From positions 1 to 64,000 of the forward strand of contig NZ_NHSN01000017.1 of NCBI RefSeq assembly GCF_016653405.1: a DNA stretch of 64,000 nt. Reading direction: 5' to 3'. Positions 1 through 64,000 of the stretch are shown here, piece after piece (positions within the stretch are counted from its first letter, which is position 1; the number at the start of each line of letters is the position of its first letter). Both the position numbers and the translations under genes were made by a program. The notes beneath the pieces were generated by a model. The model worked only from the letters and a program-made list of their open reading frames with translations. It did not search any database and was not told the origin of the DNA. The stretch is from Halorhodospira halophila. GTDB lineage: Bacteria > Pseudomonadota > Gammaproteobacteria > Nitrococcales > Halorhodospiraceae.

Positions 1-1
1 C

Positions 2-51
2 CTGCGATGCTCGGCGCGCTCAATGCCCCCGGGTCACCCCGGCGTCCCCGC
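2..51 (-). repeat. Partial copy of an inverted-repeat element, cut by the window edge
   Basis: Read on the minus strand, bases 25 to 2 match bases 17900-17923 of the element at 17863-18105 at 23 of 24 positions (core GAGCGCGCCGAGCA). Before that core both copies begin with GCGGGGA (here the complement of 45-51), but the sequence in between differs: here a GGGGTGACCC-like hairpin, there a different GC-rich arm. The copy continues past base 1, so its far arm cannot be seen. Bases 52-91, up to the rsmA stop codon, show nothing else that I recognise. Confidence 0.55.
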
Positions 52-91
52 CCTCCTCGGAGCAAGCACCGTCAGTCAGTACGACTCCCTC

Positions 92-889
92 TCACCGCCC
101 TGCGGCGGTCTCCGGTGCGCCCCGTGCGGCATCGGCGAGGCGCACGAAGGCCTCCACCGAGAGCGTCTCGGCCCGCGCCCCGGGATCGACCCCCGCCGCC
201 TCGAACGCCGCCTCCGCGACCCGCCCCTTGAGGCTGTTGCGCAGCGTCTTGCGCCGCCCGGCGAAGGCCGCCGTCACCACCTCCTGCAGCCACGCCTCGT
301 CCTGGGCCGGCGCCGGCAGCGGACGGTGGGGGACGAGGCGAACAAACGACGACATCACCTTCGGCGCCGGGAAGAACGCCCCGGCCGGCACGTTGAAGCA
401 GCGCTCCACCCGGCAGCGGTACTGCACCATCACCGACAGCCGCCCCCGGGTCCGGCTCCCCGGCGGCGCCACCATCCGATCCACCACCTCCCGCTGGAGG
501 AGCAGGTGCAGATCCTCGATGGTGTCCGCGGCGGCGAGCAGGTGAAACAGGATCGGCGTCGAGACGTTGTAGGGCAGATTCCCCACCACGCGCAGTCGCC
601 CCTGGGCCGGAGCCAGCCCGGCCGGATCCAGCTCCAGGGCGTCACCCTCGATCACCGTCAGGGCAGGGCCGAAACGCTCGCGCAGCCGGGGCGCCAGATC
701 GCGGTCGAGCTCCACCGCCGTCAGGCTGCCCAGGCGTTCGAGCAGCGGCTCGGTCAGTGCCCCCTCGCCGGGGCCGATCTCCAGCAGCGTCTGCCCCTGC
801 CGCGGGGCGATCGCCGTGATCATGCGCTGGATGACCGACGGATCGCGCAGGAAGTTCTGCCCGAAACGCTTACGCGGGCGGTGGCTCAA
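92..889 (-). CDS. rsmA: 16S rRNA dimethyladenosine transferase RsmA (KsgA)
   Basis: Dimethylates two adjacent adenosines near the 3' end of 16S rRNA late in 30S subunit assembly, using S-adenosylmethionine. The 265-residue product is of normal family length. It shows the N-terminal KRFGQNFL motif, the SAM-binding motif LEIGPGEG (36-43) and the catalytic NLPY (104-107). The start is a TTG codon that overlaps the argH stop codon as TTGA, with GGGAGCG eight bases upstream inside argH. No later start would keep the conserved N-terminus, so the TTG start and coupling to argH look real. The position after argH is unusual, since this gene more often sits with pdxA, apaG or apaH. Confidence 0.95.
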
Positions 890-2283
890 GCCAGGCGCTC
901 CCGGGCCGCACGGGCCTGGGCACGGACCTGCTCCGGCGCCGTGCCGCCGATGTGGGAACGCGCCGCCACCGAGCCATCGAGGGTCAGGACCGCAAAGACG
1001 TCGTCGCCGATGGCCGCGGAGAACTGCCGCAGCTCCTCGAGGCTGAGCTCGGCCAGGTCGCGGTCGGCCTCCGTGGCGTAGCGCACGGCACGGCCGACCA
1101 CCTCGTGGGCGTCGCGGAAAGCCAGCCCCTGGCGAACCAGGTAATCGGCCAGATCGGTGGCGGTGGCGAAACCGGCCCGGGCCGCCTCGCGGCAGCGTTC
1201 GCGGTTGACGGTCAGCGCCGGGACCATATCGGCGAAGGCGGTGAGCGCATCACGGGCCGTATCCACGGCATCGAACAGCGGCTCCTTGTCCTCCTGGTTG
1301 TCCCGGTTGTAGGCCAGCGGCTGGCCCTTCATCAGGGTCAGCAGCTGAACCAGGCTGCCCTGGGCCCGGGCGGCCTTGCCGCGCACCAGCTCCGCCACGT
1401 CGGGGTTCTTCTTCTGCGGCATGATCGACGAACCGGTGCAGAAGCGATCCGGCAAGTCGATGAAGCCAAACTGCTGCGACGTCCACAGCACCAGCTCCTC
1501 GGCCATGCGCGAGAGGTGCACGAGGACCAGGCTGGCGTCGGCACAGAACTCGATGGCGAAGTCGCGGTCACTGACCGAGTCCAGGGAGTTGCGCGTCGGC
1601 CCATCAAAGCCCAGCTCGCGGGCGGTCGCCTCGCGGTCGATGGGGAACGAAGTCCCGGCCAGCGCCGCGGCGCCCAGGGGGCACTGGTTGAGCCGGCGAC
1701 GGCAGTCGGCCAGCCGGTCGCGATCGCGCTCGAGCATCTCGTACCAGGCCAGCATGTGGTGGCCGAAGGTCACCGGCTGGGCCACCTGCAGGTGGGTGAA
1801 GCCGGGCATGATGGTGTCGGCCTCGCGCTCGGCCAGATCGACCAGGCCGTTCTGGAAGCGGGCAAGCTCGGCGCGGATGGTGTCGATGGCCTCGCGCAGG
1901 AAGAGACGCACGTCGGTGGCGATCTGGTCGTTGCGCGAGCGGCCGGTATGGAGCTTCTTGCCGGCCTCGCCGATGCGCTGGGTCAACCGGTGCTCGATGT
2001 TCATGTGGACATCCTCGAGCTGCGGCGACCAGGGGAAGCGCTCCTCGACCACCTCCTGGCGGATCTCGGCCAGGCCCTGGAGGATGGCGTCGCGCTCGGC
2101 CTCGGTCAGCACACCGCGCTCGGCAAGCATGCGGGCGTGCGCCTCGGAGCCCTGTATGTCGTGCAGGGCGAGGCGGGCATCGAACTGCACCGAGGCCGAG
2201 AAGCGCTCGACGAATGCGTCGGTCGCCTCAGTGAAACGGCCGGTCCACAGCTGCTGGCCGGGGGCTGCGTCTTTCTGGCTCAT
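886..2283 (-). CDS. argH: Argininosuccinate lyase
   Basis: Splits argininosuccinate into arginine and fumarate, the last step of arginine synthesis, in the cytoplasm as a homotetramer. The 465-residue length is typical. The N-terminus ([17 protein letters not shown]) fits the family, and the fumarase/aspartase superfamily signature [12 protein letters not shown] lies at about 284-295 and contains the catalytic serine. It is the first gene of a two-gene minus-strand unit with rsmA, which it overlaps by 4 bp. The Shine-Dalgarno sequence before the ATG is weak. It diverges from hemC across a 220-bp gap. Confidence 0.97.
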
Positions 2284-2503
2284 AGCGGGTGCTCACGATC
2301 GCTTTTCAGTGGGCGGAAAGGGTCTCAAGCCGGTCGTCCCGCCCGGCGGGGGCGCCGGCGCGGCCGTCATTGTAGTGCCGAGCGGCCGTCGCGCGCGCCC
2401 CCTGCGGCGTCACTATCGGCGACAACAGGTTGAAACCGGGGCGGCATTGCGACGACACTTTAGCGTGTTTTTCTCCGAGTCTAACCAGTCAGGATGGACC
2501 GTA
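2284..2503. promoter_or_regulatory. Divergent argH / hemC control region
   Basis: This 220-bp gap between two divergent genes must hold the promoters for argH (leftward) and hemC (rightward). It has a GC-rich left half with short palindromes (for example CCCGCCCGGCGGG) and a less GC-rich right half from about 2440 to 2500. I could not pick a convincing -35/-10 pair on either strand. GGTTGAAACC, a 10-bp palindrome near 2428, is the only operator-like motif I see. Confidence 0.4.
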
Positions 2504-3436
2504 ATGGCCGCTGAATCCCTGCGAATCGCCACCCGCCGTTCCCAGCTTGCCATGTGGCAGGCCGAGCACATCGCCGCCGAACTGCAGCGCCTGCACCCCG
2601 GCCTGGAGGTGGAGCTGGTCCCCATGTCCACCCGCGGCGACGAGATCCTCGATCAGCCGCTGGCGCGCATTGGCGGCAAGGGCTTGTTCATGAAGGAACT
2701 CGAGGACGGCATGCTGCGCGGCGACGCCGATCTGGCCGTGCACTCGATGAAGGACATCCCCTGGCGCCTGCCCGACGGCTTCGCCCTGGCCGCCGTCTCG
2801 GACCGGGCCGATCCGCGGGACGCCTTCGTCTCCAACCACTACACGGACCTGGATGAGCTCCCCCACGGCGCCCGGGTCGGTACGGCGAGCCTGCGCCGTC
2901 AATGCCAGATCATGGACCGCCGGCCCGACCTGCACATCGAGGTCCTGCGCGGCAACGTCCAGACCCGGCTGCGCAAGCTCGACGATGGCGTTTACGACGC
3001 CATCATCCTGGCCGCCTCCGGGCTCGACCGCCTGGAGCTGACGCACCGCATCGCCGGGCGCCTGACGCCGGAACAGAGCCTGCCTGCGGTGGGCCAGGGT
3101 GCGCTCGGCATCGAATGCCGGGAGGGCGACGAGCGGGTCATGAAACTCGTGGAGGGTCTCAACCACGAGCCCACCCGCATCCGCATCAGCGCCGAGCGGG
3201 GCATGAACGCCCGGCTCGAGGGCAGCTGCCAGGTTCCCATCGGCGGCTACGCCGAGCTCGACGGCGACGAGGTCCACCTGCGCGGTCTGGTGGGCGCCGT
3301 TGACGGCAGCGAAGTCATCCGGGGCGAGATCCGCGGCCCCGCCGCCGATGCCGAGAACCTGGGCCGCCAGCTGGGCGACGACCTACTTGCCCGCGGGGCC
3401 GACCGCATCCTCAAGGCCCTCGCCGAGCAGCCATGA
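2504..3436 (+). CDS. hemC: Porphobilinogen deaminase (hydroxymethylbilane synthase)
   Basis: Joins four porphobilinogen units into hydroxymethylbilane in the common tetrapyrrole route to heme and bacteriochlorophyll. From the ATG at 2504 the protein has 310 residues, the normal family length. It shows Asp84 within HSMKDIP, the catalytic aspartate, and Cys242 within [11 protein letters not shown], which holds the dipyrromethane cofactor. The reading frame stays open far upstream, but the family N-terminus ([15 protein letters not shown]) begins right after this ATG, so earlier starts are rejected. First gene of the hemC-hemD-hemX-hemY operon; its stop overlaps the hemD start as ATGA. Confidence 0.97.
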
Positions 3437-4227
3437 CGGGGCCCCTGGACGGCACCGGCGTCGTCGTCAGCCGACCCGCCCACCAGGCGGAGGGTCTCGC
3501 TCACGCCCTGGAGGAGGCCGGCGCCGAGGTGTGGCGGTTTCCCACCCTGGAGATCGCCGCCGAGCCGGACGACGCGGCACGGCAGGAGGCAGCCCGGCAG
3601 GCCGCCGGCGCCGACTGGCTGATCTTCGTCAGTCAGAACGCCGTCGACCACGGGCTGCCACGCATCCGCGCCGCCGGTGGCCCCGCCGCCCACGCCCGCT
3701 GCGCCACCGTCGGCCGGGGCACCGCCGAGGCACTTCGTCGCAACGGCATCGAGGAGGTGCTCTACCCCCGCCATGGCGCCACGAGCGAGGATCTGCTGGA
3801 GGAAACGGAACTTGGCAGCATCAGCTCGGGGCGTGTCATGATAGTCCGCGGAGTCGGAGGGCGGCCGCACTTGGCCGAGACACTCCGCGACTGTGGCGCC
3901 GAGGTGGGTTTTCTGGAAGTCTATCGACGCATCCGGCCGTCGGCCGACCCCACCCCGCTGCTCGCGGCCGCCGAGGCCGACCGCGTTCAGGTCGTCATCG
4001 CCACCAGCGGCGAGGTTCTGGAGAACTTCCTGGAGCTCGTCGGGGACCGTGGCCGACGGTGGCTCGCCCGGGCTGCGGTGGTCGTCATCGGCGACCGGGT
4101 GGCGGTCATGGCGAGCCCCCACGCCGGACATGTCGAGATCGCGGCAACCGCGGCGGAAGAAGAGCTCACGGCGGCCACCGCACGCGCCGCCAGGGCCGTG
4201 GCAGAGATCAGGAGTAGGCGAAGATGA
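3433..4227 (+). CDS. hemD: Uroporphyrinogen-III synthase
   Basis: Closes hydroxymethylbilane into uroporphyrinogen III with inversion of ring D. The 264-residue protein belongs to a family with weak sequence conservation. The call rests on length, the [16 protein letters not shown]-terminus, the segments [11 protein letters not shown] and [13 protein letters not shown], and the position directly after hemC with an ATGA overlap. It overlaps hemX by 4 bp at its 3' end, so the three genes are probably translationally coupled. Confidence 0.92.
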
Positions 4228-5849
4228 GCAACCCCAACCGTCCGGAGGACCGGAATCGCCCGGAGGATCCGAACCGCGGCGCGCAGAGTTCCTCCGAATC
4301 GCGCAGCGGTGATAGCCCGCGTCGCGGCGATGCCCGCCCAGGGCAGCCCGCCCCCCAGCCCGGCGCTGCCACCGGCAGCGGCAGCCAGGAGAGCGCCGGC
4401 GGTGGCCAGAGCGATACCCGGCCCGGTGAACAGCCGGGCGAGGCGGGCAGCAGCAGCGACGCCACCGGCCAGGAACGTTCCAGCAGCGCCGCCGCGAGCA
4501 CCCAATCGAGCCAGGAGCAAGCCTCCGGCGGCGACGACAAGGAAGGCAAGGAGGACCACAAGGGTAAGGAGCAGGACAGCGGCAAGTCCGGCTCCGGAAG
4601 TGGCGGCGGCAGCGACGGAGGCGGTGGCAGTCGGCTGAGTTCCACCCCCGAACCGCGCAGCCGTTTCACCCTGTGGTTCGTCATCGTTCTGCTCGGCGGC
4701 GGCACCATTGCTGCGGGCGTCTACGGTTATCAGCTCTACGAGGAACTGCAGGCCGCTCAGCAAGAGCTCGACGAGCGCGTCGCCGCCCAGGAGGAGCGCG
4801 ATGCCGAGCTCGACGAGACCCTTGAGAAGGCACGCGAGCAGGCCGAGGCCGCCGCCCGCCTGGAAGAGTACCTGGAGGACTTCGACGCCCTCGCCGCGGA
4901 CGTCGAGGCAGCCAAGCAGGCTAGCGACGATACCGCCGATAGCCTGGCGTCACTGGAGTCCCGCGTGGACGATCTGGCCGCCCGGTTCGATGAGCTGGGC
5001 GATGCGGAGGGCGTCGGCGAGGCCGCGCTGGGGGATCTGGACGCGCGACTGACCGAGCGCATGGACGAGATCGAGTCCCGCCTTGAAGAGCGGGTCGAGG
5101 AACTTGCTGCGGCGCAGGAGGGGCTCGACGAGGACATGGAGCGCCTCGGGGCGCGCAGCGAGCAGGAAGAGGAAGGCTGGCTGAAGGCCGAGGCCGGCTA
5201 CCTGGCGCAGATTGCCATCCACCGGGTCCGCCACCACCACGACGTGGATTCCGCCTTGGCCGCCCTGCGGGGCGCCGACGGCCTCCTGGCCGAACTCGGC
5301 GGCGAGAGCATCCCGGAGCGCCAAGCCATCCGCGAGGCCATCGACGCCCTGCTCGACTACTCCGGCCCGGATATTGGCGGCATCCGCGAGCGCATCACTG
5401 CGCGCATGGACGAGATCAATGACCTTGCCCTCACCGGCGATCCGGGCGAGGGCGTGGCCCCGGATCTGCCGGAGCTCGACGAAGCCGAGGAGGGCTGGCG
5501 GGGCGCTCTGAGTCGGGCCTGGAGCCGCCTGCGCGAGGGACTCGGTGAGCTGGTCCGGGTGCAACACGAGGAGGAGCTGGAAGAACTCCTCACCCCGGAG
5601 CAGCAGTACTTCCTGCGCGAGGGGCTGCGTCTGCAGCTGGAGAGCGTCCTGCTGGCACTGCACAGCGGCGACCAAGAGAGCTATCGCGCCGGGCTGGAGC
5701 GGGCCGCCGGGTGGCTGGAACGCCGCTTCGACACCGACGACGAGCGCGTCGCCGAGGCCAGAGACGACCTACTGGACTTGGCCGACGAGCCGATCCGGCA
5801 CGACCTGCCGGATATCGAACCCCTCCTTGAACCAGTGAAGCCGTTCTGA
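4224..5849 (+). CDS. hemX: HemX family membrane protein
   Basis: Function is not firmly known; HemX proteins are encoded with hemCD in many gammaproteobacteria. This copy lacks the SAM-methyltransferase domain that gives some homologues the name uroporphyrin-III C-methyltransferase. Visible layout of the 541 residues: about 145 N-terminal residues of low complexity, rich in Ser, Gly, Gln, Asp and Glu; one membrane span at about 148-168 (FTLWFVIVLLGGG); a long charged coiled coil from about 172 to 330; and a helical C-terminal HemX domain. A single span would put the disordered tail in the cytoplasm and the coiled coil in the periplasm. The length of the tail is unusual. The ATG overlaps the hemD stop. 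Confidence 0.85.
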   Translation: MSNPNRPEDRNRPEDPNRGAQSSSESRSGDSPRRGDARPGQPAPQPGAATGSGSQESAGGGQSDTRPGEQPGEAGSSSDATGQERSSSAAASTQSSQEQASGGDDKEGKEDHKGKEQDSGKSGSGSGGGSDGGGGSRLSSTPEPRSRFTLWFVIVLLGGGTIAAGVYGYQLYEELQAAQQELDERVAAQEERDAELDETLEKAREQAEAAARLEEYLEDFDALAADVEAAKQASDDTADSLASLESRVDDLAARFDELGDAEGVGEAALGDLDARLTERMDEIESRLEERVEELAAAQEGLDEDMERLGARSEQEEEGWLKAEAGYLAQIAIHRVRHHHDVDSALAALRGADGLLAELGGESIPERQAIREAIDALLDYSGPDIGGIRERITARMDEINDLALTGDPGEGVAPDLPELDEAEEGWRGALSRAWSRLREGLGELVRVQHEEELEELLTPEQQYFLREGLRLQLESVLLALHSGDQESYRAGLERAAGWLERRFDTDDERVAEARDDLLDLADEPIRHDLPDIEPLLEPVKPF

Positions 5850-5850
5850 C

Positions 5851-7173
5851 ATGCGCCGCCTGTTCATCTACCTACTGATCCTGGCCGGTGCCGTACTTAC
5901 GGCGCTGTACTTCAACCAGCAGGAGGGCTACGTGATGCTCTCCGTGGGGCCTTGGCGGCTGGAGATGAGCTTGCTCTTCTCCGCCGTGGTCCTGGGGCTC
6001 TTGGTCCTCCTGCTCTACCTGGCCCTGGCCGCCCTTGGGCGGCTGTGGAGCATGCCGCGCCGGCTGCGTAGCTGGCAGGGCCAGCGGCGGCAGGAGTCGG
6101 CCCGCACAGAACTCACCTCCGGGCTGCTGCGCTTTGCCGAGGGTGACTACGACACCGCCGAAAAGCAGCTGGTGCACAGCGCCCGGCGCAGCGAGGCGCC
6201 CCTGGTGAACTACCTGACCGCGGCGATCGCCGCCCAGCGCCGGGGCGCCCGCGAGGTGCGGGACGGCTACCTGACCACGGCCGAGAAGAGCGGGCCCGAC
6301 GCCAACCTGGCGGTCCGGCTGCTCCAGGCGCAGCTGCAGGCCGAATCGGGGCAGTGGGAAGAGGCTCAGGCGAGCGTGTCGGCCGTCCTCGATAAGGAGC
6401 CCAAGCATCGCCGGGCCCTGGAGCTGATGATCGGCTGCTGTCGCGCCCTGGGCGACTGGGAGCGGCTCGAGCCCCTGCTGCCGCGCATCGACCGCCAAGG
6501 CATCCTGCCCAAGAACGAACTCCTCGATCTCAACCGCTGGGTGGCCCGAGAGCGCCTGGCGCGGGCCTCCGGCGAGGACAAGCAGGCCCTGCAAGAGGCG
6601 TGGCAGGACCTGAGCCGGGGCCTGCGCAAGGATCCCGAGGTGCTCTGCGCCTACGTGGACGGGCTGATCACCCTCGGGGAGGTACAGAGCGCCGAGGAGC
6701 TCATCCAGAAGCAGCTGCAGAAGGAGTGGAACCCCGAGCTGCTCGAGCGCTACGCTCGCCTGCCGGCCGACGACACCGCCACCTACGCGACGCGGCTGGA
6801 GAAGGCCGAGGGCTGGATCCAAGCCCACCGGGACGATCCGAAGACCCTCTACGCCGCGGGCATCCTGGCCCTGCAGGCCGAGCAGTGGGACCGGGCCCGG
6901 GACTACCTGCAGGCCGCCGTGGACCAGACGGCCCGGCCGGAGTACCTGCGCACCCTCGGTGCCCTGCAGGAGCATCTGGGGGACTACGACGGGGCCCGGG
7001 CCACCTATCGCCTGGCCATGGACCTCTCCGGCGCCGGCAGCGACGCCCTCCCTGGTCTGCCGGGGCCCGCCCCGGAGCACCCGGCGGCGCCGGAGCTCGA
7101 GGAGGGCCGCTCGGACGCCCCCCCCGACTACGCCCCCGGCGACGACACCGAGGGGCGACCCCGCAACGACTGA
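5851..7173 (+). CDS. hemY: HemY-type TPR membrane protein
   Basis: This is the proteobacterial HemY found at the end of hemCDX operons, not the Bacillus protoporphyrinogen oxidase of the same name. The 440-residue protein has two N-terminal membrane spans (about 3-20 and 38-62), a basic stretch (PRRLRSWQGQRRQ), and then a long run of tetratricopeptide-like helical repeats such as LLRFAEGDYDTAEKQL and ALQEHLGDYDGARATY. The C-terminal 40 residues are Pro/Asp/Glu-rich and look disordered. Its role in tetrapyrrole synthesis is unproven; scaffolding is an inference from the TPR repeats. Starts 1 bp after the hemX stop and is followed by a strong terminator. Confidence 0.88.
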   Translation: MRRLFIYLLILAGAVLTALYFNQQEGYVMLSVGPWRLEMSLLFSAVVLGLLVLLLYLALAALGRLWSMPRRLRSWQGQRRQESARTELTSGLLRFAEGDYDTAEKQLVHSARRSEAPLVNYLTAAIAAQRRGAREVRDGYLTTAEKSGPDANLAVRLLQAQLQAESGQWEEAQASVSAVLDKEPKHRRALELMIGCCRALGDWERLEPLLPRIDRQGILPKNELLDLNRWVARERLARASGEDKQALQEAWQDLSRGLRKDPEVLCAYVDGLITLGEVQSAEELIQKQLQKEWNPELLERYARLPADDTATYATRLEKAEGWIQAHRDDPKTLYAAGILALQAEQWDRARDYLQAAVDQTARPEYLRTLGALQEHLGDYDGARATYRLAMDLSGAGSDALPGLPGPAPEHPAAPELEEGRSDAPPDYAPGDDTEGRPRND

Positions 7174-7207
7174 CACCCACGCTGCGGGCGACCGGCGGGC
7201 AAACGAG

Positions 7208-7244
7208 AGGCCCCGGGCCACTTAGAGTGGCCCGGGGCCTTTTT
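7208..7244 (+). terminator. Rho-independent terminator of the hemCDXY operon
   Basis: A perfect 14-bp stem (AGGCCCCGGGCCAC with its complement), a five-base TTAGA loop and then a run of T residues at 7240-7244. It begins 35 bp after the hemY stop. The opposite strand has only a weak T run (ctcgttt), so it may also help to end leftward maeB transcription, but less well. Confidence 0.9.
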
Positions 7245-7272
7245 CGTACCCCCTTCTGCCGCCGCCCCGGCG

Positions 7273-9567
7273 CTACGTCTGCTTCCCGGCGTCCACAGCC
7301 TCGGTCATCTGCGCCTCGACCACCGACAGGGCGGTGAGGTTGACGATGGCCCGGACCGTCGAGGACGGCGTTAGCAGGTGGGCCGGCTTGGCGGTCCCGA
7401 GCAGGATCGGCCCCACCGAGACACTGTCGGTGGTCGCCTTGAGCAGATTGAAGGAGATGTTGGCGGCGTCCAGCCCGGGCATGATCAGCAGGTTCGCTTC
7501 GCCCTCCAGCTGCGCATCGGGGAAGATGCGCCGCCGCACCTCCTCGGAGATCGCCGCATCGCCGTGCATCTCGCCCTCGACCTCGAGGGCCGGGTCCCGA
7601 TCCTGGATCAGCTCCAGGGCGTGGCGCATCTTTTCCGCCGATGGCTGCGACGAGGTCCCGAAGTTCGAGTGCGAGAGCAGGGCCACCTTCGGCGTGGTTC
7701 CGAAACGGCGCACCTCATCGGCGGCCAGCAGGGTCATCTCGGCAATCTCGTGGGGGTTGGGATCCTGGTTGACGTAGGTGTCCGCCAGGAAGAAAGTCCC
7801 CTTGGGCATGATCAGCACGTTCATGGCCGCCAGGTTCCGCACCCCACGGCGTCGACCGATAACGTCCTGGATATGCTGCATCTGCCGCTGGTAGCGCCCC
7901 TCGATACCGCCGACCAGGGCATCTGCATCGCCCAAGTGGACCATCAGCGCACCGATGACGGTATTGCGCGTGCGCACCACGGTCCGTGCCCGCGCCGGGG
8001 TCACACCGCGGCGGGCCATCAGGTGGTAGTACGCCTGCCAGTAGTCGCGGTAGCGCGGGTCGCCCTCCGGGTCGACCAGCTCGAAGTCCTCGTCGATCTG
8101 CACGCGCAGGCCGAGCTGACGCAGCCGCTTCTCGACCACTCGCCGCCGCCCGACCACGATGGGCCGCGCCAGATTCTCGTCCACGACCAGCTGCACGGCG
8201 CGCAGGATGCGCTCCTCCTCGCCGTCGGTGTAAACCACCCGCTTGGGCTGCTCGCGGGCGCGCTCGAAGATCGGCTTCATCACCAGGCCCGACTGGAACA
8301 CGTACTGCTGCAGCTGCAGCCGATAGGCCTCGAAGTCGTTGATCGGCCGGCAGGCAACCCCGCTCTCCATGGCGGCGTGGGCCACTGCCGGCGCCACGCG
8401 GCTGATCAACCGGGGGTCGAACGGCTTGGGGATCAGGTAGTCGGCCCCGAAGCTCCAGGGCCGCCCCCCGTAGGCCGCCACCACTTCCTCGGAGGACTCC
8501 TCGGTGGCCAGGTCGGCGATGGCCTCCACCGCGGCGATCTTCATCGCCTCGTTGATGGCGCTGGCGCCCACGTCCAGCGCCCCACGGAAGATGAATGGGA
8601 AGCACAGGACGTTGTTCACCTGGTTCGGATAATCCGAGCGGCCGGTGGCGAGCACCGCATCGGGACGGGCCTCCCGCGCCTCCTCGGGGAGGATCTCGGG
8701 GACCGGATTGGCCAGCGCCATGATGATCGGCCGATCGGCCATCAGATTGACCATCTCGGCGTTGAGCACCCCCGGTGCCGACAGGCCCAGGAAGATATCC
8801 GCACCCTCGATCACTTCACGCAGGCTCCGCGCGGCCGTCTCCCGGGCGTAGCCCTCCTTGCGCGGATCCATGTACTCCTTGCGCCCCTTATAGACCACGC
8901 CCTTTCGATCGGTGACGGTGATCTGCTCCCTGGGCAGGCCCATGGCCACCAGCAGGTCGAGGCAGGCGATAGCCGCCGCCCCGGCACCGGAGCAGACCAG
9001 GGTGACGTCCTCCAGGCGCTTACCCACCACGCGCAGGCCGTTGCGGATGGCCGCGGCGGTGATGATGGCGGTGCCGTGTTGATCGTCGTGGAAGACCGGG
9101 ATGTTCATCCGGCGCTTGAGGGCCTCCTCGATCTCGAAGCACTCCGGCGCCTTGATGTCCTCCAGGTTGATGCCCCCGAAGGTCGGCTCCAGGGCGGAGA
9201 CGATGTCGACGAAGCGCTCGGCGTCCGGCTCGTCGACCTCGATATCGAAGACATCGATGCCGGCGAACTTCTTGAACAGGACGCCCTTGCCCTCCATCAC
9301 CGGCTTCGACGCCAGCGGACCGATGTTGCCCAGTCCGAGGACGGCGGAGCCGTTGGTGATCACCGCCACCAGGTTGCCCCGGGTGGTCATGGCGGCCGCC
9401 TCGCGGGGATCGTTGACAATGGCTTCGCAGGCCGAGGCCACGCCGGGCGAGTAGGCCAGGGCGAGGTCACGCTGGTTAGCCAGCGGTTTGCTGGGGATGA
9501 CCTCGATCTTGCCAGGGGTTGGCTGTCGGTGGTATTCGAGGGCGGCTTCTTTGAAGTCGTCGGACAT
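7273..9567 (-). CDS. maeB: NADP-dependent malic enzyme (MaeB type, with phosphotransacetylase-like domain)
   Basis: Oxidatively decarboxylates malate to pyruvate with NADP, linking C4 acids to pyruvate and supplying NADPH. The 764-residue length fits the large hybrid class: a malic enzyme module (about 1-430, with [10 protein letters not shown] and [14 protein letters not shown], the NAD(P) fold) fused to a C-terminal phosphate acetyl/butyryltransferase-like module (about 430-764) that is thought to be regulatory rather than catalytic. AAGGGA lies seven bases before the ATG. It is the last gene of the long minus-strand run and converges on hemY. Confidence 0.95.
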
Positions 9568-9597
9568 ATAAATTCCCTTGGGGTGTTGAATCAGCCC

Positions 9598-9603
9598 AGT
9601 ATA
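9598..9603 (-). promoter_or_regulatory. Possible -10 element upstream of maeB
   Basis: On the minus strand TATACT reads about 31 bp before the maeB ATG, within the only AT-rich patch of this gap. No good -35 hexamer lies 16-18 bp upstream, so this is a partial promoter match only. Confidence 0.3.
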
Positions 9604-9639
9604 GGGTGAGCTTGATGCTTGCTTCCAGGGTGGCCGGGC

Positions 9640-10434
9640 CTACCGGGCCGGGTAGGTCCGCGCCAGGAAACGCTCCACGGCAGCCGCGAAGGCCTCGGGC
9701 TGCTCGGCGTGCAGCCAGTGACCAGCGCCCTCCAGGGCCTCGAACTCGGCCGCCGGAAAATACCCGGCCGCGGCATCCCGGTGCCGGACCGGGTCGAAGT
9801 AGTCAGAGGCCGTTCCATAGAGGAACAGTGCCGGGCCGTCATAAGTACCCGCCAGATCCGGAAAACCCTGTATATCCGGCACCGCCTCGGCGAGGAGCTG
9901 CAACGGGATACGCCACTGGTAACCACCCCCGGCGGCAGGGACCAGGTTGGTCAGCAGGAACTGGCGGACCGCCGGCGACGTGATCTCGGCCGCCAGGGCG
10001 GCATCCACCTCGCGCCGACTGGCGGCCCCGGCCACATCGACCCGTTGCAGGGCGGCGATCACGGTGGCGTGCTCGTGCCGGTAGGCCACCGGAGCGATGT
10101 CTGCGGCGACCACCGCCGCCACCCGCCGAGGCCGGGTCAGGGCGAGGGTCATGGCCACCTTGCCGCCCATGGAGTGGCCCAGCACGGCCACCCGCTCAAC
10201 ACCCTCGCGATCGAGCAGCGCCTCCACATCGGTGGCCAGTGCCGGGTAGTCCATGCCCGGCCGATGCGGTGACCGGCCGTGGTTGCGCAGATCCGGGGTC
10301 AACACCCGGTAGTCAGCGGCGAAGCGGCGGGTGAAGCGGTTGAGGTTGCCGCCACTGCCGTAGAGGCCGTGGAGCAGGAGCAGCGGCGCCCCCGCACCGC
10401 GGGTGGTCAGGGAGAGTTGCACCGGTTCGCGCAT
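9640..10434 (-). CDS. Alpha/beta-fold hydrolase (YbfF-like esterase)
   Basis: A 264-residue cytoplasmic hydrolase of the alpha/beta fold. It shows the oxyanion region LLLHGLYGSGGN (19-30), the nucleophile elbow GHSMGG with Ser88 (86-91), a probable acid residue in LFLYGTASDYFD and the C-terminal histidine in GAGHWLHAEQPEAF. The overall pattern resembles E. coli YbfF and related acyl-CoA or carboxyl esterases; the substrate cannot be read from sequence. GAGGTCC precedes the ATG. It lies 15 bp after the glutamate dehydrogenase stop, so it is probably cotranscribed with it. Confidence 0.85.
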   Translation of the reverse strand: MREPVQLSLTTRGAGAPLLLLHGLYGSGGNLNRFTRRFAADYRVLTPDLRNHGRSPHRPGMDYPALATDVEALLDREGVERVAVLGHSMGGKVAMTLALTRPRRVAAVVAADIAPVAYRHEHATVIAALQRVDVAGAASRREVDAALAAEITSPAVRQFLLTNLVPAAGGGYQWRIPLQLLAEAVPDIQGFPDLAGTYDGPALFLYGTASDYFDPVRHRDAAAGYFPAAEFEALEGAGHWLHAEQPEAFAAAVERFLARTYPAR

Positions 10435-10449
10435 AGGACCTCGTATGAT

Positions 10450-13400
10450 TCAGGACTCGGGGAGACGGCGGGCATCGCCCACCTGGACCAGCGCCTTGAG
10501 CTCCTGGACGGCCACGGCCAGGACGGCGCCGCCCGGCGCCGCGCTCTGCTGCACCTCGGCCAGCACGGTCTGCAGGCGCTCCAACGCCACGCGCCGCTCG
10601 CCCAGGAAACCGTCGACGGCCGCCGGATCGGCGCCGCGGGTCGCCACCAGCTGCGCCGTCAGGCCGCGCAACTGGAGATCGTAATCCGCCACCAGCCCCT
10701 CGCGGAAGCGCACCTGCCAACCGTCATGGGCCTCGAGCCGCTCCAACCGCCGACGCAGACCCGCCAGGCCGAGGCCCTCGACCAGACGGAAGTGGCTGGC
10801 TGCGATGGCCAGGATGTCGGCCCCGGTGGATTCTGCCACCTTCACCCAGTCCAGCGCCGGGTAGAGCTCGGGCAGGGTCGCCATCCGCCGCGCCAGCCCC
10901 GGCGGCAGGCCGGCCTGCTCGAGCCGCTTTCCCTCGGCCGCCAGAGCCTCCGCCCGAGCGGCGGGCAGCAGATCGCTGAGGTGCTCGTTGAGCCGCTGCA
11001 GGCTCGGCCGCACGCGAGATACCGCAGCCGCGGCGCCGCCCTCGGCGTCCCCGAGCCCGGCACCGAGGTTGCGCAGCAGCCACAGCGTCGCGTGCTCGTG
11101 GAGTTCTCGCACCCCCTGGAGCAGGCCGGTGACCACGCCGTGGTCCACCTCGCTCGCCCGCGCCTCGACACCCTCCCAGGCGGCGTCGAGCGCGAACATC
11201 GCCTCGGCCACGAACCACGCCCGCACCACCTCCGCCACCTCGCAGCCCGAGCGCGCGGCCAGCCGCGCGCAGAAGGTCTCGCCCATGCGGTTGACCACCC
11301 GGTTGGCGGCGGCGGTGGCCACCAGTTCCCGGCGCAGACGGTGGCCGCGGACGCGCTCGGCGTAACGCTCGCCGAGCGCCGGCGGGAAGTAGTCGAACAG
11401 CAACGGCTCCATGAACGCCTCACCGGGCAGCGCCGAGGCGCGCAGTTCGCGCTGGACGACGATCTTGGCGTAGGCCAGTAGTACCGCCAGTTCGGGCCGC
11501 AGCAGCCCCAACTCCCGCGCGGCCCGCTCGGCCAGTGCCTCATCGTCGGGCAGCCCCTCGAGGGTCCGATCGAGAACGCCGTCACGCTCGAGCCGGCGCA
11601 TCAGCTCGGCGTGCTCATCGAGCCGCGCCGTGGCCTCGGCTTCGGCCAGGCTCAGGGCGCCGGCCTGGGCGCGGCAGGTCTCGAGGACCCGTTCCGCCAC
11701 CTCCTCGGTCATTTCCGCCAGAAGCGCATCACGGTGACGGCCGGTGAGTTCGCCGTCGTCGCGGGCTTCGTTAAGCAGGATTTTGATATTGACCTCGTGG
11801 TCGGAGCAGGCCACACCGCCGACGTTGTCGATGGCGTCGGTGTTGATCCGGCCGCCGGCGGCGGCGTACTCCACCCGCGCCGCCTGGGTGAAGCCCAGGT
11901 TGCCGCCCTCGCCCACCACGCGGCAGCGCAGCTGACGCGCGTCGATTCGCACTCCGTCGGTGGCCTTGTCGCCGACCTCGGTGTGGCTCTGCTCCCGGGC
12001 CTTGACGTAGGTACCGATGCCGCCGTTCCAGAGCAGATCCACCGGGGCGCGCAGCACAGCCTGGATGAGCTGGTCCGGGGTCAGCTCAGCGGTCTCAATG
12101 CCGAGCGCCCGGCACGCCTCGGAGGAGAGCGAGACGGACTTGGCACTGCGCGGATAGACGCCGCCGCCGGCGGAGATCCGCGCCGGATCGTAGTCCGCCC
12201 AGCTAGAACCCTCCAGAGCGAACAGCCGCTGACGCTCAGCGTAGGCAAGCGCCGCGTCCGGCTGCGGGTCGATGAAGACGTGCCGGTGGTCGAAGGCGGC
12301 CACCAGGCGGATCTGCTCGGAGCAGAGCATGCCGTTGCCGAAGACATCGCCGGACATGTCGCCGATGCCGACTACTGTCAGAGGCTCGCGCTGGACATCG
12401 CGACCAAGCTCGCGGAAGTGCCGCCGCACCGACTCCCAGGCACCGCGCGCGGTGATGCCCATCGCCTTGTGGTCGTAACCAGCCGAGCCACCCGAGGCGA
12501 AGGCATCGTCCAACCAGAAGCCGTGGGCCGCCGAAACGCTGTTGGCCAGATCCGAGAAGCTAGCCGTACCCTTGTCCGCCGCGACCACTAGATAGGGGTC
12601 GTCACCGTCGTGGCGGAGCACCCCTTCCGGCGGCACCACCCGGCCATCGCGGAGGTTGTCGGTAACCTGGAGCAGCGCCTCGATGTAGGACCGGTAGGCG
12701 TCGCGGACCGCTTCACGCTGCGCCGCCCCGGCGCCGGGCAAATCCTTGACCACGAAACCGCCCTTGGCCCCGACCGGCACGATAGCGGCGTTTTTGACCA
12801 TCTGCGCTTTCATCAGCCCGAGCACCTCACTGCGGAAATCCTCGCGCCGCGTCGACCAGCGCAGCCCGCCGCGGGCCACCTCGCCGCCGCGCAGGTGAAC
12901 CCCCTCGAAGGCCGGGGCATAGACGAAGATCTCCGCCCACGGCACCGGCCGCGGCAGGTCGGGGATACTGGCCGGATGCAGCTTGAGGGCCAGCGGTGCC
13001 CCTGTCGCGGCGGTGTAGTGGTTGGTGCGGGCGGTGGCCTCCAGCGCCGCCAGCAGCTGGCGCAGGATCCGATCCTGATCCAGGCTGGCCACCCCCTGCA
13101 GCGCCTCGCGGATGGCCGCCGCCTCGCCGGCGACCCGCTCGGCGTCGGCGCGTCCGGGGTCGAAGCGGGCGTGGAAAAGGGCCACCAGCAGCGCGGCGAT
13201 GCGCGGATGCGCCGCCAGGGTCTCGGCCATGTAGGCCTGGGAGAAGGTGCTCCCGATCTGACGCAGATAGCGGGCATAGGCACGCAGCACAGCCACCTCG
13301 CGCCAGTCCAGGCCAGCGGCCAGGACCAGGCGATTGAAGCCGTCGCTCTCGGCCGCCTGTGACCAGACGGCGCCGAAGGCGTCGCGGAAACGCTCGCCCA

Positions 13401-15288
13401 CCGCCTGGGGGTCGCACCCCCCCACCCCCTGCCAGCACAGACCGAAATCGTGAATCCAGCAGACCGGAGCACCGGTGGCGGCGACCTCGAAGGGTTGCTC
13501 GTCCACCACCCGCAGGCCCATGTCCTCGAACACCGGCAGCGCGTCGGAAAGGCTGGCCGGGCGTGCCCCGTGGAAGAGTTTGAAGCGCAGCGCCCCAGCA
13601 CCGGCCTCCACGGGCCGGTAGAGGACCATCTGCGGGCCCGCGCCGCGGTTCACGCGCTCGATCCGCTCTACGTCCTGGGCCGCCACCCGGGCGGGCACCC
13701 CCTCCTGGTAGGCCACCGGGAAGGCGTCGGCGTAGCACTGCGCCAGGCGACTGCCCTGTTCCTCGCCGAGCCGCTCGTGCAGAGCCTCCTGCAGGCTGTC
13801 GGCCCACGAGCGCACGGCCTCGGCCAGACGCCCCTCGAGAGCGCACAGGTCGACATCGGGCACGCCGCGCCCGGGCAGGGGCAGGATGAAGCGGATGCGC
13901 GCCAGGAGCGACTCGCCGATCTGGACGCTGAAATCGCTCTCGGGCGCCCCCAGGGCCTGCTCGAGGCGGGCCTGGATGCGCCGCCGATTGGCCGTGTCGT
14001 AGCGCTCCCGCGGGACGTAGACCAGGCAGGAGGCGAAGCGCTGCCAGGGATCGTAGCGCACCAGCAGGCGCACCCGCGGGCGCTCGCGCAGGTGGAGCAC
14101 GGCGCGAGCGATGCGCTCGAGTTCGTCAACCTCGATCTGGAAGAGCTCGTCCCGCGGGTAGGTCTCAAGGATGTTGAGCAGCGCCTTACCGGCGTGACTC
14201 TCGGCCGGGTAACCGGCGCGCTGAAGGACCGTGGCCACCTTGCGGCGCAGCAGCGGAATCTCCTGAGCGCTGCGGTAGTAGGCCGCCGAGGTGTAGAGAC
14301 CCAGGAAACGGTGCTCGCCCACCACCCGCCCCTGCGCATCGAAACGTTTGACCCCGAGGTAGTCCATGGGGCCGGGACGGTGCACCGGCGAGCGGGCGTT
14401 GGTCTGGGTCAGGATCAGCGGCTCGGGCTCCAGTGCGCGCTCCTGCACCTCCGGGGCCAGAGCGGCAAAGCGCAGCGAGGGGGTCGCCGGCGCGTGACGC
14501 AGGATGCCGCAGGCCCGGTCCGGCTCCGGCACCAGGCAGAGGCCGTCGTCGGCCTGCTCGAGGCGGTAGGCCCGGTAGCCGATGAAGGTGAAATGGTGCT
14601 CGGCCGCCCAACGCAGAAAGGCGTCCACCTCGGCCCGGTCTGCGGCGGCGAGCCCGGGTGGCGGACACTCCTGGAGCTCGTCGGCGGCAGCCAGGAGCTG
14701 GCTGCGCATCGCGCGCCAGTCGTCGACAACGGTGGCGACGTCGTCGAGGACGGCCTGCAGTCGCCGATGCAGGGCATCAAGCTCCTCGGGGGCGGTGCGC
14801 CGATCCACCTCGAAGTGCATGAACGCGGTCAGGGGGGCATCCGCGTCGTCCACCGCCGCGACGCCCTCGCCCCCTTCCTGGCGGCGCACGGCGAGCACCG
14901 GGTGGAACAAACGGTGGATGGCGAGCCCCTGCTGCTGCAGGGCCATGGTCACCGAATCGATCAGGAAGGCACGGTCGTCGACGACCAGGTCGACGACGGT
15001 GTGACGGCTCTCCCAGCCGTGCTGCTCCGGGTCCGGGTTGTAGACGCGAATCGCCGCCTGGCCTGGCGGCCGGCGCCCGGCCAGGCGCCAGTGGGCGACG
15101 GCGGCGCCGAGGAGGTCCTCGGGATCCCGATCCTCGAGATCCTCGGCCGCGACCCGGGCGTAATAGCGCGTCACGAAACGCGCCAGATCGTCCGCCTGTT
15201 GTCGGGGCCAGCGCCTGCCGATCCGCTCGCCCAGGCGTCGACGCGGATCGTCGCTGCCGCCGCAACCCCGCTCACCAGCACCGCTCAT
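10450..15288 (-). CDS. gdhB: NAD-specific glutamate dehydrogenase, large (about 180 kDa) class
   Basis: Deaminates glutamate to 2-oxoglutarate with NAD. From the ATG at 15288 it has 1612 residues, like the roughly 1600-residue enzymes of Pseudomonas and Streptomyces. The long N-terminal half holds regulatory domains. The catalytic part contains GEVARGGLRWSTRREDFRSE and VKNAAIVPVGAKGGFVV, typical of the GDH dimerisation and catalytic domain, followed by the nucleotide-binding fold. The frame opens 16 codons earlier, but the 15288 ATG has a better AGAGGGG site. This class is usually catabolic and allosterically controlled, which contrasts with the assimilatory gltBD at 43.9-49.8 kb. Confidence 0.95.
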   Translation of the reverse strand: MSGAGERGCGGSDDPRRRLGERIGRRWPRQQADDLARFVTRYYARVAAEDLEDRDPEDLLGAAVAHWRLAGRRPPGQAAIRVYNPDPEQHGWESRHTVVDLVVDDRAFLIDSVTMALQQQGLAIHRLFHPVLAVRRQEGGEGVAAVDDADAPLTAFMHFEVDRRTAPEELDALHRRLQAVLDDVATVVDDWRAMRSQLLAAADELQECPPPGLAAADRAEVDAFLRWAAEHHFTFIGYRAYRLEQADDGLCLVPEPDRACGILRHAPATPSLRFAALAPEVQERALEPEPLILTQTNARSPVHRPGPMDYLGVKRFDAQGRVVGEHRFLGLYTSAAYYRSAQEIPLLRRKVATVLQRAGYPAESHAGKALLNILETYPRDELFQIEVDELERIARAVLHLRERPRVRLLVRYDPWQRFASCLVYVPRERYDTANRRRIQARLEQALGAPESDFSVQIGESLLARIRFILPLPGRGVPDVDLCALEGRLAEAVRSWADSLQEALHERLGEEQGSRLAQCYADAFPVAYQEGVPARVAAQDVERIERVNRGAGPQMVLYRPVEAGAGALRFKLFHGARPASLSDALPVFEDMGLRVVDEQPFEVAATGAPVCWIHDFGLCWQGVGGCDPQAVGERFRDAFGAVWSQAAESDGFNRLVLAAGLDWREVAVLRAYARYLRQIGSTFSQAYMAETLAAHPRIAALLVALFHARFDPGRADAERVAGEAAAIREALQGVASLDQDRILRQLLAALEATARTNHYTAATGAPLALKLHPASIPDLPRPVPWAEIFVYAPAFEGVHLRGGEVARGGLRWSTRREDFRSEVLGLMKAQMVKNAAIVPVGAKGGFVVKDLPGAGAAQREAVRDAYRSYIEALLQVTDNLRDGRVVPPEGVLRHDGDDPYLVVAADKGTASFSDLANSVSAAHGFWLDDAFASGGSAGYDHKAMGITARGAWESVRRHFRELGRDVQREPLTVVGIGDMSGDVFGNGMLCSEQIRLVAAFDHRHVFIDPQPDAALAYAERQRLFALEGSSWADYDPARISAGGGVYPRSAKSVSLSSEACRALGIETAELTPDQLIQAVLRAPVDLLWNGGIGTYVKAREQSHTEVGDKATDGVRIDARQLRCRVVGEGGNLGFTQAARVEYAAAGGRINTDAIDNVGGVACSDHEVNIKILLNEARDDGELTGRHRDALLAEMTEEVAERVLETCRAQAGALSLAEAEATARLDEHAELMRRLERDGVLDRTLEGLPDDEALAERAARELGLLRPELAVLLAYAKIVVQRELRASALPGEAFMEPLLFDYFPPALGERYAERVRGHRLRRELVATAAANRVVNRMGETFCARLAARSGCEVAEVVRAWFVAEAMFALDAAWEGVEARASEVDHGVVTGLLQGVRELHEHATLWLLRNLGAGLGDAEGGAAAAVSRVRPSLQRLNEHLSDLLPAARAEALAAEGKRLEQAGLPPGLARRMATLPELYPALDWVKVAESTGADILAIAASHFRLVEGLGLAGLRRRLERLEAHDGWQVRFREGLVADYDLQLRGLTAQLVATRGADPAAVDGFLGERRVALERLQTVLAEVQQSAAPGGAVLAVAVQELKALVQVGDARRLPES

Positions 15289-15381
15289 CACCTGCCCCTC
15301 TGTCCGCCAGCCCCCCCACCCCGCGTGGCGCGCCACTCCACTGTAGTGGCTCGGGGGGCACCGCGGCCAGGGAGGCGGCCG

Positions 15382-15846
15382 CTACACCTTGACCTGGGCA
15401 GCGGCCGCCTCGAGGGCGCGGCACAGGGGCCCGGGCAACCGGTGGCGGGGCTCGTAGCTCTCCAGCAGGTTCTTCACCGACAGGCCCAGGGCAACATCGC
15501 CCTCGACGCTAAGCCGCCGGCGGAAGAAGAGCATGTCCGGGTCGGCAGCGCCGCCGGCCAGCGCCAGGAACGCGGCGGCATCTCCACGGATGGTGACATC
15601 CGCCCCAGCGGGCTCGGCCGTGGCCAGTCGTCCATCGCGGAGGGTGAAGCCGTAGGCCAGCCGGGCGTCGGTGACCTCCAACGCCAGCGTCCGGTCGACG
15701 AGGATCTCCAGCTCGCCGTCGGCCAGCGCGTCCGCCAGCACCTGCTGCAGAACTGCCGGCACCACGGCGGCATTGACCGGCCCGGGCACGAAGCGTAGCG
15801 GTGCCAGTAGCAGCGGCAGGGCCTGATCGAGCTGCGGTCTCTTCAT
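15382..15846 (-). CDS. ubiT: UbiT: SCP2-domain accessory factor for anaerobic ubiquinone synthesis
   Basis: Small 154-residue protein with an SCP2 sterol-carrier fold (segments LRFVPGPVNAAVVPAVLQQVL and FFRRRLSVEGDVALGLSVKNLL), thought to bind lipid-like quinone precursors. Its E. coli homologue (YhbT) is needed with UbiU and UbiV for O2-independent ubiquinone synthesis. The ATG overlaps the ubiV stop as ATGA, which supports the start and a functional link. Last gene of the ubiUVT unit; 93 bp of GC-rich sequence with a short palindrome (CCACTGTAGTGG) separates it from the glutamate dehydrogenase start. Confidence 0.9.
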   Translation of the reverse strand: MKRPQLDQALPLLLAPLRFVPGPVNAAVVPAVLQQVLADALADGELEILVDRTLALEVTDARLAYGFTLRDGRLATAEPAGADVTIRGDAAAFLALAGGAADPDMLFFRRRLSVEGDVALGLSVKNLLESYEPRHRLPGPLCRALEAAAAQVKV

Positions 15847-16754
15847 CGGTCTGCCTCCGCCATCCCCGGCTCGGGGGCCTTGCGGGTGTGTCCGGCCTCG
15901 CCCCACCAGTAGCCGTCGCACTGCTGCCCCGGCTCCGGCTCGTGCAGCGTCGCCGGCTCGCCGGCGATCGCGGACCGGAAAGCGGCCACCACCTGGTCCA
16001 TGGCACCGGGGCGTGGTGAAAGGCGCACCGCGCTCACGCCCATCTGCTGCATGTCCGGGATGGCCGGGAGCAGATTGGCGCAGCCCCAGGACTGGGTCTG
16101 GATACCGTTGATGACCAGAAACGGCTCCCCGGCCCGGGTGGTCACCGGCAACCCCTCGGGGTGGTGACCGCAGACAAAGCCGCAGTCGTCCTTGGGGCGG
16201 TCGTAGTGCCGGGCCGAGAAACACCGGGCCGAGAAGGCCAGCGGCTGGCGGCCGTAGGCGAAGACCTCGGTCTCCATGGCTTCGCCGCCGAGTTCGGTGA
16301 GTTCGCCGAGCACCCCGCGCAGGGAGTCACCGGGCAACTCCATGGGCGGCACCCAGCGCACCGCGCCGGCGCGCTGCATGGCACGCAGGGCGCGACCGCT
16401 GTAGAGGTTGAGGGTCGGCCCGGCGACAAAGGGGAGGCCGCGGCGCTCCAGTTCGCTGACCGCGGTGAAGTCGTTGGCTTCGACCCGCAGCTCGCCGTTA
16501 TCGCACAGCCGACGTACCACCGACGCCTCGGAGCGCGCCTCGACGAGGCTCAGGGTGGAGAGCACCACCTCGTGGCCCTCCTCGGCCAGCTCGCGGCCGA
16601 GACCGATCCACTCCTCGGGACGCAGCTCGCGGCGGCGGCCGCAGACTGTCTCACCCAGGTAGAAGGTATCGACCCGCCCGCGCAACCCGTCGTAGAACCG
16701 GCGGATATCGGCCGCCGGCCAGTGGTAGAGAATCGGCCCGATCGCGATCTTCAT
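15843..16754 (-). CDS. ubiV: UbiV: U32-family subunit of the O2-independent ubiquinone hydroxylase
   Basis: Partner of UbiU in hydroxylating the ubiquinone ring without oxygen. It belongs to the peptidase U32 family but acts as an iron-sulfur protein. The 303-residue product keeps four cysteines with the spacing expected for a [4Fe-4S] site: Cys38 (GETVCGRR), Cys178 (SARCFSARH), Cys191 and Cys195 (DDCGFVCGHH). Starts 19 bp after the ubiU stop and overlaps ubiT by 4 bp. Confidence 0.93.
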   Translation of the reverse strand: MKIAIGPILYHWPAADIRRFYDGLRGRVDTFYLGETVCGRRRELRPEEWIGLGRELAEEGHEVVLSTLSLVEARSEASVVRRLCDNGELRVEANDFTAVSELERRGLPFVAGPTLNLYSGRALRAMQRAGAVRWVPPMELPGDSLRGVLGELTELGGEAMETEVFAYGRQPLAFSARCFSARHYDRPKDDCGFVCGHHPEGLPVTTRAGEPFLVINGIQTQSWGCANLLPAIPDMQQMGVSAVRLSPRPGAMDQVVAAFRSAIAGEPATLHEPEPGQQCDGYWWGEAGHTRKAPEPGMAEADR

Positions 16755-16773
16755 CGGCTTGCCCTCTCGCCGG

Positions 16774-17769
16774 TCACTGCCAGTTGCGCTCGTAGGGGCC
16801 GAGGGTGGTGGTGGCCCCCTCGGAGAACTCGCGCAGGGCCGCCACCTGCGCCGGGTCCGGGGTGTAGTCGCCCTCGGCTTCGGGGATGCGGTCGATGAGC
16901 TGTCGCCAGATGCGGGTCACCTTACCCACGTAGGCCGGGCTGCGCTGGCGTCCCTCGATCTTGACCGCGTGGATGCCGGCGCGCTTGAGCCGCGGCAACA
17001 GCTCGGCGGTCTCCAGGCTGGTGGGCGACTCGAAGGCGTGCTCCAAGGCCCCCTCGACGTCGTAGCGCCCCTTGCAGATGGTCGGATAGCCCGCCGGCTC
17101 GTCGGGCGCGAAGCGGTCGATGAGCAGCCCACCGAGCCGCGCCTCGCGGCCCTGGGGGGTCTCCTGCCACTGCACGGCCCACGCCGGCGAGCACGCCCCC
17201 ACGGTATTGGGCGATTCGCCGGTGGCGTAAGAGGAGAGCAGGCAGCGCCCTTCGGCCATGACGCACAGCGAGCCGAAGCCGAAGACCTCGAGCTCGACGT
17301 CGGTATCACCGGCCAGGGCCTCGACCTGCTGGATGGAAAGCACGCGCGGCAGCACGGCGCGGCTGACCCCGTAGCAGCGCTTGTAGAAGTCGAGGGCCTC
17401 GGGGGTGGTCGCCGAGGCCTGGACGGAGAGGTGCAGGCCCAGATCCGGCCACTGTTCAGCGGTGTACTCGAGCAGGCCCAGATCGGCAACGATGACGGCG
17501 TCGGCGCCGATGCGGGCGGCTTCGTCGATGGAGCGCTGCCATTGCGCCCATCCACCGGCCTGGACGTAGGAGTTGACGGCGACGAGGACGCGCACGCCCC
17601 GCTGATGGGCGTGCTCGACGCCCCGTGCGGCCTGCTCCGGGGTAAAGTTGAGCCCCGGGAAGTGGCGTGCGTTGGTCGCATCCCGGAAGCCGATGTAGAC
17701 CGTGTCGGCCCCGTTGTCCACGGCGGCGCGCAGGGCGGTCAGGTTACCGGCCGGGCAGAGCAGTTCCAT
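16774..17769 (-). CDS. ubiU: UbiU: U32-family subunit of the O2-independent ubiquinone hydroxylase
   Basis: Works with UbiV and UbiT to make ubiquinone without oxygen. The 331-residue protein starts MELLCPAGN as U32 proteins do. It has Cys169, Cys176, Cys193 and Cys232, which match the four cluster ligands of E. coli UbiU as I remember them. GGAGGAACC precedes the ATG. In an anaerobic phototroph this would let the quinone pool be made under anoxic light, which is inference. Upstream lie a 9-bp direct repeat and a large inverted-repeat element. Confidence 0.94.
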   Translation of the reverse strand: MELLCPAGNLTALRAAVDNGADTVYIGFRDATNARHFPGLNFTPEQAARGVEHAHQRGVRVLVAVNSYVQAGGWAQWQRSIDEAARIGADAVIVADLGLLEYTAEQWPDLGLHLSVQASATTPEALDFYKRCYGVSRAVLPRVLSIQQVEALAGDTDVELEVFGFGSLCVMAEGRCLLSSYATGESPNTVGACSPAWAVQWQETPQGREARLGGLLIDRFAPDEPAGYPTICKGRYDVEGALEHAFESPTSLETAELLPRLKRAGIHAVKIEGRQRSPAYVGKVTRIWRQLIDRIPEAEGDYTPDPAQVAALREFSEGATTTLGPYERNWQ

Positions 17770-17791
17770 GGGTTCCTCCGTCGCTCACCGA

Positions 17792-17814
17792 CTAACCGAT
17801 GCATTCTAACCGAT
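17792..17814 (-). promoter_or_regulatory. Direct repeat in the ubiU promoter region
   Basis: CTAACCGAT occurs twice (17792-17800 and 17806-17814), separated by GCATT, so the period is 14 bp. On the minus strand a -10-like TAGAAT (17808-17803) sits between and partly within the copies, about 34 bp before the ubiU ATG. That position would suit a regulator binding over the promoter. No clear -35 is visible. Confidence 0.45.
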
Positions 17815-17862
17815 CGCCGGCCTGAGCGAAGCCTGCCGCTACGCCTGAATGGCGCCGAGCCG

Positions 17863-18105
17863 CGCGGATTGCGGGGATGGCCCCTGCCGGGTGCGGCGTC
17901 ATTGAGCGCGCCGAGCAGCGCAGCCGTCGCGGGGGACCAGCGCGAACCTTTGCCGGTTCGCGCTGGTCAGCGAGGTTTTGTCCGAGCGGCGCTTCAGCGC
18001 CGCGATTTAAGCGAGCGGCCCCGCGCCGGTGAGCAGCGCAGGGGACCCCGCAGGGGCGCGCTCGTTCGACGCCGCACCCGGCAGGGGCCATCCCCGCCAT
18101 CCGCG
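17863..18105. repeat. 243-bp element with 38-bp inverted repeats and internal hairpins
   Basis: The gap between lpdA and ubiU (17770-18119) has no gene but holds a highly structured element. Its ends, 17863-17900 and 18068-18105, are inverted repeats matching at 37 of 38 positions; 30 bp are perfect. Nested inside are GAGCGCGCC (17904-17912) pairing with 18055-18063, a perfect 14-bp hairpin (17935-17948 with 17955-17968, loop TTTGCC) and a 7-bp hairpin (17986-18003). GAGCAGCGCAG occurs twice as a direct repeat (17913-17923, 18031-18041). Part of a second copy lies at 2-51. It could be a MITE-like or REP-like element or a structured RNA; no open frame inside looks coding. The rest of the gap shows nothing else besides the ubiU promoter repeat. 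Confidence 0.75.
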
Positions 18106-18119
18106 GCGACGAGCGGTGG

Positions 18120-19892
18120 CTACCTGCGTTTCTTCGGCGGCAGCAGATCGGTGATGCTGCCGCTGGCCATCTCCGCCGCCATGGCCACCGTCTCGGAGAG
18201 GGTCGGGTGGGGATGGACCGTCAGACCGATGTCGTGGGCATCCGCCCCCATCTCCAGGGCCAGGCCGATCTCGCCGATCAGATCGCCGGCACCGGGGCCC
18301 ACGATGCCGCCGCCGATCACCCGCCCAGTGTCCGCATCGAAGAGGATCTTGGAGACGCCATCGCTGGCATCGAGCGACAGCGCGCGACCGTTGGCCGCCC
18401 ACGGGAAGGCCCCCTTCTCGTAGGCGATCGCCTCGGCCTTCGCCTGCTCCTCGGTCACCCCCACCCAGGCGACCTCCGGATCGGTGTAGGCCACCGAGGG
18501 GATGGCCCGGGCGTCCCAGGCGCTCTTCTCCCCAGCGATCACCTCGGCGGCGATCTTGCCCTCGTGCACCGCCTTGTGGGCCAGCATGGGCTGGCCGACG
18601 ATATCGCCGATGGCGTGGATGTGCGGCACTGCGGTGCGCATGTGCTCGTCCACGCTCAGGCAGCCGTCATCGCCCGGCGTCAGCCCGGCGGCCTCAAGGC
18701 CGATACCGTCGCTGTTCGGACGGCGGCCCACCGCCACCAAGACGCGATCGAAGCGGTCACTCTCCGGGGCATCCGCACCGCTCAAGGTGACCGTCAGCGA
18801 CTTCTTGTTCGCCTTGACGCCGGTCACCTCCGTGTTGAGGTGGATCGCCTCGCAGCGCTTGGCCAGGCGCTTGCGCAGGACCTTGACCAGATCCGGGTCG
18901 GCCCCGGGCATGAGCCGGTCGGAGAGTTCGACCACCGTCACCTTGCTGCCCAGCCCGGAGTAGACCGAGGCCATCTCCAGGCCGATGATCCCGCCGCCAA
19001 CCACCAGCAATCGCTCGGGGATCTCCTCGAGCTTGAGGGCACCGGTGGAGTCCATCACCCGCGGGTCGTCCACGGCCAGCGACGGCGGGATCGCCGGCCG
19101 CGACCCGGCGGCGATGATGCAGTGCCGGAAACTGATGGTCCGCGTTCCCTCCTCACCGGCCACCCGCAGGTGGTGGGCATCGGCGAAGGTCGCCTCGCCG
19201 GTGACCACCTCAACCTTGCGCTGTTTGGCGATGCCGGCCAGCCCCTGGGTCAGCTGCTTGATGATGCCGCGCTTCCAGTCGTTGAGCCGCTCCAGATCGA
19301 TCTTCGGCTTACCGAAGGCGATCCCGTGGGCGGCGAACTGATCCGCCTCGTCCACCACCTTGGCGGCGTGGAGCAGCGCCTTGGAGGGGATGCAGCCGAC
19401 GTTCAGGCAGACGCCGCCGAGGACCGGGTACCGATCCACCAGCATCACCTTCAGCCCCAGGTCGGCGGCCCGGAAGGCGGCACTGTACCCCCCCGGCCCC
19501 GCGCCGAGGACGACCAGGTCGCAGTCCGCCTCCTGCGGGGCATCGGTGGCGGCCGCGGCCACCCCTTCGTCCGCCGGGGTCTGCTCGGCGGGTGCCCCGG
19601 TGGCGGCCCCACCGGCCGCGCCCTCGCCGGCAGCCGGATCACCGCCGGCGGCCTCTTCCGCCTGGAGGGTCAGGATCGGAGACCCCTCGGAGACCGTATC
19701 GCCCACCGCCACGTGCACCTCACGCACCACCCCGGCCGCGGATGCGGGCACCTCCATGCTCGCCTTGTCGGATTCCAGGGTGATCAGTGATTGCTCGGAC
19801 GCGGCCCGATCCCCCGGTCCGACCAGCACCTCGATGACCTCCACGGCCTCGAAGCCGCCGATATCCGGTACCTTGACCTGTTGCTCAGCCAT
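18120..19892 (-). CDS. lpdA: Dihydrolipoamide dehydrogenase (E3) with N-terminal lipoyl domain
   Basis: Reoxidises the lipoyl groups of the pyruvate dehydrogenase complex with FAD and NAD. From the ATG at 19892 (GGAG eight bases upstream) it has 590 residues, about 120 more than a plain E3. The extra part is an N-terminal lipoyl domain with Lys43 in ESDKAS, joined by an Ala/Gly-rich linker (about 80-120). The E3 core then shows [11 protein letters not shown] and the redox pair Cys162/Cys167 in [13 protein letters not shown]. Third gene of aceE-aceF-lpdA. Its lipoyl coding sequence is nearly the same at DNA level as that of aceF. Confidence 0.95.
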
Positions 19893-19988
19893 GCCGTGCT
19901 CCAATCCTTGCCGAGTCCGCCGGCGCAGCACGCCGGCGCTGGTTTGCGCGGGGGCGGCCGGCGGCCGCCCCCGCCCGCTGGGCGCCCC

Positions 19989-21371
19989 TTACAGCACCAG
20001 CCGGCGCAGGTCGCCGAGGACCTGGCTCAGGTAGGTGGTGAACCGGGCGGCCATGGCGCCGTCAATGACGCGGTGGTCGTAGGAGAGCGACAACGGGAGC
20101 ATCAGCCGCGGTTGGAAGGCCTGCCCATCCCACACCGGCCGGGTCTCCGACTTGGAGACGCCGAGGATCGCCACCTCCGGGGCGTTGACGATGGGCGTGA
20201 ACGCCGTACCACCGATGCCACCGAGGCTCGAGATGGAGAAACAGCCTCCCTGCATGTCCGCCGGAGAGAGCTTGCCGTCGCGGGCCTTGGCCGAGAGGGC
20301 GCCGAGGTCCTCGGCGATCTGCAGCACACCTTTCTGATCGGCGTCGCGCAGGACCGGGACCACCAGCCCCTCGGGGGTGTCGACGGCCACGCCGATATGG
20401 CAGTAGTGCTTGATGATCAGCTCCTGCCCGTCCGCCGAGAGGCTGGCGTTGAAACGCGGGTACTCGGCGAGGGCCGCGGTGGCCGCCTTGACCAGGAAGG
20501 CCAGCGGGGTGAGCTTCACGCCCCGGGCCTCGGCCTCCTTCTTCAACGACTGGCGGAAGGCCTCCATCTCGGTGATGTCGGCTTCATCGAACTGTGTGAC
20601 GTGGGGGACATTCAGCCAGCTGCGGTGCAGGTGCGGCCCCGAGAGCCGCTGGATGCGGGTCAGCGCCACCCGCTCCACCTCGCCGAAACGACTGAAGTCC
20701 TGCTCGGGGATCGGCGGGATCCCGACCCCTTCGGCGGCCGGGGCGCCGGCGGCGGCACCCGTTGGCGGGACCTCCTGGCCCTGCATCACGCGCTTGACGT
20801 AGGCCTCCACGTCCTCGCGCCGAATACGCCCCTTGCGTCCGCTGCCGCTGACGCGCCCGAGGTCGACGCCGAGCTCGCGGGCGTAGCGACGAACCGAAGG
20901 GCTGGCGTGGGCGGCGCGGTGGCCGTCGCGATCGATCGGCGGCTGCCCGCCGCTGGACGCGGCGGGCCCTGTGCCGCTGCCCGCCGGGGCGGGCGCAGGG
21001 GCCACCGGCGCCGATCCGCCGGCCGGCTTCTCGCTTCCGGACGATCCGGCCGTTTCCTCGGCCGGGGCGCCCTCAGCAGCCGGGGCCTCGGCCGGTGCCG
21101 CCGGCTCAGCCGGCCCGGATGCGGCATCGGCGGCGGCCGTGTCGACGGTGGCGATCACACTCCCCTCGGAGACCATATCACCGACGGCGATGTGCACCGC
21201 CCGGATCTCGCCCCCGACCTCCGCCGGCACCTCCATGCTCGCCTTGTCGGACTCGAGGGTAATCAGCGACTGCTCCGGCTCGATCCGGTCCCCGGGCGCG
21301 ACCAGGACCTCGATCACCTCCACGGCCTCGAAGCCGCCGATATCCGGTACCTTGAGCTCCTGTTCCGCCAC
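19989..21371 (-). CDS. aceF: Dihydrolipoamide acetyltransferase (E2) of pyruvate dehydrogenase
   Basis: Core subunit that moves the acetyl group from lipoate to CoA. About 460 residues: one lipoyl domain (ESDKAS lysine), an Ala/Pro/Gly/Glu-rich linker, a peripheral subunit-binding domain (ASPSVRRYARELGVDL) and the catalytic domain ending with the HRVIDG active-site motif. In-frame GTG codons occur at 21386, 21377 and 21371. I chose 21371 because GGGAGG lies about eight bases before it and it follows the aceE stop by 2 bp. Only one lipoyl domain is present, where E. coli has three; the second lipoyl domain of this complex is on LpdA. Confidence 0.94.
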   Translation of the reverse strand: MAEQELKVPDIGGFEAVEVIEVLVAPGDRIEPEQSLITLESDKASMEVPAEVGGEIRAVHIAVGDMVSEGSVIATVDTAAADAASGPAEPAAPAEAPAAEGAPAEETAGSSGSEKPAGGSAPVAPAPAPAGSGTGPAASSGGQPPIDRDGHRAAHASPSVRRYARELGVDLGRVSGSGRKGRIRREDVEAYVKRVMQGQEVPPTGAAAGAPAAEGVGIPPIPEQDFSRFGEVERVALTRIQRLSGPHLHRSWLNVPHVTQFDEADITEMEAFRQSLKKEAEARGVKLTPLAFLVKAATAALAEYPRFNASLSADGQELIIKHYCHIGVAVDTPEGLVVPVLRDADQKGVLQIAEDLGALSAKARDGKLSPADMQGGCFSISSLGGIGGTAFTPIVNAPEVAILGVSKSETRPVWDGQAFQPRLMLPLSLSYDHRVIDGAMAARFTTYLSQVLGDLRRLVL

Positions 21372-21373
21372 GG

Positions 21374-24049
21374 TCACACCTCCCACGGGTTCGGGGCATC
21401 CGCCGCCAGCTGGTACTTGCCGATGGCCTCGCTGACCTTCCCGGCCTCGATCTCGCCCTCATCGGCCAGGGCGTAGAGGGCTGCCGCGGCGATGTGGTAG
21501 CGATCCACCTCGAAGAAGCGCCGCAGCTTCTCGCGGGTATCCGAGCGGCCGAAGCCGTCGGTACCCAGGGACCAGAACTTGCGTCCGATGTAGGGACGGA
21601 TCTGATCCGGGTAGGCGCGCATGTAGTCGGTGGCGGCAATGGCCGGGCCACTGTAGCCCTCCAGGCACGCCTGCAGGTACGACTGCCGACGCTCGGACTC
21701 CGGGTGGAGGCGGTTGCCCCGGGCGCAGGCCATGCCGTCGCGGGCCAGCTCGGTGAACGAGGGGCAGCTCCAGATATCGGCATGGACGCCGAAATCGCCA
21801 GCGAGCAGCTCCGCGGCGGCGATCACCTCGCGGAAGATGCTCCCCGAGCCCATCAGCTGCACCCGCGGCCCCTTCTTCTTGGGGCCGGCGCGGAAGAGGT
21901 ACATGCCGCGGCGGATGCCCTCCTCGGCCCCCTCGGGCATCGCCGGATGGGTGTGGTTTTCGTTGTAGACGGTCAGGTAGTAGAAGCAGTTCTCCTGCTC
22001 GGCGTACATCCGGCGCAGCCCGTCCTGGACGATCACCGCCAGCTCGTAGTCGAAGGCCGGGTCGTAGGAGACGCAGTTGGGGATGGTCGAGGCGAGGACG
22101 TGGCTGTGGCCGTCCTGGTGCTGCAGCCCCTCGCCGTTGAGGGTGGTCCGGCCGGCGGTGCCACCAATCAGGAAGCCCCGGGCCTGGATATCCCCGGCGG
22201 CCCAGCACAGGTCCCCCACCCGCTGGAAGCCGAACATGGAGTAGAAGATGTAGAAGGGGATCATGTTGACGCCGTGGTTGGCGTAGGCCGTGGCCGCCGC
22301 CATCCACGAGGACATGGCACCGGCCTCATCCAGCCCCTCCTCGAGGATCTGCCCGGTCTGCGCCTCGCGGTAGGACATCAGCTGATCGGCGTCCTCGGGC
22401 TCGTAGAGCTGCCCCACGTTGGAGTAGATGCCGAGCTGACGGAACAGCCCCTCCATCCCGAAGGTGCGCGCCTCGTCGGGGATGATGGGCACCACCCGCT
22501 GGCCGATCTGCTTGTCGCGGGTGAGCACCGTCAGCGCGCGCACGAAGGCCATGGTGGTGGACAGCTCCCGCTCGCCGCTGTCCTTGAGCAGCGCGTCGAA
22601 GGCGGAGAGCTGCGGGACCTCGAGCGCCGGCGCCCGCTCGTAGCGCACCGGCATGTAGCCGCCCAGGGCCTGCCTACGCTCGTGGAGGTAGCGCATCTCC
22701 GGGGCGTCGTCATCGGGCTTGTAGAAGGGCGTCTCCTTGAGCTGCTCGTCGGGGATGGGGATCTCGTAGTGGTCGCGGAACCGGCGCAGGGCGTTCTCAC
22801 CCATCTTCTTCTGCTGGTGGGTGATGTTCTGCCCCTCGCCGGCCTCGCCCATGCCGTAGCCCTTGACGGTCTTGGCCAGGATCACGGTCGGCTGCCCGGT
22901 ATGGTTCACCGCGGCGTGGTAGGCCGCGTAGACCTTGTGCGGGTCGTGGCCACCGCGGTTGAGCCGGTAGATGTCGTAGTCGGACATGCCGGCGACCATC
23001 TTCTCCAGCTCCGGGTACTTGGCGAAGAAGTGCTTGCGGGTGTAATCACCGCCGCGCGCCTTGAAGGCCTGGTACTCGCCGTCGACGGCCTCCTCCATGC
23101 GCTGCTGCAGCAGCCCCTCGTGGTCAAGCTCGAGCAGCGGATCCCAGCGCGAGCCCCAGATCACCTTGATCACGTTCCAGCCGGCGCCGCGGAACTCGCC
23201 CTCGAGCTCCTGGATGATCTTGCCGTTGCCGCGCACCGGACCGTCGAGGCGCTGCAGGTTGCAGTTGACCACGAAGATCAGGTTGTCGAGCTGCTCGCGG
23301 GCGGCCAGGCCGATCGAGCCCATCGACTCCGGCTCGTCCATCTCGCCGTCGCCCATGAAGCACCAGACCTTGCGGTCTGCGGTGTCCTCGATCCCGCGGT
23401 GGTGCAGGTACTTCATCATGCGCGCCTGCTGCACCGCCTGGATCGGGCCGAGGCCCATGGAGACGGTGGGGAACTGCCAGAAGTTGGGCATCAGCCAAGG
23501 GTGGGGATAGGAGCTGATGCCGTCGCCGTCGACGTCCTGACGAAAACCGGCCAGCTGCTCGGCGCTGAGCCGCCCCTCGAGGAAGGCGCGGGCGTAGATC
23601 CCCGGCGCGGAGTGCCCCTGGAGGAAGACCAGATCGCCGTCCTGCTCCTCGTTGGGCGCCCGCCAGAAGTGGTTGAAGCCGACCTCGTAGAGGGTGCAGG
23701 CCGAGGCGTAGCTGGCGATGTGCCCGCCGATGCCGTCGTGCTCACGGTTGGCGGCAACCACCATGGCGATGGCGTTCCAGCGCACCAGCGCCCGGATACG
23801 CCACTCCAGGTGGTGATCGGTGTACTCCGGCGGGCGCACCTCGAGGTGCCGGGGGATGGTGTTGATGTAGCCGGTGGTGGCCTTGAAGGGCAGATGGCCG
23901 AGCCGGCGCCGGCCCTTGCTGACCAGGTGCTCGAGGATCTGCTGCGCCCGCTCGGGCCCCTCGTGCTCGATCACCGCATCCAGGGCGTCGAGCCACTCCT
24001 GGATCTCCTCCGGATCCGGATCGTCGCGCAACTCGGGTATCGATTTCAT
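21374..24049 (-). CDS. aceE: Pyruvate dehydrogenase E1 component (homodimeric type)
   Basis: Thiamine-diphosphate enzyme that decarboxylates pyruvate and acetylates the lipoyl group of E2. The 891 residues match the large single-chain E1 of gammaproteobacteria. Visible signatures include the cofactor motif GDGEMDEPES followed by NLIFVVNCNLQRLDGPVRGN. AGGAGGTGG precedes the ATG. First gene of aceE-aceF-lpdA; the 137-bp gap upstream is very GC-rich and must hold its promoter, but I see no clear hexamers or PdhR-like operator. Confidence 0.97.
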   Translation of the reverse strand: MKSIPELRDDPDPEEIQEWLDALDAVIEHEGPERAQQILEHLVSKGRRRLGHLPFKATTGYINTIPRHLEVRPPEYTDHHLEWRIRALVRWNAIAMVVAANREHDGIGGHIASYASACTLYEVGFNHFWRAPNEEQDGDLVFLQGHSAPGIYARAFLEGRLSAEQLAGFRQDVDGDGISSYPHPWLMPNFWQFPTVSMGLGPIQAVQQARMMKYLHHRGIEDTADRKVWCFMGDGEMDEPESMGSIGLAAREQLDNLIFVVNCNLQRLDGPVRGNGKIIQELEGEFRGAGWNVIKVIWGSRWDPLLELDHEGLLQQRMEEAVDGEYQAFKARGGDYTRKHFFAKYPELEKMVAGMSDYDIYRLNRGGHDPHKVYAAYHAAVNHTGQPTVILAKTVKGYGMGEAGEGQNITHQQKKMGENALRRFRDHYEIPIPDEQLKETPFYKPDDDAPEMRYLHERRQALGGYMPVRYERAPALEVPQLSAFDALLKDSGERELSTTMAFVRALTVLTRDKQIGQRVVPIIPDEARTFGMEGLFRQLGIYSNVGQLYEPEDADQLMSYREAQTGQILEEGLDEAGAMSSWMAAATAYANHGVNMIPFYIFYSMFGFQRVGDLCWAAGDIQARGFLIGGTAGRTTLNGEGLQHQDGHSHVLASTIPNCVSYDPAFDYELAVIVQDGLRRMYAEQENCFYYLTVYNENHTHPAMPEGAEEGIRRGMYLFRAGPKKKGPRVQLMGSGSIFREVIAAAELLAGDFGVHADIWSCPSFTELARDGMACARGNRLHPESERRQSYLQACLEGYSGPAIAATDYMRAYPDQIRPYIGRKFWSLGTDGFGRSDTREKLRRFFEVDRYHIAAAALYALADEGEIEAGKVSEAIGKYQLAADAPNPWEV

Positions 24050-24186
24050 GGTCCACCTCCTGGTTAAGAGTCGCCGGGACCCACGGGGCGCGACACGGCG
24101 GGTGGCCGTCCCGCACCCGGCGGCCTTGTGGGCCCCCGGGGGATCCCCGCAGACGGGCGAGCTTTGTTGTTCTTGTCGTCGCTAGG

Positions 24187-24828
24187 TCACGGCTGCCTCT
24201 CCGCTCCCTCGGGCGGTTCCTCGAGCAGCTCGTCGAGCGAGGCGCTCTTGCGCGTCGACATCCCCGCGGTGACCGCAAAGCGCATGGCGTCCTCGACACT
24301 CATATCGACGGGCTCGACCACCGAGGCCGGAACCAGCAGCGTGTAGCCACCCACCTGGTAACTCATGGGGGTGTAGACGGCGATGGTGTGCTCGTCACCG
24401 AGCCCTTCGGCCACCCCCGCCCACTGCCTGCGCGTCACCACGCCGAGCACCCGGTAATCGCTACCGGGCAGCGGCACCGTGACCACCTGGTCGCCCAGCT
24501 CCTCGGCCCGGGAGACAAACCCGGTCAGGTCCTGCACCGCCCCGTAGATGGTCTTGACCACCGGCAGCTGCAGGAGGATCTGCTCGAACCACTCCCACAG
24601 GCGGCGCAGAAGGTAGAAGTTGAGGAGGACGCCGATGGCGAAGATGCCGGCCAGTGCCAGGGCCACGCCCAGGCCGGGGTGATACCAGGTCTCGGGGATG
24701 ATCAGCTGCACGACGCTCCCGAGCGCCCGCTCGGCGGTCATGATCAGCCAGTAGAGAAGATAGAGGGTGACGACCGCCGGCAGAACCGCCAGCAGCCCCT
24801 TGAGGAAAATACCGCTAATCCTGCGCAT
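24187..24828 (-). CDS. DUF502 family membrane protein
   Basis: Conserved inner-membrane protein of unknown function, 213 residues. Two membrane spans are clear: about 9-30 (FLKGLLAVLPAVVTLYLLYWL) and about 52-72 (GLGVALALAGIFAIGVLL). They are followed by a soluble domain with the family-type segments PVVKTIYGAVQDL and IAVYTPMSYQVGGYTLLVP. The C-terminus is acidic. GGGGAGC precedes the ATG. It lies between fba and aceE on the same strand, and its neighbours do not explain its role. Confidence 0.85.
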   Translation of the reverse strand: MRRISGIFLKGLLAVLPAVVTLYLLYWLIMTAERALGSVVQLIIPETWYHPGLGVALALAGIFAIGVLLNFYLLRRLWEWFEQILLQLPVVKTIYGAVQDLTGFVSRAEELGDQVVTVPLPGSDYRVLGVVTRRQWAGVAEGLGDEHTIAVYTPMSYQVGGYTLLVPASVVEPVDMSVEDAMRFAVTAGMSTRKSASLDELLEEPPEGAERQP

Positions 24829-24845
24829 GGTATTGCTCCCCGCTG

Positions 24846-24876
24846 GCTTGCCGGGGCGCCGTGGCGCCCCGGCAAG
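24846..24876. repeat. REP-like palindrome between fba and the DUF502 gene
   Basis: CTTGCCGGGGCGCC (24847-24860) and its exact complement (24863-24876) form a 14-bp stem with a two-base spacer. There is no T run on either side, so it is not a standard terminator. The 15-mer GCTTGCCGGGGCGCC at 24846-24860 recurs exactly at 37171-37185, where it is also part of a hairpin. Confidence 0.6.
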
Positions 24877-24897
24877 GCTCTGGGGACAGCTCCCGGT

Positions 24898-25962
24898 TCA
24901 GCTCACCTTGGGGGCGAGCTCGCCGGACTCGTAACGCTCGACCATGGTCTCTAGGGGGACCGGCTTGATCTTGGACGCCATCCCCGCCGAGCCGAAGGCC
25001 TCGTAGCGGGCCTTGCAGATCTCCTTCATAGCCTCGGTGGAGGCCTTCAGGAACTTGCGCGGGTCGAAGTTGGACGGGTTCTCGGCCAGGTGCTTGCGCA
25101 CCGCGCCGGTGGAGGCCAGGCGCAGGTCGGTATCGATGTTGACCTTGCGCACCCCGTTGCGGATGCCCTCTTGGACCTCCTCGACCGGTACGCCGTAGGT
25201 CTCGGGGATCTCACCGCCGAACTGGTTGATCAGCTCCAGCCACTCCTGCGGCACCTGGGAGCTGCCGTGCATGACCAGGTGGGTGTCCGGCAGGCGCTGG
25301 TGGATCTCCTTGATCCGGCTGATGGCCAGGATGTCGCCCGTGGGCGGACGGGTGAACTTGTAGGCGCCGTGGCTGGTGCCGCAGGCGATGGCGAGGGCGT
25401 CGACATGGGTATCGCGGACGAACTGCGCCGCCTCCTCCGGGTCGGTGAGCAGTTTGTCCTTGTCCATCTTGCCCTCGGCCCCGACGCCGTCCTCCTTGCC
25501 GGCCTCACCGGTTTCGAGGGAGCCGAGCACGCCGATCTCGCCCTCGACCGAGACACCGCCGGCATGCGCCATCTCGGCAGCGCGGCGGGTCACTCCGGCG
25601 TTGTAGTCATAGTCGGCGGGGGTCTTGCCATCTTCCTTCAGCGAGCCGTCCATCATCACCGAGGTGAACCCGGACTGGATGGCGCGCATGCAGGCACCGG
25701 GGTTGGCACCGTGGTCCAGGTGGACCACCAGCGGGACGTCCGGATAGGACTCCACGGCGGCCTCCATCAGGTGCCGATAGAAGGGGACGCCGGCGTACTT
25801 GCGGGCCCCGGCGGACGCCTGGACGATAGCCGGGCTATCGCACTCCTTGGCCGCCTCCATGATGGCGTGGAGCTGCTCCATATTGTTGGCGTTGAACGCC
25901 GGCATGCCGTAGCCGTGCTCGGCTGCATGATCGAGCAGCTGTCGCAGGGTGATCATCGCCAT
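24898..25962 (-). CDS. fba: Class II fructose-bisphosphate aldolase
   Basis: Zinc-dependent aldolase that joins glyceraldehyde-3-phosphate and dihydroxyacetone phosphate; in the Calvin cycle it probably also makes sedoheptulose bisphosphate. The 354-residue protein shows VHLDHGANP (zinc-binding histidine), SVMMDGS and the later [10 protein letters not shown] and NIDTDLRLA segments of the class II CbbA-like group. GGAGGAG precedes the ATG by about eight bases; a second ATG two codons later is possible. Downstream of pyk in the cbb-linked minus-strand run. Confidence 0.95.
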
Positions 25963-25995
25963 AGTCTCGACTCCTCCGCTATCTGTGCATTCACT

Positions 25996-27429
25996 CTAGA
26001 GATAATCGTCCACGCAGACGATGCGCAACGTGTTCGTACCGCCCGCGGCACCGAGCTCCTCGCCGTGGGTGACCAGGACGTAGTCGCCCTGGTTGACCAG
26101 TCCCTGACGGGAGAGGCGCGCCAGTAGCCGGCTCTTGAGGGCGTTGAGGTCCTCCTGCTCGGCATCGAACTCCAGCGGATAGACGCCGCGGTAGAGGGTC
26201 ACCCGCCCCCGGGTCTCCGGGTGGCGGGTCAGGACGTAGATCGGCAGCCCCGAGCTAATCCGCGACATCCACGAGGCCGTTCCCCCGGATTCGGTGATGG
26301 CGATCAGCGCCTTGATGGAGAAGTGGTTGGCGGCGTACATCGCCGCCATGGCCACCGTCTCGTCGACCTGTGTGAAGTGCTCGTCCAGCCGGTGGTGGGA
26401 AACCGTCACCGTGCGACTGCGCTCGGCCGCCCGACAGACCCGGTCCATGGCGGCCACCGTCTCGGCCGGGAACGAGCCGGTGGCGGTTTCGGCCGATAGC
26501 ATCACGGCGTCGGTGCCGTCCCGCACGGCGTTGGCCACGTCGAAGACCTCGGCCCGCGTCGGGATGGGGTTGTCGATCATCGACTCCATCATCTGCGTCG
26601 CCGTGATGGCCACCCGGTTGCGAGCCCGGGCGGTCTGGATGAGCTGCTTCTGGACCTCGGGCAACGCAGCATCGCCGATCTCCACGCCGAGATCGCCGCG
26701 GGCGACCATGATGGCATCGGCGGCATCCATGATCTCCTCGGCGGCGTCCAGCGCTTCGGCGCGCTCGATCTTGGCCACGATCCCGGAGCGCCCACCGGCC
26801 TCGGTGAGCAGCCGCCGGGCCTCGTGGATGTCGTCAGCGCACCGCGGGAACGAGACCGCCACGTAATCGGCGGCCAACTCGGCGGCCGTAACGATATCGA
26901 CCCGGTCCTTGTCGGTGAGCGCCGGTGCGGAGAGCCCGCCACCGCGGCGGTTGATGCCCTTGCGATCGCTGAGTTCACCGCCAACCTGCACGGTGGTGTG
27001 GACGGCGGTCCCCTCGATGCGCTCGACCCGGACCACCAGGCGGCCGTCGTCGAGCAGCAGTTCGTCGCCGGGATGCAGGTCATCCGGCAGGGCCCGGTAG
27101 GCGACCCCGACGCGGGTGTGGTCCCCAGCATCCGGATCCACGGCGGGATCGAGGATAAAGGGGTCGCCGCGGCGCAGCTGGATCGGGCCATTGCGAAAGC
27201 GCTCGATGCGGATCTTCGGCCCCTGCAGATCCACCAGCACCCCGACACGGCGACCATGGGCCTCGCCCCAGGCGCGCACGGCCTCGACCCGCTGGCGGTG
27301 GTCGCTGGCCTCGCCGTGGGAGAGGTTGATGCGCACCACATCCACCCCGGCGGCGAGGACGGCCTCCAGGCCCTCGGGCCGGTCCGTCGCCGGCCCGAGG
27401 GTCGCCAGGATCTTGGTTCTGCGGGGCAT
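25996..27429 (-). CDS. pyk: Pyruvate kinase
   Basis: Makes pyruvate and ATP from phosphoenolpyruvate and ADP. 477 residues from the ATG at 27429, whose product MPRRTKILATLGPATD matches the usual family N-terminus. Later motifs include VRINLSHG, the active-site KIERAEALD and ITATQMMESMIDNP with AETATGSFP. An in-frame GTG at 27468 overlaps the pgk stop (GTGA) and would add 13 residues; I prefer 27429 by homology, though its Shine-Dalgarno spacing is not ideal. The close link to pgk suggests cotranscription with the Calvin genes. Confidence 0.95.
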   Translation of the reverse strand: MPRRTKILATLGPATDRPEGLEAVLAAGVDVVRINLSHGEASDHRQRVEAVRAWGEAHGRRVGVLVDLQGPKIRIERFRNGPIQLRRGDPFILDPAVDPDAGDHTRVGVAYRALPDDLHPGDELLLDDGRLVVRVERIEGTAVHTTVQVGGELSDRKGINRRGGGLSAPALTDKDRVDIVTAAELAADYVAVSFPRCADDIHEARRLLTEAGGRSGIVAKIERAEALDAAEEIMDAADAIMVARGDLGVEIGDAALPEVQKQLIQTARARNRVAITATQMMESMIDNPIPTRAEVFDVANAVRDGTDAVMLSAETATGSFPAETVAAMDRVCRAAERSRTVTVSHHRLDEHFTQVDETVAMAAMYAANHFSIKALIAITESGGTASWMSRISSGLPIYVLTRHPETRGRVTLYRGVYPLEFDAEQEDLNALKSRLLARLSRQGLVNQGDYVLVTHGEELGAAGGTNTLRIVCVDDYL

Positions 27430-27464
27430 CACGCCACCGACTCCCTGACTGAGTACCGCGTCGA

Positions 27465-28649
27465 TCACGAATGCGCCGCCGCGTGCTGCTCGAGGGCCGC
27501 AACACCGGGCAGCTCGCGACCCTCGAGGAACTCGAGGAAGGCGCCACCGCCGGTGGAGATGTAGGAGACCCGCTCGGTGATGCCGAACTGCTCCACGGCG
27601 GCCAGGGTGTCACCGCCGCCGGCGATCGAGAAGCCGTCACTGGCGGCAATGGCCTCGGCCAGTGCCTCGGTACCGCCGGCGAAGGGCGCCATCTCGAACA
27701 CGCCCACCGGGCCGTTCCAGACCACCGTACCGGCATTGCGCAGCATGCCGTCGTAGCGGGCACGGGTCTTCGGCCCGACATCGAGGATCATCTCGTCGTC
27801 GGGCACGGCCTCCACCGGGTGGACGCTGGCCTCGGCGTCCGCGGAGAACTCCCTGGCGGTGATCACATCCTCGGGGATCGGGATCTCGCCACCCTTGGCG
27901 CGGGCCTCTTGCATCAGGCGCTTGGCGGTTTCGACGAAGTCAGCCTCATAGAGGGACTTGCCGACGGAGTATCCCGCCGCGGCAATGAAGGTGTTGGCGA
28001 TCCCGCCGCCGACAATGAGCTGATCCACCTTGTGAGTGAGCGCCTCCAGCACCTGCACCTTACCGGAGACCTTGGAGCCGCCGACGATGGCGATCATCGG
28101 CCGGGCCGGGTTGTCCAGCGCCTTGCCCAGGGCCTCCAGCTCGGCGGCGAGCAGCGGACCGGCACACGCCTCGGGCGCGAAACGGGCCACGCCGTGGGTG
28201 GAGGCCTGGGCACGGTGCGCGGTGCCGAAGGCATCCATGACGAAGACATCGCACAGTGCCGCCATGCGTCGGGCCAGATCCTCGTCGTCCTTGGTCTCGC
28301 CGGGCTGAAAGCGCACGTTCTCCGCCAGCGCGACGCCGCCCTCGGCAACGTCGACGCCATCGAGCCATTCACGCACCACCGGCACCTCGCAACCCAGGAT
28401 CTCGCCCAGGCGGCGGGCCACCGGAGCCATCGAGGCCTCGGCGTCGTATTCGCCCTCCTTGGGCCGCCCGAGGTGGGACATCACCAGCACCCGGCCACCG
28501 GCCTGCATGGCCTGGCGGATGCTCTCGGCGGCAGCGCGCACGCGGGTATCGTCGGCGACCTGGCCCTCCTTGATCGGGACGTTCAGGTCCTCGCGGATGA
28601 GCACCCGCTTGCCCGCCAGGTCGAGATCGGTCATGCGCTTCGCTTTCAC
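27465..28649 (-). CDS. pgk: Phosphoglycerate kinase
   Basis: Phosphorylates 3-phosphoglycerate to 1,3-bisphosphoglycerate in carbon fixation and acts in reverse in glycolysis. About 394 residues with the N-terminal [23 protein letters not shown], the hinge [13 protein letters not shown] and the C-terminal [13 protein letters not shown] nucleotide loop. Of two GTG codons (28655 and 28649) I chose 28649, because AGGAG lies seven bases upstream of it and only one base before the other. No gapA/cbbG gene lies between tkt and pgk, unlike in many cbb operons. Confidence 0.95.
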
Positions 28650-28699
28650 GGCCACTCTCCTCTAGTCGATTCTGGTTCTGCGCCCGCGGGCGGGGGCCC

Positions 28700-30706
28700 T
28701 CAGCCGAGGACCCGCCGGCCCGCATCAGCCACGCTGTCCGCGGTCAGGCCGAAGTGCTCGTAGAGTTCCGGCCCCGGCGCCGATTCGCCGAAGGTGTCGA
28801 GGCCGACTACGAGGCCGCACTGACCGACCCAGCCCTGCCACAGGCCGGTGGCACCGGCCTCGACGGCCACCCGCGGTACATCACCGGGCAGCACCTGCTG
28901 ACGGTAGGCCTCGTCCTGCGCGCAGAACGCCTCGACACAGGGCATGGAGACCACGCGAACGCTGCGCCCCTCGCCCTCGAGACGGTCCCGGGCCGCCATG
29001 GCCAGATCCACCTCGGAGCCGGTGGCCAGGATGACCAGCTCGGGCTTGCCGGAGCCGGCCTCCTTGAGGACATAGCCACCGCGGGCGATGGACCGGGCTT
29101 GGTCGCCGCTGCGCTGCTGCGGCTCCATGCCCTGGCGCGACAGTGCCAGCACGCTCGGTCCGTCCTCGCGGGCGATGGCCGCCGCCCAGGCCGCTGCAGT
29201 CTCCTGGGCGTCACACGGACGCCAAACGTGCAGGTTGGGGATCAGGCGCAGACTGGCCAGCTGCTCGACAGGCTGGTGCGTGGGTCCGTCCTCGCCGAGG
29301 CCGATGGAGTCGTGGGTGTAGACCATCACCACCCGCTGCTTCATCAGCGCCGCCATACGCACGGCGTTGCGGGCGTAGTCGGAGAAGATCAGGAAGGTGC
29401 CGCCGTAGGGGATGAACCCGCCGTGCAGGGCGATGCCGTTCATGATAGCGGTCATCCCGAACTCGCGCACGCCGTAAAAGACGTAGTTGCCGTCGGGCTG
29501 CTCCTGGCTGACCGTCGAGCAACCGTCCCACCAGGTGTTGTTCGAGCCTGTCAGGTCGGCGGAACCGCCGAGCAGCTCGGGCAGTTGCGGCCCGAAGTGA
29601 CCGAGCACCGCCTGGGAAGACTTGCGGGTGGCGTCCTTCTTGCCGCCGGCGAACTTCTCCAGGCCCTCGGCAACCAGCTCCTGCCAGTTGCCCGGCAACT
29701 CACCGCGCATCCGCCGCTCCAGCTCGTCGGCCAGCTCGGGGTGTTCCTTGCGGTACGCCTCGAGGCGCTCGCCCCACTCCTGGAGCAGCTGCTCGCCACC
29801 AGCACGCGCATCCCACGCCTTGTAATGGGCTTCGGGGATCTCGAACGGGCCGTGCTCCCAGCCCAGCTGCTTGCGGCAGGCGGCGATCTCCTCTTCGCCC
29901 AAGGGGGCACCGTGCACGCCAGCGGTGCCGCACTGATTGGGCGCACCGAAGCCGATCACCGTCTTGCAGTCGATCAGCGTCGGGCGGCTGGTATCGGCGC
30001 GCGCCTGCTCGATGGCCTGCCGCACGGCCTCGCCGTCGTGACCATCCACCGGGCCGATCACCTGCCAGCCGTAAGCCTCGAAACGCTTGCGGACATCCTC
30101 CGTGTACCAGCCCTCGACGTTGCCGTCGATGGAGATGCTGTTGTCGTCGTAGAAGGCAATCAGCTTGCCCAGCCCCAGGGTGCCGGCCAGCGAGCACGCC
30201 TCATGGGAGACCCCCTCCATCAGGCAGCCGTCGCCCATGAAGACGTAGGTGTAGTGATCGATGATCTCGTGGCCCGGGCGGTTGAAGCGCGCCGCCAGCA
30301 TCCGCTCGGCCAGCGCCAGGCCAACGCTGTTCGCCAGCCCCTGGCCCAGCGGCCCGGTGGTGGTCTCCACGCCCGGCGTGTAGCCGTACTCCGGGTGCCC
30401 CGGGGTCCGGGAGTGCAGCTGGCGGAAGTTCTTGAGGTCGTCGGTGGTGAGGTCGTAGCCGGTCAGATGGAGCAGCGCATACTGCAGCATCGACCCGTGA
30501 CCATTGGAGAGGACGAAACGATCGCGGTCGAACCAGCCCGGCCGCTGGGGCGCATGGCGCATGTAGTCCCGCCACAGCACCTCGGCGATGTCCGCCATAC
30601 CCATCGGTGCCCCCGGGTGGCCGGAGTTGGCCTTTTGGACAGCGTCCATGGCCAGGGCGCGAATGCCGTTGGCGAGCTCTCGTCGGCTCAGTTCGGTCGA
30701 CGCCAT
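28700..30706 (-). CDS. tkt: Transketolase
   Basis: Thiamine-diphosphate enzyme that moves two-carbon units between sugar phosphates; needed to regenerate ribulose bisphosphate. The 668-residue length is standard. Visible: [15 protein letters not shown] near the N-terminus, the cofactor motif [25 protein letters not shown] and, in the pyrimidine domain, [27 protein letters not shown] precedes the ATG. It lies 129 bp after cbbO, so it may have its own promoter. Confidence 0.97.
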
Positions 30707-30835
30707 GTTCTACCTCCCTCAATGGAATATTGTTCTGTTGCGGCTCGGGTCGAGCATGCCGCCATACTGCCCCGAAACTTTACGGATCGCGAACGATCAG
30801 CAAAAGCAAACCGTCCTGATCGTCCGAATAAGCGG
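30707..30835 (-). promoter_or_regulatory. Gap between cbbO and tkt with a possible tkt promoter
   Basis: 129 bp, less GC-rich than the surrounding genes, especially 30720-30735 (aatggaatattgttc) and 30775-30830. It is long enough for a promoter, and the minus strand carries a strong GGGAGGT site before tkt. I could not fix a -35/-10 pair or a clear CbbR site. Confidence 0.4.
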
Positions 30836-33178
30836 CTACCGGGTCAGCTGGGCGAACACCGCCGGCAGGCGCTCCGGCAGGCGCTCCACGTGCTCGACCA
30901 CCGAGTAGCCGCTGGCCCCGAAGATCCGTGACACGTAGGCGTCCGCGTCCCGATCCAGGGTCAGGCAGTAGCTGGTCACTCCTCGGGCGGACAGCTCCTC
31001 GGCAGCCTTGCGGGCGTCGTGGCGCAGGTACTGCGGATCCCGCACGTCGACGTCGTGCGGCTCTCCGTCGGTGACGATCAATAACAGCTTGCGCCGCTGC
31101 GGTTGACGCACCAAGTGGGCCCCGGCGTGGCGCATTGCCGCGCCCATGCGGGTCGAGTACTGCCCGCGCATCCCAGCCAGGCGGGACTTCGCTTCCTCGC
31201 TCCACGGCTGATGGAAGTCCTTGAACCGGTAGTACTGGACGTCGTGCCGACCGTCCGAGGAGAAGCCGTGGACGGCGAAGGGGTCACCGATGCCGTTGAT
31301 GGCCCAGCCGAGCAGCGAGGTGGCCTCGCGGGTCAGCTCGATGACGGTCTTCTCGCTGCCGCCCATAGCGTCGTTGGTGGACTCGGAGAGATCGAGCAGA
31401 AGCAGCACCGACAGATCCCGGGTCTTACGGATGTAGCGGGTGTTGATGCGCGGATCGGGGCTCATGCCCAGGCGCAGGTCGACCATGGAGCGCACGGCGG
31501 CGTCGATATCCAGCTCGTCGCCGTCCTCCTGTCGGCGCTCGCGGATCACCCCCTGGGGCTGCAAGGCGTCGACGAGGTAGCGCAGGCGGCTGGCCACCGG
31601 CCGGTAGTCCTTGAGGACCTGGTCCATGACCTCGGGGTCGCCGCGTTTCGGACGGCGCTCGACCACCGTGACCCAGTCGGGGCGATTGAGCTGGACCTGG
31701 TAATCCCACTCCGGGTAATGGAACGGCGGGCTGGCCGGCTCCACCCCTTCCATCTCGTTGTAGCTGACCCCGAAGTCCTCGTAGGGGAAGAGCTCCGTCC
31801 CGAGGACCCAGACCTCCTGCGCGTCGTCGCCGGCGAGTTCGCAGTCAACCTCGTTGACGAACTCCATCAGGTTGACCTGGCGGCGCACCTGCCGGTGGCT
31901 GGCCGGGATGTACTCCGCCTCGAGCCACTCCTCCTCATCGCTGGCGAAGAGGTAGCGGTTGTCGTCGCGGTAAGGGACGGCCATCCGCTGCAGGACGCGG
32001 GCCGATGGCATGGGGTAGCGCTGCGCCAGGCTATTGTGCAGCTCCATGCCCAGCTCCCACGACAGCCCCACGTCCCGGGGGCGATCGGCGAAGTGGTAGT
32101 GGAAGATCTCGCGCACCTGCTGGACCCAGGGGTCGTCGTCGGCGTACTCCGGGTCAAGCAGGGCGTGGGCAGCCCGCTCCAGGCGCTCGACCACCGGATC
32201 CAGCTCCGCCTCGCGCTCGGCGGCCCGGGCCCGGTGGAAAGGCAGCCACAGCCGCTGCAGCCCCGGAAACTCGTCGATGGCCAGCGCCTCGACCCGGGCG
32301 TCCTCGATCAGGCCGATGACGGCCATCTGCGCCGGATTGAGCATCTCGGGCGAGAGCGGCTCGATGGTATGGACCAGGTGCGCGGCCGCGTGGGCGGCCG
32401 CGGCCCGATAGAGGTCCTTGCCCGGCAGCCCGTGGTAGTCGTCGTAAGCGTCGGGCAGATGGATCACCCGCTGCTCGATGAACGGCTTGTACCCCTCGCG
32501 GGTCTCGAAGTCCCCGGAGGTCGGCCGCATGAAGAAGTCCCGGGCCCAGAGCGCACGCAGGTAGAAGTTGAGCTTGCGCTGGTTATCCACCAGCAGCGTG
32601 CCGCGGCGCTCCTGCTGGAGCATCGCCTGACTGTCGGCACTCTGCAGGCCGAAGTAGGCGCGCTGCTGCTCGAAATCGCGGGCGTGGGCCTGGGCGCCCC
32701 ACAGCGCCCAGCGCCGGAACCCGCCCAGGGTGAGCTTGGAGAAGAGCTCGTCGAGGTTCTCGAGCATCGGCCGCAGGCCGCGCGGAGCCTTGGCCGAAAG
32801 CTGGTGGACGAGGTTCAGGAACTGGCGCAGCAGCTCCGGATCGCCGAGCCGTCGCGCGGCAGTGGGTAAGCCGGCCAGCAGCAGGGCAATCACCTGGCCG
32901 CTGACCATCGAGGAGAGCTTCATGGCGGCAGTGACCACCTCGGTGAGCACGTCCTCGCCCACTTCCTTGGCCACCGCAGGCATCGCCTCCAGGTAGCAGA
33001 TGACCAAGTCGGCGCCGCGGCCCAGCTCGGCCAGGGCCCGGGCCCCTTCCAGGTAGTTGTGCAGCCCCCGTGGCGACATCACCCGCGACGCCTCGGCGAA
33101 GCTCGCCTCCAGCGTCTCGGCGATCCGCGGATCCGCCGCCACCAGGGTCTCACGGTAGTCCTCGAGGCGCACCGTCAT
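30836..33178 (-). CDS. cbbO: CbbO: VWA-domain RuBisCO activation adaptor
   Basis: Partner of the AAA+ protein CbbQ; the pair remodels inhibited RuBisCO. From the ATG at 33178 (GGGGGA upstream) it has 780 residues. The long N-terminal part is helical. The C-terminal von Willebrand A domain has the MIDAS motif DLSES (Asp596, Ser598, Ser600) and LLLIVTDGEPHD, typical of CbbO and NorD. In known systems the VWA metal site contacts RuBisCO. Lies directly after cbbQ. Confidence 0.93.
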   Translation of the reverse strand: MTVRLEDYRETLVAADPRIAETLEASFAEASRVMSPRGLHNYLEGARALAELGRGADLVICYLEAMPAVAKEVGEDVLTEVVTAAMKLSSMVSGQVIALLLAGLPTAARRLGDPELLRQFLNLVHQLSAKAPRGLRPMLENLDELFSKLTLGGFRRWALWGAQAHARDFEQQRAYFGLQSADSQAMLQQERRGTLLVDNQRKLNFYLRALWARDFFMRPTSGDFETREGYKPFIEQRVIHLPDAYDDYHGLPGKDLYRAAAAHAAAHLVHTIEPLSPEMLNPAQMAVIGLIEDARVEALAIDEFPGLQRLWLPFHRARAAEREAELDPVVERLERAAHALLDPEYADDDPWVQQVREIFHYHFADRPRDVGLSWELGMELHNSLAQRYPMPSARVLQRMAVPYRDDNRYLFASDEEEWLEAEYIPASHRQVRRQVNLMEFVNEVDCELAGDDAQEVWVLGTELFPYEDFGVSYNEMEGVEPASPPFHYPEWDYQVQLNRPDWVTVVERRPKRGDPEVMDQVLKDYRPVASRLRYLVDALQPQGVIRERRQEDGDELDIDAAVRSMVDLRLGMSPDPRINTRYIRKTRDLSVLLLLDLSESTNDAMGGSEKTVIELTREATSLLGWAINGIGDPFAVHGFSSDGRHDVQYYRFKDFHQPWSEEAKSRLAGMRGQYSTRMGAAMRHAGAHLVRQPQRRKLLLIVTDGEPHDVDVRDPQYLRHDARKAAEELSARGVTSYCLTLDRDADAYVSRIFGASGYSVVEHVERLPERLPAVFAQLTR

Positions 33179-33218
33179 CGCAATCCCCCGCACTGCCCCC
33201 GGGTGATCACCCGGTCGT

Positions 33219-34025
33219 TCAGAAGTAGGTCGCCACCGCCTGATCCAGCGTCTCGCGCATGTCCGGATCGTCGGTCAGGGGGCGCACCAGCGACATGGTG
33301 CAGGCTGAGCGCGGCTCGATGCCCTTGGCGATCAGGTTGCCGGCGTAGACCAGCAGACGCGTGGAGATCCCTTCATCCAGCCCGTGACCTTTGAGGTTGC
33401 GGGCGCGGTGGGCGATCTGCACCAGCTTGTCGGCGATATCGCTGTCGACGCCGGTCTCGTGGGCGACGATCTCCGCCTCGGCCGCGGCCTCCGGGTAGTC
33501 GAAGTCGAGGGCGCCGAAACGCTGCTTGGTGGACTGCTTGAGGTCCTTCATCAGCGACTGATAGCCGGGGTTGTAGGAGATCACCAGGTGGAAGTCCGGG
33601 TGGGCGTGCACCAGCTCGCCCTTCTTCTCGAGCGGCAGGGTGCGCCGGTGGTCGGTCAGGGGGTGGATCACCACGGTGGTGTCCTGACGCGCCTCGACCA
33701 CCTCGTCGAGGTAGCAGATGGCGCCGATCCGCGCCGCGGTGGTCAGCGGCCCGTCCTGCCAGCGGGTGCCATTGGCGTCGAGCAGGTAGCGGCCCACCAG
33801 GTCGGCGGCGGTCATATCCTCGTTGCAGGCCACCGTAACCAGGGGACGCTGCAGCTGCCAGGCCATGTACTCGACGAAACGAGACTTGCCGCAGCCGGTC
33901 GGCCCCTTGAGCATCACCGGCATGCGGGCCTGGTAGGCGGCCTGGTAGAGATCGACCTCGTCACTGACCGGCCGGTAGTACGGCGCTTCAGTGACGCGAT
34001 ACTGGTCCACATCGTGCTCGGTCAT
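33219..34025 (-). CDS. cbbQ: CbbQ: AAA+ ATPase RuBisCO activase
   Basis: MoxR-family AAA+ motor that works with CbbO to remove inhibitory sugar phosphates from RuBisCO. 268 residues from the ATG at 34025, which has GGAGGGG upstream; the frame opens 20 codons earlier but without such support. Walker A is GPTGCGKS (41-48), Walker B is ICYLDE (about 103-108), and ISYNPGYQS lies in the sensor region. It is separated from cbbS by 132 bp containing a hairpin, which may set its expression below that of RuBisCO. Confidence 0.95.
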
Positions 34026-34047
34026 CGGCCCCTCCGCTCGGGTACTG

Positions 34048-34094
34048 GCTTTTCGAATGGCGACGGGGGCGATCCCGGCCACCATTCGAAAAGC
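34048..34094. promoter_or_regulatory. Hairpin between cbbS and cbbQ
   Basis: GCTTTTCGAATGG (34048-34060) and its exact complement (34082-34094) form a 13-bp stem around a 21-base GC-rich loop. No T run follows on the minus strand, so it looks more like an mRNA-stabilising or attenuating structure than a full terminator. A further perfect palindrome, CGGCGATCGCCG, lies at 34131-34142, nearer cbbS. Confidence 0.6.
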
Positions 34095-34157
34095 AGCGGT
34101 GCGGTCCCGGCGACCACCGCCCGGCGCGGGCGGCGATCGCCGGGCACACCTCGGCCA

Positions 34158-34517
34158 CTAGGCGTCGATGGGACCCCGATAGATCACCATCGCGGTGCCC
34201 TGCGTCTGCCGGTAGTTGTCGTAGCCAATCAGGCGCACGTGGTGCTCCGGGTGCTCCTTGTGGCACGCCTCGGCCTCTTTGAGGATGGCGTCCACGTCGG
34301 TCTCGCCGAACATCGGCAGCTTCCACATGTACCAGTAGTGGTCGAAGGCGTTCTCCGGCTCGGTGTGCTCGATGGCCGGGTTCCAGCCCTGGTCGACGAT
34401 GTACTGGACCTGCTTGCGGACGTCCGCGTCGCTCATCTCCGGCAGGTAGGAGAAGGTCTCGAAGCGACGGCTGTTCGGATCGGACAGCTTGGACTTGTAA
34501 TCCTGGATCTCACTCAT
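34158..34517 (-). CDS. cbbS: RuBisCO small subunit, form I
   Basis: Caps the L8S8 RuBisCO. The 119-residue protein is typical, with [25 protein letters not shown] and [12 protein letters not shown]. The context, followed by cbbQ and cbbO and without carboxysome shell genes, fits the non-carboxysomal IAq branch; this is inferred from context. A purine-rich GGGGAAGGAG site precedes the ATG. It lies 19 bp after cbbL and is certainly cotranscribed. Confidence 0.97.
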
Positions 34518-34536
34518 TGCTCAGTCTCCTTCCCCT

Positions 34537-35958
34537 TTACCGGTGCGCCGTGTCCAGCTTGTCCACGGTGTCGAACTCGAACTTGATCTCCTTCCACGTC
34601 TCCATGGCGGCCTTCAGCTCGGGGCTGCTCTTGGCGGCCTCGGTGAGGATCTCCTTGCCCTCCTTCTCGAGCTCGCGGCCCTCGTTGCGGGCCTTGACGC
34701 AGGCCTCCAGGGCCACGCGGTTGGCCGCGGCGCCGGCGGCATTGCCCCAGGGGTGGCCCAGCGTACCGCCGCCGAACTGGAAGACCGCATCGTCACCGAA
34801 GATCGACAACAGAGCCGGCATGTGCCAGACGTGGATCCCGCCGGAAGCGACGGCGAAGGCGCCCGGCATCGCGCCCCACTCCTGATCGAAGAACAGGCCG
34901 CGGGAGCGGTCCTCCTCGATGTAAGGCTTGCGCAGCAGGTCGATCCAGCCCAGCGTCGACTGGCGGTCACCCTCGAGCTTGCCGACCACCGTTCCGGTGT
35001 GCAGCTGGTCGCCGCCCATCAGGCGCAGGATCTTGGTCAGCACCCGGAAGTGGATGCCGTGGTTCGGGTTGCGGTCGAGCACCGCGTGCATGGCGCGGTG
35101 GATGTGCAGCAGCATGCCGTTGTCGCGGCACCAGTTGGCCAGGCCCTGGTGGGCACAGAAGCCGGCGGTGATGTAGTCGTGCATGATGATCGGCGCGCCG
35201 ATCTCCTTGGCAAACTCGGCACGCTTGTACATCTCCTCCGGCGTCGGGGCGGTGACGTTGAGGTAGTGGCCCTTGCGCTCACCGGTTTCCTCCTCGGCCT
35301 TGTGGATCGCCTCCATGACGAACTCGAAGCGGTCGCGCCAGCGCATGAAGGGCTGGGAGTTGACGTTCTCGTCGTCCTTGGTGAAGTCGAGACCGCCGCG
35401 CAGGCACTCGTAGACCGCGCGGCCGTAGTTCTTGGCCGAGAGGCCGAGCTTGGGCTTGATGGTGCAGCCGAGCAGCGGCCGGCCGTACTTGTTCATCTTG
35501 TCCCGCTCGACCTGGATGCCGTTCGGCGGCCCGGGGCAGGTCATCACGAAGTGCAGCGGGAAGCGCACGTCCTCCAGGCGCAGGGCGCGCACGGCCTTGA
35601 AGCCGAAGACGTTGCCCACCAGCGAGGTGAAGACGTTGACGATCGAGCCCTCTTCGAAGAGGTCGATGGGGTAGGCGATGAAGGCGTAGAAGGCCTCGTC
35701 GTCGCCCGGCACGTCCTCGACCTTGTAGGCGCGACCCTTGTAGTGCTCCAGGTCGGTGAGCAGGTCGGTCCAGACCGTGGTCCAGGTCCCGGTGGAGGAC
35801 TCGGCGGCGACGGCGGCGGCCGCCTCCTCGCGGTCCACGCCGGGCTGCGGCGTCACCTTGAACACGGCCAGAAGGTCGCTATCCTTGATCTTGTAATCGG
35901 GCTCCCAGTAGGTCTCCCGATAATCCTTGACGCCCGCGGTGTACGTCTTGCTAGCCAT
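34537..35958 (-). CDS. cbbL: RuBisCO large subunit, form I
   Basis: Carboxylates ribulose bisphosphate. 473 residues from the ATG at 35958, with GAGGAGAGG upstream; a longer open frame lacks this support. The active-site residues are in place: Lys168 and Lys170 in TIKPKLG, the carbamylated Lys194 in FTKDDEN and loop-6 Lys327 in VVGKLEG, each seven below the spinach number. Sequence and the cbbQO neighbours suggest form IA. First gene of cbbL-cbbS-cbbQ-cbbO, divergent from cbbR, the usual arrangement for CbbR control. Confidence 0.98.
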
Positions 35959-36156
35959 CGATCCTCTCCTCAAGCGTTTCTGCTCGTAAGTCCAAACACG
36001 CCCCGGGGCTTTGATGAGCAGCACCGGTTCTTGTGGCTGCCCCTTGCGGCATGTCTTCAGACAGCATAGCCTTGCAGTTCAAGAAGAAAAAGAAATTGTT
36101 TTTGGTGCTTGGATAAGTTTTCCATTATTAACAAGCATTGGGGGAGGCCCAGGAGG
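35959..36156. promoter_or_regulatory. cbbL / cbbR divergent promoter region
   Basis: 198-bp gap with a marked AT-rich block at about 36060-36140 in an otherwise GC-rich window. LysR regulators bind such divergent gaps at motifs with T-N11-A symmetry. Candidates here are the imperfect palindrome GGATAAGTTTTCC (36111-36123) and the TTA/TAA-rich stretch just after it (36125-36133), both near the cbbR side. I could not settle on -35/-10 hexamers; CbbR-activated promoters are often poor matches. Confidence 0.65.
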
Positions 36157-37113
36157 ATGAACATCACACTACGGCAGCTACAGGTGTTCGAGTCTGTAGC
36201 CCGACATCTCAGCTTCACCCGTGCCGCCGAGGAGCTGTATCTCACGCAGCCGGCGGTCTCCATGCAGATCAAGCAGCTCGAGCAGCAGGTCGGACTGCCC
36301 CTGTTCGAGCAGATCGGTAAACGAATCTACCTCACCGAGGCCGGCGAGGAGGTGCGGCGCTATGCCCAGCGCATCTCCGCCGAACTGCGCGAGCTCGCCG
36401 ACGGCCTCGAAGCCCTGCGCGGGCTGAACAGCGGCCGACTGCGACTGACGGTGGCCTCGACCGCCAACTACTTCGCCACCGACCTGCTCGCCGCCTTCAC
36501 CCGGCGACAGCCCGGGGTGACGTTCCAGCTAGAGGTCACCAACCGGGAGGGGGTGATCCGCCGCATTCAGGACAATGAGATGGACCTGGCGGTCATGGGT
36601 CGCCCGCCGGAGGGGCTGGATGTCGCCGCCGAGGCCTTCATGCCGAATCCGCTGGTGATCATCGCCGCGCCGGACCACCCACTGGCAGACGGCTCGCCGA
36701 TCCCACTCGAACGCCTGCAGGACGAGCTCTTCGTGCTGCGCGAGCAGGGCTCGGGCACCCGCAACGCGGTCCAGCGCGTGCTCGAGGAACGCGGCATGAA
36801 CCTGCGCGGCGGACTCGAAATGAGTTCCAACGAGGCCATCAAGCAGTCGGTACAGGCCGGACTCGGGCTCGGCGTCGTCTCCATCCACACCGTAGCCCTG
36901 GAGCTCGAGCTGGGCCGGCTGCGGGTGCTCAACGTCGAGGGCTTCCCTCTGGAGCGGCAGTGGTACCTGGTCCACCGCTCGGGCAAGCGCCTCTCGCCGG
37001 CGGCGGAGGCGTTCCGTCAGTTCATCCTCGACGAGGCCCACCGGCACTGGCAGGTCCCGGAGACGCCAGGGGTTGCGCCCCCGCAGGAACCGCCGCTGCA
37101 GGCCGTTCCGTGA
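36157..37113 (+). CDS. cbbR: CbbR: LysR-type regulator of the cbb operon
   Basis: Transcription factor expected to activate cbbLSQO. 318 residues from the ATG at 36157, with GGGGAGG nine bases upstream; a start 16 codons earlier has no ribosome site. The N-terminal helix-turn-helix (RQLQVFESVARHLSFTRAAE, then TQPAVSMQIKQLEQQVG) is typical, and the C-terminal two-lobed effector domain includes VASTANYFATDLLAAF. The divergent position next to cbbL supports the name. The last 20 residues are Pro-rich. Confidence 0.93.
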   Translation: MNITLRQLQVFESVARHLSFTRAAEELYLTQPAVSMQIKQLEQQVGLPLFEQIGKRIYLTEAGEEVRRYAQRISAELRELADGLEALRGLNSGRLRLTVASTANYFATDLLAAFTRRQPGVTFQLEVTNREGVIRRIQDNEMDLAVMGRPPEGLDVAAEAFMPNPLVIIAAPDHPLADGSPIPLERLQDELFVLREQGSGTRNAVQRVLEERGMNLRGGLEMSSNEAIKQSVQAGLGLGVVSIHTVALELELGRLRVLNVEGFPLERQWYLVHRSGKRLSPAAEAFRQFILDEAHRHWQVPETPGVAPPQEPPLQAVP

Positions 37114-37154
37114 GCCCGTTTATTCCAATAATCATCAATCCTTAGTTCCCCGCG

Positions 37155-37186
37155 GGGCGCCCCGGGCTTAGCTTGCCGGGGCGCCC
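37155..37186. repeat. REP-like hairpin between cbbR and rpe
   Basis: GGGCGCCCCGG (37155-37165) pairs with CCGGGGCGCCC (37176-37186) around a ten-base loop. There is no T run, so it is not a clear terminator, although it could end cbbR or sit in the rpe leader. The 15-mer at 37171-37185 is identical to that at 24846-24860. Confidence 0.6.
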
Positions 37187-37211
37187 TGGGTTCAAGCCGG
37201 GAGGAGTACCC

Positions 37212-37892
37212 ATGAACAAGCCGTGGATCGCACCGTCCATCCTGTCCGCCGATTTCGCCCGCCTGGGCGATGAGGTCAACGCCGTTCTCCGGGCCGGCGC
37301 CGATGCCATCCACTTCGATGTCATGGACAACCACTATGTCCCCAATCTGACCATCGGCCCGCTGGTCTGCCAGGCGCTGCGCGATCACGGCATCACTGCG
37401 CCCATTGACGTGCATCTGATGATCAAGCCGGTGGACCGGATCATCCCCGATTTCGCCGCGGCCGGGGCCGACTGGATCACCTTCCACCCCGAGGCCAGCG
37501 AGCACGTCGACCGCTCCCTGAGCCTGATCCGCGAGCACGGCTGCCGGGCCGGCCTGGTCTTCAACCCGGCCACGCCGCTCGACTGCCTGCGCTACGTCGC
37601 CGATAAGGTCGACATGGCGCTGCTGATGTCGGTCAACCCCGGCTTCGGGGGGCAGAAGTTCATCCCCGGGACCATCGACAAGATCCGCGAGGCGCGGCAA
37701 CTGATCGATGAGCTGAACCCGGACGCCCGCCTGCAGGTCGACGGCGGGATCAAGGCCGAGAACATCCGTCAGGTGGCCGAGGCCGGCGCGGACACCTTCG
37801 TGGCCGGCTCGGCGGTCTTCGGGGCCGAAGACTACGGCCAGGCCATCGCCGATATGCGCAAGGAGCTCGAGGCTGCGCACCGCGCCGGTTGA
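37212..37892 (+). CDS. rpe: Ribulose-phosphate 3-epimerase
   Basis: Interconverts xylulose-5-phosphate and ribulose-5-phosphate in the Calvin and pentose phosphate cycles. 226 residues from the ATG at 37212 (GGGAGGAG upstream). Shows [27 protein letters not shown] with its metal and catalytic aspartate, [16 protein letters not shown] and QVDGGI, the full family set. It lies between cbbR and prk on the plus strand, with a 47-bp gap to prk, so the two probably form an operon. Confidence 0.97.
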
Positions 37893-37939
37893 GCTCGCGT
37901 TCAAGGGAATTTCTAGTCAGCGAGCAAGAGGGTCAAGCC

Positions 37940-38827
37940 ATGTCCGAGAAGCATCCCATCATTGCGGTCACAGGCTCCTCCGGGGCAGGGACCAGCACCG
38001 TCAAGAACGCCTTCGAGCACATCTTCCGCCGGGAACAGGTCACCCCGGTGGTGATCGAGGGCGACGCTTTCCACCGCTTCAACCGGCAGGAGATGCGCGA
38101 CCAGCTGGCCCGAGCCGCCGAGGAGGGGCGCAACCTGAGCCACTTCGGGCCGGAGGCCAACGTCTTCGACGAGCTCGAGCACTCCTTCCGCCGGTACGGC
38201 CAGGAGGGCATCTGTCGACGCCGCAGGTACCTTCACAGCGATGAGGAGGCGGAACCCTACGGACTGCGCCCCGGCGAGTTCACCGACTGGGAGGACGCCG
38301 GCCAGGACAGCGATCTGCTCTTCTACGAGGGGCTGCACGGCGGCGTCGTGACCGAGGAGCACAACGTGGCGCAGCACGTGGACCTGCTCGTCGGCGTGGT
38401 GCCCATCGTCAACCTGGAGTGGATCCAGAAGATCCATCGCGACGGCGCCGAGCGCGGCTACACAGCCGAGAAGACCGTGGACACCATCCTGCGGCGCATG
38501 CCGGACTACGTGAACTACGTCACGCCGCAGTTCTCGCGGACCGACATCAACTTCCAGCGCGTACCCACGGTGGATACCTCGAACCCGTTTATCGCCCGGG
38601 ACGTGCCGACGCCGGATGAGTCCTTTACGGTGATCCGCTTCCGTCAGCCGGAGCGCTTCGGGATCGATTTCCCGTACCTGCTGAACATGATCCCCGACTC
38701 CTTCATGTCGCGGCGGAACACCATGGTGGTCCCCGGCGGCAAGACCGGCTTCGCCATGGAGCTGATTATGACGCCGATCATCCACGAGTTCGTCGAGCGC
38801 AGTCGCAAGCTCAAGGGCTCGCGCTAG
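37940..38827 (+). CDS. prk: Phosphoribulokinase
   Basis: Phosphorylates ribulose-5-phosphate to the RuBisCO substrate. 295 residues, the short proteobacterial (octameric, NADH-responsive) type rather than the plant/cyanobacterial type. The P-loop is GSSGAGTS, followed by VVIEGDAFHRFNRQEM and FYEGLHGGVV. AAGAGGG lies upstream of the ATG at 37940. The gene ends in a strong bidirectional terminator. Confidence 0.97.
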   Translation: MSEKHPIIAVTGSSGAGTSTVKNAFEHIFRREQVTPVVIEGDAFHRFNRQEMRDQLARAAEEGRNLSHFGPEANVFDELEHSFRRYGQEGICRRRRYLHSDEEAEPYGLRPGEFTDWEDAGQDSDLLFYEGLHGGVVTEEHNVAQHVDLLVGVVPIVNLEWIQKIHRDGAERGYTAEKTVDTILRRMPDYVNYVTPQFSRTDINFQRVPTVDTSNPFIARDVPTPDESFTVIRFRQPERFGIDFPYLLNMIPDSFMSRRNTMVVPGGKTGFAMELIMTPIIHEFVERSRKLKGSR

Positions 38828-38859
38828 GCGGCGCGACCCGCGGCCGGCAGGAGAAACCG

Positions 38860-38896
38860 AAAGAGGGGGCGTCACCGCGGTGACGCCCCCTCTTTA
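38860..38896. terminator. Bidirectional terminator between prk and the acidic lipoprotein gene
   Basis: A perfect 17-bp stem: 38860-38876 (AAAGAGGGGGCGTCACC) and its complement 38879-38895, with a two-base spacer. Because the stem ends in AAA/TTT, each strand has a short T run after it. It separates the convergent prk and lipoprotein genes. Confidence 0.88.
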
Positions 38897-38933
38897 TTCG
38901 GGATCGACCCACCTCGGGGCGGGCCGTCAGGAC

Positions 38934-39176
38934 TTAGAACTGCTCTTCGAGATCCTCGTCGCCGAAGTCATCCTCGAAGTCGTCATCGAAGTCGTCATCA
39001 AAGTCGTCCTCGAAGTCATCAAAGGCCTCGTCCTCGTCCATCGGGGCCGGCTCATCGCCCTCCGGCATCTCCTCGAACTCGTCGAGCTCCTCGAAGTCGT
39101 CGCCGCCGCCGCAGCCCGCCAGCGTCAGCCCGCCGGCGATGGTCAGGACCCCCAGGATGGTTGCCAGCTTGCGCAT
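38934..39176 (-). CDS. Small, extremely acidic lipoprotein of unknown function
   Basis: 80 residues with a clear type II signal: basic start (MRKL), hydrophobic core and lipobox LTLAGC, so Cys22 would be lipidated. The mature 59 residues contain 20 Asp and 14 Glu, nine Phe and no Lys or Arg. Its second half repeats F-D/E-D-D units (FDDFEDDFDDDFDDDFEDD), giving short tandem repeats in the DNA at about 38945-39025. AGAGGAGAGG precedes the ATG, supporting expression. I do not recognise a family. Cation binding or a halophile envelope role are guesses. Converges with prk and diverges from hemB. Confidence 0.8.
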   Translation of the reverse strand: MRKLATILGVLTIAGGLTLAGCGGGDDFEELDEFEEMPEGDEPAPMDEDEAFDDFEDDFDDDFDDDFEDDFGDEDLEEQF

Positions 39177-39274
39177 CAGTCCTCTCCTCTCTAGGCGATT
39201 TGGAATGATCCGGGGAAGCGCGCATCAGCACGCGCCCCCGCCTCAATCACAAGGACACCGGCACACTGCGTCAA

Positions 39275-40399
<1,125 letters not shown>

Positions 40400-40403
40400 G
40401 ATC

Positions 40404-41078
40404 TTGAAGAGCTACTTCGCCCGGATCTTCGGCTCCTCGCCGGTCGCACCTTTGCAGCAACACATGGCCGAGGTGGTCGACTGCGTGGAGGTGCTGCCGG
40501 AACTCTTCCGGGCCTCGGCGGCGGGCGACGTGCAGCGCATGCGCGACGCCCACCGCCAGATCGTCCAGCACGAGCACGAGGCGGACCGCCTGAAGAAGGA
40601 GATCCGCGCACACCTGCCGCCGGATCTGTTCATGCCGTGGGACCGGCGTGACTTCCTCGAGCTGCTGCGCGCCCAGGATCGGATCGCCAACAAGAGCAAG
40701 GACATCGCCGGGCTGATGATCGGCCGCCAGATGCAGTGGCCGGCGGCACTGGAAGAGGCCACCCTGGGTCTGCTCGATCAGGGCATCGAGGCGGCCCGCC
40801 AGGCCAAGGCCTCGGTACGCGAGCTCGATGAGCTGGTCGAGGCCGGCTTCCGCGGCGCGGAGCTGGAGATCGTCGAGAGCCTGCTGGACAAACTCGACGA
40901 CGTAGAGGCCGAAACCGACCGCATGCAGGTCCAGCTGCGCTCGCAGCTGTTCGAGATCGAGCGCGAGCTCTACCCGGTGGATGTCATGTTCCTCTACCAG
41001 ATCATCGAGGCCCTCGGCACCCTCGCCGACCGTGCCCAGCAGACGGGCGCCCGCTTTCAGATCCTGCTCGCGCGCTGA
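40404..41078 (+). CDS. PhoU-like DUF47 protein, partner of the PiT transporter
   Basis: 224-residue all-helical PhoU-like protein (DUF47, TIGR00153 type) with FARIFGSSPVAPLQQHMAEV and the metal-binding-like HEHEADRLKKEIR. DUF47 genes are regularly found just before pit and probably tune phosphate uptake. The start is a TTG at 40404, four bases after the hemB stop, with GAGG about nine bases upstream; the next in-frame ATG would lose 24 conserved residues. It is followed after 3 bp by pit. Confidence 0.85.
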   Translation: MKSYFARIFGSSPVAPLQQHMAEVVDCVEVLPELFRASAAGDVQRMRDAHRQIVQHEHEADRLKKEIRAHLPPDLFMPWDRRDFLELLRAQDRIANKSKDIAGLMIGRQMQWPAALEEATLGLLDQGIEAARQAKASVRELDELVEAGFRGAELEIVESLLDKLDDVEAETDRMQVQLRSQLFEIERELYPVDVMFLYQIIEALGTLADRAQQTGARFQILLAR

Positions 41079-41081
41079 GGC

Positions 41082-42332
41082 ATGGAATACGCCGTCGTCT
41101 ACCTGGCCCTCGCCGCTGCGTTCGGACTGTTCATGGCCTGGGGCATCGGGGCCAACGACGTGGCCAACGCCATGGCCACGTCGGTGGGCTCGCGGGCACT
41201 GACCATTCGCCAGGCGGTGGTGATCGCCGCCATCTTCGAGTTCGCCGGCGCGGTGCTCGCCGGCGGCGCGGTGGCAGCCACGGTCCGCGGCGGCATCGTC
41301 GACACCTCATCACTGGTCGGCGAGGAGGAGATCCTCGTCTTCGGCATGCTCGCCGCCCTCGCCGCCGCTGGCTGCTGGCTGCTGGTGGCCTCCTGGCGAG
41401 GTTGGCCGGTCTCCACCACGCACTCGATCATCGGCGCCCTGGTCGGCTTCGGTATCGCCGGACTGGGCTGGGGGGCCATCCACTGGCCGGCCGTCGGGCA
41501 GGTGGCCGCCAGCTGGGTCACCTCGCCGCTGATCGCTGCGGTGGTCAGCTTCGCCCTGTTCCGCTCAGTGCAGATGCTGGTCCTTGACCGCCGCCATCCG
41601 CTGGAGGCGGCCAAGAAGTGGGTGCCCTTCTATATCTTCCTCACCGGGTTCTTCGTCTCGGTCATCACCCTCTTCCGTGGGCTGCAGCACATCGGGCTGG
41701 AGCTGGGCTTCGCCACCAACCTCCTGCTGTCGCTCGCCATCGGCCTGGTCATGGCCTGGGCCGGCAAGCTGGCGATCCATCGCACCCGCTTCGACGAGCG
41801 CCCTCACCGGCGCTACCAGTTCCGTAACGTCGAACGGGTCTTCGCCGTACTGATGATCATCACCGCCTGCGCCATGGCCTTCGCCCACGGCTCCAACGAC
41901 GTAGCCAACGCCGTCGGGCCGGTGGCCGCGGTGGTCGCCACCGTGACCAGCGGCGAGATCCAGCCCGAGGCACCGGTCCCGGTGTGGGTCCTGGTCCTGG
42001 GCGCAGTGGGTATCGTCGCTGGATTGCTGATGCTCGGCCGCCACGTCATCGCCACAGTGGGCAAGAACATCACCCAGCTCACCCCGAGCCGGGGGTTCGC
42101 CTGCAATCTGGCCACCGCCGGGACCGTGGTCACCGCCTCGGGCATCGGCCTGCCCATCTCCACCACCCACACCCTGGTCGGGGCCGTGCTCGGCGTCGGG
42201 CTGGCCCGTGGACTGGCCGCCATCGACCTGCGGGTGGTGACCGGGGTGTTCATGTCGTGGCTCGTCACCCTGCCCGCCGGTGGCATCCTCGCCGTGGTCT
42301 TTTTCTACTTGCTCTACTGGAGCTTCGGCTGA
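41082..42332 (+). CDS. pit: PiT-family inorganic phosphate transporter
   Basis: Low-affinity, cation-coupled phosphate permease in the inner membrane. 416 residues with about ten to twelve membrane spans. It carries the family's duplicated signature: GANDVANAMATSVGS (from residue 23) and GSNDVANAVGP (about 270-280), the two halves of the internal repeat, plus STTHSIIGALVG and STTHTLVGAVLG. The middle loop is basic. TGAGG lies before the ATG. Forms an operon with the DUF47 gene; whether it moves another cation-phosphate species or sulfate cannot be told. Confidence 0.92.
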   Translation: MEYAVVYLALAAAFGLFMAWGIGANDVANAMATSVGSRALTIRQAVVIAAIFEFAGAVLAGGAVAATVRGGIVDTSSLVGEEEILVFGMLAALAAAGCWLLVASWRGWPVSTTHSIIGALVGFGIAGLGWGAIHWPAVGQVAASWVTSPLIAAVVSFALFRSVQMLVLDRRHPLEAAKKWVPFYIFLTGFFVSVITLFRGLQHIGLELGFATNLLLSLAIGLVMAWAGKLAIHRTRFDERPHRRYQFRNVERVFAVLMIITACAMAFAHGSNDVANAVGPVAAVVATVTSGEIQPEAPVPVWVLVLGAVGIVAGLLMLGRHVIATVGKNITQLTPSRGFACNLATAGTVVTASGIGLPISTTHTLVGAVLGVGLARGLAAIDLRVVTGVFMSWLVTLPAGGILAVVFFYLLYWSFG

Positions 42333-42346
42333 ACCGGGACAGACCC

Positions 42347-43159
42347 ATGAGCGATCACTACGCCGTCGTCGGCAACCCGATTGCCCACAGCAAATCACCC
42401 CAAATCCACGCCCGCTTCGCCGCGGAGGTAGGGGCCGACCTGTTCTACCAGCGCTTGTGGGCCCCGGAGGAACACTTCGACGCCGTGGCGCAAGCGTTCT
42501 TCGCCGGCGGCGGCCACGGGCTCAACGTCACCGTGCCGTTCAAGGAGGCAGCCTGTGCCTTCGCCGACACCCTCAGCGAGCGGGCCCGAACCGCCGGCGC
42601 CGTGAACACCCTGCGCGCCGAGGCCGACGGTCGCCGCTTCGGCGACAACACCGACGGTATCGGCCTGCTGCGCGACCTGCGCGACAATCACGGGGTCCAG
42701 CTGGCCGGCCGGCGCCTGCTCCTGCTCGGCGCCGGCGGCGCCGCCCGAGGGGTCCTGAGCGAGCTGCTCGCCGAGGGGCCACAGACGCTGGTCATCGCCA
42801 ACCGCACGGTGAGTCGCGCCGAGGCCCTCGCCTCCGCCGACACGCGCATCCGCGGTTGCGGCTTCGAAGCGCTGCACGGGCATACCTTTGACGTGGTACT
42901 GAACACCACCGCCGCCGGGCTGCAGGGCGAGATGCCACCCCTGCCCGACGACTTGCTCGCCCCCGGCGCCGCCGCCTACGACCTGGTCTATGCCGACGGC
43001 GACACGCCGTTCATGGCCTGGGCACGGGCGCGCGGCGCCGCCGTGGTCTGCGACGGTCTGGGCATGCTCGTTGAGCAGGCAGCGGAATCGTTCTATCTCT
43101 GGCGCGGCACCTACCCGCAGACTGCTCCGGTCATCGAGGCGCTGCGCGGCGGGGCCTGA
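42347..43159 (+). CDS. aroE: Shikimate dehydrogenase
   Basis: Reduces 3-dehydroshikimate to shikimate with NADPH in aromatic amino acid synthesis. 270 residues from the ATG at 42347. Shows GNPIAHSKSPQIH at the N-terminus, the catalytic Lys66 in NVTVPFKEA and Asp103 in NTDGIGLL, and the nucleotide loop LLLGAGGAARGV. It lies 14 bp after pit; the ribosome site (GGGACAG) is modest. Often found near hemB-linked clusters, but no functional link is evident. Confidence 0.96.
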   Translation: MSDHYAVVGNPIAHSKSPQIHARFAAEVGADLFYQRLWAPEEHFDAVAQAFFAGGGHGLNVTVPFKEAACAFADTLSERARTAGAVNTLRAEADGRRFGDNTDGIGLLRDLRDNHGVQLAGRRLLLLGAGGAARGVLSELLAEGPQTLVIANRTVSRAEALASADTRIRGCGFEALHGHTFDVVLNTTAAGLQGEMPPLPDDLLAPGAAAYDLVYADGDTPFMAWARARGAAVVCDGLGMLVEQAAESFYLWRGTYPQTAPVIEALRGGA

Positions 43160-43184
43160 ACCGCCTGTCTACGCGCGGGGCCGC

Positions 43185-43619
43185 TCAGGCCTCGCGGCTG
43201 TTGACCATGACCTCGGCCTCACCGGTGAGCACGGTGCGCTTGCGCACGTAGCAGCGGGTATCCAGGCGCACGCGATGGCGCTCGCGCTCCACCTCGATGA
43301 CTGTGGCCTCGGCGCGCACGGTGTCACCGATGCGCACCGGCGCCTGGAAGCGCAGCTGCTGACCGAGGTAAATGGCCCCCGGCCCCGGCATGCGGGTGCC
43401 GAGGACGCAGGAGATCAGCCCACCGAGGAACAGCCCGTGGGCGATGCGCCCCTTGGCGAAGGTCGTCGAGGCAAACTCCTCGTTGATGTGCACGGGGTTA
43501 TTGTCCCCGGAGAGGCCGGCGAAGAGGACCAGGTCGGCCTCGGTGACGGTCCGCGTGTAGGATCCCGCCATCCCCGGCTCCAGATCCTCGACGCAATACC
43601 CCTGCAGCTCATGAACCAT
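43185..43619 (-). CDS. MaoC-like (R)-specific enoyl-CoA hydratase
   Basis: 144-residue hot-dog-fold hydratase. The hydratase motif FAGLSGDNNPVHINEEFA contains the catalytic Asp39 and His44, and FAKGRIAHGLFLGGLIS follows. Such PhaJ-like enzymes convert trans-2-enoyl-CoA to (R)-3-hydroxyacyl-CoA and can feed polyhydroxyalkanoate synthesis, but no pha genes are nearby, so the pathway is open. Converges on aroE with a 25-bp gap. The 261-bp gap on its other side also holds the gltB promoter. Confidence 0.88.
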   Translation of the reverse strand: MVHELQGYCVEDLEPGMAGSYTRTVTEADLVLFAGLSGDNNPVHINEEFASTTFAKGRIAHGLFLGGLISCVLGTRMPGPGAIYLGQQLRFQAPVRIGDTVRAEATVIEVERERHRVRLDTRCYVRKRTVLTGEAEVMVNSREA

Positions 43620-43745
43620 GCGCTTCTTGCTCCCGCTCGCCGTCGTTGAACGCGGTAAATACGGATGGTGACTGGGTTGTCACTCTGACACGCGCGGGTG
43701 CAAAAAGGCCAGTGGGACGCCGTGCCGGACCGCCGGCAATCGGCG

Positions 43746-43775
43746 TTTGCGCCCACGGGGGCTCGTGCATATACT
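43746..43775 (+). promoter_or_regulatory. gltB promoter
   Basis: TTTGCG (43746-43751), an 18-bp spacer and TATACT (43770-43775) lie about 105 bp before the gltB start, in the 261-bp gap 43620-43880 between the MaoC gene and gltB. The same gap contains an inverted repeat GTGAC-N6-GTCAC (43668-43683), nearer the MaoC gene. The rest of the leader is GC-rich with no terminator or riboswitch that I recognise. Confidence 0.6.
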
Positions 43776-43880
43776 ACCGTCCCGCTTTTGTCGGCGGGTG
43801 ATCGACACCGGCGGCGCACCGCGCCCAGAGGGCCGGCCGCCCCCTGAAAAAAACGACCCCGCAGCATCCCAGAGGCGACC

Positions 43881-48341
<4,461 letters not shown>

Positions 48342-48376
48342 CGGCCGCCGGCGGCGCCCGAGCACGGACGGATTAG

Positions 48377-49792
<1,416 letters not shown>

Positions 49793-49802
49793 GAGTGACG
49801 CG

Positions 49803-50897
49803 GTGAGCAGCTCTGAGCTCAAGAACGATCGAATCCTGCGCGCGTTCCAGCGCCAGCCCGTGGACCGGACCCCGGTCTGGATGATGCGCCAGGCCGGCCG
49901 CTATCTGGCCGAATACCGAGAGGTGCGGGCCCAGGCCGGCAGCTTCATGGGCCTGTGCCGCAGCCCCGAGCTGGCGGCCCGGGTCACGCTGCAGCCGCTG
50001 GAGCGCTATGAGCTCGATGCCGCCATCCTCTTTTCGGACATCCTCACCATCCCGGAGGCCATGGGGCTGGGGCTGAACTTCGTCTCCGGTGAGGGACCGG
50101 TCTTCGAGCACCGGGTCAAGACGGCCGCCGACATCGACCGCCTGCCGCAGCCCTCCGCCGACAAGGAGCTGAGCTACGTCATGGACGCGGTCGCGGCCTG
50201 CCGCAAGGAGCTGGCCGGTCAGGTGCCGCTGATCGGCTTCACCGGCAGCCCCTGGACGCTGGCCACTTACATGATCGAGGGCGGCTCCAGCAAGACCTTC
50301 GCGGCCAGCAAGAGCCTGCTCTTCAACGAGCCGGAGGCCGCCCACCGGCTGATGACCAAGCTGGCCGACACGGTGGCCGACTACCTCAACGGGCAGATCG
50401 AGGCCGGTGCCCAGGCGCTGATGATCTTCGATACCTGGGGCGGCGCGCTGGACCCGGTGCGCTACCGGGAGTTCTCGCTGGCCTACATGCAGCGCATCGT
50501 CGAGCAGCTGCCCCGCGAGCGCGAGGGGCGGCGCATCCCGGTGACCCTGTTCACCAAGGGCGGCGGGCAGTGGCTGGAAGACATCGCCGACACCGGCTGT
50601 GACGGCGTCGGTCTTGACTGGACCACCTCACTGACCGAAGCCCGCCGCCGCATCGGCGACCGGGTGGCGCTGCAGGGCAACCTGGATCCGTGCATGCTGC
50701 ACGCCAACCCCGAGGTAATCCGCCGCGAGGTGGCCCGCTGCCTCGAGGAGTTCGGCCACGGGCCGGGCCACGTCTTCAACCTCGGCCACGGGATCCAGCC
50801 GGAGACGCCGCCCGAGAACGTCGACGCCATGATCCGTGCCCTTCACGAACTCTCCCCGGCCTACCATGACGCAGCGGCCACCTCGGCCACGTCGTAG
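49803..50897 (+). CDS. hemE: Uroporphyrinogen decarboxylase
   Basis: Decarboxylates the four acetate chains of uroporphyrinogen III to give coproporphyrinogen III. 364 residues from a GTG at 49803 with AGGAG seven bases upstream. Shows the signature [38 protein letters not shown] and [12 protein letters not shown]. Placing it directly after gltBD links glutamate supply to tetrapyrrole synthesis. Its 3' end overlaps the NUDIX gene by 32 bp in another frame. Confidence 0.97.
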
Positions 50898-51336
50898 GCG
50901 GCGGAGACGGCGTACCCTCTCGGCGGGCGTCATTCCGGTGCGCTTCGCCGAGCGGGGGCGTCTCTATCTGCTCCTGCGCGCCTTCCAGTACTGGGACTTC
51001 CCCAAGGGCAAGGTCGAGCCCGGCGAGGAGCCACTCGAGGCAGCCCGGCGCGAGGTCCAGGAAGAGGCCGGAATCACCGAGCTGACCTTCCGCTGGGGCT
51101 ACGCGTTCTTCGAGACCGGCCCCTACGCCCAGGGCAAGGTGGCCCGCTACTACGTCGCCGAGACCACCACGCGGCGCGTGGTCCTCGGCATCAACCCGGA
51201 ACTCGGCCGCCCGGAGCACCACGAGTACCGATGGGTCACGCCGGGCGAGGCGTACCGACTTGCGTCGCCGCGTGTCCGCGAGGTCCTCGACTGGGCCGAG
51301 ACGCAGATCGCCGGCGCCGTGCACGACGGCGCCTGA
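50866..51336 (+). CDS. NUDIX hydrolase with arginine-rich N-terminus
   Basis: 156 residues from the ATG at 50866, inside the end of hemE. The Nudix box [20 protein letters not shown] (48-67, then AGI) fits GX5EX7REUXEEXGU exactly. The [11 protein letters not shown] context resembles diadenosine tetraphosphatase/mRNA-decapping type NUDIX enzymes, but the substrate is not fixed. Residues 7-16 are almost all arginine (eight in a row), partly encoded in the hemE overlap with rare AGG and AGA codons. There is no good later start that keeps the first beta strand. Converges on the DMT transporter with a 9-bp gap. Confidence 0.87.
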
Positions 51337-51345
51337 GTGCCACCC

Positions 51346-52251
51346 TCAGCTCCGCCCGAAGCGCCACCCCACCGCGCCCTCCCAGGCGTCCCGGGCGAAA
51401 TACCCCAGCAGCGCCAGCACGATCACCGCCCCGCCAAGCATCGACGGCACCGGCGGCACCTCGGCGAAGACCAGCCACACCCAGACCGGCCCCAGGGCCG
51501 CCTCGAGCAGCAGCACCAGGCTGACCTCCGGCGAGGGCAGGTAGCGGGTGGACTGGGCGATGAGCACCAGGGCCAGGGGCATCTGCACCAGACCCATGAC
51601 GCCGAGCACCGCGTAGCTCTCCCAGCCCAGGGCCAACGGCGCCGCCCAGGGGGCGGCACACAGGGCGGCGACGACGCCGCCGGTGGCCACCACCGGCAGG
51701 CGGTTGATCTCCGGACGGGCACGCAGCAGCGTGAGGTTGGCGCCCATATTGGCGGCGGCCAGCAGGGCCGCCAGGTCGCCCAGCCGCCCGCCGGGTTCCG
51801 CCGGAGCGCTGAAGATCACGGCCATGCCGACGATCACCGCGGCGATGGTCCACCAGGTCCGGCTCTGGATCGGCTCACGCAGGAAGAGCCAGGTGAACAC
51901 CGCCGAGAAAAGCGGTGCGGTGGCGAAGAGCACCAGCACGTTGGCGGCGTGGGTGTTGAGCACCGCGAAGACAAAGAGGATCGAGTTCAGCCCGAAGAAC
52001 AGCCCGGAGGCCGCCGCGGCCCAGCCTCCCCGGCGCCAGATGCGCAGGGTGTAGCGGCCCTGGGTGGCGAAGAGCAGGGCGCTGACCGCCACCGCCATCA
52101 GCAGCCCCCGCCAGAAGACCACATCCCAGCCCCCGGCCCCGGCCAGGCGCACCAGCACCGCATCGAAGCTCAGCGCCGTCACTCCGGCGGCGGCGATCAT
52201 CAGGCCCTTGGCACGGTCCTGGGCGCCGAAGGGCGCAGCGCTCCGCGGCAT
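51346..52251 (-). CDS. EamA/DMT-superfamily membrane transporter
   Basis: 301-residue inner-membrane protein with about ten spans arranged as two EamA repeats (for example VVFWRGLLMAVAVSALLF and LFSAVFTWLFLREP in the first half). The family exports small metabolites such as amino acids or their analogues; the substrate cannot be told. AGGGAG precedes the ATG. It lies 95 bp downstream of the TonB receptor gene, with a hairpin between them. Confidence 0.85.
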   Translation of the reverse strand: MPRSAAPFGAQDRAKGLMIAAAGVTALSFDAVLVRLAGAGGWDVVFWRGLLMAVAVSALLFATQGRYTLRIWRRGGWAAAASGLFFGLNSILFVFAVLNTHAANVLVLFATAPLFSAVFTWLFLREPIQSRTWWTIAAVIVGMAVIFSAPAEPGGRLGDLAALLAAANMGANLTLLRARPEINRLPVVATGGVVAALCAAPWAAPLALGWESYAVLGVMGLVQMPLALVLIAQSTRYLPSPEVSLVLLLEAALGPVWVWLVFAEVPPVPSMLGGAVIVLALLGYFARDAWEGAVGWRFGRS

Positions 52252-52314
52252 ACTGACTGAACTCCCTGTTGGATGACCCCGCCGGCCCGGCGGGAGGCTT
52301 GGCGTCGCGACGAA

Positions 52315-52340
52315 GGCCGGGAGGATAACCCCTCCCGGCC
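52315..52340 (-). terminator. Probable terminator of the TonB receptor gene
   Basis: GGCCGGGAGG (52315-52324) and its complement (52331-52340) form a 10-bp stem with a six-base loop, starting 7 bp after the receptor stop codon on the minus strand. The following T run (TTCGT) is weak. A second, smaller hairpin (CCCGCCG-GCC-CGGCGGG) lies near 52279-52295. Confidence 0.55.
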
Positions 52341-52346
52341 CTCGTT

Positions 52347-54551
52347 TCAGTAGGTCTCGAAGCGAATCCCGGCGTAGATGGTGCGCTCCGGGGCGGGTTC
52401 GAAGTAGCCCCCATCCTCGAGCCGATTATCGAACTCGTTGGCCTGGTTGATGCGCACGTTGGCGTCGTAGGTCTCGTCGAAGAGGTTGTTGACCCCGAAA
52501 AAGGGCTGCGCCTCGTAGGCGTCGGTGACGAAGGTGCGGCTGGCGTGCAGGCCGACCTCGGAGTAGCCGGAGCTGCGCTGGGTGTTGCGGTCGTCGGCCC
52601 AAATACCCTCGCTGGCCCGCAGGTCACCGGCCACCCGCCAGCCGTTGGGGGCCTGCCAGGCGGCCTCCAGATAGCCGTGGGCGCGGGGCACGCCCGGGAT
52701 GCGGTTGCCGCGGACCTGATCGTTGTTCTGGGCGCCGTCGACCTCATCCAGTGCCGGCGTAACATAATCCCGGAAGGTGAACTGCCCGTAGGCCAGCGCG
52801 GCGGTCAGCTCCAGGCGATCCGTCGGGAACGCCTCCACCCCCAGCTCCACGCCCCGCCGGCGGGTCTCGCCGGCGTTCCTATACCACTCCGGACCGTCGG
52901 TCTCCCCCTGCGGGACCAGCTCGTCTTCGGTCACCACCTGGAAGAGGCTCACCTCGTAGCGCAGCCGCCGATCCAGGGCCCGCCCCTTGACCCCGACCTC
53001 CAGGGAGCGCGCCTGCTGCGGCTCGATCGCGTCGTTGATGCCCCCTTCGTCGCGGTCCCAGAGCTCCCAGAGGGTCGGCGTCTCGAAGGCGGAGCTGGCG
53101 TTGGCGTAGAGGCTGTGATCCTCCGCCACGGCGTAGCGCACCCCGGCCAGGTAGCTCGGCTCGGTGTAGGTCTGACTTTCGGTTCCCCCATGCGTCGCCT
53201 TGCGATCGTCGATGCTCATCCGGGTCCAGTCCAGACGGCCGCCGCCGACCAGCCGCCAGCGCGGCGCCACCTGCCACTCCGCCTGCAGATAGCCCGCCAC
53301 CACCTGGGCCTGCTCAATCTGATCGTTAGTCCGCTCGCCCTCGCGCCCATCGAGGTTCTCGTAGCGCTGCCGGTCGTCGTACTGCCACTCGGCGTCGGCG
53401 CCCACGGAGACCTGCACCGGCCGCCCGGCGGCCTCGGTGCGGCGCACGTGGCGGCCACCGACGCCGCCGAAGTAGCGCTCGAAGGTCACAATGCCACCAG
53501 GACTGAGCCGGTCTTCACCATCCGGCCCCTGATATTCATCACCGCCGTCAAAAGGATTCCGCCGGTAGAAGTCCCGGCGCTGCAGGAAGGCCCGGCCCTC
53601 CCAGCGTTCGGTGGCCGACGGCTCCGCGGTGAGGATCACCGCCCCGCTCTGCTGCTCCACCTCCTCGCCGGCGTCGTACTGGAGCGCGCTGCCCGCCGCC
53701 TGCCGCCGATCCTCCCGTACATCGCGGCGACTGAGCCCCCCCGGGTCCTGGGCCTCCGGGGCATCGAGGAGGTTGGCGATGAAACGCAGCCGCTCACCGC
53801 CTTCCAGATCGCGATCGAGCTTGATGTTCAGCCGCCGCTGCGCCGAGCCCGAGTGGTCGCGGTAGCCATCCATCTCCTGATTGGAGGCGGTCACCGCCGT
53901 CCGCCACGTCTCCTCGGCGCGCCCGCCCCAGACCCGCTGGGCCCGCTCGCCGTGGCTGCCGAAGAGCACCTCGCCGCCCAGGAAGTCACCGCTGTCCGGG
54001 GGCTCCAGCGTGGTGAAGCGAAAGACGCCCCCGGCGGCGTTGCCGTAGAGGGCGGAGGCCGGCCCGCGGATGACCTCCAGGCGCTCCACGAAGGCCGGGT
54101 CCAGCGCATCGAGCTGGCTCTGGCCGTCGGCCACCGTGTACGGCACATCGTCCACGAAGGCGCGGACGCCGCGCAGCCCGAAGGGCGAGCGGGCGCCGAA
54201 ACCCCGCACCGACAGGCGCAGATCCTGGGCGGCGTTGTAGCGGTTCTGGGTGTGCACCCCGGGTACGCGGTCGAGCCCCTGGTCCAGGGAGAGGCGGCGG
54301 CGATCGGCGTAGGCCTCCCGGCCGACTACGGAGACCGCCGCCGGATAGGCGTCGGGATCCACATCGAGCCCGGGCACGGTGGCGACCACCGGCGGCAGCG
54401 CGGCCTCCTCACCCGCCGCCGGGCCGGGCACACCGGCAGCTAGCGACAACCCTACCCCGAGTGCCCCGAGAAAGGCGCCTGGCCTGCATGCTACATTCGA
54501 CCCTGACCCGCGCCGCGCACCAGGACCACCGATGATTCGCCGGCTGACCAT
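52347..54551 (-). CDS. TonB-dependent outer membrane receptor
   Basis: Outer-membrane barrel for energised uptake of iron complexes, cobalamin or other ligands. About 734 residues from the ATG at 54551. There is a long signal region with the hydrophobic part FLGALGVGLSLAAGVPGPAAG, then a plug domain (GVHTQNRYNAAQDLRLSVRG, VERLEVIRGPASALYGN) and beta-strands to a C-terminal aromatic residue (FETY). The start is uncertain: no good Shine-Dalgarno sequence precedes it and it overlaps the 5' end of the divergent DUF4139 gene by 20 bp. No visible motif fixes the ligand. Confidence 0.9.
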   Translation of the reverse strand: MVSRRIIGGPGARRGSGSNVACRPGAFLGALGVGLSLAAGVPGPAAGEEAALPPVVATVPGLDVDPDAYPAAVSVVGREAYADRRRLSLDQGLDRVPGVHTQNRYNAAQDLRLSVRGFGARSPFGLRGVRAFVDDVPYTVADGQSQLDALDPAFVERLEVIRGPASALYGNAAGGVFRFTTLEPPDSGDFLGGEVLFGSHGERAQRVWGGRAEETWRTAVTASNQEMDGYRDHSGSAQRRLNIKLDRDLEGGERLRFIANLLDAPEAQDPGGLSRRDVREDRRQAAGSALQYDAGEEVEQQSGAVILTAEPSATERWEGRAFLQRRDFYRRNPFDGGDEYQGPDGEDRLSPGGIVTFERYFGGVGGRHVRRTEAAGRPVQVSVGADAEWQYDDRQRYENLDGREGERTNDQIEQAQVVAGYLQAEWQVAPRWRLVGGGRLDWTRMSIDDRKATHGGTESQTYTEPSYLAGVRYAVAEDHSLYANASSAFETPTLWELWDRDEGGINDAIEPQQARSLEVGVKGRALDRRLRYEVSLFQVVTEDELVPQGETDGPEWYRNAGETRRRGVELGVEAFPTDRLELTAALAYGQFTFRDYVTPALDEVDGAQNNDQVRGNRIPGVPRAHGYLEAAWQAPNGWRVAGDLRASEGIWADDRNTQRSSGYSEVGLHASRTFVTDAYEAQPFFGVNNLFDETYDANVRINQANEFDNRLEDGGYFEPAPERTIYAGIRFETY

Positions 54552-55971
54552 GACCACGCCCGTCCCGCTGCCCATGCTTGTCACCCCGTTGCTGCTCTTC
54601 GCTCTCGCCAACCCCGGCCACGCCGCCGAGACCGCGCCGGCGGAGCTGGAACCGGTCCCGCTCGGCACCCGCACGCTGCCCGAGGGTGTGCGTGAGGTAA
54701 TCAGCGACGGACAGGATCGCACGGCGCTAGCGGTCACCGTCTACCTGCGGGGGCCGGCGGTGTTCCGCGAGACCCGCGAGATCGGGCTCCCCGACGAGCC
54801 GGCGCGGCTCGTCCTCACCGACGTCCCGGAACACATCGATGCCGGCACGGTCAGCCTTGATTCCGAGCACCTCCCCCGGGTCGGTGCGGTTGCCTTCACG
54901 CCGGGCGACCTCGATGAGGATGGGCTGCTGCGCCACCACTTGGGCAGCGAGATCCGCTACCGCGCGGGCGCCGACCGCACCTGGGAACGTGGCTATCTGC
55001 TCGCCTTCGACGCCGACGAGGTGATTGTCGCCACCGACGAGGCGGTCTACCCGCTGCCACGCGGCAGCGAGACCCGCTTCGCCTTCCCGGAGCGACCGCC
55101 CCGGCTGCACGGGCGACCCACCCTCGAGCTGGCCATCGACAGCGAGCGCGGCGGCACCCACCCCGCTAACCTGGCCTACCGCAGCGAGGGCCTGACCTGG
55201 CATCCCGACTACCAGCTGCGCGTCATCGAAGACGCCGAGCCGCGCCTGGACGGCTACGCCCGCGTGGAGAACGAAACCGGTATCGACCTGCAACAGGCCC
55301 GCTTGAGCCTGATCGGCGCCAGCCTCGGTGACGCCCCTGTCCGCACCCTCGCCCGGGCCGAGTCGGTCACGGCCGATCGACTCGACGGCCTGCCCCGGTT
55401 CCAGACCGCCGAACCCCACGATCTGCTCGCCGGGCGCAGCCACCGCATCCAGCTCTTCAGCCAGACGCCCGACGCCTTCGACCGCTATCACCGGCTGCGC
55501 AGCAACGCCGGTGCCGAGCCAGACCGCCCGCAGCACTCGCCGGCCCGGCGCGTAGCCAGCTGGCAGGCCGGCACCGATCTGCCCCCTGGCCGCGTAACGC
55601 TGCTCACCGGCCCGCCCGGGGCCGCCGAGCCGGTGGGCGAGGGGCGCATCCCGGGGACCGCCGCCGGGGACGAAATCGAGGTGGAGCTGGGCCCCGCCTT
55701 CACCGTCACCGGCGAGCGCACCCTGCGCGAGCGCCGGGCACTGGAGACGACCGAAGGCTTCGAGGCCGCCTGGCGCATCCGCCTGCGCAACCGCGGCGAG
55801 GCCGCCACTCGGATCGAGCTCGAGGAACGTTTCCCCGGCGACTGGGAGCTGCTCGAGACCAGCCACGAGCCGAAACGCGCTGAAGGCCGTTGGGCCCTGT
55901 GGGACCTGGCGCTGGAGGCCGATGACGAGACAACCCTCGAATACCGGGTGCGCGTGGAGCGAGAGGAATGA
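54532..55971 (+). CDS. DUF4139-containing exported protein
   Basis: 479-residue protein with an N-terminal signal (PMLVTPLLLFALANPGHA, likely cleaved before AET) and a beta-rich DUF4139 region (SEGLTWHPDYQLRVIE, ARVENETGIDLQQARLSLI, then a C-terminal immunoglobulin-like part with LEERFPGDWELLE). DUF4139 proteins have no settled function. AGGA lies six bases before the ATG at 54532. The stop overlaps the start of the next gene as ATGA, so the two are probably coupled. Divergent from, and overlapping, the TonB receptor gene. Confidence 0.8.
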   Translation: MIRRLTMTTPVPLPMLVTPLLLFALANPGHAAETAPAELEPVPLGTRTLPEGVREVISDGQDRTALAVTVYLRGPAVFRETREIGLPDEPARLVLTDVPEHIDAGTVSLDSEHLPRVGAVAFTPGDLDEDGLLRHHLGSEIRYRAGADRTWERGYLLAFDADEVIVATDEAVYPLPRGSETRFAFPERPPRLHGRPTLELAIDSERGGTHPANLAYRSEGLTWHPDYQLRVIEDAEPRLDGYARVENETGIDLQQARLSLIGASLGDAPVRTLARAESVTADRLDGLPRFQTAEPHDLLAGRSHRIQLFSQTPDAFDRYHRLRSNAGAEPDRPQHSPARRVASWQAGTDLPPGRVTLLTGPPGAAEPVGEGRIPGTAAGDEIEVELGPAFTVTGERTLRERRALETTEGFEAAWRIRLRNRGEAATRIELEERFPGDWELLETSHEPKRAEGRWALWDLALEADDETTLEYRVRVEREE

Positions 55972-58900
55972 GCGAAGACCCCATCTGCCTCGAGGGCCTG
56001 AACTACAGGGATCTGCATAGCCGGACCGGCCTGCTGGAACTCGATCGGCGCTTCCTGGCGCACCTCCGCGCCGTGGCTCCGGAACGGGCGGCGCAGCTCG
56101 AGGCGCACCGCGACCCGGACCGCCCGAACCTCAGTGACCGCGACCTGGGGGAATGGCTCATCGCCACGGCACCCTGCCTTGAGGCGTTCCTGGCCGAGGC
56201 CTTCGGCATCAAGGCCTCCCTGCAGACCGTCCGTGACGCCCTGACCCGGGACGGCGAGGTGCTCGCCTTCCGGCGGGACTGGGTCCAGAAGCGGGCCCGC
56301 CGACGCAAGACGCCCCCCCAGGTGTCATTCGCCGAGCTCGACAGGTGGCTGGATCAGGCCTTGGACGCCCGGGGCATTGACCGCCGGGACCGCGAACTGG
56401 CCGTAGCCCGGCTGGCCGCACAGTACACCGCCGAAAGCGACGCAGAAGCCGAACGTGAGCGTCTGCTGGACTGGTGTGCCGCGGCCCTGCACACCCCGCC
56501 GGGCCAGGCCGCCGTCGCCGACTGGGCGGCGTTCCGGCTGCCGCAGCGGGTGGACCACACCAACCTGGTGGCGCTGGAGGCCGAGGCCACCGAGGCGCAG
56601 GGCCAGCCCGTCCGCTTCCACGCCCCCCGCGCGCGCTGGCGCAGCCGGGACGGCTTCGAGCTCACTGACGGCCGCGCCCCGCAGCGCCAAGTCAGCGCCG
56701 AGGCCCACTACTGCATCTACTGCCACGACCACGAGGGCGACTTCTGCTCACGGGGCTTCCCCGAGAGGAAGGGCGACCCGGAGCTTGGGTACAAGGCGGA
56801 TCCGCTCGGGGTACAGCTCACCGGCTGCCCGCTGGAGGAGCGCATCTCGGAGATGAACCGCCTCTACCGCGACGGCCACCCGCTGGCCGCGCTCGCCGTG
56901 GCGATGGTGGATAACCCCATGATTCCGGCCACCGGCCACCGGATCTGCAACGACTGCATGAAGGCCTGTATCTACCAGAAGCAGGACCCGGTGGACGTCC
57001 CGCAGATCGAGACCCGCACCCTCACCGACGTGCTCGGGCTGCCCTGGGGCGTCGAACTTTACCACCTCCTCGCGCGCTGGAACCCGCTGCGCGCCCGTCA
57101 GTACCTGCCCGCCGAGGAGAACGGCCGCCGGGTGCTGATCGCCGGGCAAGGGCCCGCGGGCTTCACCATGGCCCACCACCTGACCATGGCCGGGTGCACC
57201 GTGGTGGCCGTCGACGGCCTGAAAATCGAACCGCTGCCCCAGGCGTGGCTGGACGGACCGATCCGCGACTGGGGCGACGTCTGGGAACCGCTGCAGACGC
57301 GCACCCTCTACGGCTTTGGGGGCGTCGCCGAGTACGGCATCACCAACCGCTGGGACAAGAACTTCCTTAAGCTCATCTACCTCACCCTGGCCCGGCGCGA
57401 GCGCTATGCCGTCCACGGCGGCGTCCGGCTGGGCGGCACCCTCACCCTAGAGGATGCCTGGGCGCTCGGGTTCGACCACGTCTGCATCGCCACCGGGGCC
57501 GGCTACCCCCGGGTGCTGGAGGTCGGCAACAGCCTGGCCCGGGGCATGCGCCAGGCCAACGACTTCCTCATGGCCCTGCAGCTGACTGGGGCCGGCAAGA
57601 GTGAGAGCATTGCCAACCTACAGGTGCGCATGCCGGCGGTGGTCATTGGCGGCGGGCTGACCGCCGTCGATACTGCCACCGAGGTACAGGCCCACTACAT
57701 CGCTCAGGTGGAGAAGGTCCTCGCCCACTACGAGGCCCTGGAGGCTGAAGGCGCCGGGTTCGGGGCCGGGCTCGGCGTCGAGGACCAGGCCATCCTCGAG
57801 GAGTTCCTGGCCCATGGGCGCGCCGTGCGTGCTGAGCGCGAGCGCGCCCATGCGGCCGGCGAGGCGCCGCGATTCGCGCCGCTGCTCCAGGCTTGGGGCG
57901 GCGTCACCATCGCCTACCGCAAGGGCCTCACCGCCTCGCCGGCCTACGTGCGCAACCATGAGGAGCTCACCAAGGCCCTGGAGGAAGGCATCCTCTACGC
58001 CGAGGGGCTCGAGCCCCTGCACGTGCGCCTGGACGAGCACGACCACGTCCACTCGGTGGTCTTCCGGCGCATGCGCCACGACGGCGGCCGCTGGTACGCC
58101 ACCGGGCGCGAGACGGAGCTCGCGGCCCGCTCGATCTTCGTCGCCGCCGGGACCGTGCCCAATACCATCTACGCCCACGAGCACCCGGGCAGCCTTCAGC
58201 TGCAGGGCATCCACTACCGGCCCTACGGCTACCGGCGCAGGGGCCTGCAGCCCATCGCCGCCGGCGAGCACTGCAAGGCACCGGAGATCGGCCCGTTCAC
58301 GTCTTACCAGTCGGCCGGGCGCACGGTCTCGTTCATCGGCGACACCCACCCGGTATTCGCCGGCAGCGTGGTGCAGGCCATCGCCTCGGCGCGACGCAGC
58401 TACCCGCAAGTGCTCGCCGCCCTCGGCGGGCTTCCCATGCAGCCCGGTCGCAAGGCTCGCGCCTTTCTCGACAACCTGGCCGCGCGGCTGACCCCGCGGG
58501 TGGTCTCCGTGGAGCAGCCGAGCCCGGCCGTGGCCGAGATCTGGGTCCGGGCACCGCTGGCCGCAGCCCGTTTTCGGCCCGGGCAGTTCTTCCGCCTGCA
58601 GACGCTGGAGACGCACAGTCCGGTGGTCGACGGCACCCGCCTGCAGGTACCACTGATGACCGTCTCGGGCACCGGTATCGACGGCGACTGCATCCGCCTG
58701 ATGCTGTTGCAGTGGGGGGCCGCCCCGCGCATCGCCGCCCGCCTGCAGCCCGGCGACCCGTTGGTGCTGATGGGCCCCACCGGCGCGCCCACGGAGATCC
58801 CCGAAGACCGCACGGTGATGGTGGTGGCCGGCCGCTGGGGCGCGGCGGTGATGCACGATATCGGCTCGGCGCTGCGCGCGGCGGGCAACCGGGTGCTCTA

Positions 58901-59462
58901 CATCGCCGCCTTCGGCAGCGCCGAGGAGATCGATCACCCCGATGAGCTGGAGGCCGGCGCCGACCAGATCGTCTGGGCTACCGCCCGCGAGCCCGCCTTC
59001 GAGCCGCGCCGCCCCCAGGACAGCGCAGTGATCAGCGCCGACATGGTCGACCTGGTCCGCCGCTACGGCGACGGCGAGATCGCCCCCGATGCCCCGGGGC
59101 TACCGCTGGCCGAGGTCGACCGGATCCTGGTCGTCGGCGGCACCGGGCTCCTGTTCGGCTTCCAGCAGGCACTGGCGGACGGCCTGTCGGCATACTTCCC
59201 GGACCACCTCGAGGCCGTGGGCACGGTGGGCAGCCCCATGCAGTGCATGCTCAAGGGCGTCTGCGCCCAGTGCCTGCAGTGGCAGGTGGACCCGGAGACC
59301 GGCGAGCGGACCCGGGCCGTCTTCTCCTGCGCCGAACAGGATCAGCCACTGGGCTGGATCGACCTGGGTAACCTGGCTGCACGGCAACAGCAGAACCGAC
59401 TCCTCGACCGACTCACCGCCGCCTGGGTGGAGCGGCTGCTGCAGCGACGCGCACCGGACTGA
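55968..59462 (+). CDS. Large fused iron-sulfur flavoprotein oxidoreductase (GltD-like plus NfnA/PyrK-like)
   Basis: 1164 residues in one chain. Residues 1-240 are a helical domain I do not recognise. Residues 249-334 hold seven cysteines (249, 252, 260, 287, 327, 330, 334) like the GltD iron-sulfur region. Then come an FAD-type loop GQGPAG (393-398) and a second nucleotide loop GGGLTAVD (561-568), as in GltD/NfnB. From about 842 a ferredoxin-reductase-like module follows (ARFRPGQFFRLQTLE), ending with Cys1093/1099/1102/1121, as in the [2Fe-2S] sites of NfnA, SudB and PyrK. This looks like a fused NfnAB/sulfide dehydrogenase type enzyme handling NAD(P)H and another carrier; the partner is unknown. 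ATG overlaps the DUF4139 stop. Confidence 0.82.
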   Translation: MSEDPICLEGLNYRDLHSRTGLLELDRRFLAHLRAVAPERAAQLEAHRDPDRPNLSDRDLGEWLIATAPCLEAFLAEAFGIKASLQTVRDALTRDGEVLAFRRDWVQKRARRRKTPPQVSFAELDRWLDQALDARGIDRRDRELAVARLAAQYTAESDAEAERERLLDWCAAALHTPPGQAAVADWAAFRLPQRVDHTNLVALEAEATEAQGQPVRFHAPRARWRSRDGFELTDGRAPQRQVSAEAHYCIYCHDHEGDFCSRGFPERKGDPELGYKADPLGVQLTGCPLEERISEMNRLYRDGHPLAALAVAMVDNPMIPATGHRICNDCMKACIYQKQDPVDVPQIETRTLTDVLGLPWGVELYHLLARWNPLRARQYLPAEENGRRVLIAGQGPAGFTMAHHLTMAGCTVVAVDGLKIEPLPQAWLDGPIRDWGDVWEPLQTRTLYGFGGVAEYGITNRWDKNFLKLIYLTLARRERYAVHGGVRLGGTLTLEDAWALGFDHVCIATGAGYPRVLEVGNSLARGMRQANDFLMALQLTGAGKSESIANLQVRMPAVVIGGGLTAVDTATEVQAHYIAQVEKVLAHYEALEAEGAGFGAGLGVEDQAILEEFLAHGRAVRAERERAHAAGEAPRFAPLLQAWGGVTIAYRKGLTASPAYVRNHEELTKALEEGILYAEGLEPLHVRLDEHDHVHSVVFRRMRHDGGRWYATGRETELAARSIFVAAGTVPNTIYAHEHPGSLQLQGIHYRPYGYRRRGLQPIAAGEHCKAPEIGPFTSYQSAGRTVSFIGDTHPVFAGSVVQAIASARRSYPQVLAALGGLPMQPGRKARAFLDNLAARLTPRVVSVEQPSPAVAEIWVRAPLAAARFRPGQFFRLQTLETHSPVVDGTRLQVPLMTVSGTGIDGDCIRLMLLQWGAAPRIAARLQPGDPLVLMGPTGAPTEIPEDRTVMVVAGRWGAAVMHDIGSALRAAGNRVLYIAAFGSAEEIDHPDELEAGADQIVWATAREPAFEPRRPQDSAVISADMVDLVRRYGDGEIAPDAPGLPLAEVDRILVVGGTGLLFGFQQALADGLSAYFPDHLEAVGTVGSPMQCMLKGVCAQCLQWQVDPETGERTRAVFSCAEQDQPLGWIDLGNLAARQQQNRLLDRLTAAWVERLLQRRAPD

Positions 59463-59516
59463 TATGCAATACTTCGGATATCAGACCCGAGCGTCGATAC
59501 CCAAGGAGGAATCGCA

Positions 59517-59708
59517 ATGGACGTAAGCAGGAACATGGGCACCGTGGATCGCGCCATCCGTGCCGTGGTGGGCATCTGCCTGATCGCTCTGGCGTTCATC
59601 GGGCCACAGACCGCCTGGGGATGGATCGGCCTGGTCCCGCTGGCGACCGCCATCGTCGGGGTCTGCCCGGCCTACATCCCGCTGGGCCTGAAGACCTGCG
59701 CCAAGTAG
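59517..59708 (+). CDS. DUF2892 small membrane protein
   Basis: 63-residue protein of the DUF2892 (YgaP transmembrane-like) family: MGTVDRAIRAVVGICLIAL opens it, two short membrane spans follow (about 14-31 and 35-52), and it ends in a cysteine pair (VCPAYIPLGLKTC). AAGGAGGAA precedes the ATG. It lies 54 bp after the large oxidoreductase and may be cotranscribed. In some proteins this module is fused to rhodanese, which hints at sulfur chemistry, but here it stands alone. Confidence 0.85.
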   Translation: MDVSRNMGTVDRAIRAVVGICLIALAFIGPQTAWGWIGLVPLATAIVGVCPAYIPLGLKTCAK

Positions 59709-59717
59709 CACCGAGGC

Positions 59718-60362
59718 CTAGCTAACGCCGAGCCGGCGAACCGCCTCACGTACGGCGGTTTCGCCGGAGACGGCATCCAGCGTGCGCCGCGACGTCACCC
59801 CGGCGTCGAGCAGGGCCGCCAGCAGCGCGGCCACATCATCCCGCGGAATCTCGCCGTAGGGCAGCCCCTCGCCGAGGGTCACCCGCCCGCGGGCGCGTTC
59901 ATTGAGCAGACGCCCGGGACGCAGGATGGTCCAGTCCATGGCCGTCGCGCGCAGGCGGTCATCGGCCTCACGCTTGGCCGCCAGGTACGGCCGCAGCCGC
60001 TCCGGGGCCTGCTCGGGGCACTCCGTGCGCATCGCCGAAACCATCACGAAACGCCGCACCCCGGCCGCCTCGGCCAGCTCGATGATCCGCAACGCGCCTT
60101 GACGGTCCACCGCCTCGGTCTTGTCGGCACCGGTATGCGGGCCAGAACCGGCCGTGAAGACCACAGCGTCCGCGCCGCGGACTGCCTGGCTACAGTCACG
60201 CTCGAGGTCAGCCACCACGGTCTCGGTGGCCCCCGCGGCCGCCAGGGCCGGCTGCTGGTCCGGATCCCGGACCATGGCCCGCACCTCGTGCCGGCTCGGC
60301 GCCAGCCGCTCCACCAGTCGCCGCCCCACCTGCCCGTGGGCCCCGATGATCAACACCCGCAT
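59718..60362 (-). CDS. NAD(P)-binding Rossmann-fold protein (atypical SDR)
   Basis: 214 residues with the nucleotide loop GAHGQVG (7-13) and the segments VVFTAGSGPHTGADKTEAVD and VMVSAMRTE, as in the atypical short-chain dehydrogenases related to YwnB/BVR-B-like proteins. The catalytic Tyr-x-x-x-Lys appears as YLAAK. The substrate is unknown. GGAGGGCAGAGG precedes the ATG. Converges on the DUF2892 gene; it lies 37 bp after the ABC-class ATPase gene on the same strand. Confidence 0.85.
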   Translation of the reverse strand: MRVLIIGAHGQVGRRLVERLAPSRHEVRAMVRDPDQQPALAAAGATETVVADLERDCSQAVRGADAVVFTAGSGPHTGADKTEAVDRQGALRIIELAEAAGVRRFVMVSAMRTECPEQAPERLRPYLAAKREADDRLRATAMDWTILRPGRLLNERARGRVTLGEGLPYGEIPRDDVAALLAALLDAGVTSRRTLDAVSGETAVREAVRRLGVS

Positions 60363-60399
60363 CCTCTGCCCTCCGCTCGCGTCGCTGGCCTGCCTGGGC

Positions 60400-62067
60400 C
60401 TAGCCTACGCCGTCGGCGACGCCGCCGAAACGGGCACCGCGCAGGCGGTTCAGCGCAGCCATGACCTCGATCGTCCGCGGGCGGGCCAGGTCCCCGTCCG
60501 GGCGGGGCAGCAGCTGATCCCAGTGGCGGTTCAGCAGATCGGCCAGCCACGCCGGCGGGTCCTCGACCCGGCCGCTGTCCGAGAGTCGCTCGAGCAGCAG
60601 GCCGATGGCCCGCACCTGGGCGGGATCGGCGATCTGCTCCACGGCGCGCAGGTCGACGGCCTCCCGGCCGAGCAGCAGGGTATCGCGCCCGCGGCCCTGC
60701 ACCTTGCGCTTACCGGGCTTGGTCTCGGTACGCACTGTACCCCCCTCCACGGCGCGGGTCGTCGGCCAGGCCAGCGGCGAGCGCACCTCGGCGTGGCGCC
60801 CGGTGGCGTACTCGGCGGCTACCCGCCGCGCCTCGGCGGTGACATCGGCCGGACGGTACTCCTGCATCTGGATGACCGTATCGGCGCTGTCCAGATAGTC
60901 GCCAGAGCCGCCCATCACCAATAACGTGGACACCGCATGGCGATCGCGCAGCTCGGCGATGCGATCGACCAGCGGCGTGATCGGTTCGGCATCCCGGGCC
61001 ACCAGGGCCTGCATGCGCCGATCGCGGATCATAAAGTTGGTCGCCGAGGTGTCCTCGTCCACCAGCAGGGTGCGCGACCCCGCCTCGAGGGCCTCCTGCA
61101 GGGCGGCCGCCTGGCTGGTGGAGCCGGAGGCCAGGTCCGTGGAGAAGGCGGTGGTGGACTTGCCAAAGGGCAACTCGCCGATGTATGGCGACAGGTTCAC
61201 GGCGTGGACGGCGCGCCCGTCCTCGGCGCGGATCTTCGCCGCGTCCTCGACGCTGACGACGCCGTCGCGACCATCCCCGGGGACGTGGTCATAGACCCCG
61301 AGCTCCAAGGCATTGAGCAGGGTCGACTTGCCGTGAAAGCCGCCGCCGACGATAAGCGTGATCCCCGCCGGGACGCCCATACCGGCGATCGGACCGGCAT
61401 TGGGGGCGTGCAGCGTCAGGCGCAGCGAATCGGGGCTGTGGAAGGGGATGGCATCGCTCAGGGGCCGGTCGTCCACGCCGGAGCGCCGCGGCAGGACCGC
61501 CCCTTCAGCGACGAAGGCCACCAGGCCGCGCTCGTCGAGCTGCGCACGCAGCGCCTGCTGGTCCTCCACCGCGGCGCAGTGGCGCTCCAGCGAAGCGCCG
61601 TCGAGTTGCTGCGCCTCGGCAGCAGCGGCGACGATCCGCGGCAGTTTCCGGCAAAGGATCTCGGCCGCCTGGCGACCGAGGATGGTCCGCCCGCGCGCCG
61701 GCAGGGCGACGGTGAAACGCAGCTCGACACCGGCGTCGGTGAACAGCACGGCACTGCGATCAAGCACCGTCTGAGCGCCTGAATCGATGCGGACCGCCTG
61801 CTCGCTGGCGGCGGCACGCTCGAAGGCCCGGGCGATGTAGTCACGCGCCGCGCGGCGCCGGGGCTCGCCGATCAAGGCCGCTTCGGGCAGCCCCGCCCGC
61901 TCCCACGGCACCACAGCCCGCAGCCGCGAAGGCGCGGCAAACGGGTCGGCCTGGACCTTGTCCACACACAGGGTGAAGCCGGGGAAAGCGTGGCGGCCCT
62001 GGATGTCCTTGTACGCCTTGTAGCCCCGGCCGTCGATGCGCTGGAGGGTATTCTGCAGCTGTTCCAT
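60400..62067 (-). CDS. ABC-class P-loop ATPase (COG3044 / PF09818 family)
   Basis: 555-residue soluble ATPase without membrane spans. The N-terminus LQRIDGRGYKAYKDIQG is a family hallmark. Walker A is GGGFHGKST (241-249), SPYIGELPFGKSTT follows, and a Walker B-like LLVDEDTSATNFMIRD with its acidic pair. The family is widespread in bacteria; a trypanosome member (MRB1590) acts in RNA editing, but the bacterial role is unknown to me. The neighbours give no clear clue. Begins 49 bp after the MocR gene stop. Confidence 0.88.
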   Translation of the reverse strand: MEQLQNTLQRIDGRGYKAYKDIQGRHAFPGFTLCVDKVQADPFAAPSRLRAVVPWERAGLPEAALIGEPRRRAARDYIARAFERAAASEQAVRIDSGAQTVLDRSAVLFTDAGVELRFTVALPARGRTILGRQAAEILCRKLPRIVAAAAEAQQLDGASLERHCAAVEDQQALRAQLDERGLVAFVAEGAVLPRRSGVDDRPLSDAIPFHSPDSLRLTLHAPNAGPIAGMGVPAGITLIVGGGFHGKSTLLNALELGVYDHVPGDGRDGVVSVEDAAKIRAEDGRAVHAVNLSPYIGELPFGKSTTAFSTDLASGSTSQAAALQEALEAGSRTLLVDEDTSATNFMIRDRRMQALVARDAEPITPLVDRIAELRDRHAVSTLLVMGGSGDYLDSADTVIQMQEYRPADVTAEARRVAAEYATGRHAEVRSPLAWPTTRAVEGGTVRTETKPGKRKVQGRGRDTLLLGREAVDLRAVEQIADPAQVRAIGLLLERLSDSGRVEDPPAWLADLLNRHWDQLLPRPDGDLARPRTIEVMAALNRLRGARFGGVADGVG

Positions 62068-62116
62068 GCCGCCTCACGGTAGCCGAGCCGGGCCGCGCCG
62101 GCCAAGAGGGGCCGGC

Positions 62117-63553
62117 TCAACCGCGAACGTCGCCACGGTCCTCGCCGGCGGCGAGGGCACCGAGCCGCTGCAGCGCCCACTCCGTGGCCGCCACATCGGC
62201 CTGGGCGCAGTTCAGCCGCAGGCAGCGTCCGTACCGCCCGGTGGGCGAGAACACCGGCCCCGGGGCCACGCTGACCCCCTCGGCCAGCGCCCGGCGCTGC
62301 AGCTCCAGGCTGTCGCAGCCGGCCGGCAGTTCGACCCAGACCACGAAACCGCCCCGTGGCCGGGTCACTCGGGTCCCCTCGGGGAAGTGGCGGCGTACCA
62401 GACCGGCGATCCAACGCACGTGCCGCTCGTAGTTGCGCCGGGCCCGGCGCAGGAAGCGGTCGTAGCCGCCCTGCTCCAGGTAGTCGGCCACGGCCAGCGT
62501 ACTCAGGGTGCAGGTGGCTTGACTGGTTGCGTACTTGAGGTAGACGAGACGATCCCGGTAGCGCCCCGGCGCCACCCAGCCGACGCGCAGCCCGGCACCG
62601 AGGATCTTCGAGAACGAACTGCAGTAGAGCACTTCGCCCTGGCCATCGAAGGCCTTCGCCGCCCACGGGCGGGTGCCGTCGAAGGCCAGCTCACCGTAGA
62701 CGTCGTCCTCGATCAGGGGCACGTTGTGGGCGTTAAGCAGTGTCACCAGTTCCTGCTTGCGCGCCTCCGGGGTCACGTGGCCCAGCGGATTGCCGAAAGT
62801 GGGCATGAGCACGCAGGCACGGATCGACCAACGCGACAGGGCCCGCTCAAGGGCCTCGGGGATCATCCCCGAGTGGGGGTCGGTGGCGACCTCCAGGGCC
62901 TGCATCCCCTGGGACTCGATGGCCTGGAGGATGCCGTAGAAGGTGGGTGACTCGATGGCCACCACGTCGCCGGGCTCGGCCACGGCACGCAGGCTGAGGG
63001 TGATTGCCTCCTGGCAGCCGGCGGTCAGCACGATGTCGTCCGGCGAAAGGCTGCAGCCGGCGTAGGCCATGCGCCGGGCGATCTGGGTGCGCAGCTCAGC
63101 ACAGCCCGGCGGGAAGTCGTAGGCATTGACGCGCTCGCGCTGTCGGCGGCGCACCCGGGCAAAGCTGCGGTCCATGGCCGCCGCCGGCAGGAAAGCGGCG
63201 GGCGCCGCGGCAGCACCCAGCGAGACCACGTCCGGCTCGTGGTGGGCGCGGACCAGATCGAGCACACGCTCCTGGCCGAGCACCAGACTGGGCGCGTCCA
63301 CTTCGCCCACCTGCTCGCTCGGCGCCGCGGCGGCGGTGGTGCGTTCGCGGACGTAGAACCCGGAGCGTGGCCGCGCCTCGAGGATCTCGCGCTGCTCAAG
63401 CAGTTCACAGGCGGCGACGATGGTCGCCATGCTCACCCCGAAGTGCCGGCGCAGCCGTCGCAGTCCGGGCAGCCGGTCGCCAGGGGCATAGACGCCCTGT
63501 TCGATCTGCCCGGCGAGGGTCTCGGCCACTCGTTCGTAGAGCGGTGTGGTCAT
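62117..63553 (-). CDS. MocR-type regulator (GntR DNA-binding domain plus aminotransferase-like domain)
   Basis: 478 residues. The N-terminal winged helix (LYERVAETLAGQIEQGVYAP, then [14 protein letters not shown]) is of GntR type. The rest is a fold-type I aminotransferase domain with the PLP lysine at 316 in SSFSKILGAGLRVGW. MocR proteins sense amines or PLP and commonly control the divergent neighbour, here the methyltransferase at 63672. The ATG at 63553 is preceded in frame by a GTG at 63556. It could instead regulate its own strand's genes. Confidence 0.9.
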   Translation of the reverse strand: MTTPLYERVAETLAGQIEQGVYAPGDRLPGLRRLRRHFGVSMATIVAACELLEQREILEARPRSGFYVRERTTAAAAPSEQVGEVDAPSLVLGQERVLDLVRAHHEPDVVSLGAAAAPAAFLPAAAMDRSFARVRRRQRERVNAYDFPPGCAELRTQIARRMAYAGCSLSPDDIVLTAGCQEAITLSLRAVAEPGDVVAIESPTFYGILQAIESQGMQALEVATDPHSGMIPEALERALSRWSIRACVLMPTFGNPLGHVTPEARKQELVTLLNAHNVPLIEDDVYGELAFDGTRPWAAKAFDGQGEVLYCSSFSKILGAGLRVGWVAPGRYRDRLVYLKYATSQATCTLSTLAVADYLEQGGYDRFLRRARRNYERHVRWIAGLVRRHFPEGTRVTRPRGGFVVWVELPAGCDSLELQRRALAEGVSVAPGPVFSPTGRYGRCLRLNCAQADVAATEWALQRLGALAAGEDRGDVRG

Positions 63554-63671
63554 CACGGTCCAGTCTAACGCAACTGTACCGGTTCATAATGTCCAAAACT
63601 GATTCTGTATCGCCCGATGGATCGCGACGATCATAGTCATCGATCCCGAGAAGCAACGCAGGAATGCAATA
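63554..63671. promoter_or_regulatory. Divergent MocR / methyltransferase intergenic region
   Basis: 118 bp between divergent genes, more AT-rich than its surroundings (for example ttcataatgtccaaaactg at 63581-63599). CATAAT at 63583-63588 is -10-like for the plus strand, without a clear -35. GGATCG (63619-63624) and CGATCC (63640-63645) form an interrupted inverted repeat. A natural binding site for the MocR protein; not proven. Confidence 0.45.
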
Positions 63672-64000
63672 ATGTCCCAGGCCCTAAACGCCGAAGCAGG
63701 CTGGCAGTACGAGCAGTATACCCCCGGTTTTGCCGACTACTGGGATGACCTGGTGGGGTGGGAGACGCGTCTGGCCCGCGAAGGCGCCTTCTACAACCGC
63801 CTGGTGGGCGCCCACGGCGCCAAGAAGGTCATCGACCTGGCCACCGGCACGGGGGTCAACGCCGTCTCGCTGGCTCAGGCCGGCTTCGAGGTGACCGCCG
63901 TCGACGGCTCCGAGAACATGCTGATCAAGGCCCGCGAGAACGCCAGCAAGTACGGCGTGGAGTTCAGCGACACCCGGGCCGTCGACTGGCTGGAGCTCGA
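63672..64000 (+). CDS. SAM-dependent methyltransferase, probable glycine/sarcosine N-methyltransferase, 5' part
   Basis: The first 109 codons are in the window; the gene runs off the right edge. The peptide has the segments QYTPGFADYWDDLVGWETR and REGAFYNRL, then the SAM-binding loop VIDLATGTGVNAVSLAQAGF and VTAVDGSENML. This order and wording closely resemble the start of the glycine sarcosine N-methyltransferase of Halorhodospira halochloris, which makes glycine betaine, as I remember that sequence. It could also be the sarcosine/dimethylglycine enzyme or a fused form. AGGA lies before the ATG at 63672. Confidence 0.7.
   Translation, partial: MSQALNAEAGWQYEQYTPGFADYWDDLVGWETRLAREGAFYNRLVGAHGAKKVIDLATGTGVNAVSLAQAGFEVTAVDGSENMLIKARENASKYGVEFSDTRAVDWLEL

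Follow-up and report, generated by a model that had tools for sequence, protein, structure and literature searches.

A folded non-coding repeat beside lpdA of Halorhodospira halophila appears to belong to an unnamed repeat family of proteobacteria

The analyzed window, a stretch of 64,000 nucleotides from Halorhodospira halophila (contig NZ_NHSN01000017.1), contains a non-coding palindrome of 243 bases (17863-18105) adjacent to lpdA. Its two neighbor genes are oriented in the same direction, with the lpdA stop codon located at 18120-18122 on the minus strand and the ubiU start at 17769. The identities of LpdA, UbiU, UbiV, and AceF were confirmed by NCBIfam, and a conserved promoter-like stretch (GGTTAGAATGC) lies between ubiU and the element. 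The placement between both genes with a promoter on the ubiU side, as given by the first-pass annotation, is therefore correct, apart from the distance to the lpdA stop, which was given as 15 bp and measures 14 bases. Likewise, the near-perfect 38-bp inverted repeat described there is real. The outer arms (17863-17900 and 18068-18105, annotated without strand) comprise 38 nt each, are separated by 167 nt, and pair at 37 of 38 positions (97% complementary). At every other locus, the arm sequence is different, with its self-complementarity kept.

The whole element is predicted to fold into a single nested structure of -193 kcal/mol, compared with -127.6 +/- 4.9 kcal/mol for its shuffled versions (z = -13.55). 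None of 200 shuffles folded equally well, which substantiates the earlier proposal of nested pairings within one long structure. Read on the plus strand, stem P1 is formed by GAGCGCGCC (17904-17912) and GGCGCGCTC (18055-18063). The adjoining GAGCAGCGCAG (17913-17923) represents the 5' side of an internal loop, a mini-helix, and a second internal loop, and is kept in all copies with the mini-helix pairs preserved; the 3' side, covering internal loop and mini-helix, is provided by TGAGCAGCGCAG (18030-18041), a direct repeat of 17913-17923. Next to the loops is stem P2 (17924-17934 with 18019-18029), of which a GCGGGG/CCCCGC stem, initially listed as merely possible, turned out to be a portion. 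Hairpin P3 (17935-17968) has a perfect 14-bp stem (17935-17948/17955-17968) and is replaced by different hairpins in other copies, whereas P4 (17978-18010), of the form TGTCCGAGC-hairpin-GCGA.TT, has a counterpart in distant relatives reading TGTYTGAGC..GCGAGTT. A small hairpin P5 (CCCC-GCA-GGGG) is located at 18046-18056.

Comparison of 85 distinct copies showed a core with two identical internal loops, CGA/GCAG and GCAG/YGA, flanking the mini-helix. The variable pair of the mini-helix is TA in 52, GC in 29, and CG in 4 of these copies and unpaired in none, and in a copy from Variovorax a second pair is swapped from CG to GC. At most positions of P2, which follows the loops, all Watson-Crick pairs were seen, and P2 encloses one or two inner hairpins varying between copies. 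The window copy carries the full arrangement defining the family, i.e., both loops around a paired mini-helix, followed by P2. Covariation of the stems, proposed at the outset as a check, was determined in an alignment of 22 copies from outside Halorhodospira and proved to be very strong: 133 double-change cells were counted vs 45 +/- 5 after shuffling, and the covariation score amounted to 0.63 vs 0.15, with at most 0.13 in slid controls. The two strands of P2 covary strongly among these relatives. A covariance model (R1) built from the same alignment, with zero Halorhodospira sequences, matched the core of the window copy (17909-18044, plus strand; 40.2 bits, E = 3.5e-6) as well as every other Halorhodospira locus searched. 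Consequently, distant and Halorhodospira copies belong to one family.

The genome hosting the window (G000, 2.86 Mb) contains approximately 19 full copies and additional fragments. Furthermore, the element was found in H. halophila-like, H. neutriphila, and other Halorhodospira genomes, in a sister genus, and in several MAGs, ruling out the one-off palindrome considered initially. Common to the copies is a core of ~130-170 nt and not the outer arms; in nearly every copy, this core is positioned on a near-perfect palindrome of 25-60 bp (or longer) with locus-unique sequence. Thus, the 38-bp ends, first taken for the termini of the element, are locus-specific arms, the conserved unit being the core inside them. 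Near-perfect arms of this kind were detected not only in Halorhodospira but also in one distant genome. A strict 18-base motif was present in 20 of 369 gammaproteobacterial genomes of 17 genera (reversed control: 0), and the Variovorax relative (Betaproteobacteria) is encoded on a megaplasmid. Several genomes harbor head-to-head pairs of copies. The element was not found in phage and viral collections, and apart from the megaplasmid copy, the inspected matches of a plasmid search represented the neighboring TTTCTTTTGG hairpin only. A separate TTTCTTTTGGTTACTTTTCTTT hairpin follows many copies outside Halorhodospira. This second widespread intergenic hairpin (TTTCTTTTGGTTACTTTTCTTT...AAAGAAAAGTAACC), noted at the loci L109, L121, L137, L138, L155, L176, and L177, also occurs alone, e.g., in the lpdA-aceF gap of a Burkholderia cepacia plasmid. 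Several contigs of the window's genome (C9, C10, C15, C17, and, at window positions 2-31, the window's own contig) begin or end inside a copy, so that the palindromes probably break the assembly.

The copies are mostly intergenic and located beside unrelated genes. In combination with an orientation that is not conserved at orthologous loci, this leaves one of the initial proposals, a processing site dedicated to the aceEF-lpd/ubiUVT transcript, without support. Convergent-gene spacers are preferred: a simple codon-composition test, which was wrong for at least one locus (L012, convergent by inspection), assigned 21 of 41 copies to them, and the two flanking stop codons are often about equally far from the element. 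This arrangement, the strand symmetry of the fold, and the vertical inheritance of the element would be in agreement with a role useful to the host, as a bidirectional terminator or topological insulator between convergent genes, comparable to that of BIMEs. We regard such a function as improbable, as around half of the copies including the one in the window are not convergent, orthologous spacers without the element exist, the long stem is devoid of a T-run terminator, and the conserved internal loops would be left unexplained.

For most copies of G000, G006 contains an orthologue at the corresponding position. Between these orthologues, the core is on average ~93% identical (range 88-99%), exceeding the flanking, mostly coding DNA (~88%; 84-95%), and the outer arms are the fastest-changing part (~70-75%; mostly 65-81%). 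Inside each copy, however, arm pairing is mostly 87-100%. Arms diverging between orthologues yet matching within a copy reveal that both arms of a copy change jointly. Of 13 orthologous loci, 7 have the core in opposite orientations, or 8 of 14 with the inclusion of L012, counts in which the copies are not independent and some flips could represent assembly errors or choices, since G000 and G004 are draft assemblies and G006 alone is a single contig. At L012 of G006, the core is inverted and the sequence between the two GAGCAGCGCAG direct repeats is deleted. In G000, the two convergent genes flanking this locus end in an identical ...DDEA*; the right one (cysteine synthase-like) has this end also in G006, but ...GLGEGS* in G001, and the tail common to both genes may have originated by inverted copying of the neighbor's gene end. 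Between L005 of G000 and L037 of G004, the left flank is 99.4% and the right flank 87.9% identical. The change occurs at the element and resembles the end of a recombination tract at the palindrome.

A search for empty sites, part of the checks foreseen by the first-pass annotation, was successful at two places. At the L003 locus, the core is absent in G006, G001, and G007, a 10-bp hairpin alone being left in G006, while in G000 and G004 the end of the left gene is repeated in inverted form next to the right gene. The lpdA-ubiU spacer of G005 and G007 is short and without the element. In G001 (L074), this spacer hosts a different strong palindrome with no core. The Halorhodospira copies were shown to be dispersed, and mostly old and vertically inherited. 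In G132, a genome with 13 copies (L179-L191), two copies at unrelated places are 99% identical and have identical arms as well as ~35 nt of flank in common, which, judged from sequence, indicates movement of the element. The assumption that the arms are plain target sequence at insertion is weakened by the same pair, because both arms and ~35 nt beyond them are shared. About half of the G132 copies possess short conserved ends beyond the arms (GCACAGA.CAAGTC and GACGATNNAAACCACC).

A MITE or a REP/BIME-type array had been among the initial suggestions. The part of this proposal that holds is a dispersed, mostly intergenic repeat of ~20 copies, mobile in at least one relative, whereas the characteristics of REP/RAYT systems and ordinary MITEs were not found where testable. 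A classical MITE, mobilized by a DDE transposase via the 38-bp terminal repeats, would account for terminal inverted repeats, the many copies, and the near-identical copies at different places of G132. It is largely refuted by the Halorhodospira ends, which are not conserved; no transposase could recognize terminal repeats that have no common sequence between loci. In addition, no target-site duplication is visible at L003, the one well-resolved empty site, where the palindrome confounds the reading. Altogether, we consider this origin highly unlikely. The RAYT/Y1 transposase (PF01797) is absent in G000 and in the 13-copy genome G132, and present in G008 and G002, each with at most one weak match to the element. 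The core motif was found at none of 12 RAYT loci, and a link to RAYT was rejected. With the RAYT-associated REP, BIME, and REPIN sequences, the element has in common that it is short, palindromic, intergenic, non-autonomous, and present in many copies, sometimes as inverted pairs; it differs in its much larger nested fold, its locus-specific arms, and the lack of a RAYT in the copy-rich G000 and G132. Integron attC sites are folded palindromic single-strand sites, for which structure outweighs sequence. The element resembles them as a folded palindromic site, but has no cassette array and another loop architecture. ERIC and Correia elements are examples of bacterial MITEs. Further ones, e.g., R0/R2 of Pseudomonas fluorescens (PMC2718517), are likewise dispersed non-coding inverted-repeat elements, unlike which the Halorhodospira copies are without conserved terminal repeats and have the inner core as conserved part.

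The two invariant internal loops, the very strong covariation, and a core better conserved than the flanking genes would also be expected of a structured non-coding RNA, acting in cis or trans, with stems under selection at RNA level. In the outer arms, G.T slightly exceeds A.C (72 vs 48, p = 0.035, with copies not being independent), a weak excess compatible with an RNA role of one strand. Within P2, however, G.T is rare, with a count of 11 among 477 unique cells that hardly exceeds the 7 of A.C, fitting a structure needed in either strand or in DNA. Furthermore, orthologous loci differ in orientation, which makes it unlikely that one strand functions as RNA at fixed genes, many copies per genome are located beside unrelated genes, and Rfam gave no match. 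The undescribed structured RNA brought up by the first-pass annotation is thus in line with the covariation, but is not favored due to the scarcity of G-U pairs, and we judge it unlikely. Covariation alone is no proof of selection on the fold, since template switching can itself generate it.

According to published work, template switching at inverted repeats has two products, homogenized arms and inverted spacers (PMC8604942), and it can also create and maintain hairpins (PMC8794818). Both products were found in the orthologues, and template switching thereby explains arms and flips with no need for selection on individual base pairs. We consider it probable that the element represents a non-coding interspersed structured-repeat family of proteobacteria, with a folded core on fast-changing arms that flips via template switching. 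Each copy presents the conserved folded core on top of an outer stem, and internal deletion occurs between the direct GAGCAGCGCAG repeats; polymerase template switching at this hairpin would homogenize the arms and flip the core. The conserved internal loops are not explained by template switching and suggest that some factor recognizes the folded core. With less certainty, a putative trans-acting protein might have bound the folded core and moved the element as a non-autonomous repeat; no mobilizing protein was identified, with the Y1 transposase absent from G000 and G132. Similarly tentatively, convergent-gene spacers may be sites tolerating or even profiting from insertions, with a strand-symmetric hairpin at the transcript ends. 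Arm homogenization and spacer inversion are shared with known template-switching inverted repeats (PMC8604942, PMC8794818, PMC7202029), from which the family differs in having as spacer a mobile core that is conserved and structured, and in the recurrence of inversion across many loci. The inverted gene end at L003 of G000 and G004 led us to propose renewal of the arms from the flanks, as part of a rather speculative and to us doubtful extension: a class of mobile hairpin DNA, in which a putative protein reads the single-strand core, fold-back copying renews the arms, and the core flips continually in living populations.

Rfam covariance models at relaxed thresholds yielded sub-threshold chance matches only, and the motif letters were not found in open-access papers. 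On the level of Rfam and open-access papers, with R178/R200 of P. fluorescens (PMC2718517) outside the comparison, the repeat family is apparently undescribed. It appears to be an unnamed family across many proteobacteria, and its fold is sufficiently defined to be used in searches. As arms and core evolve differently at dozens of orthologous loci, it can serve as a natural archive of hairpin template switching, comprising arm homogenization, loop inversion, and deletion between direct repeats. In parallel, it serves as a warning that covariation in such elements can be mutational and need not imply a functional RNA.
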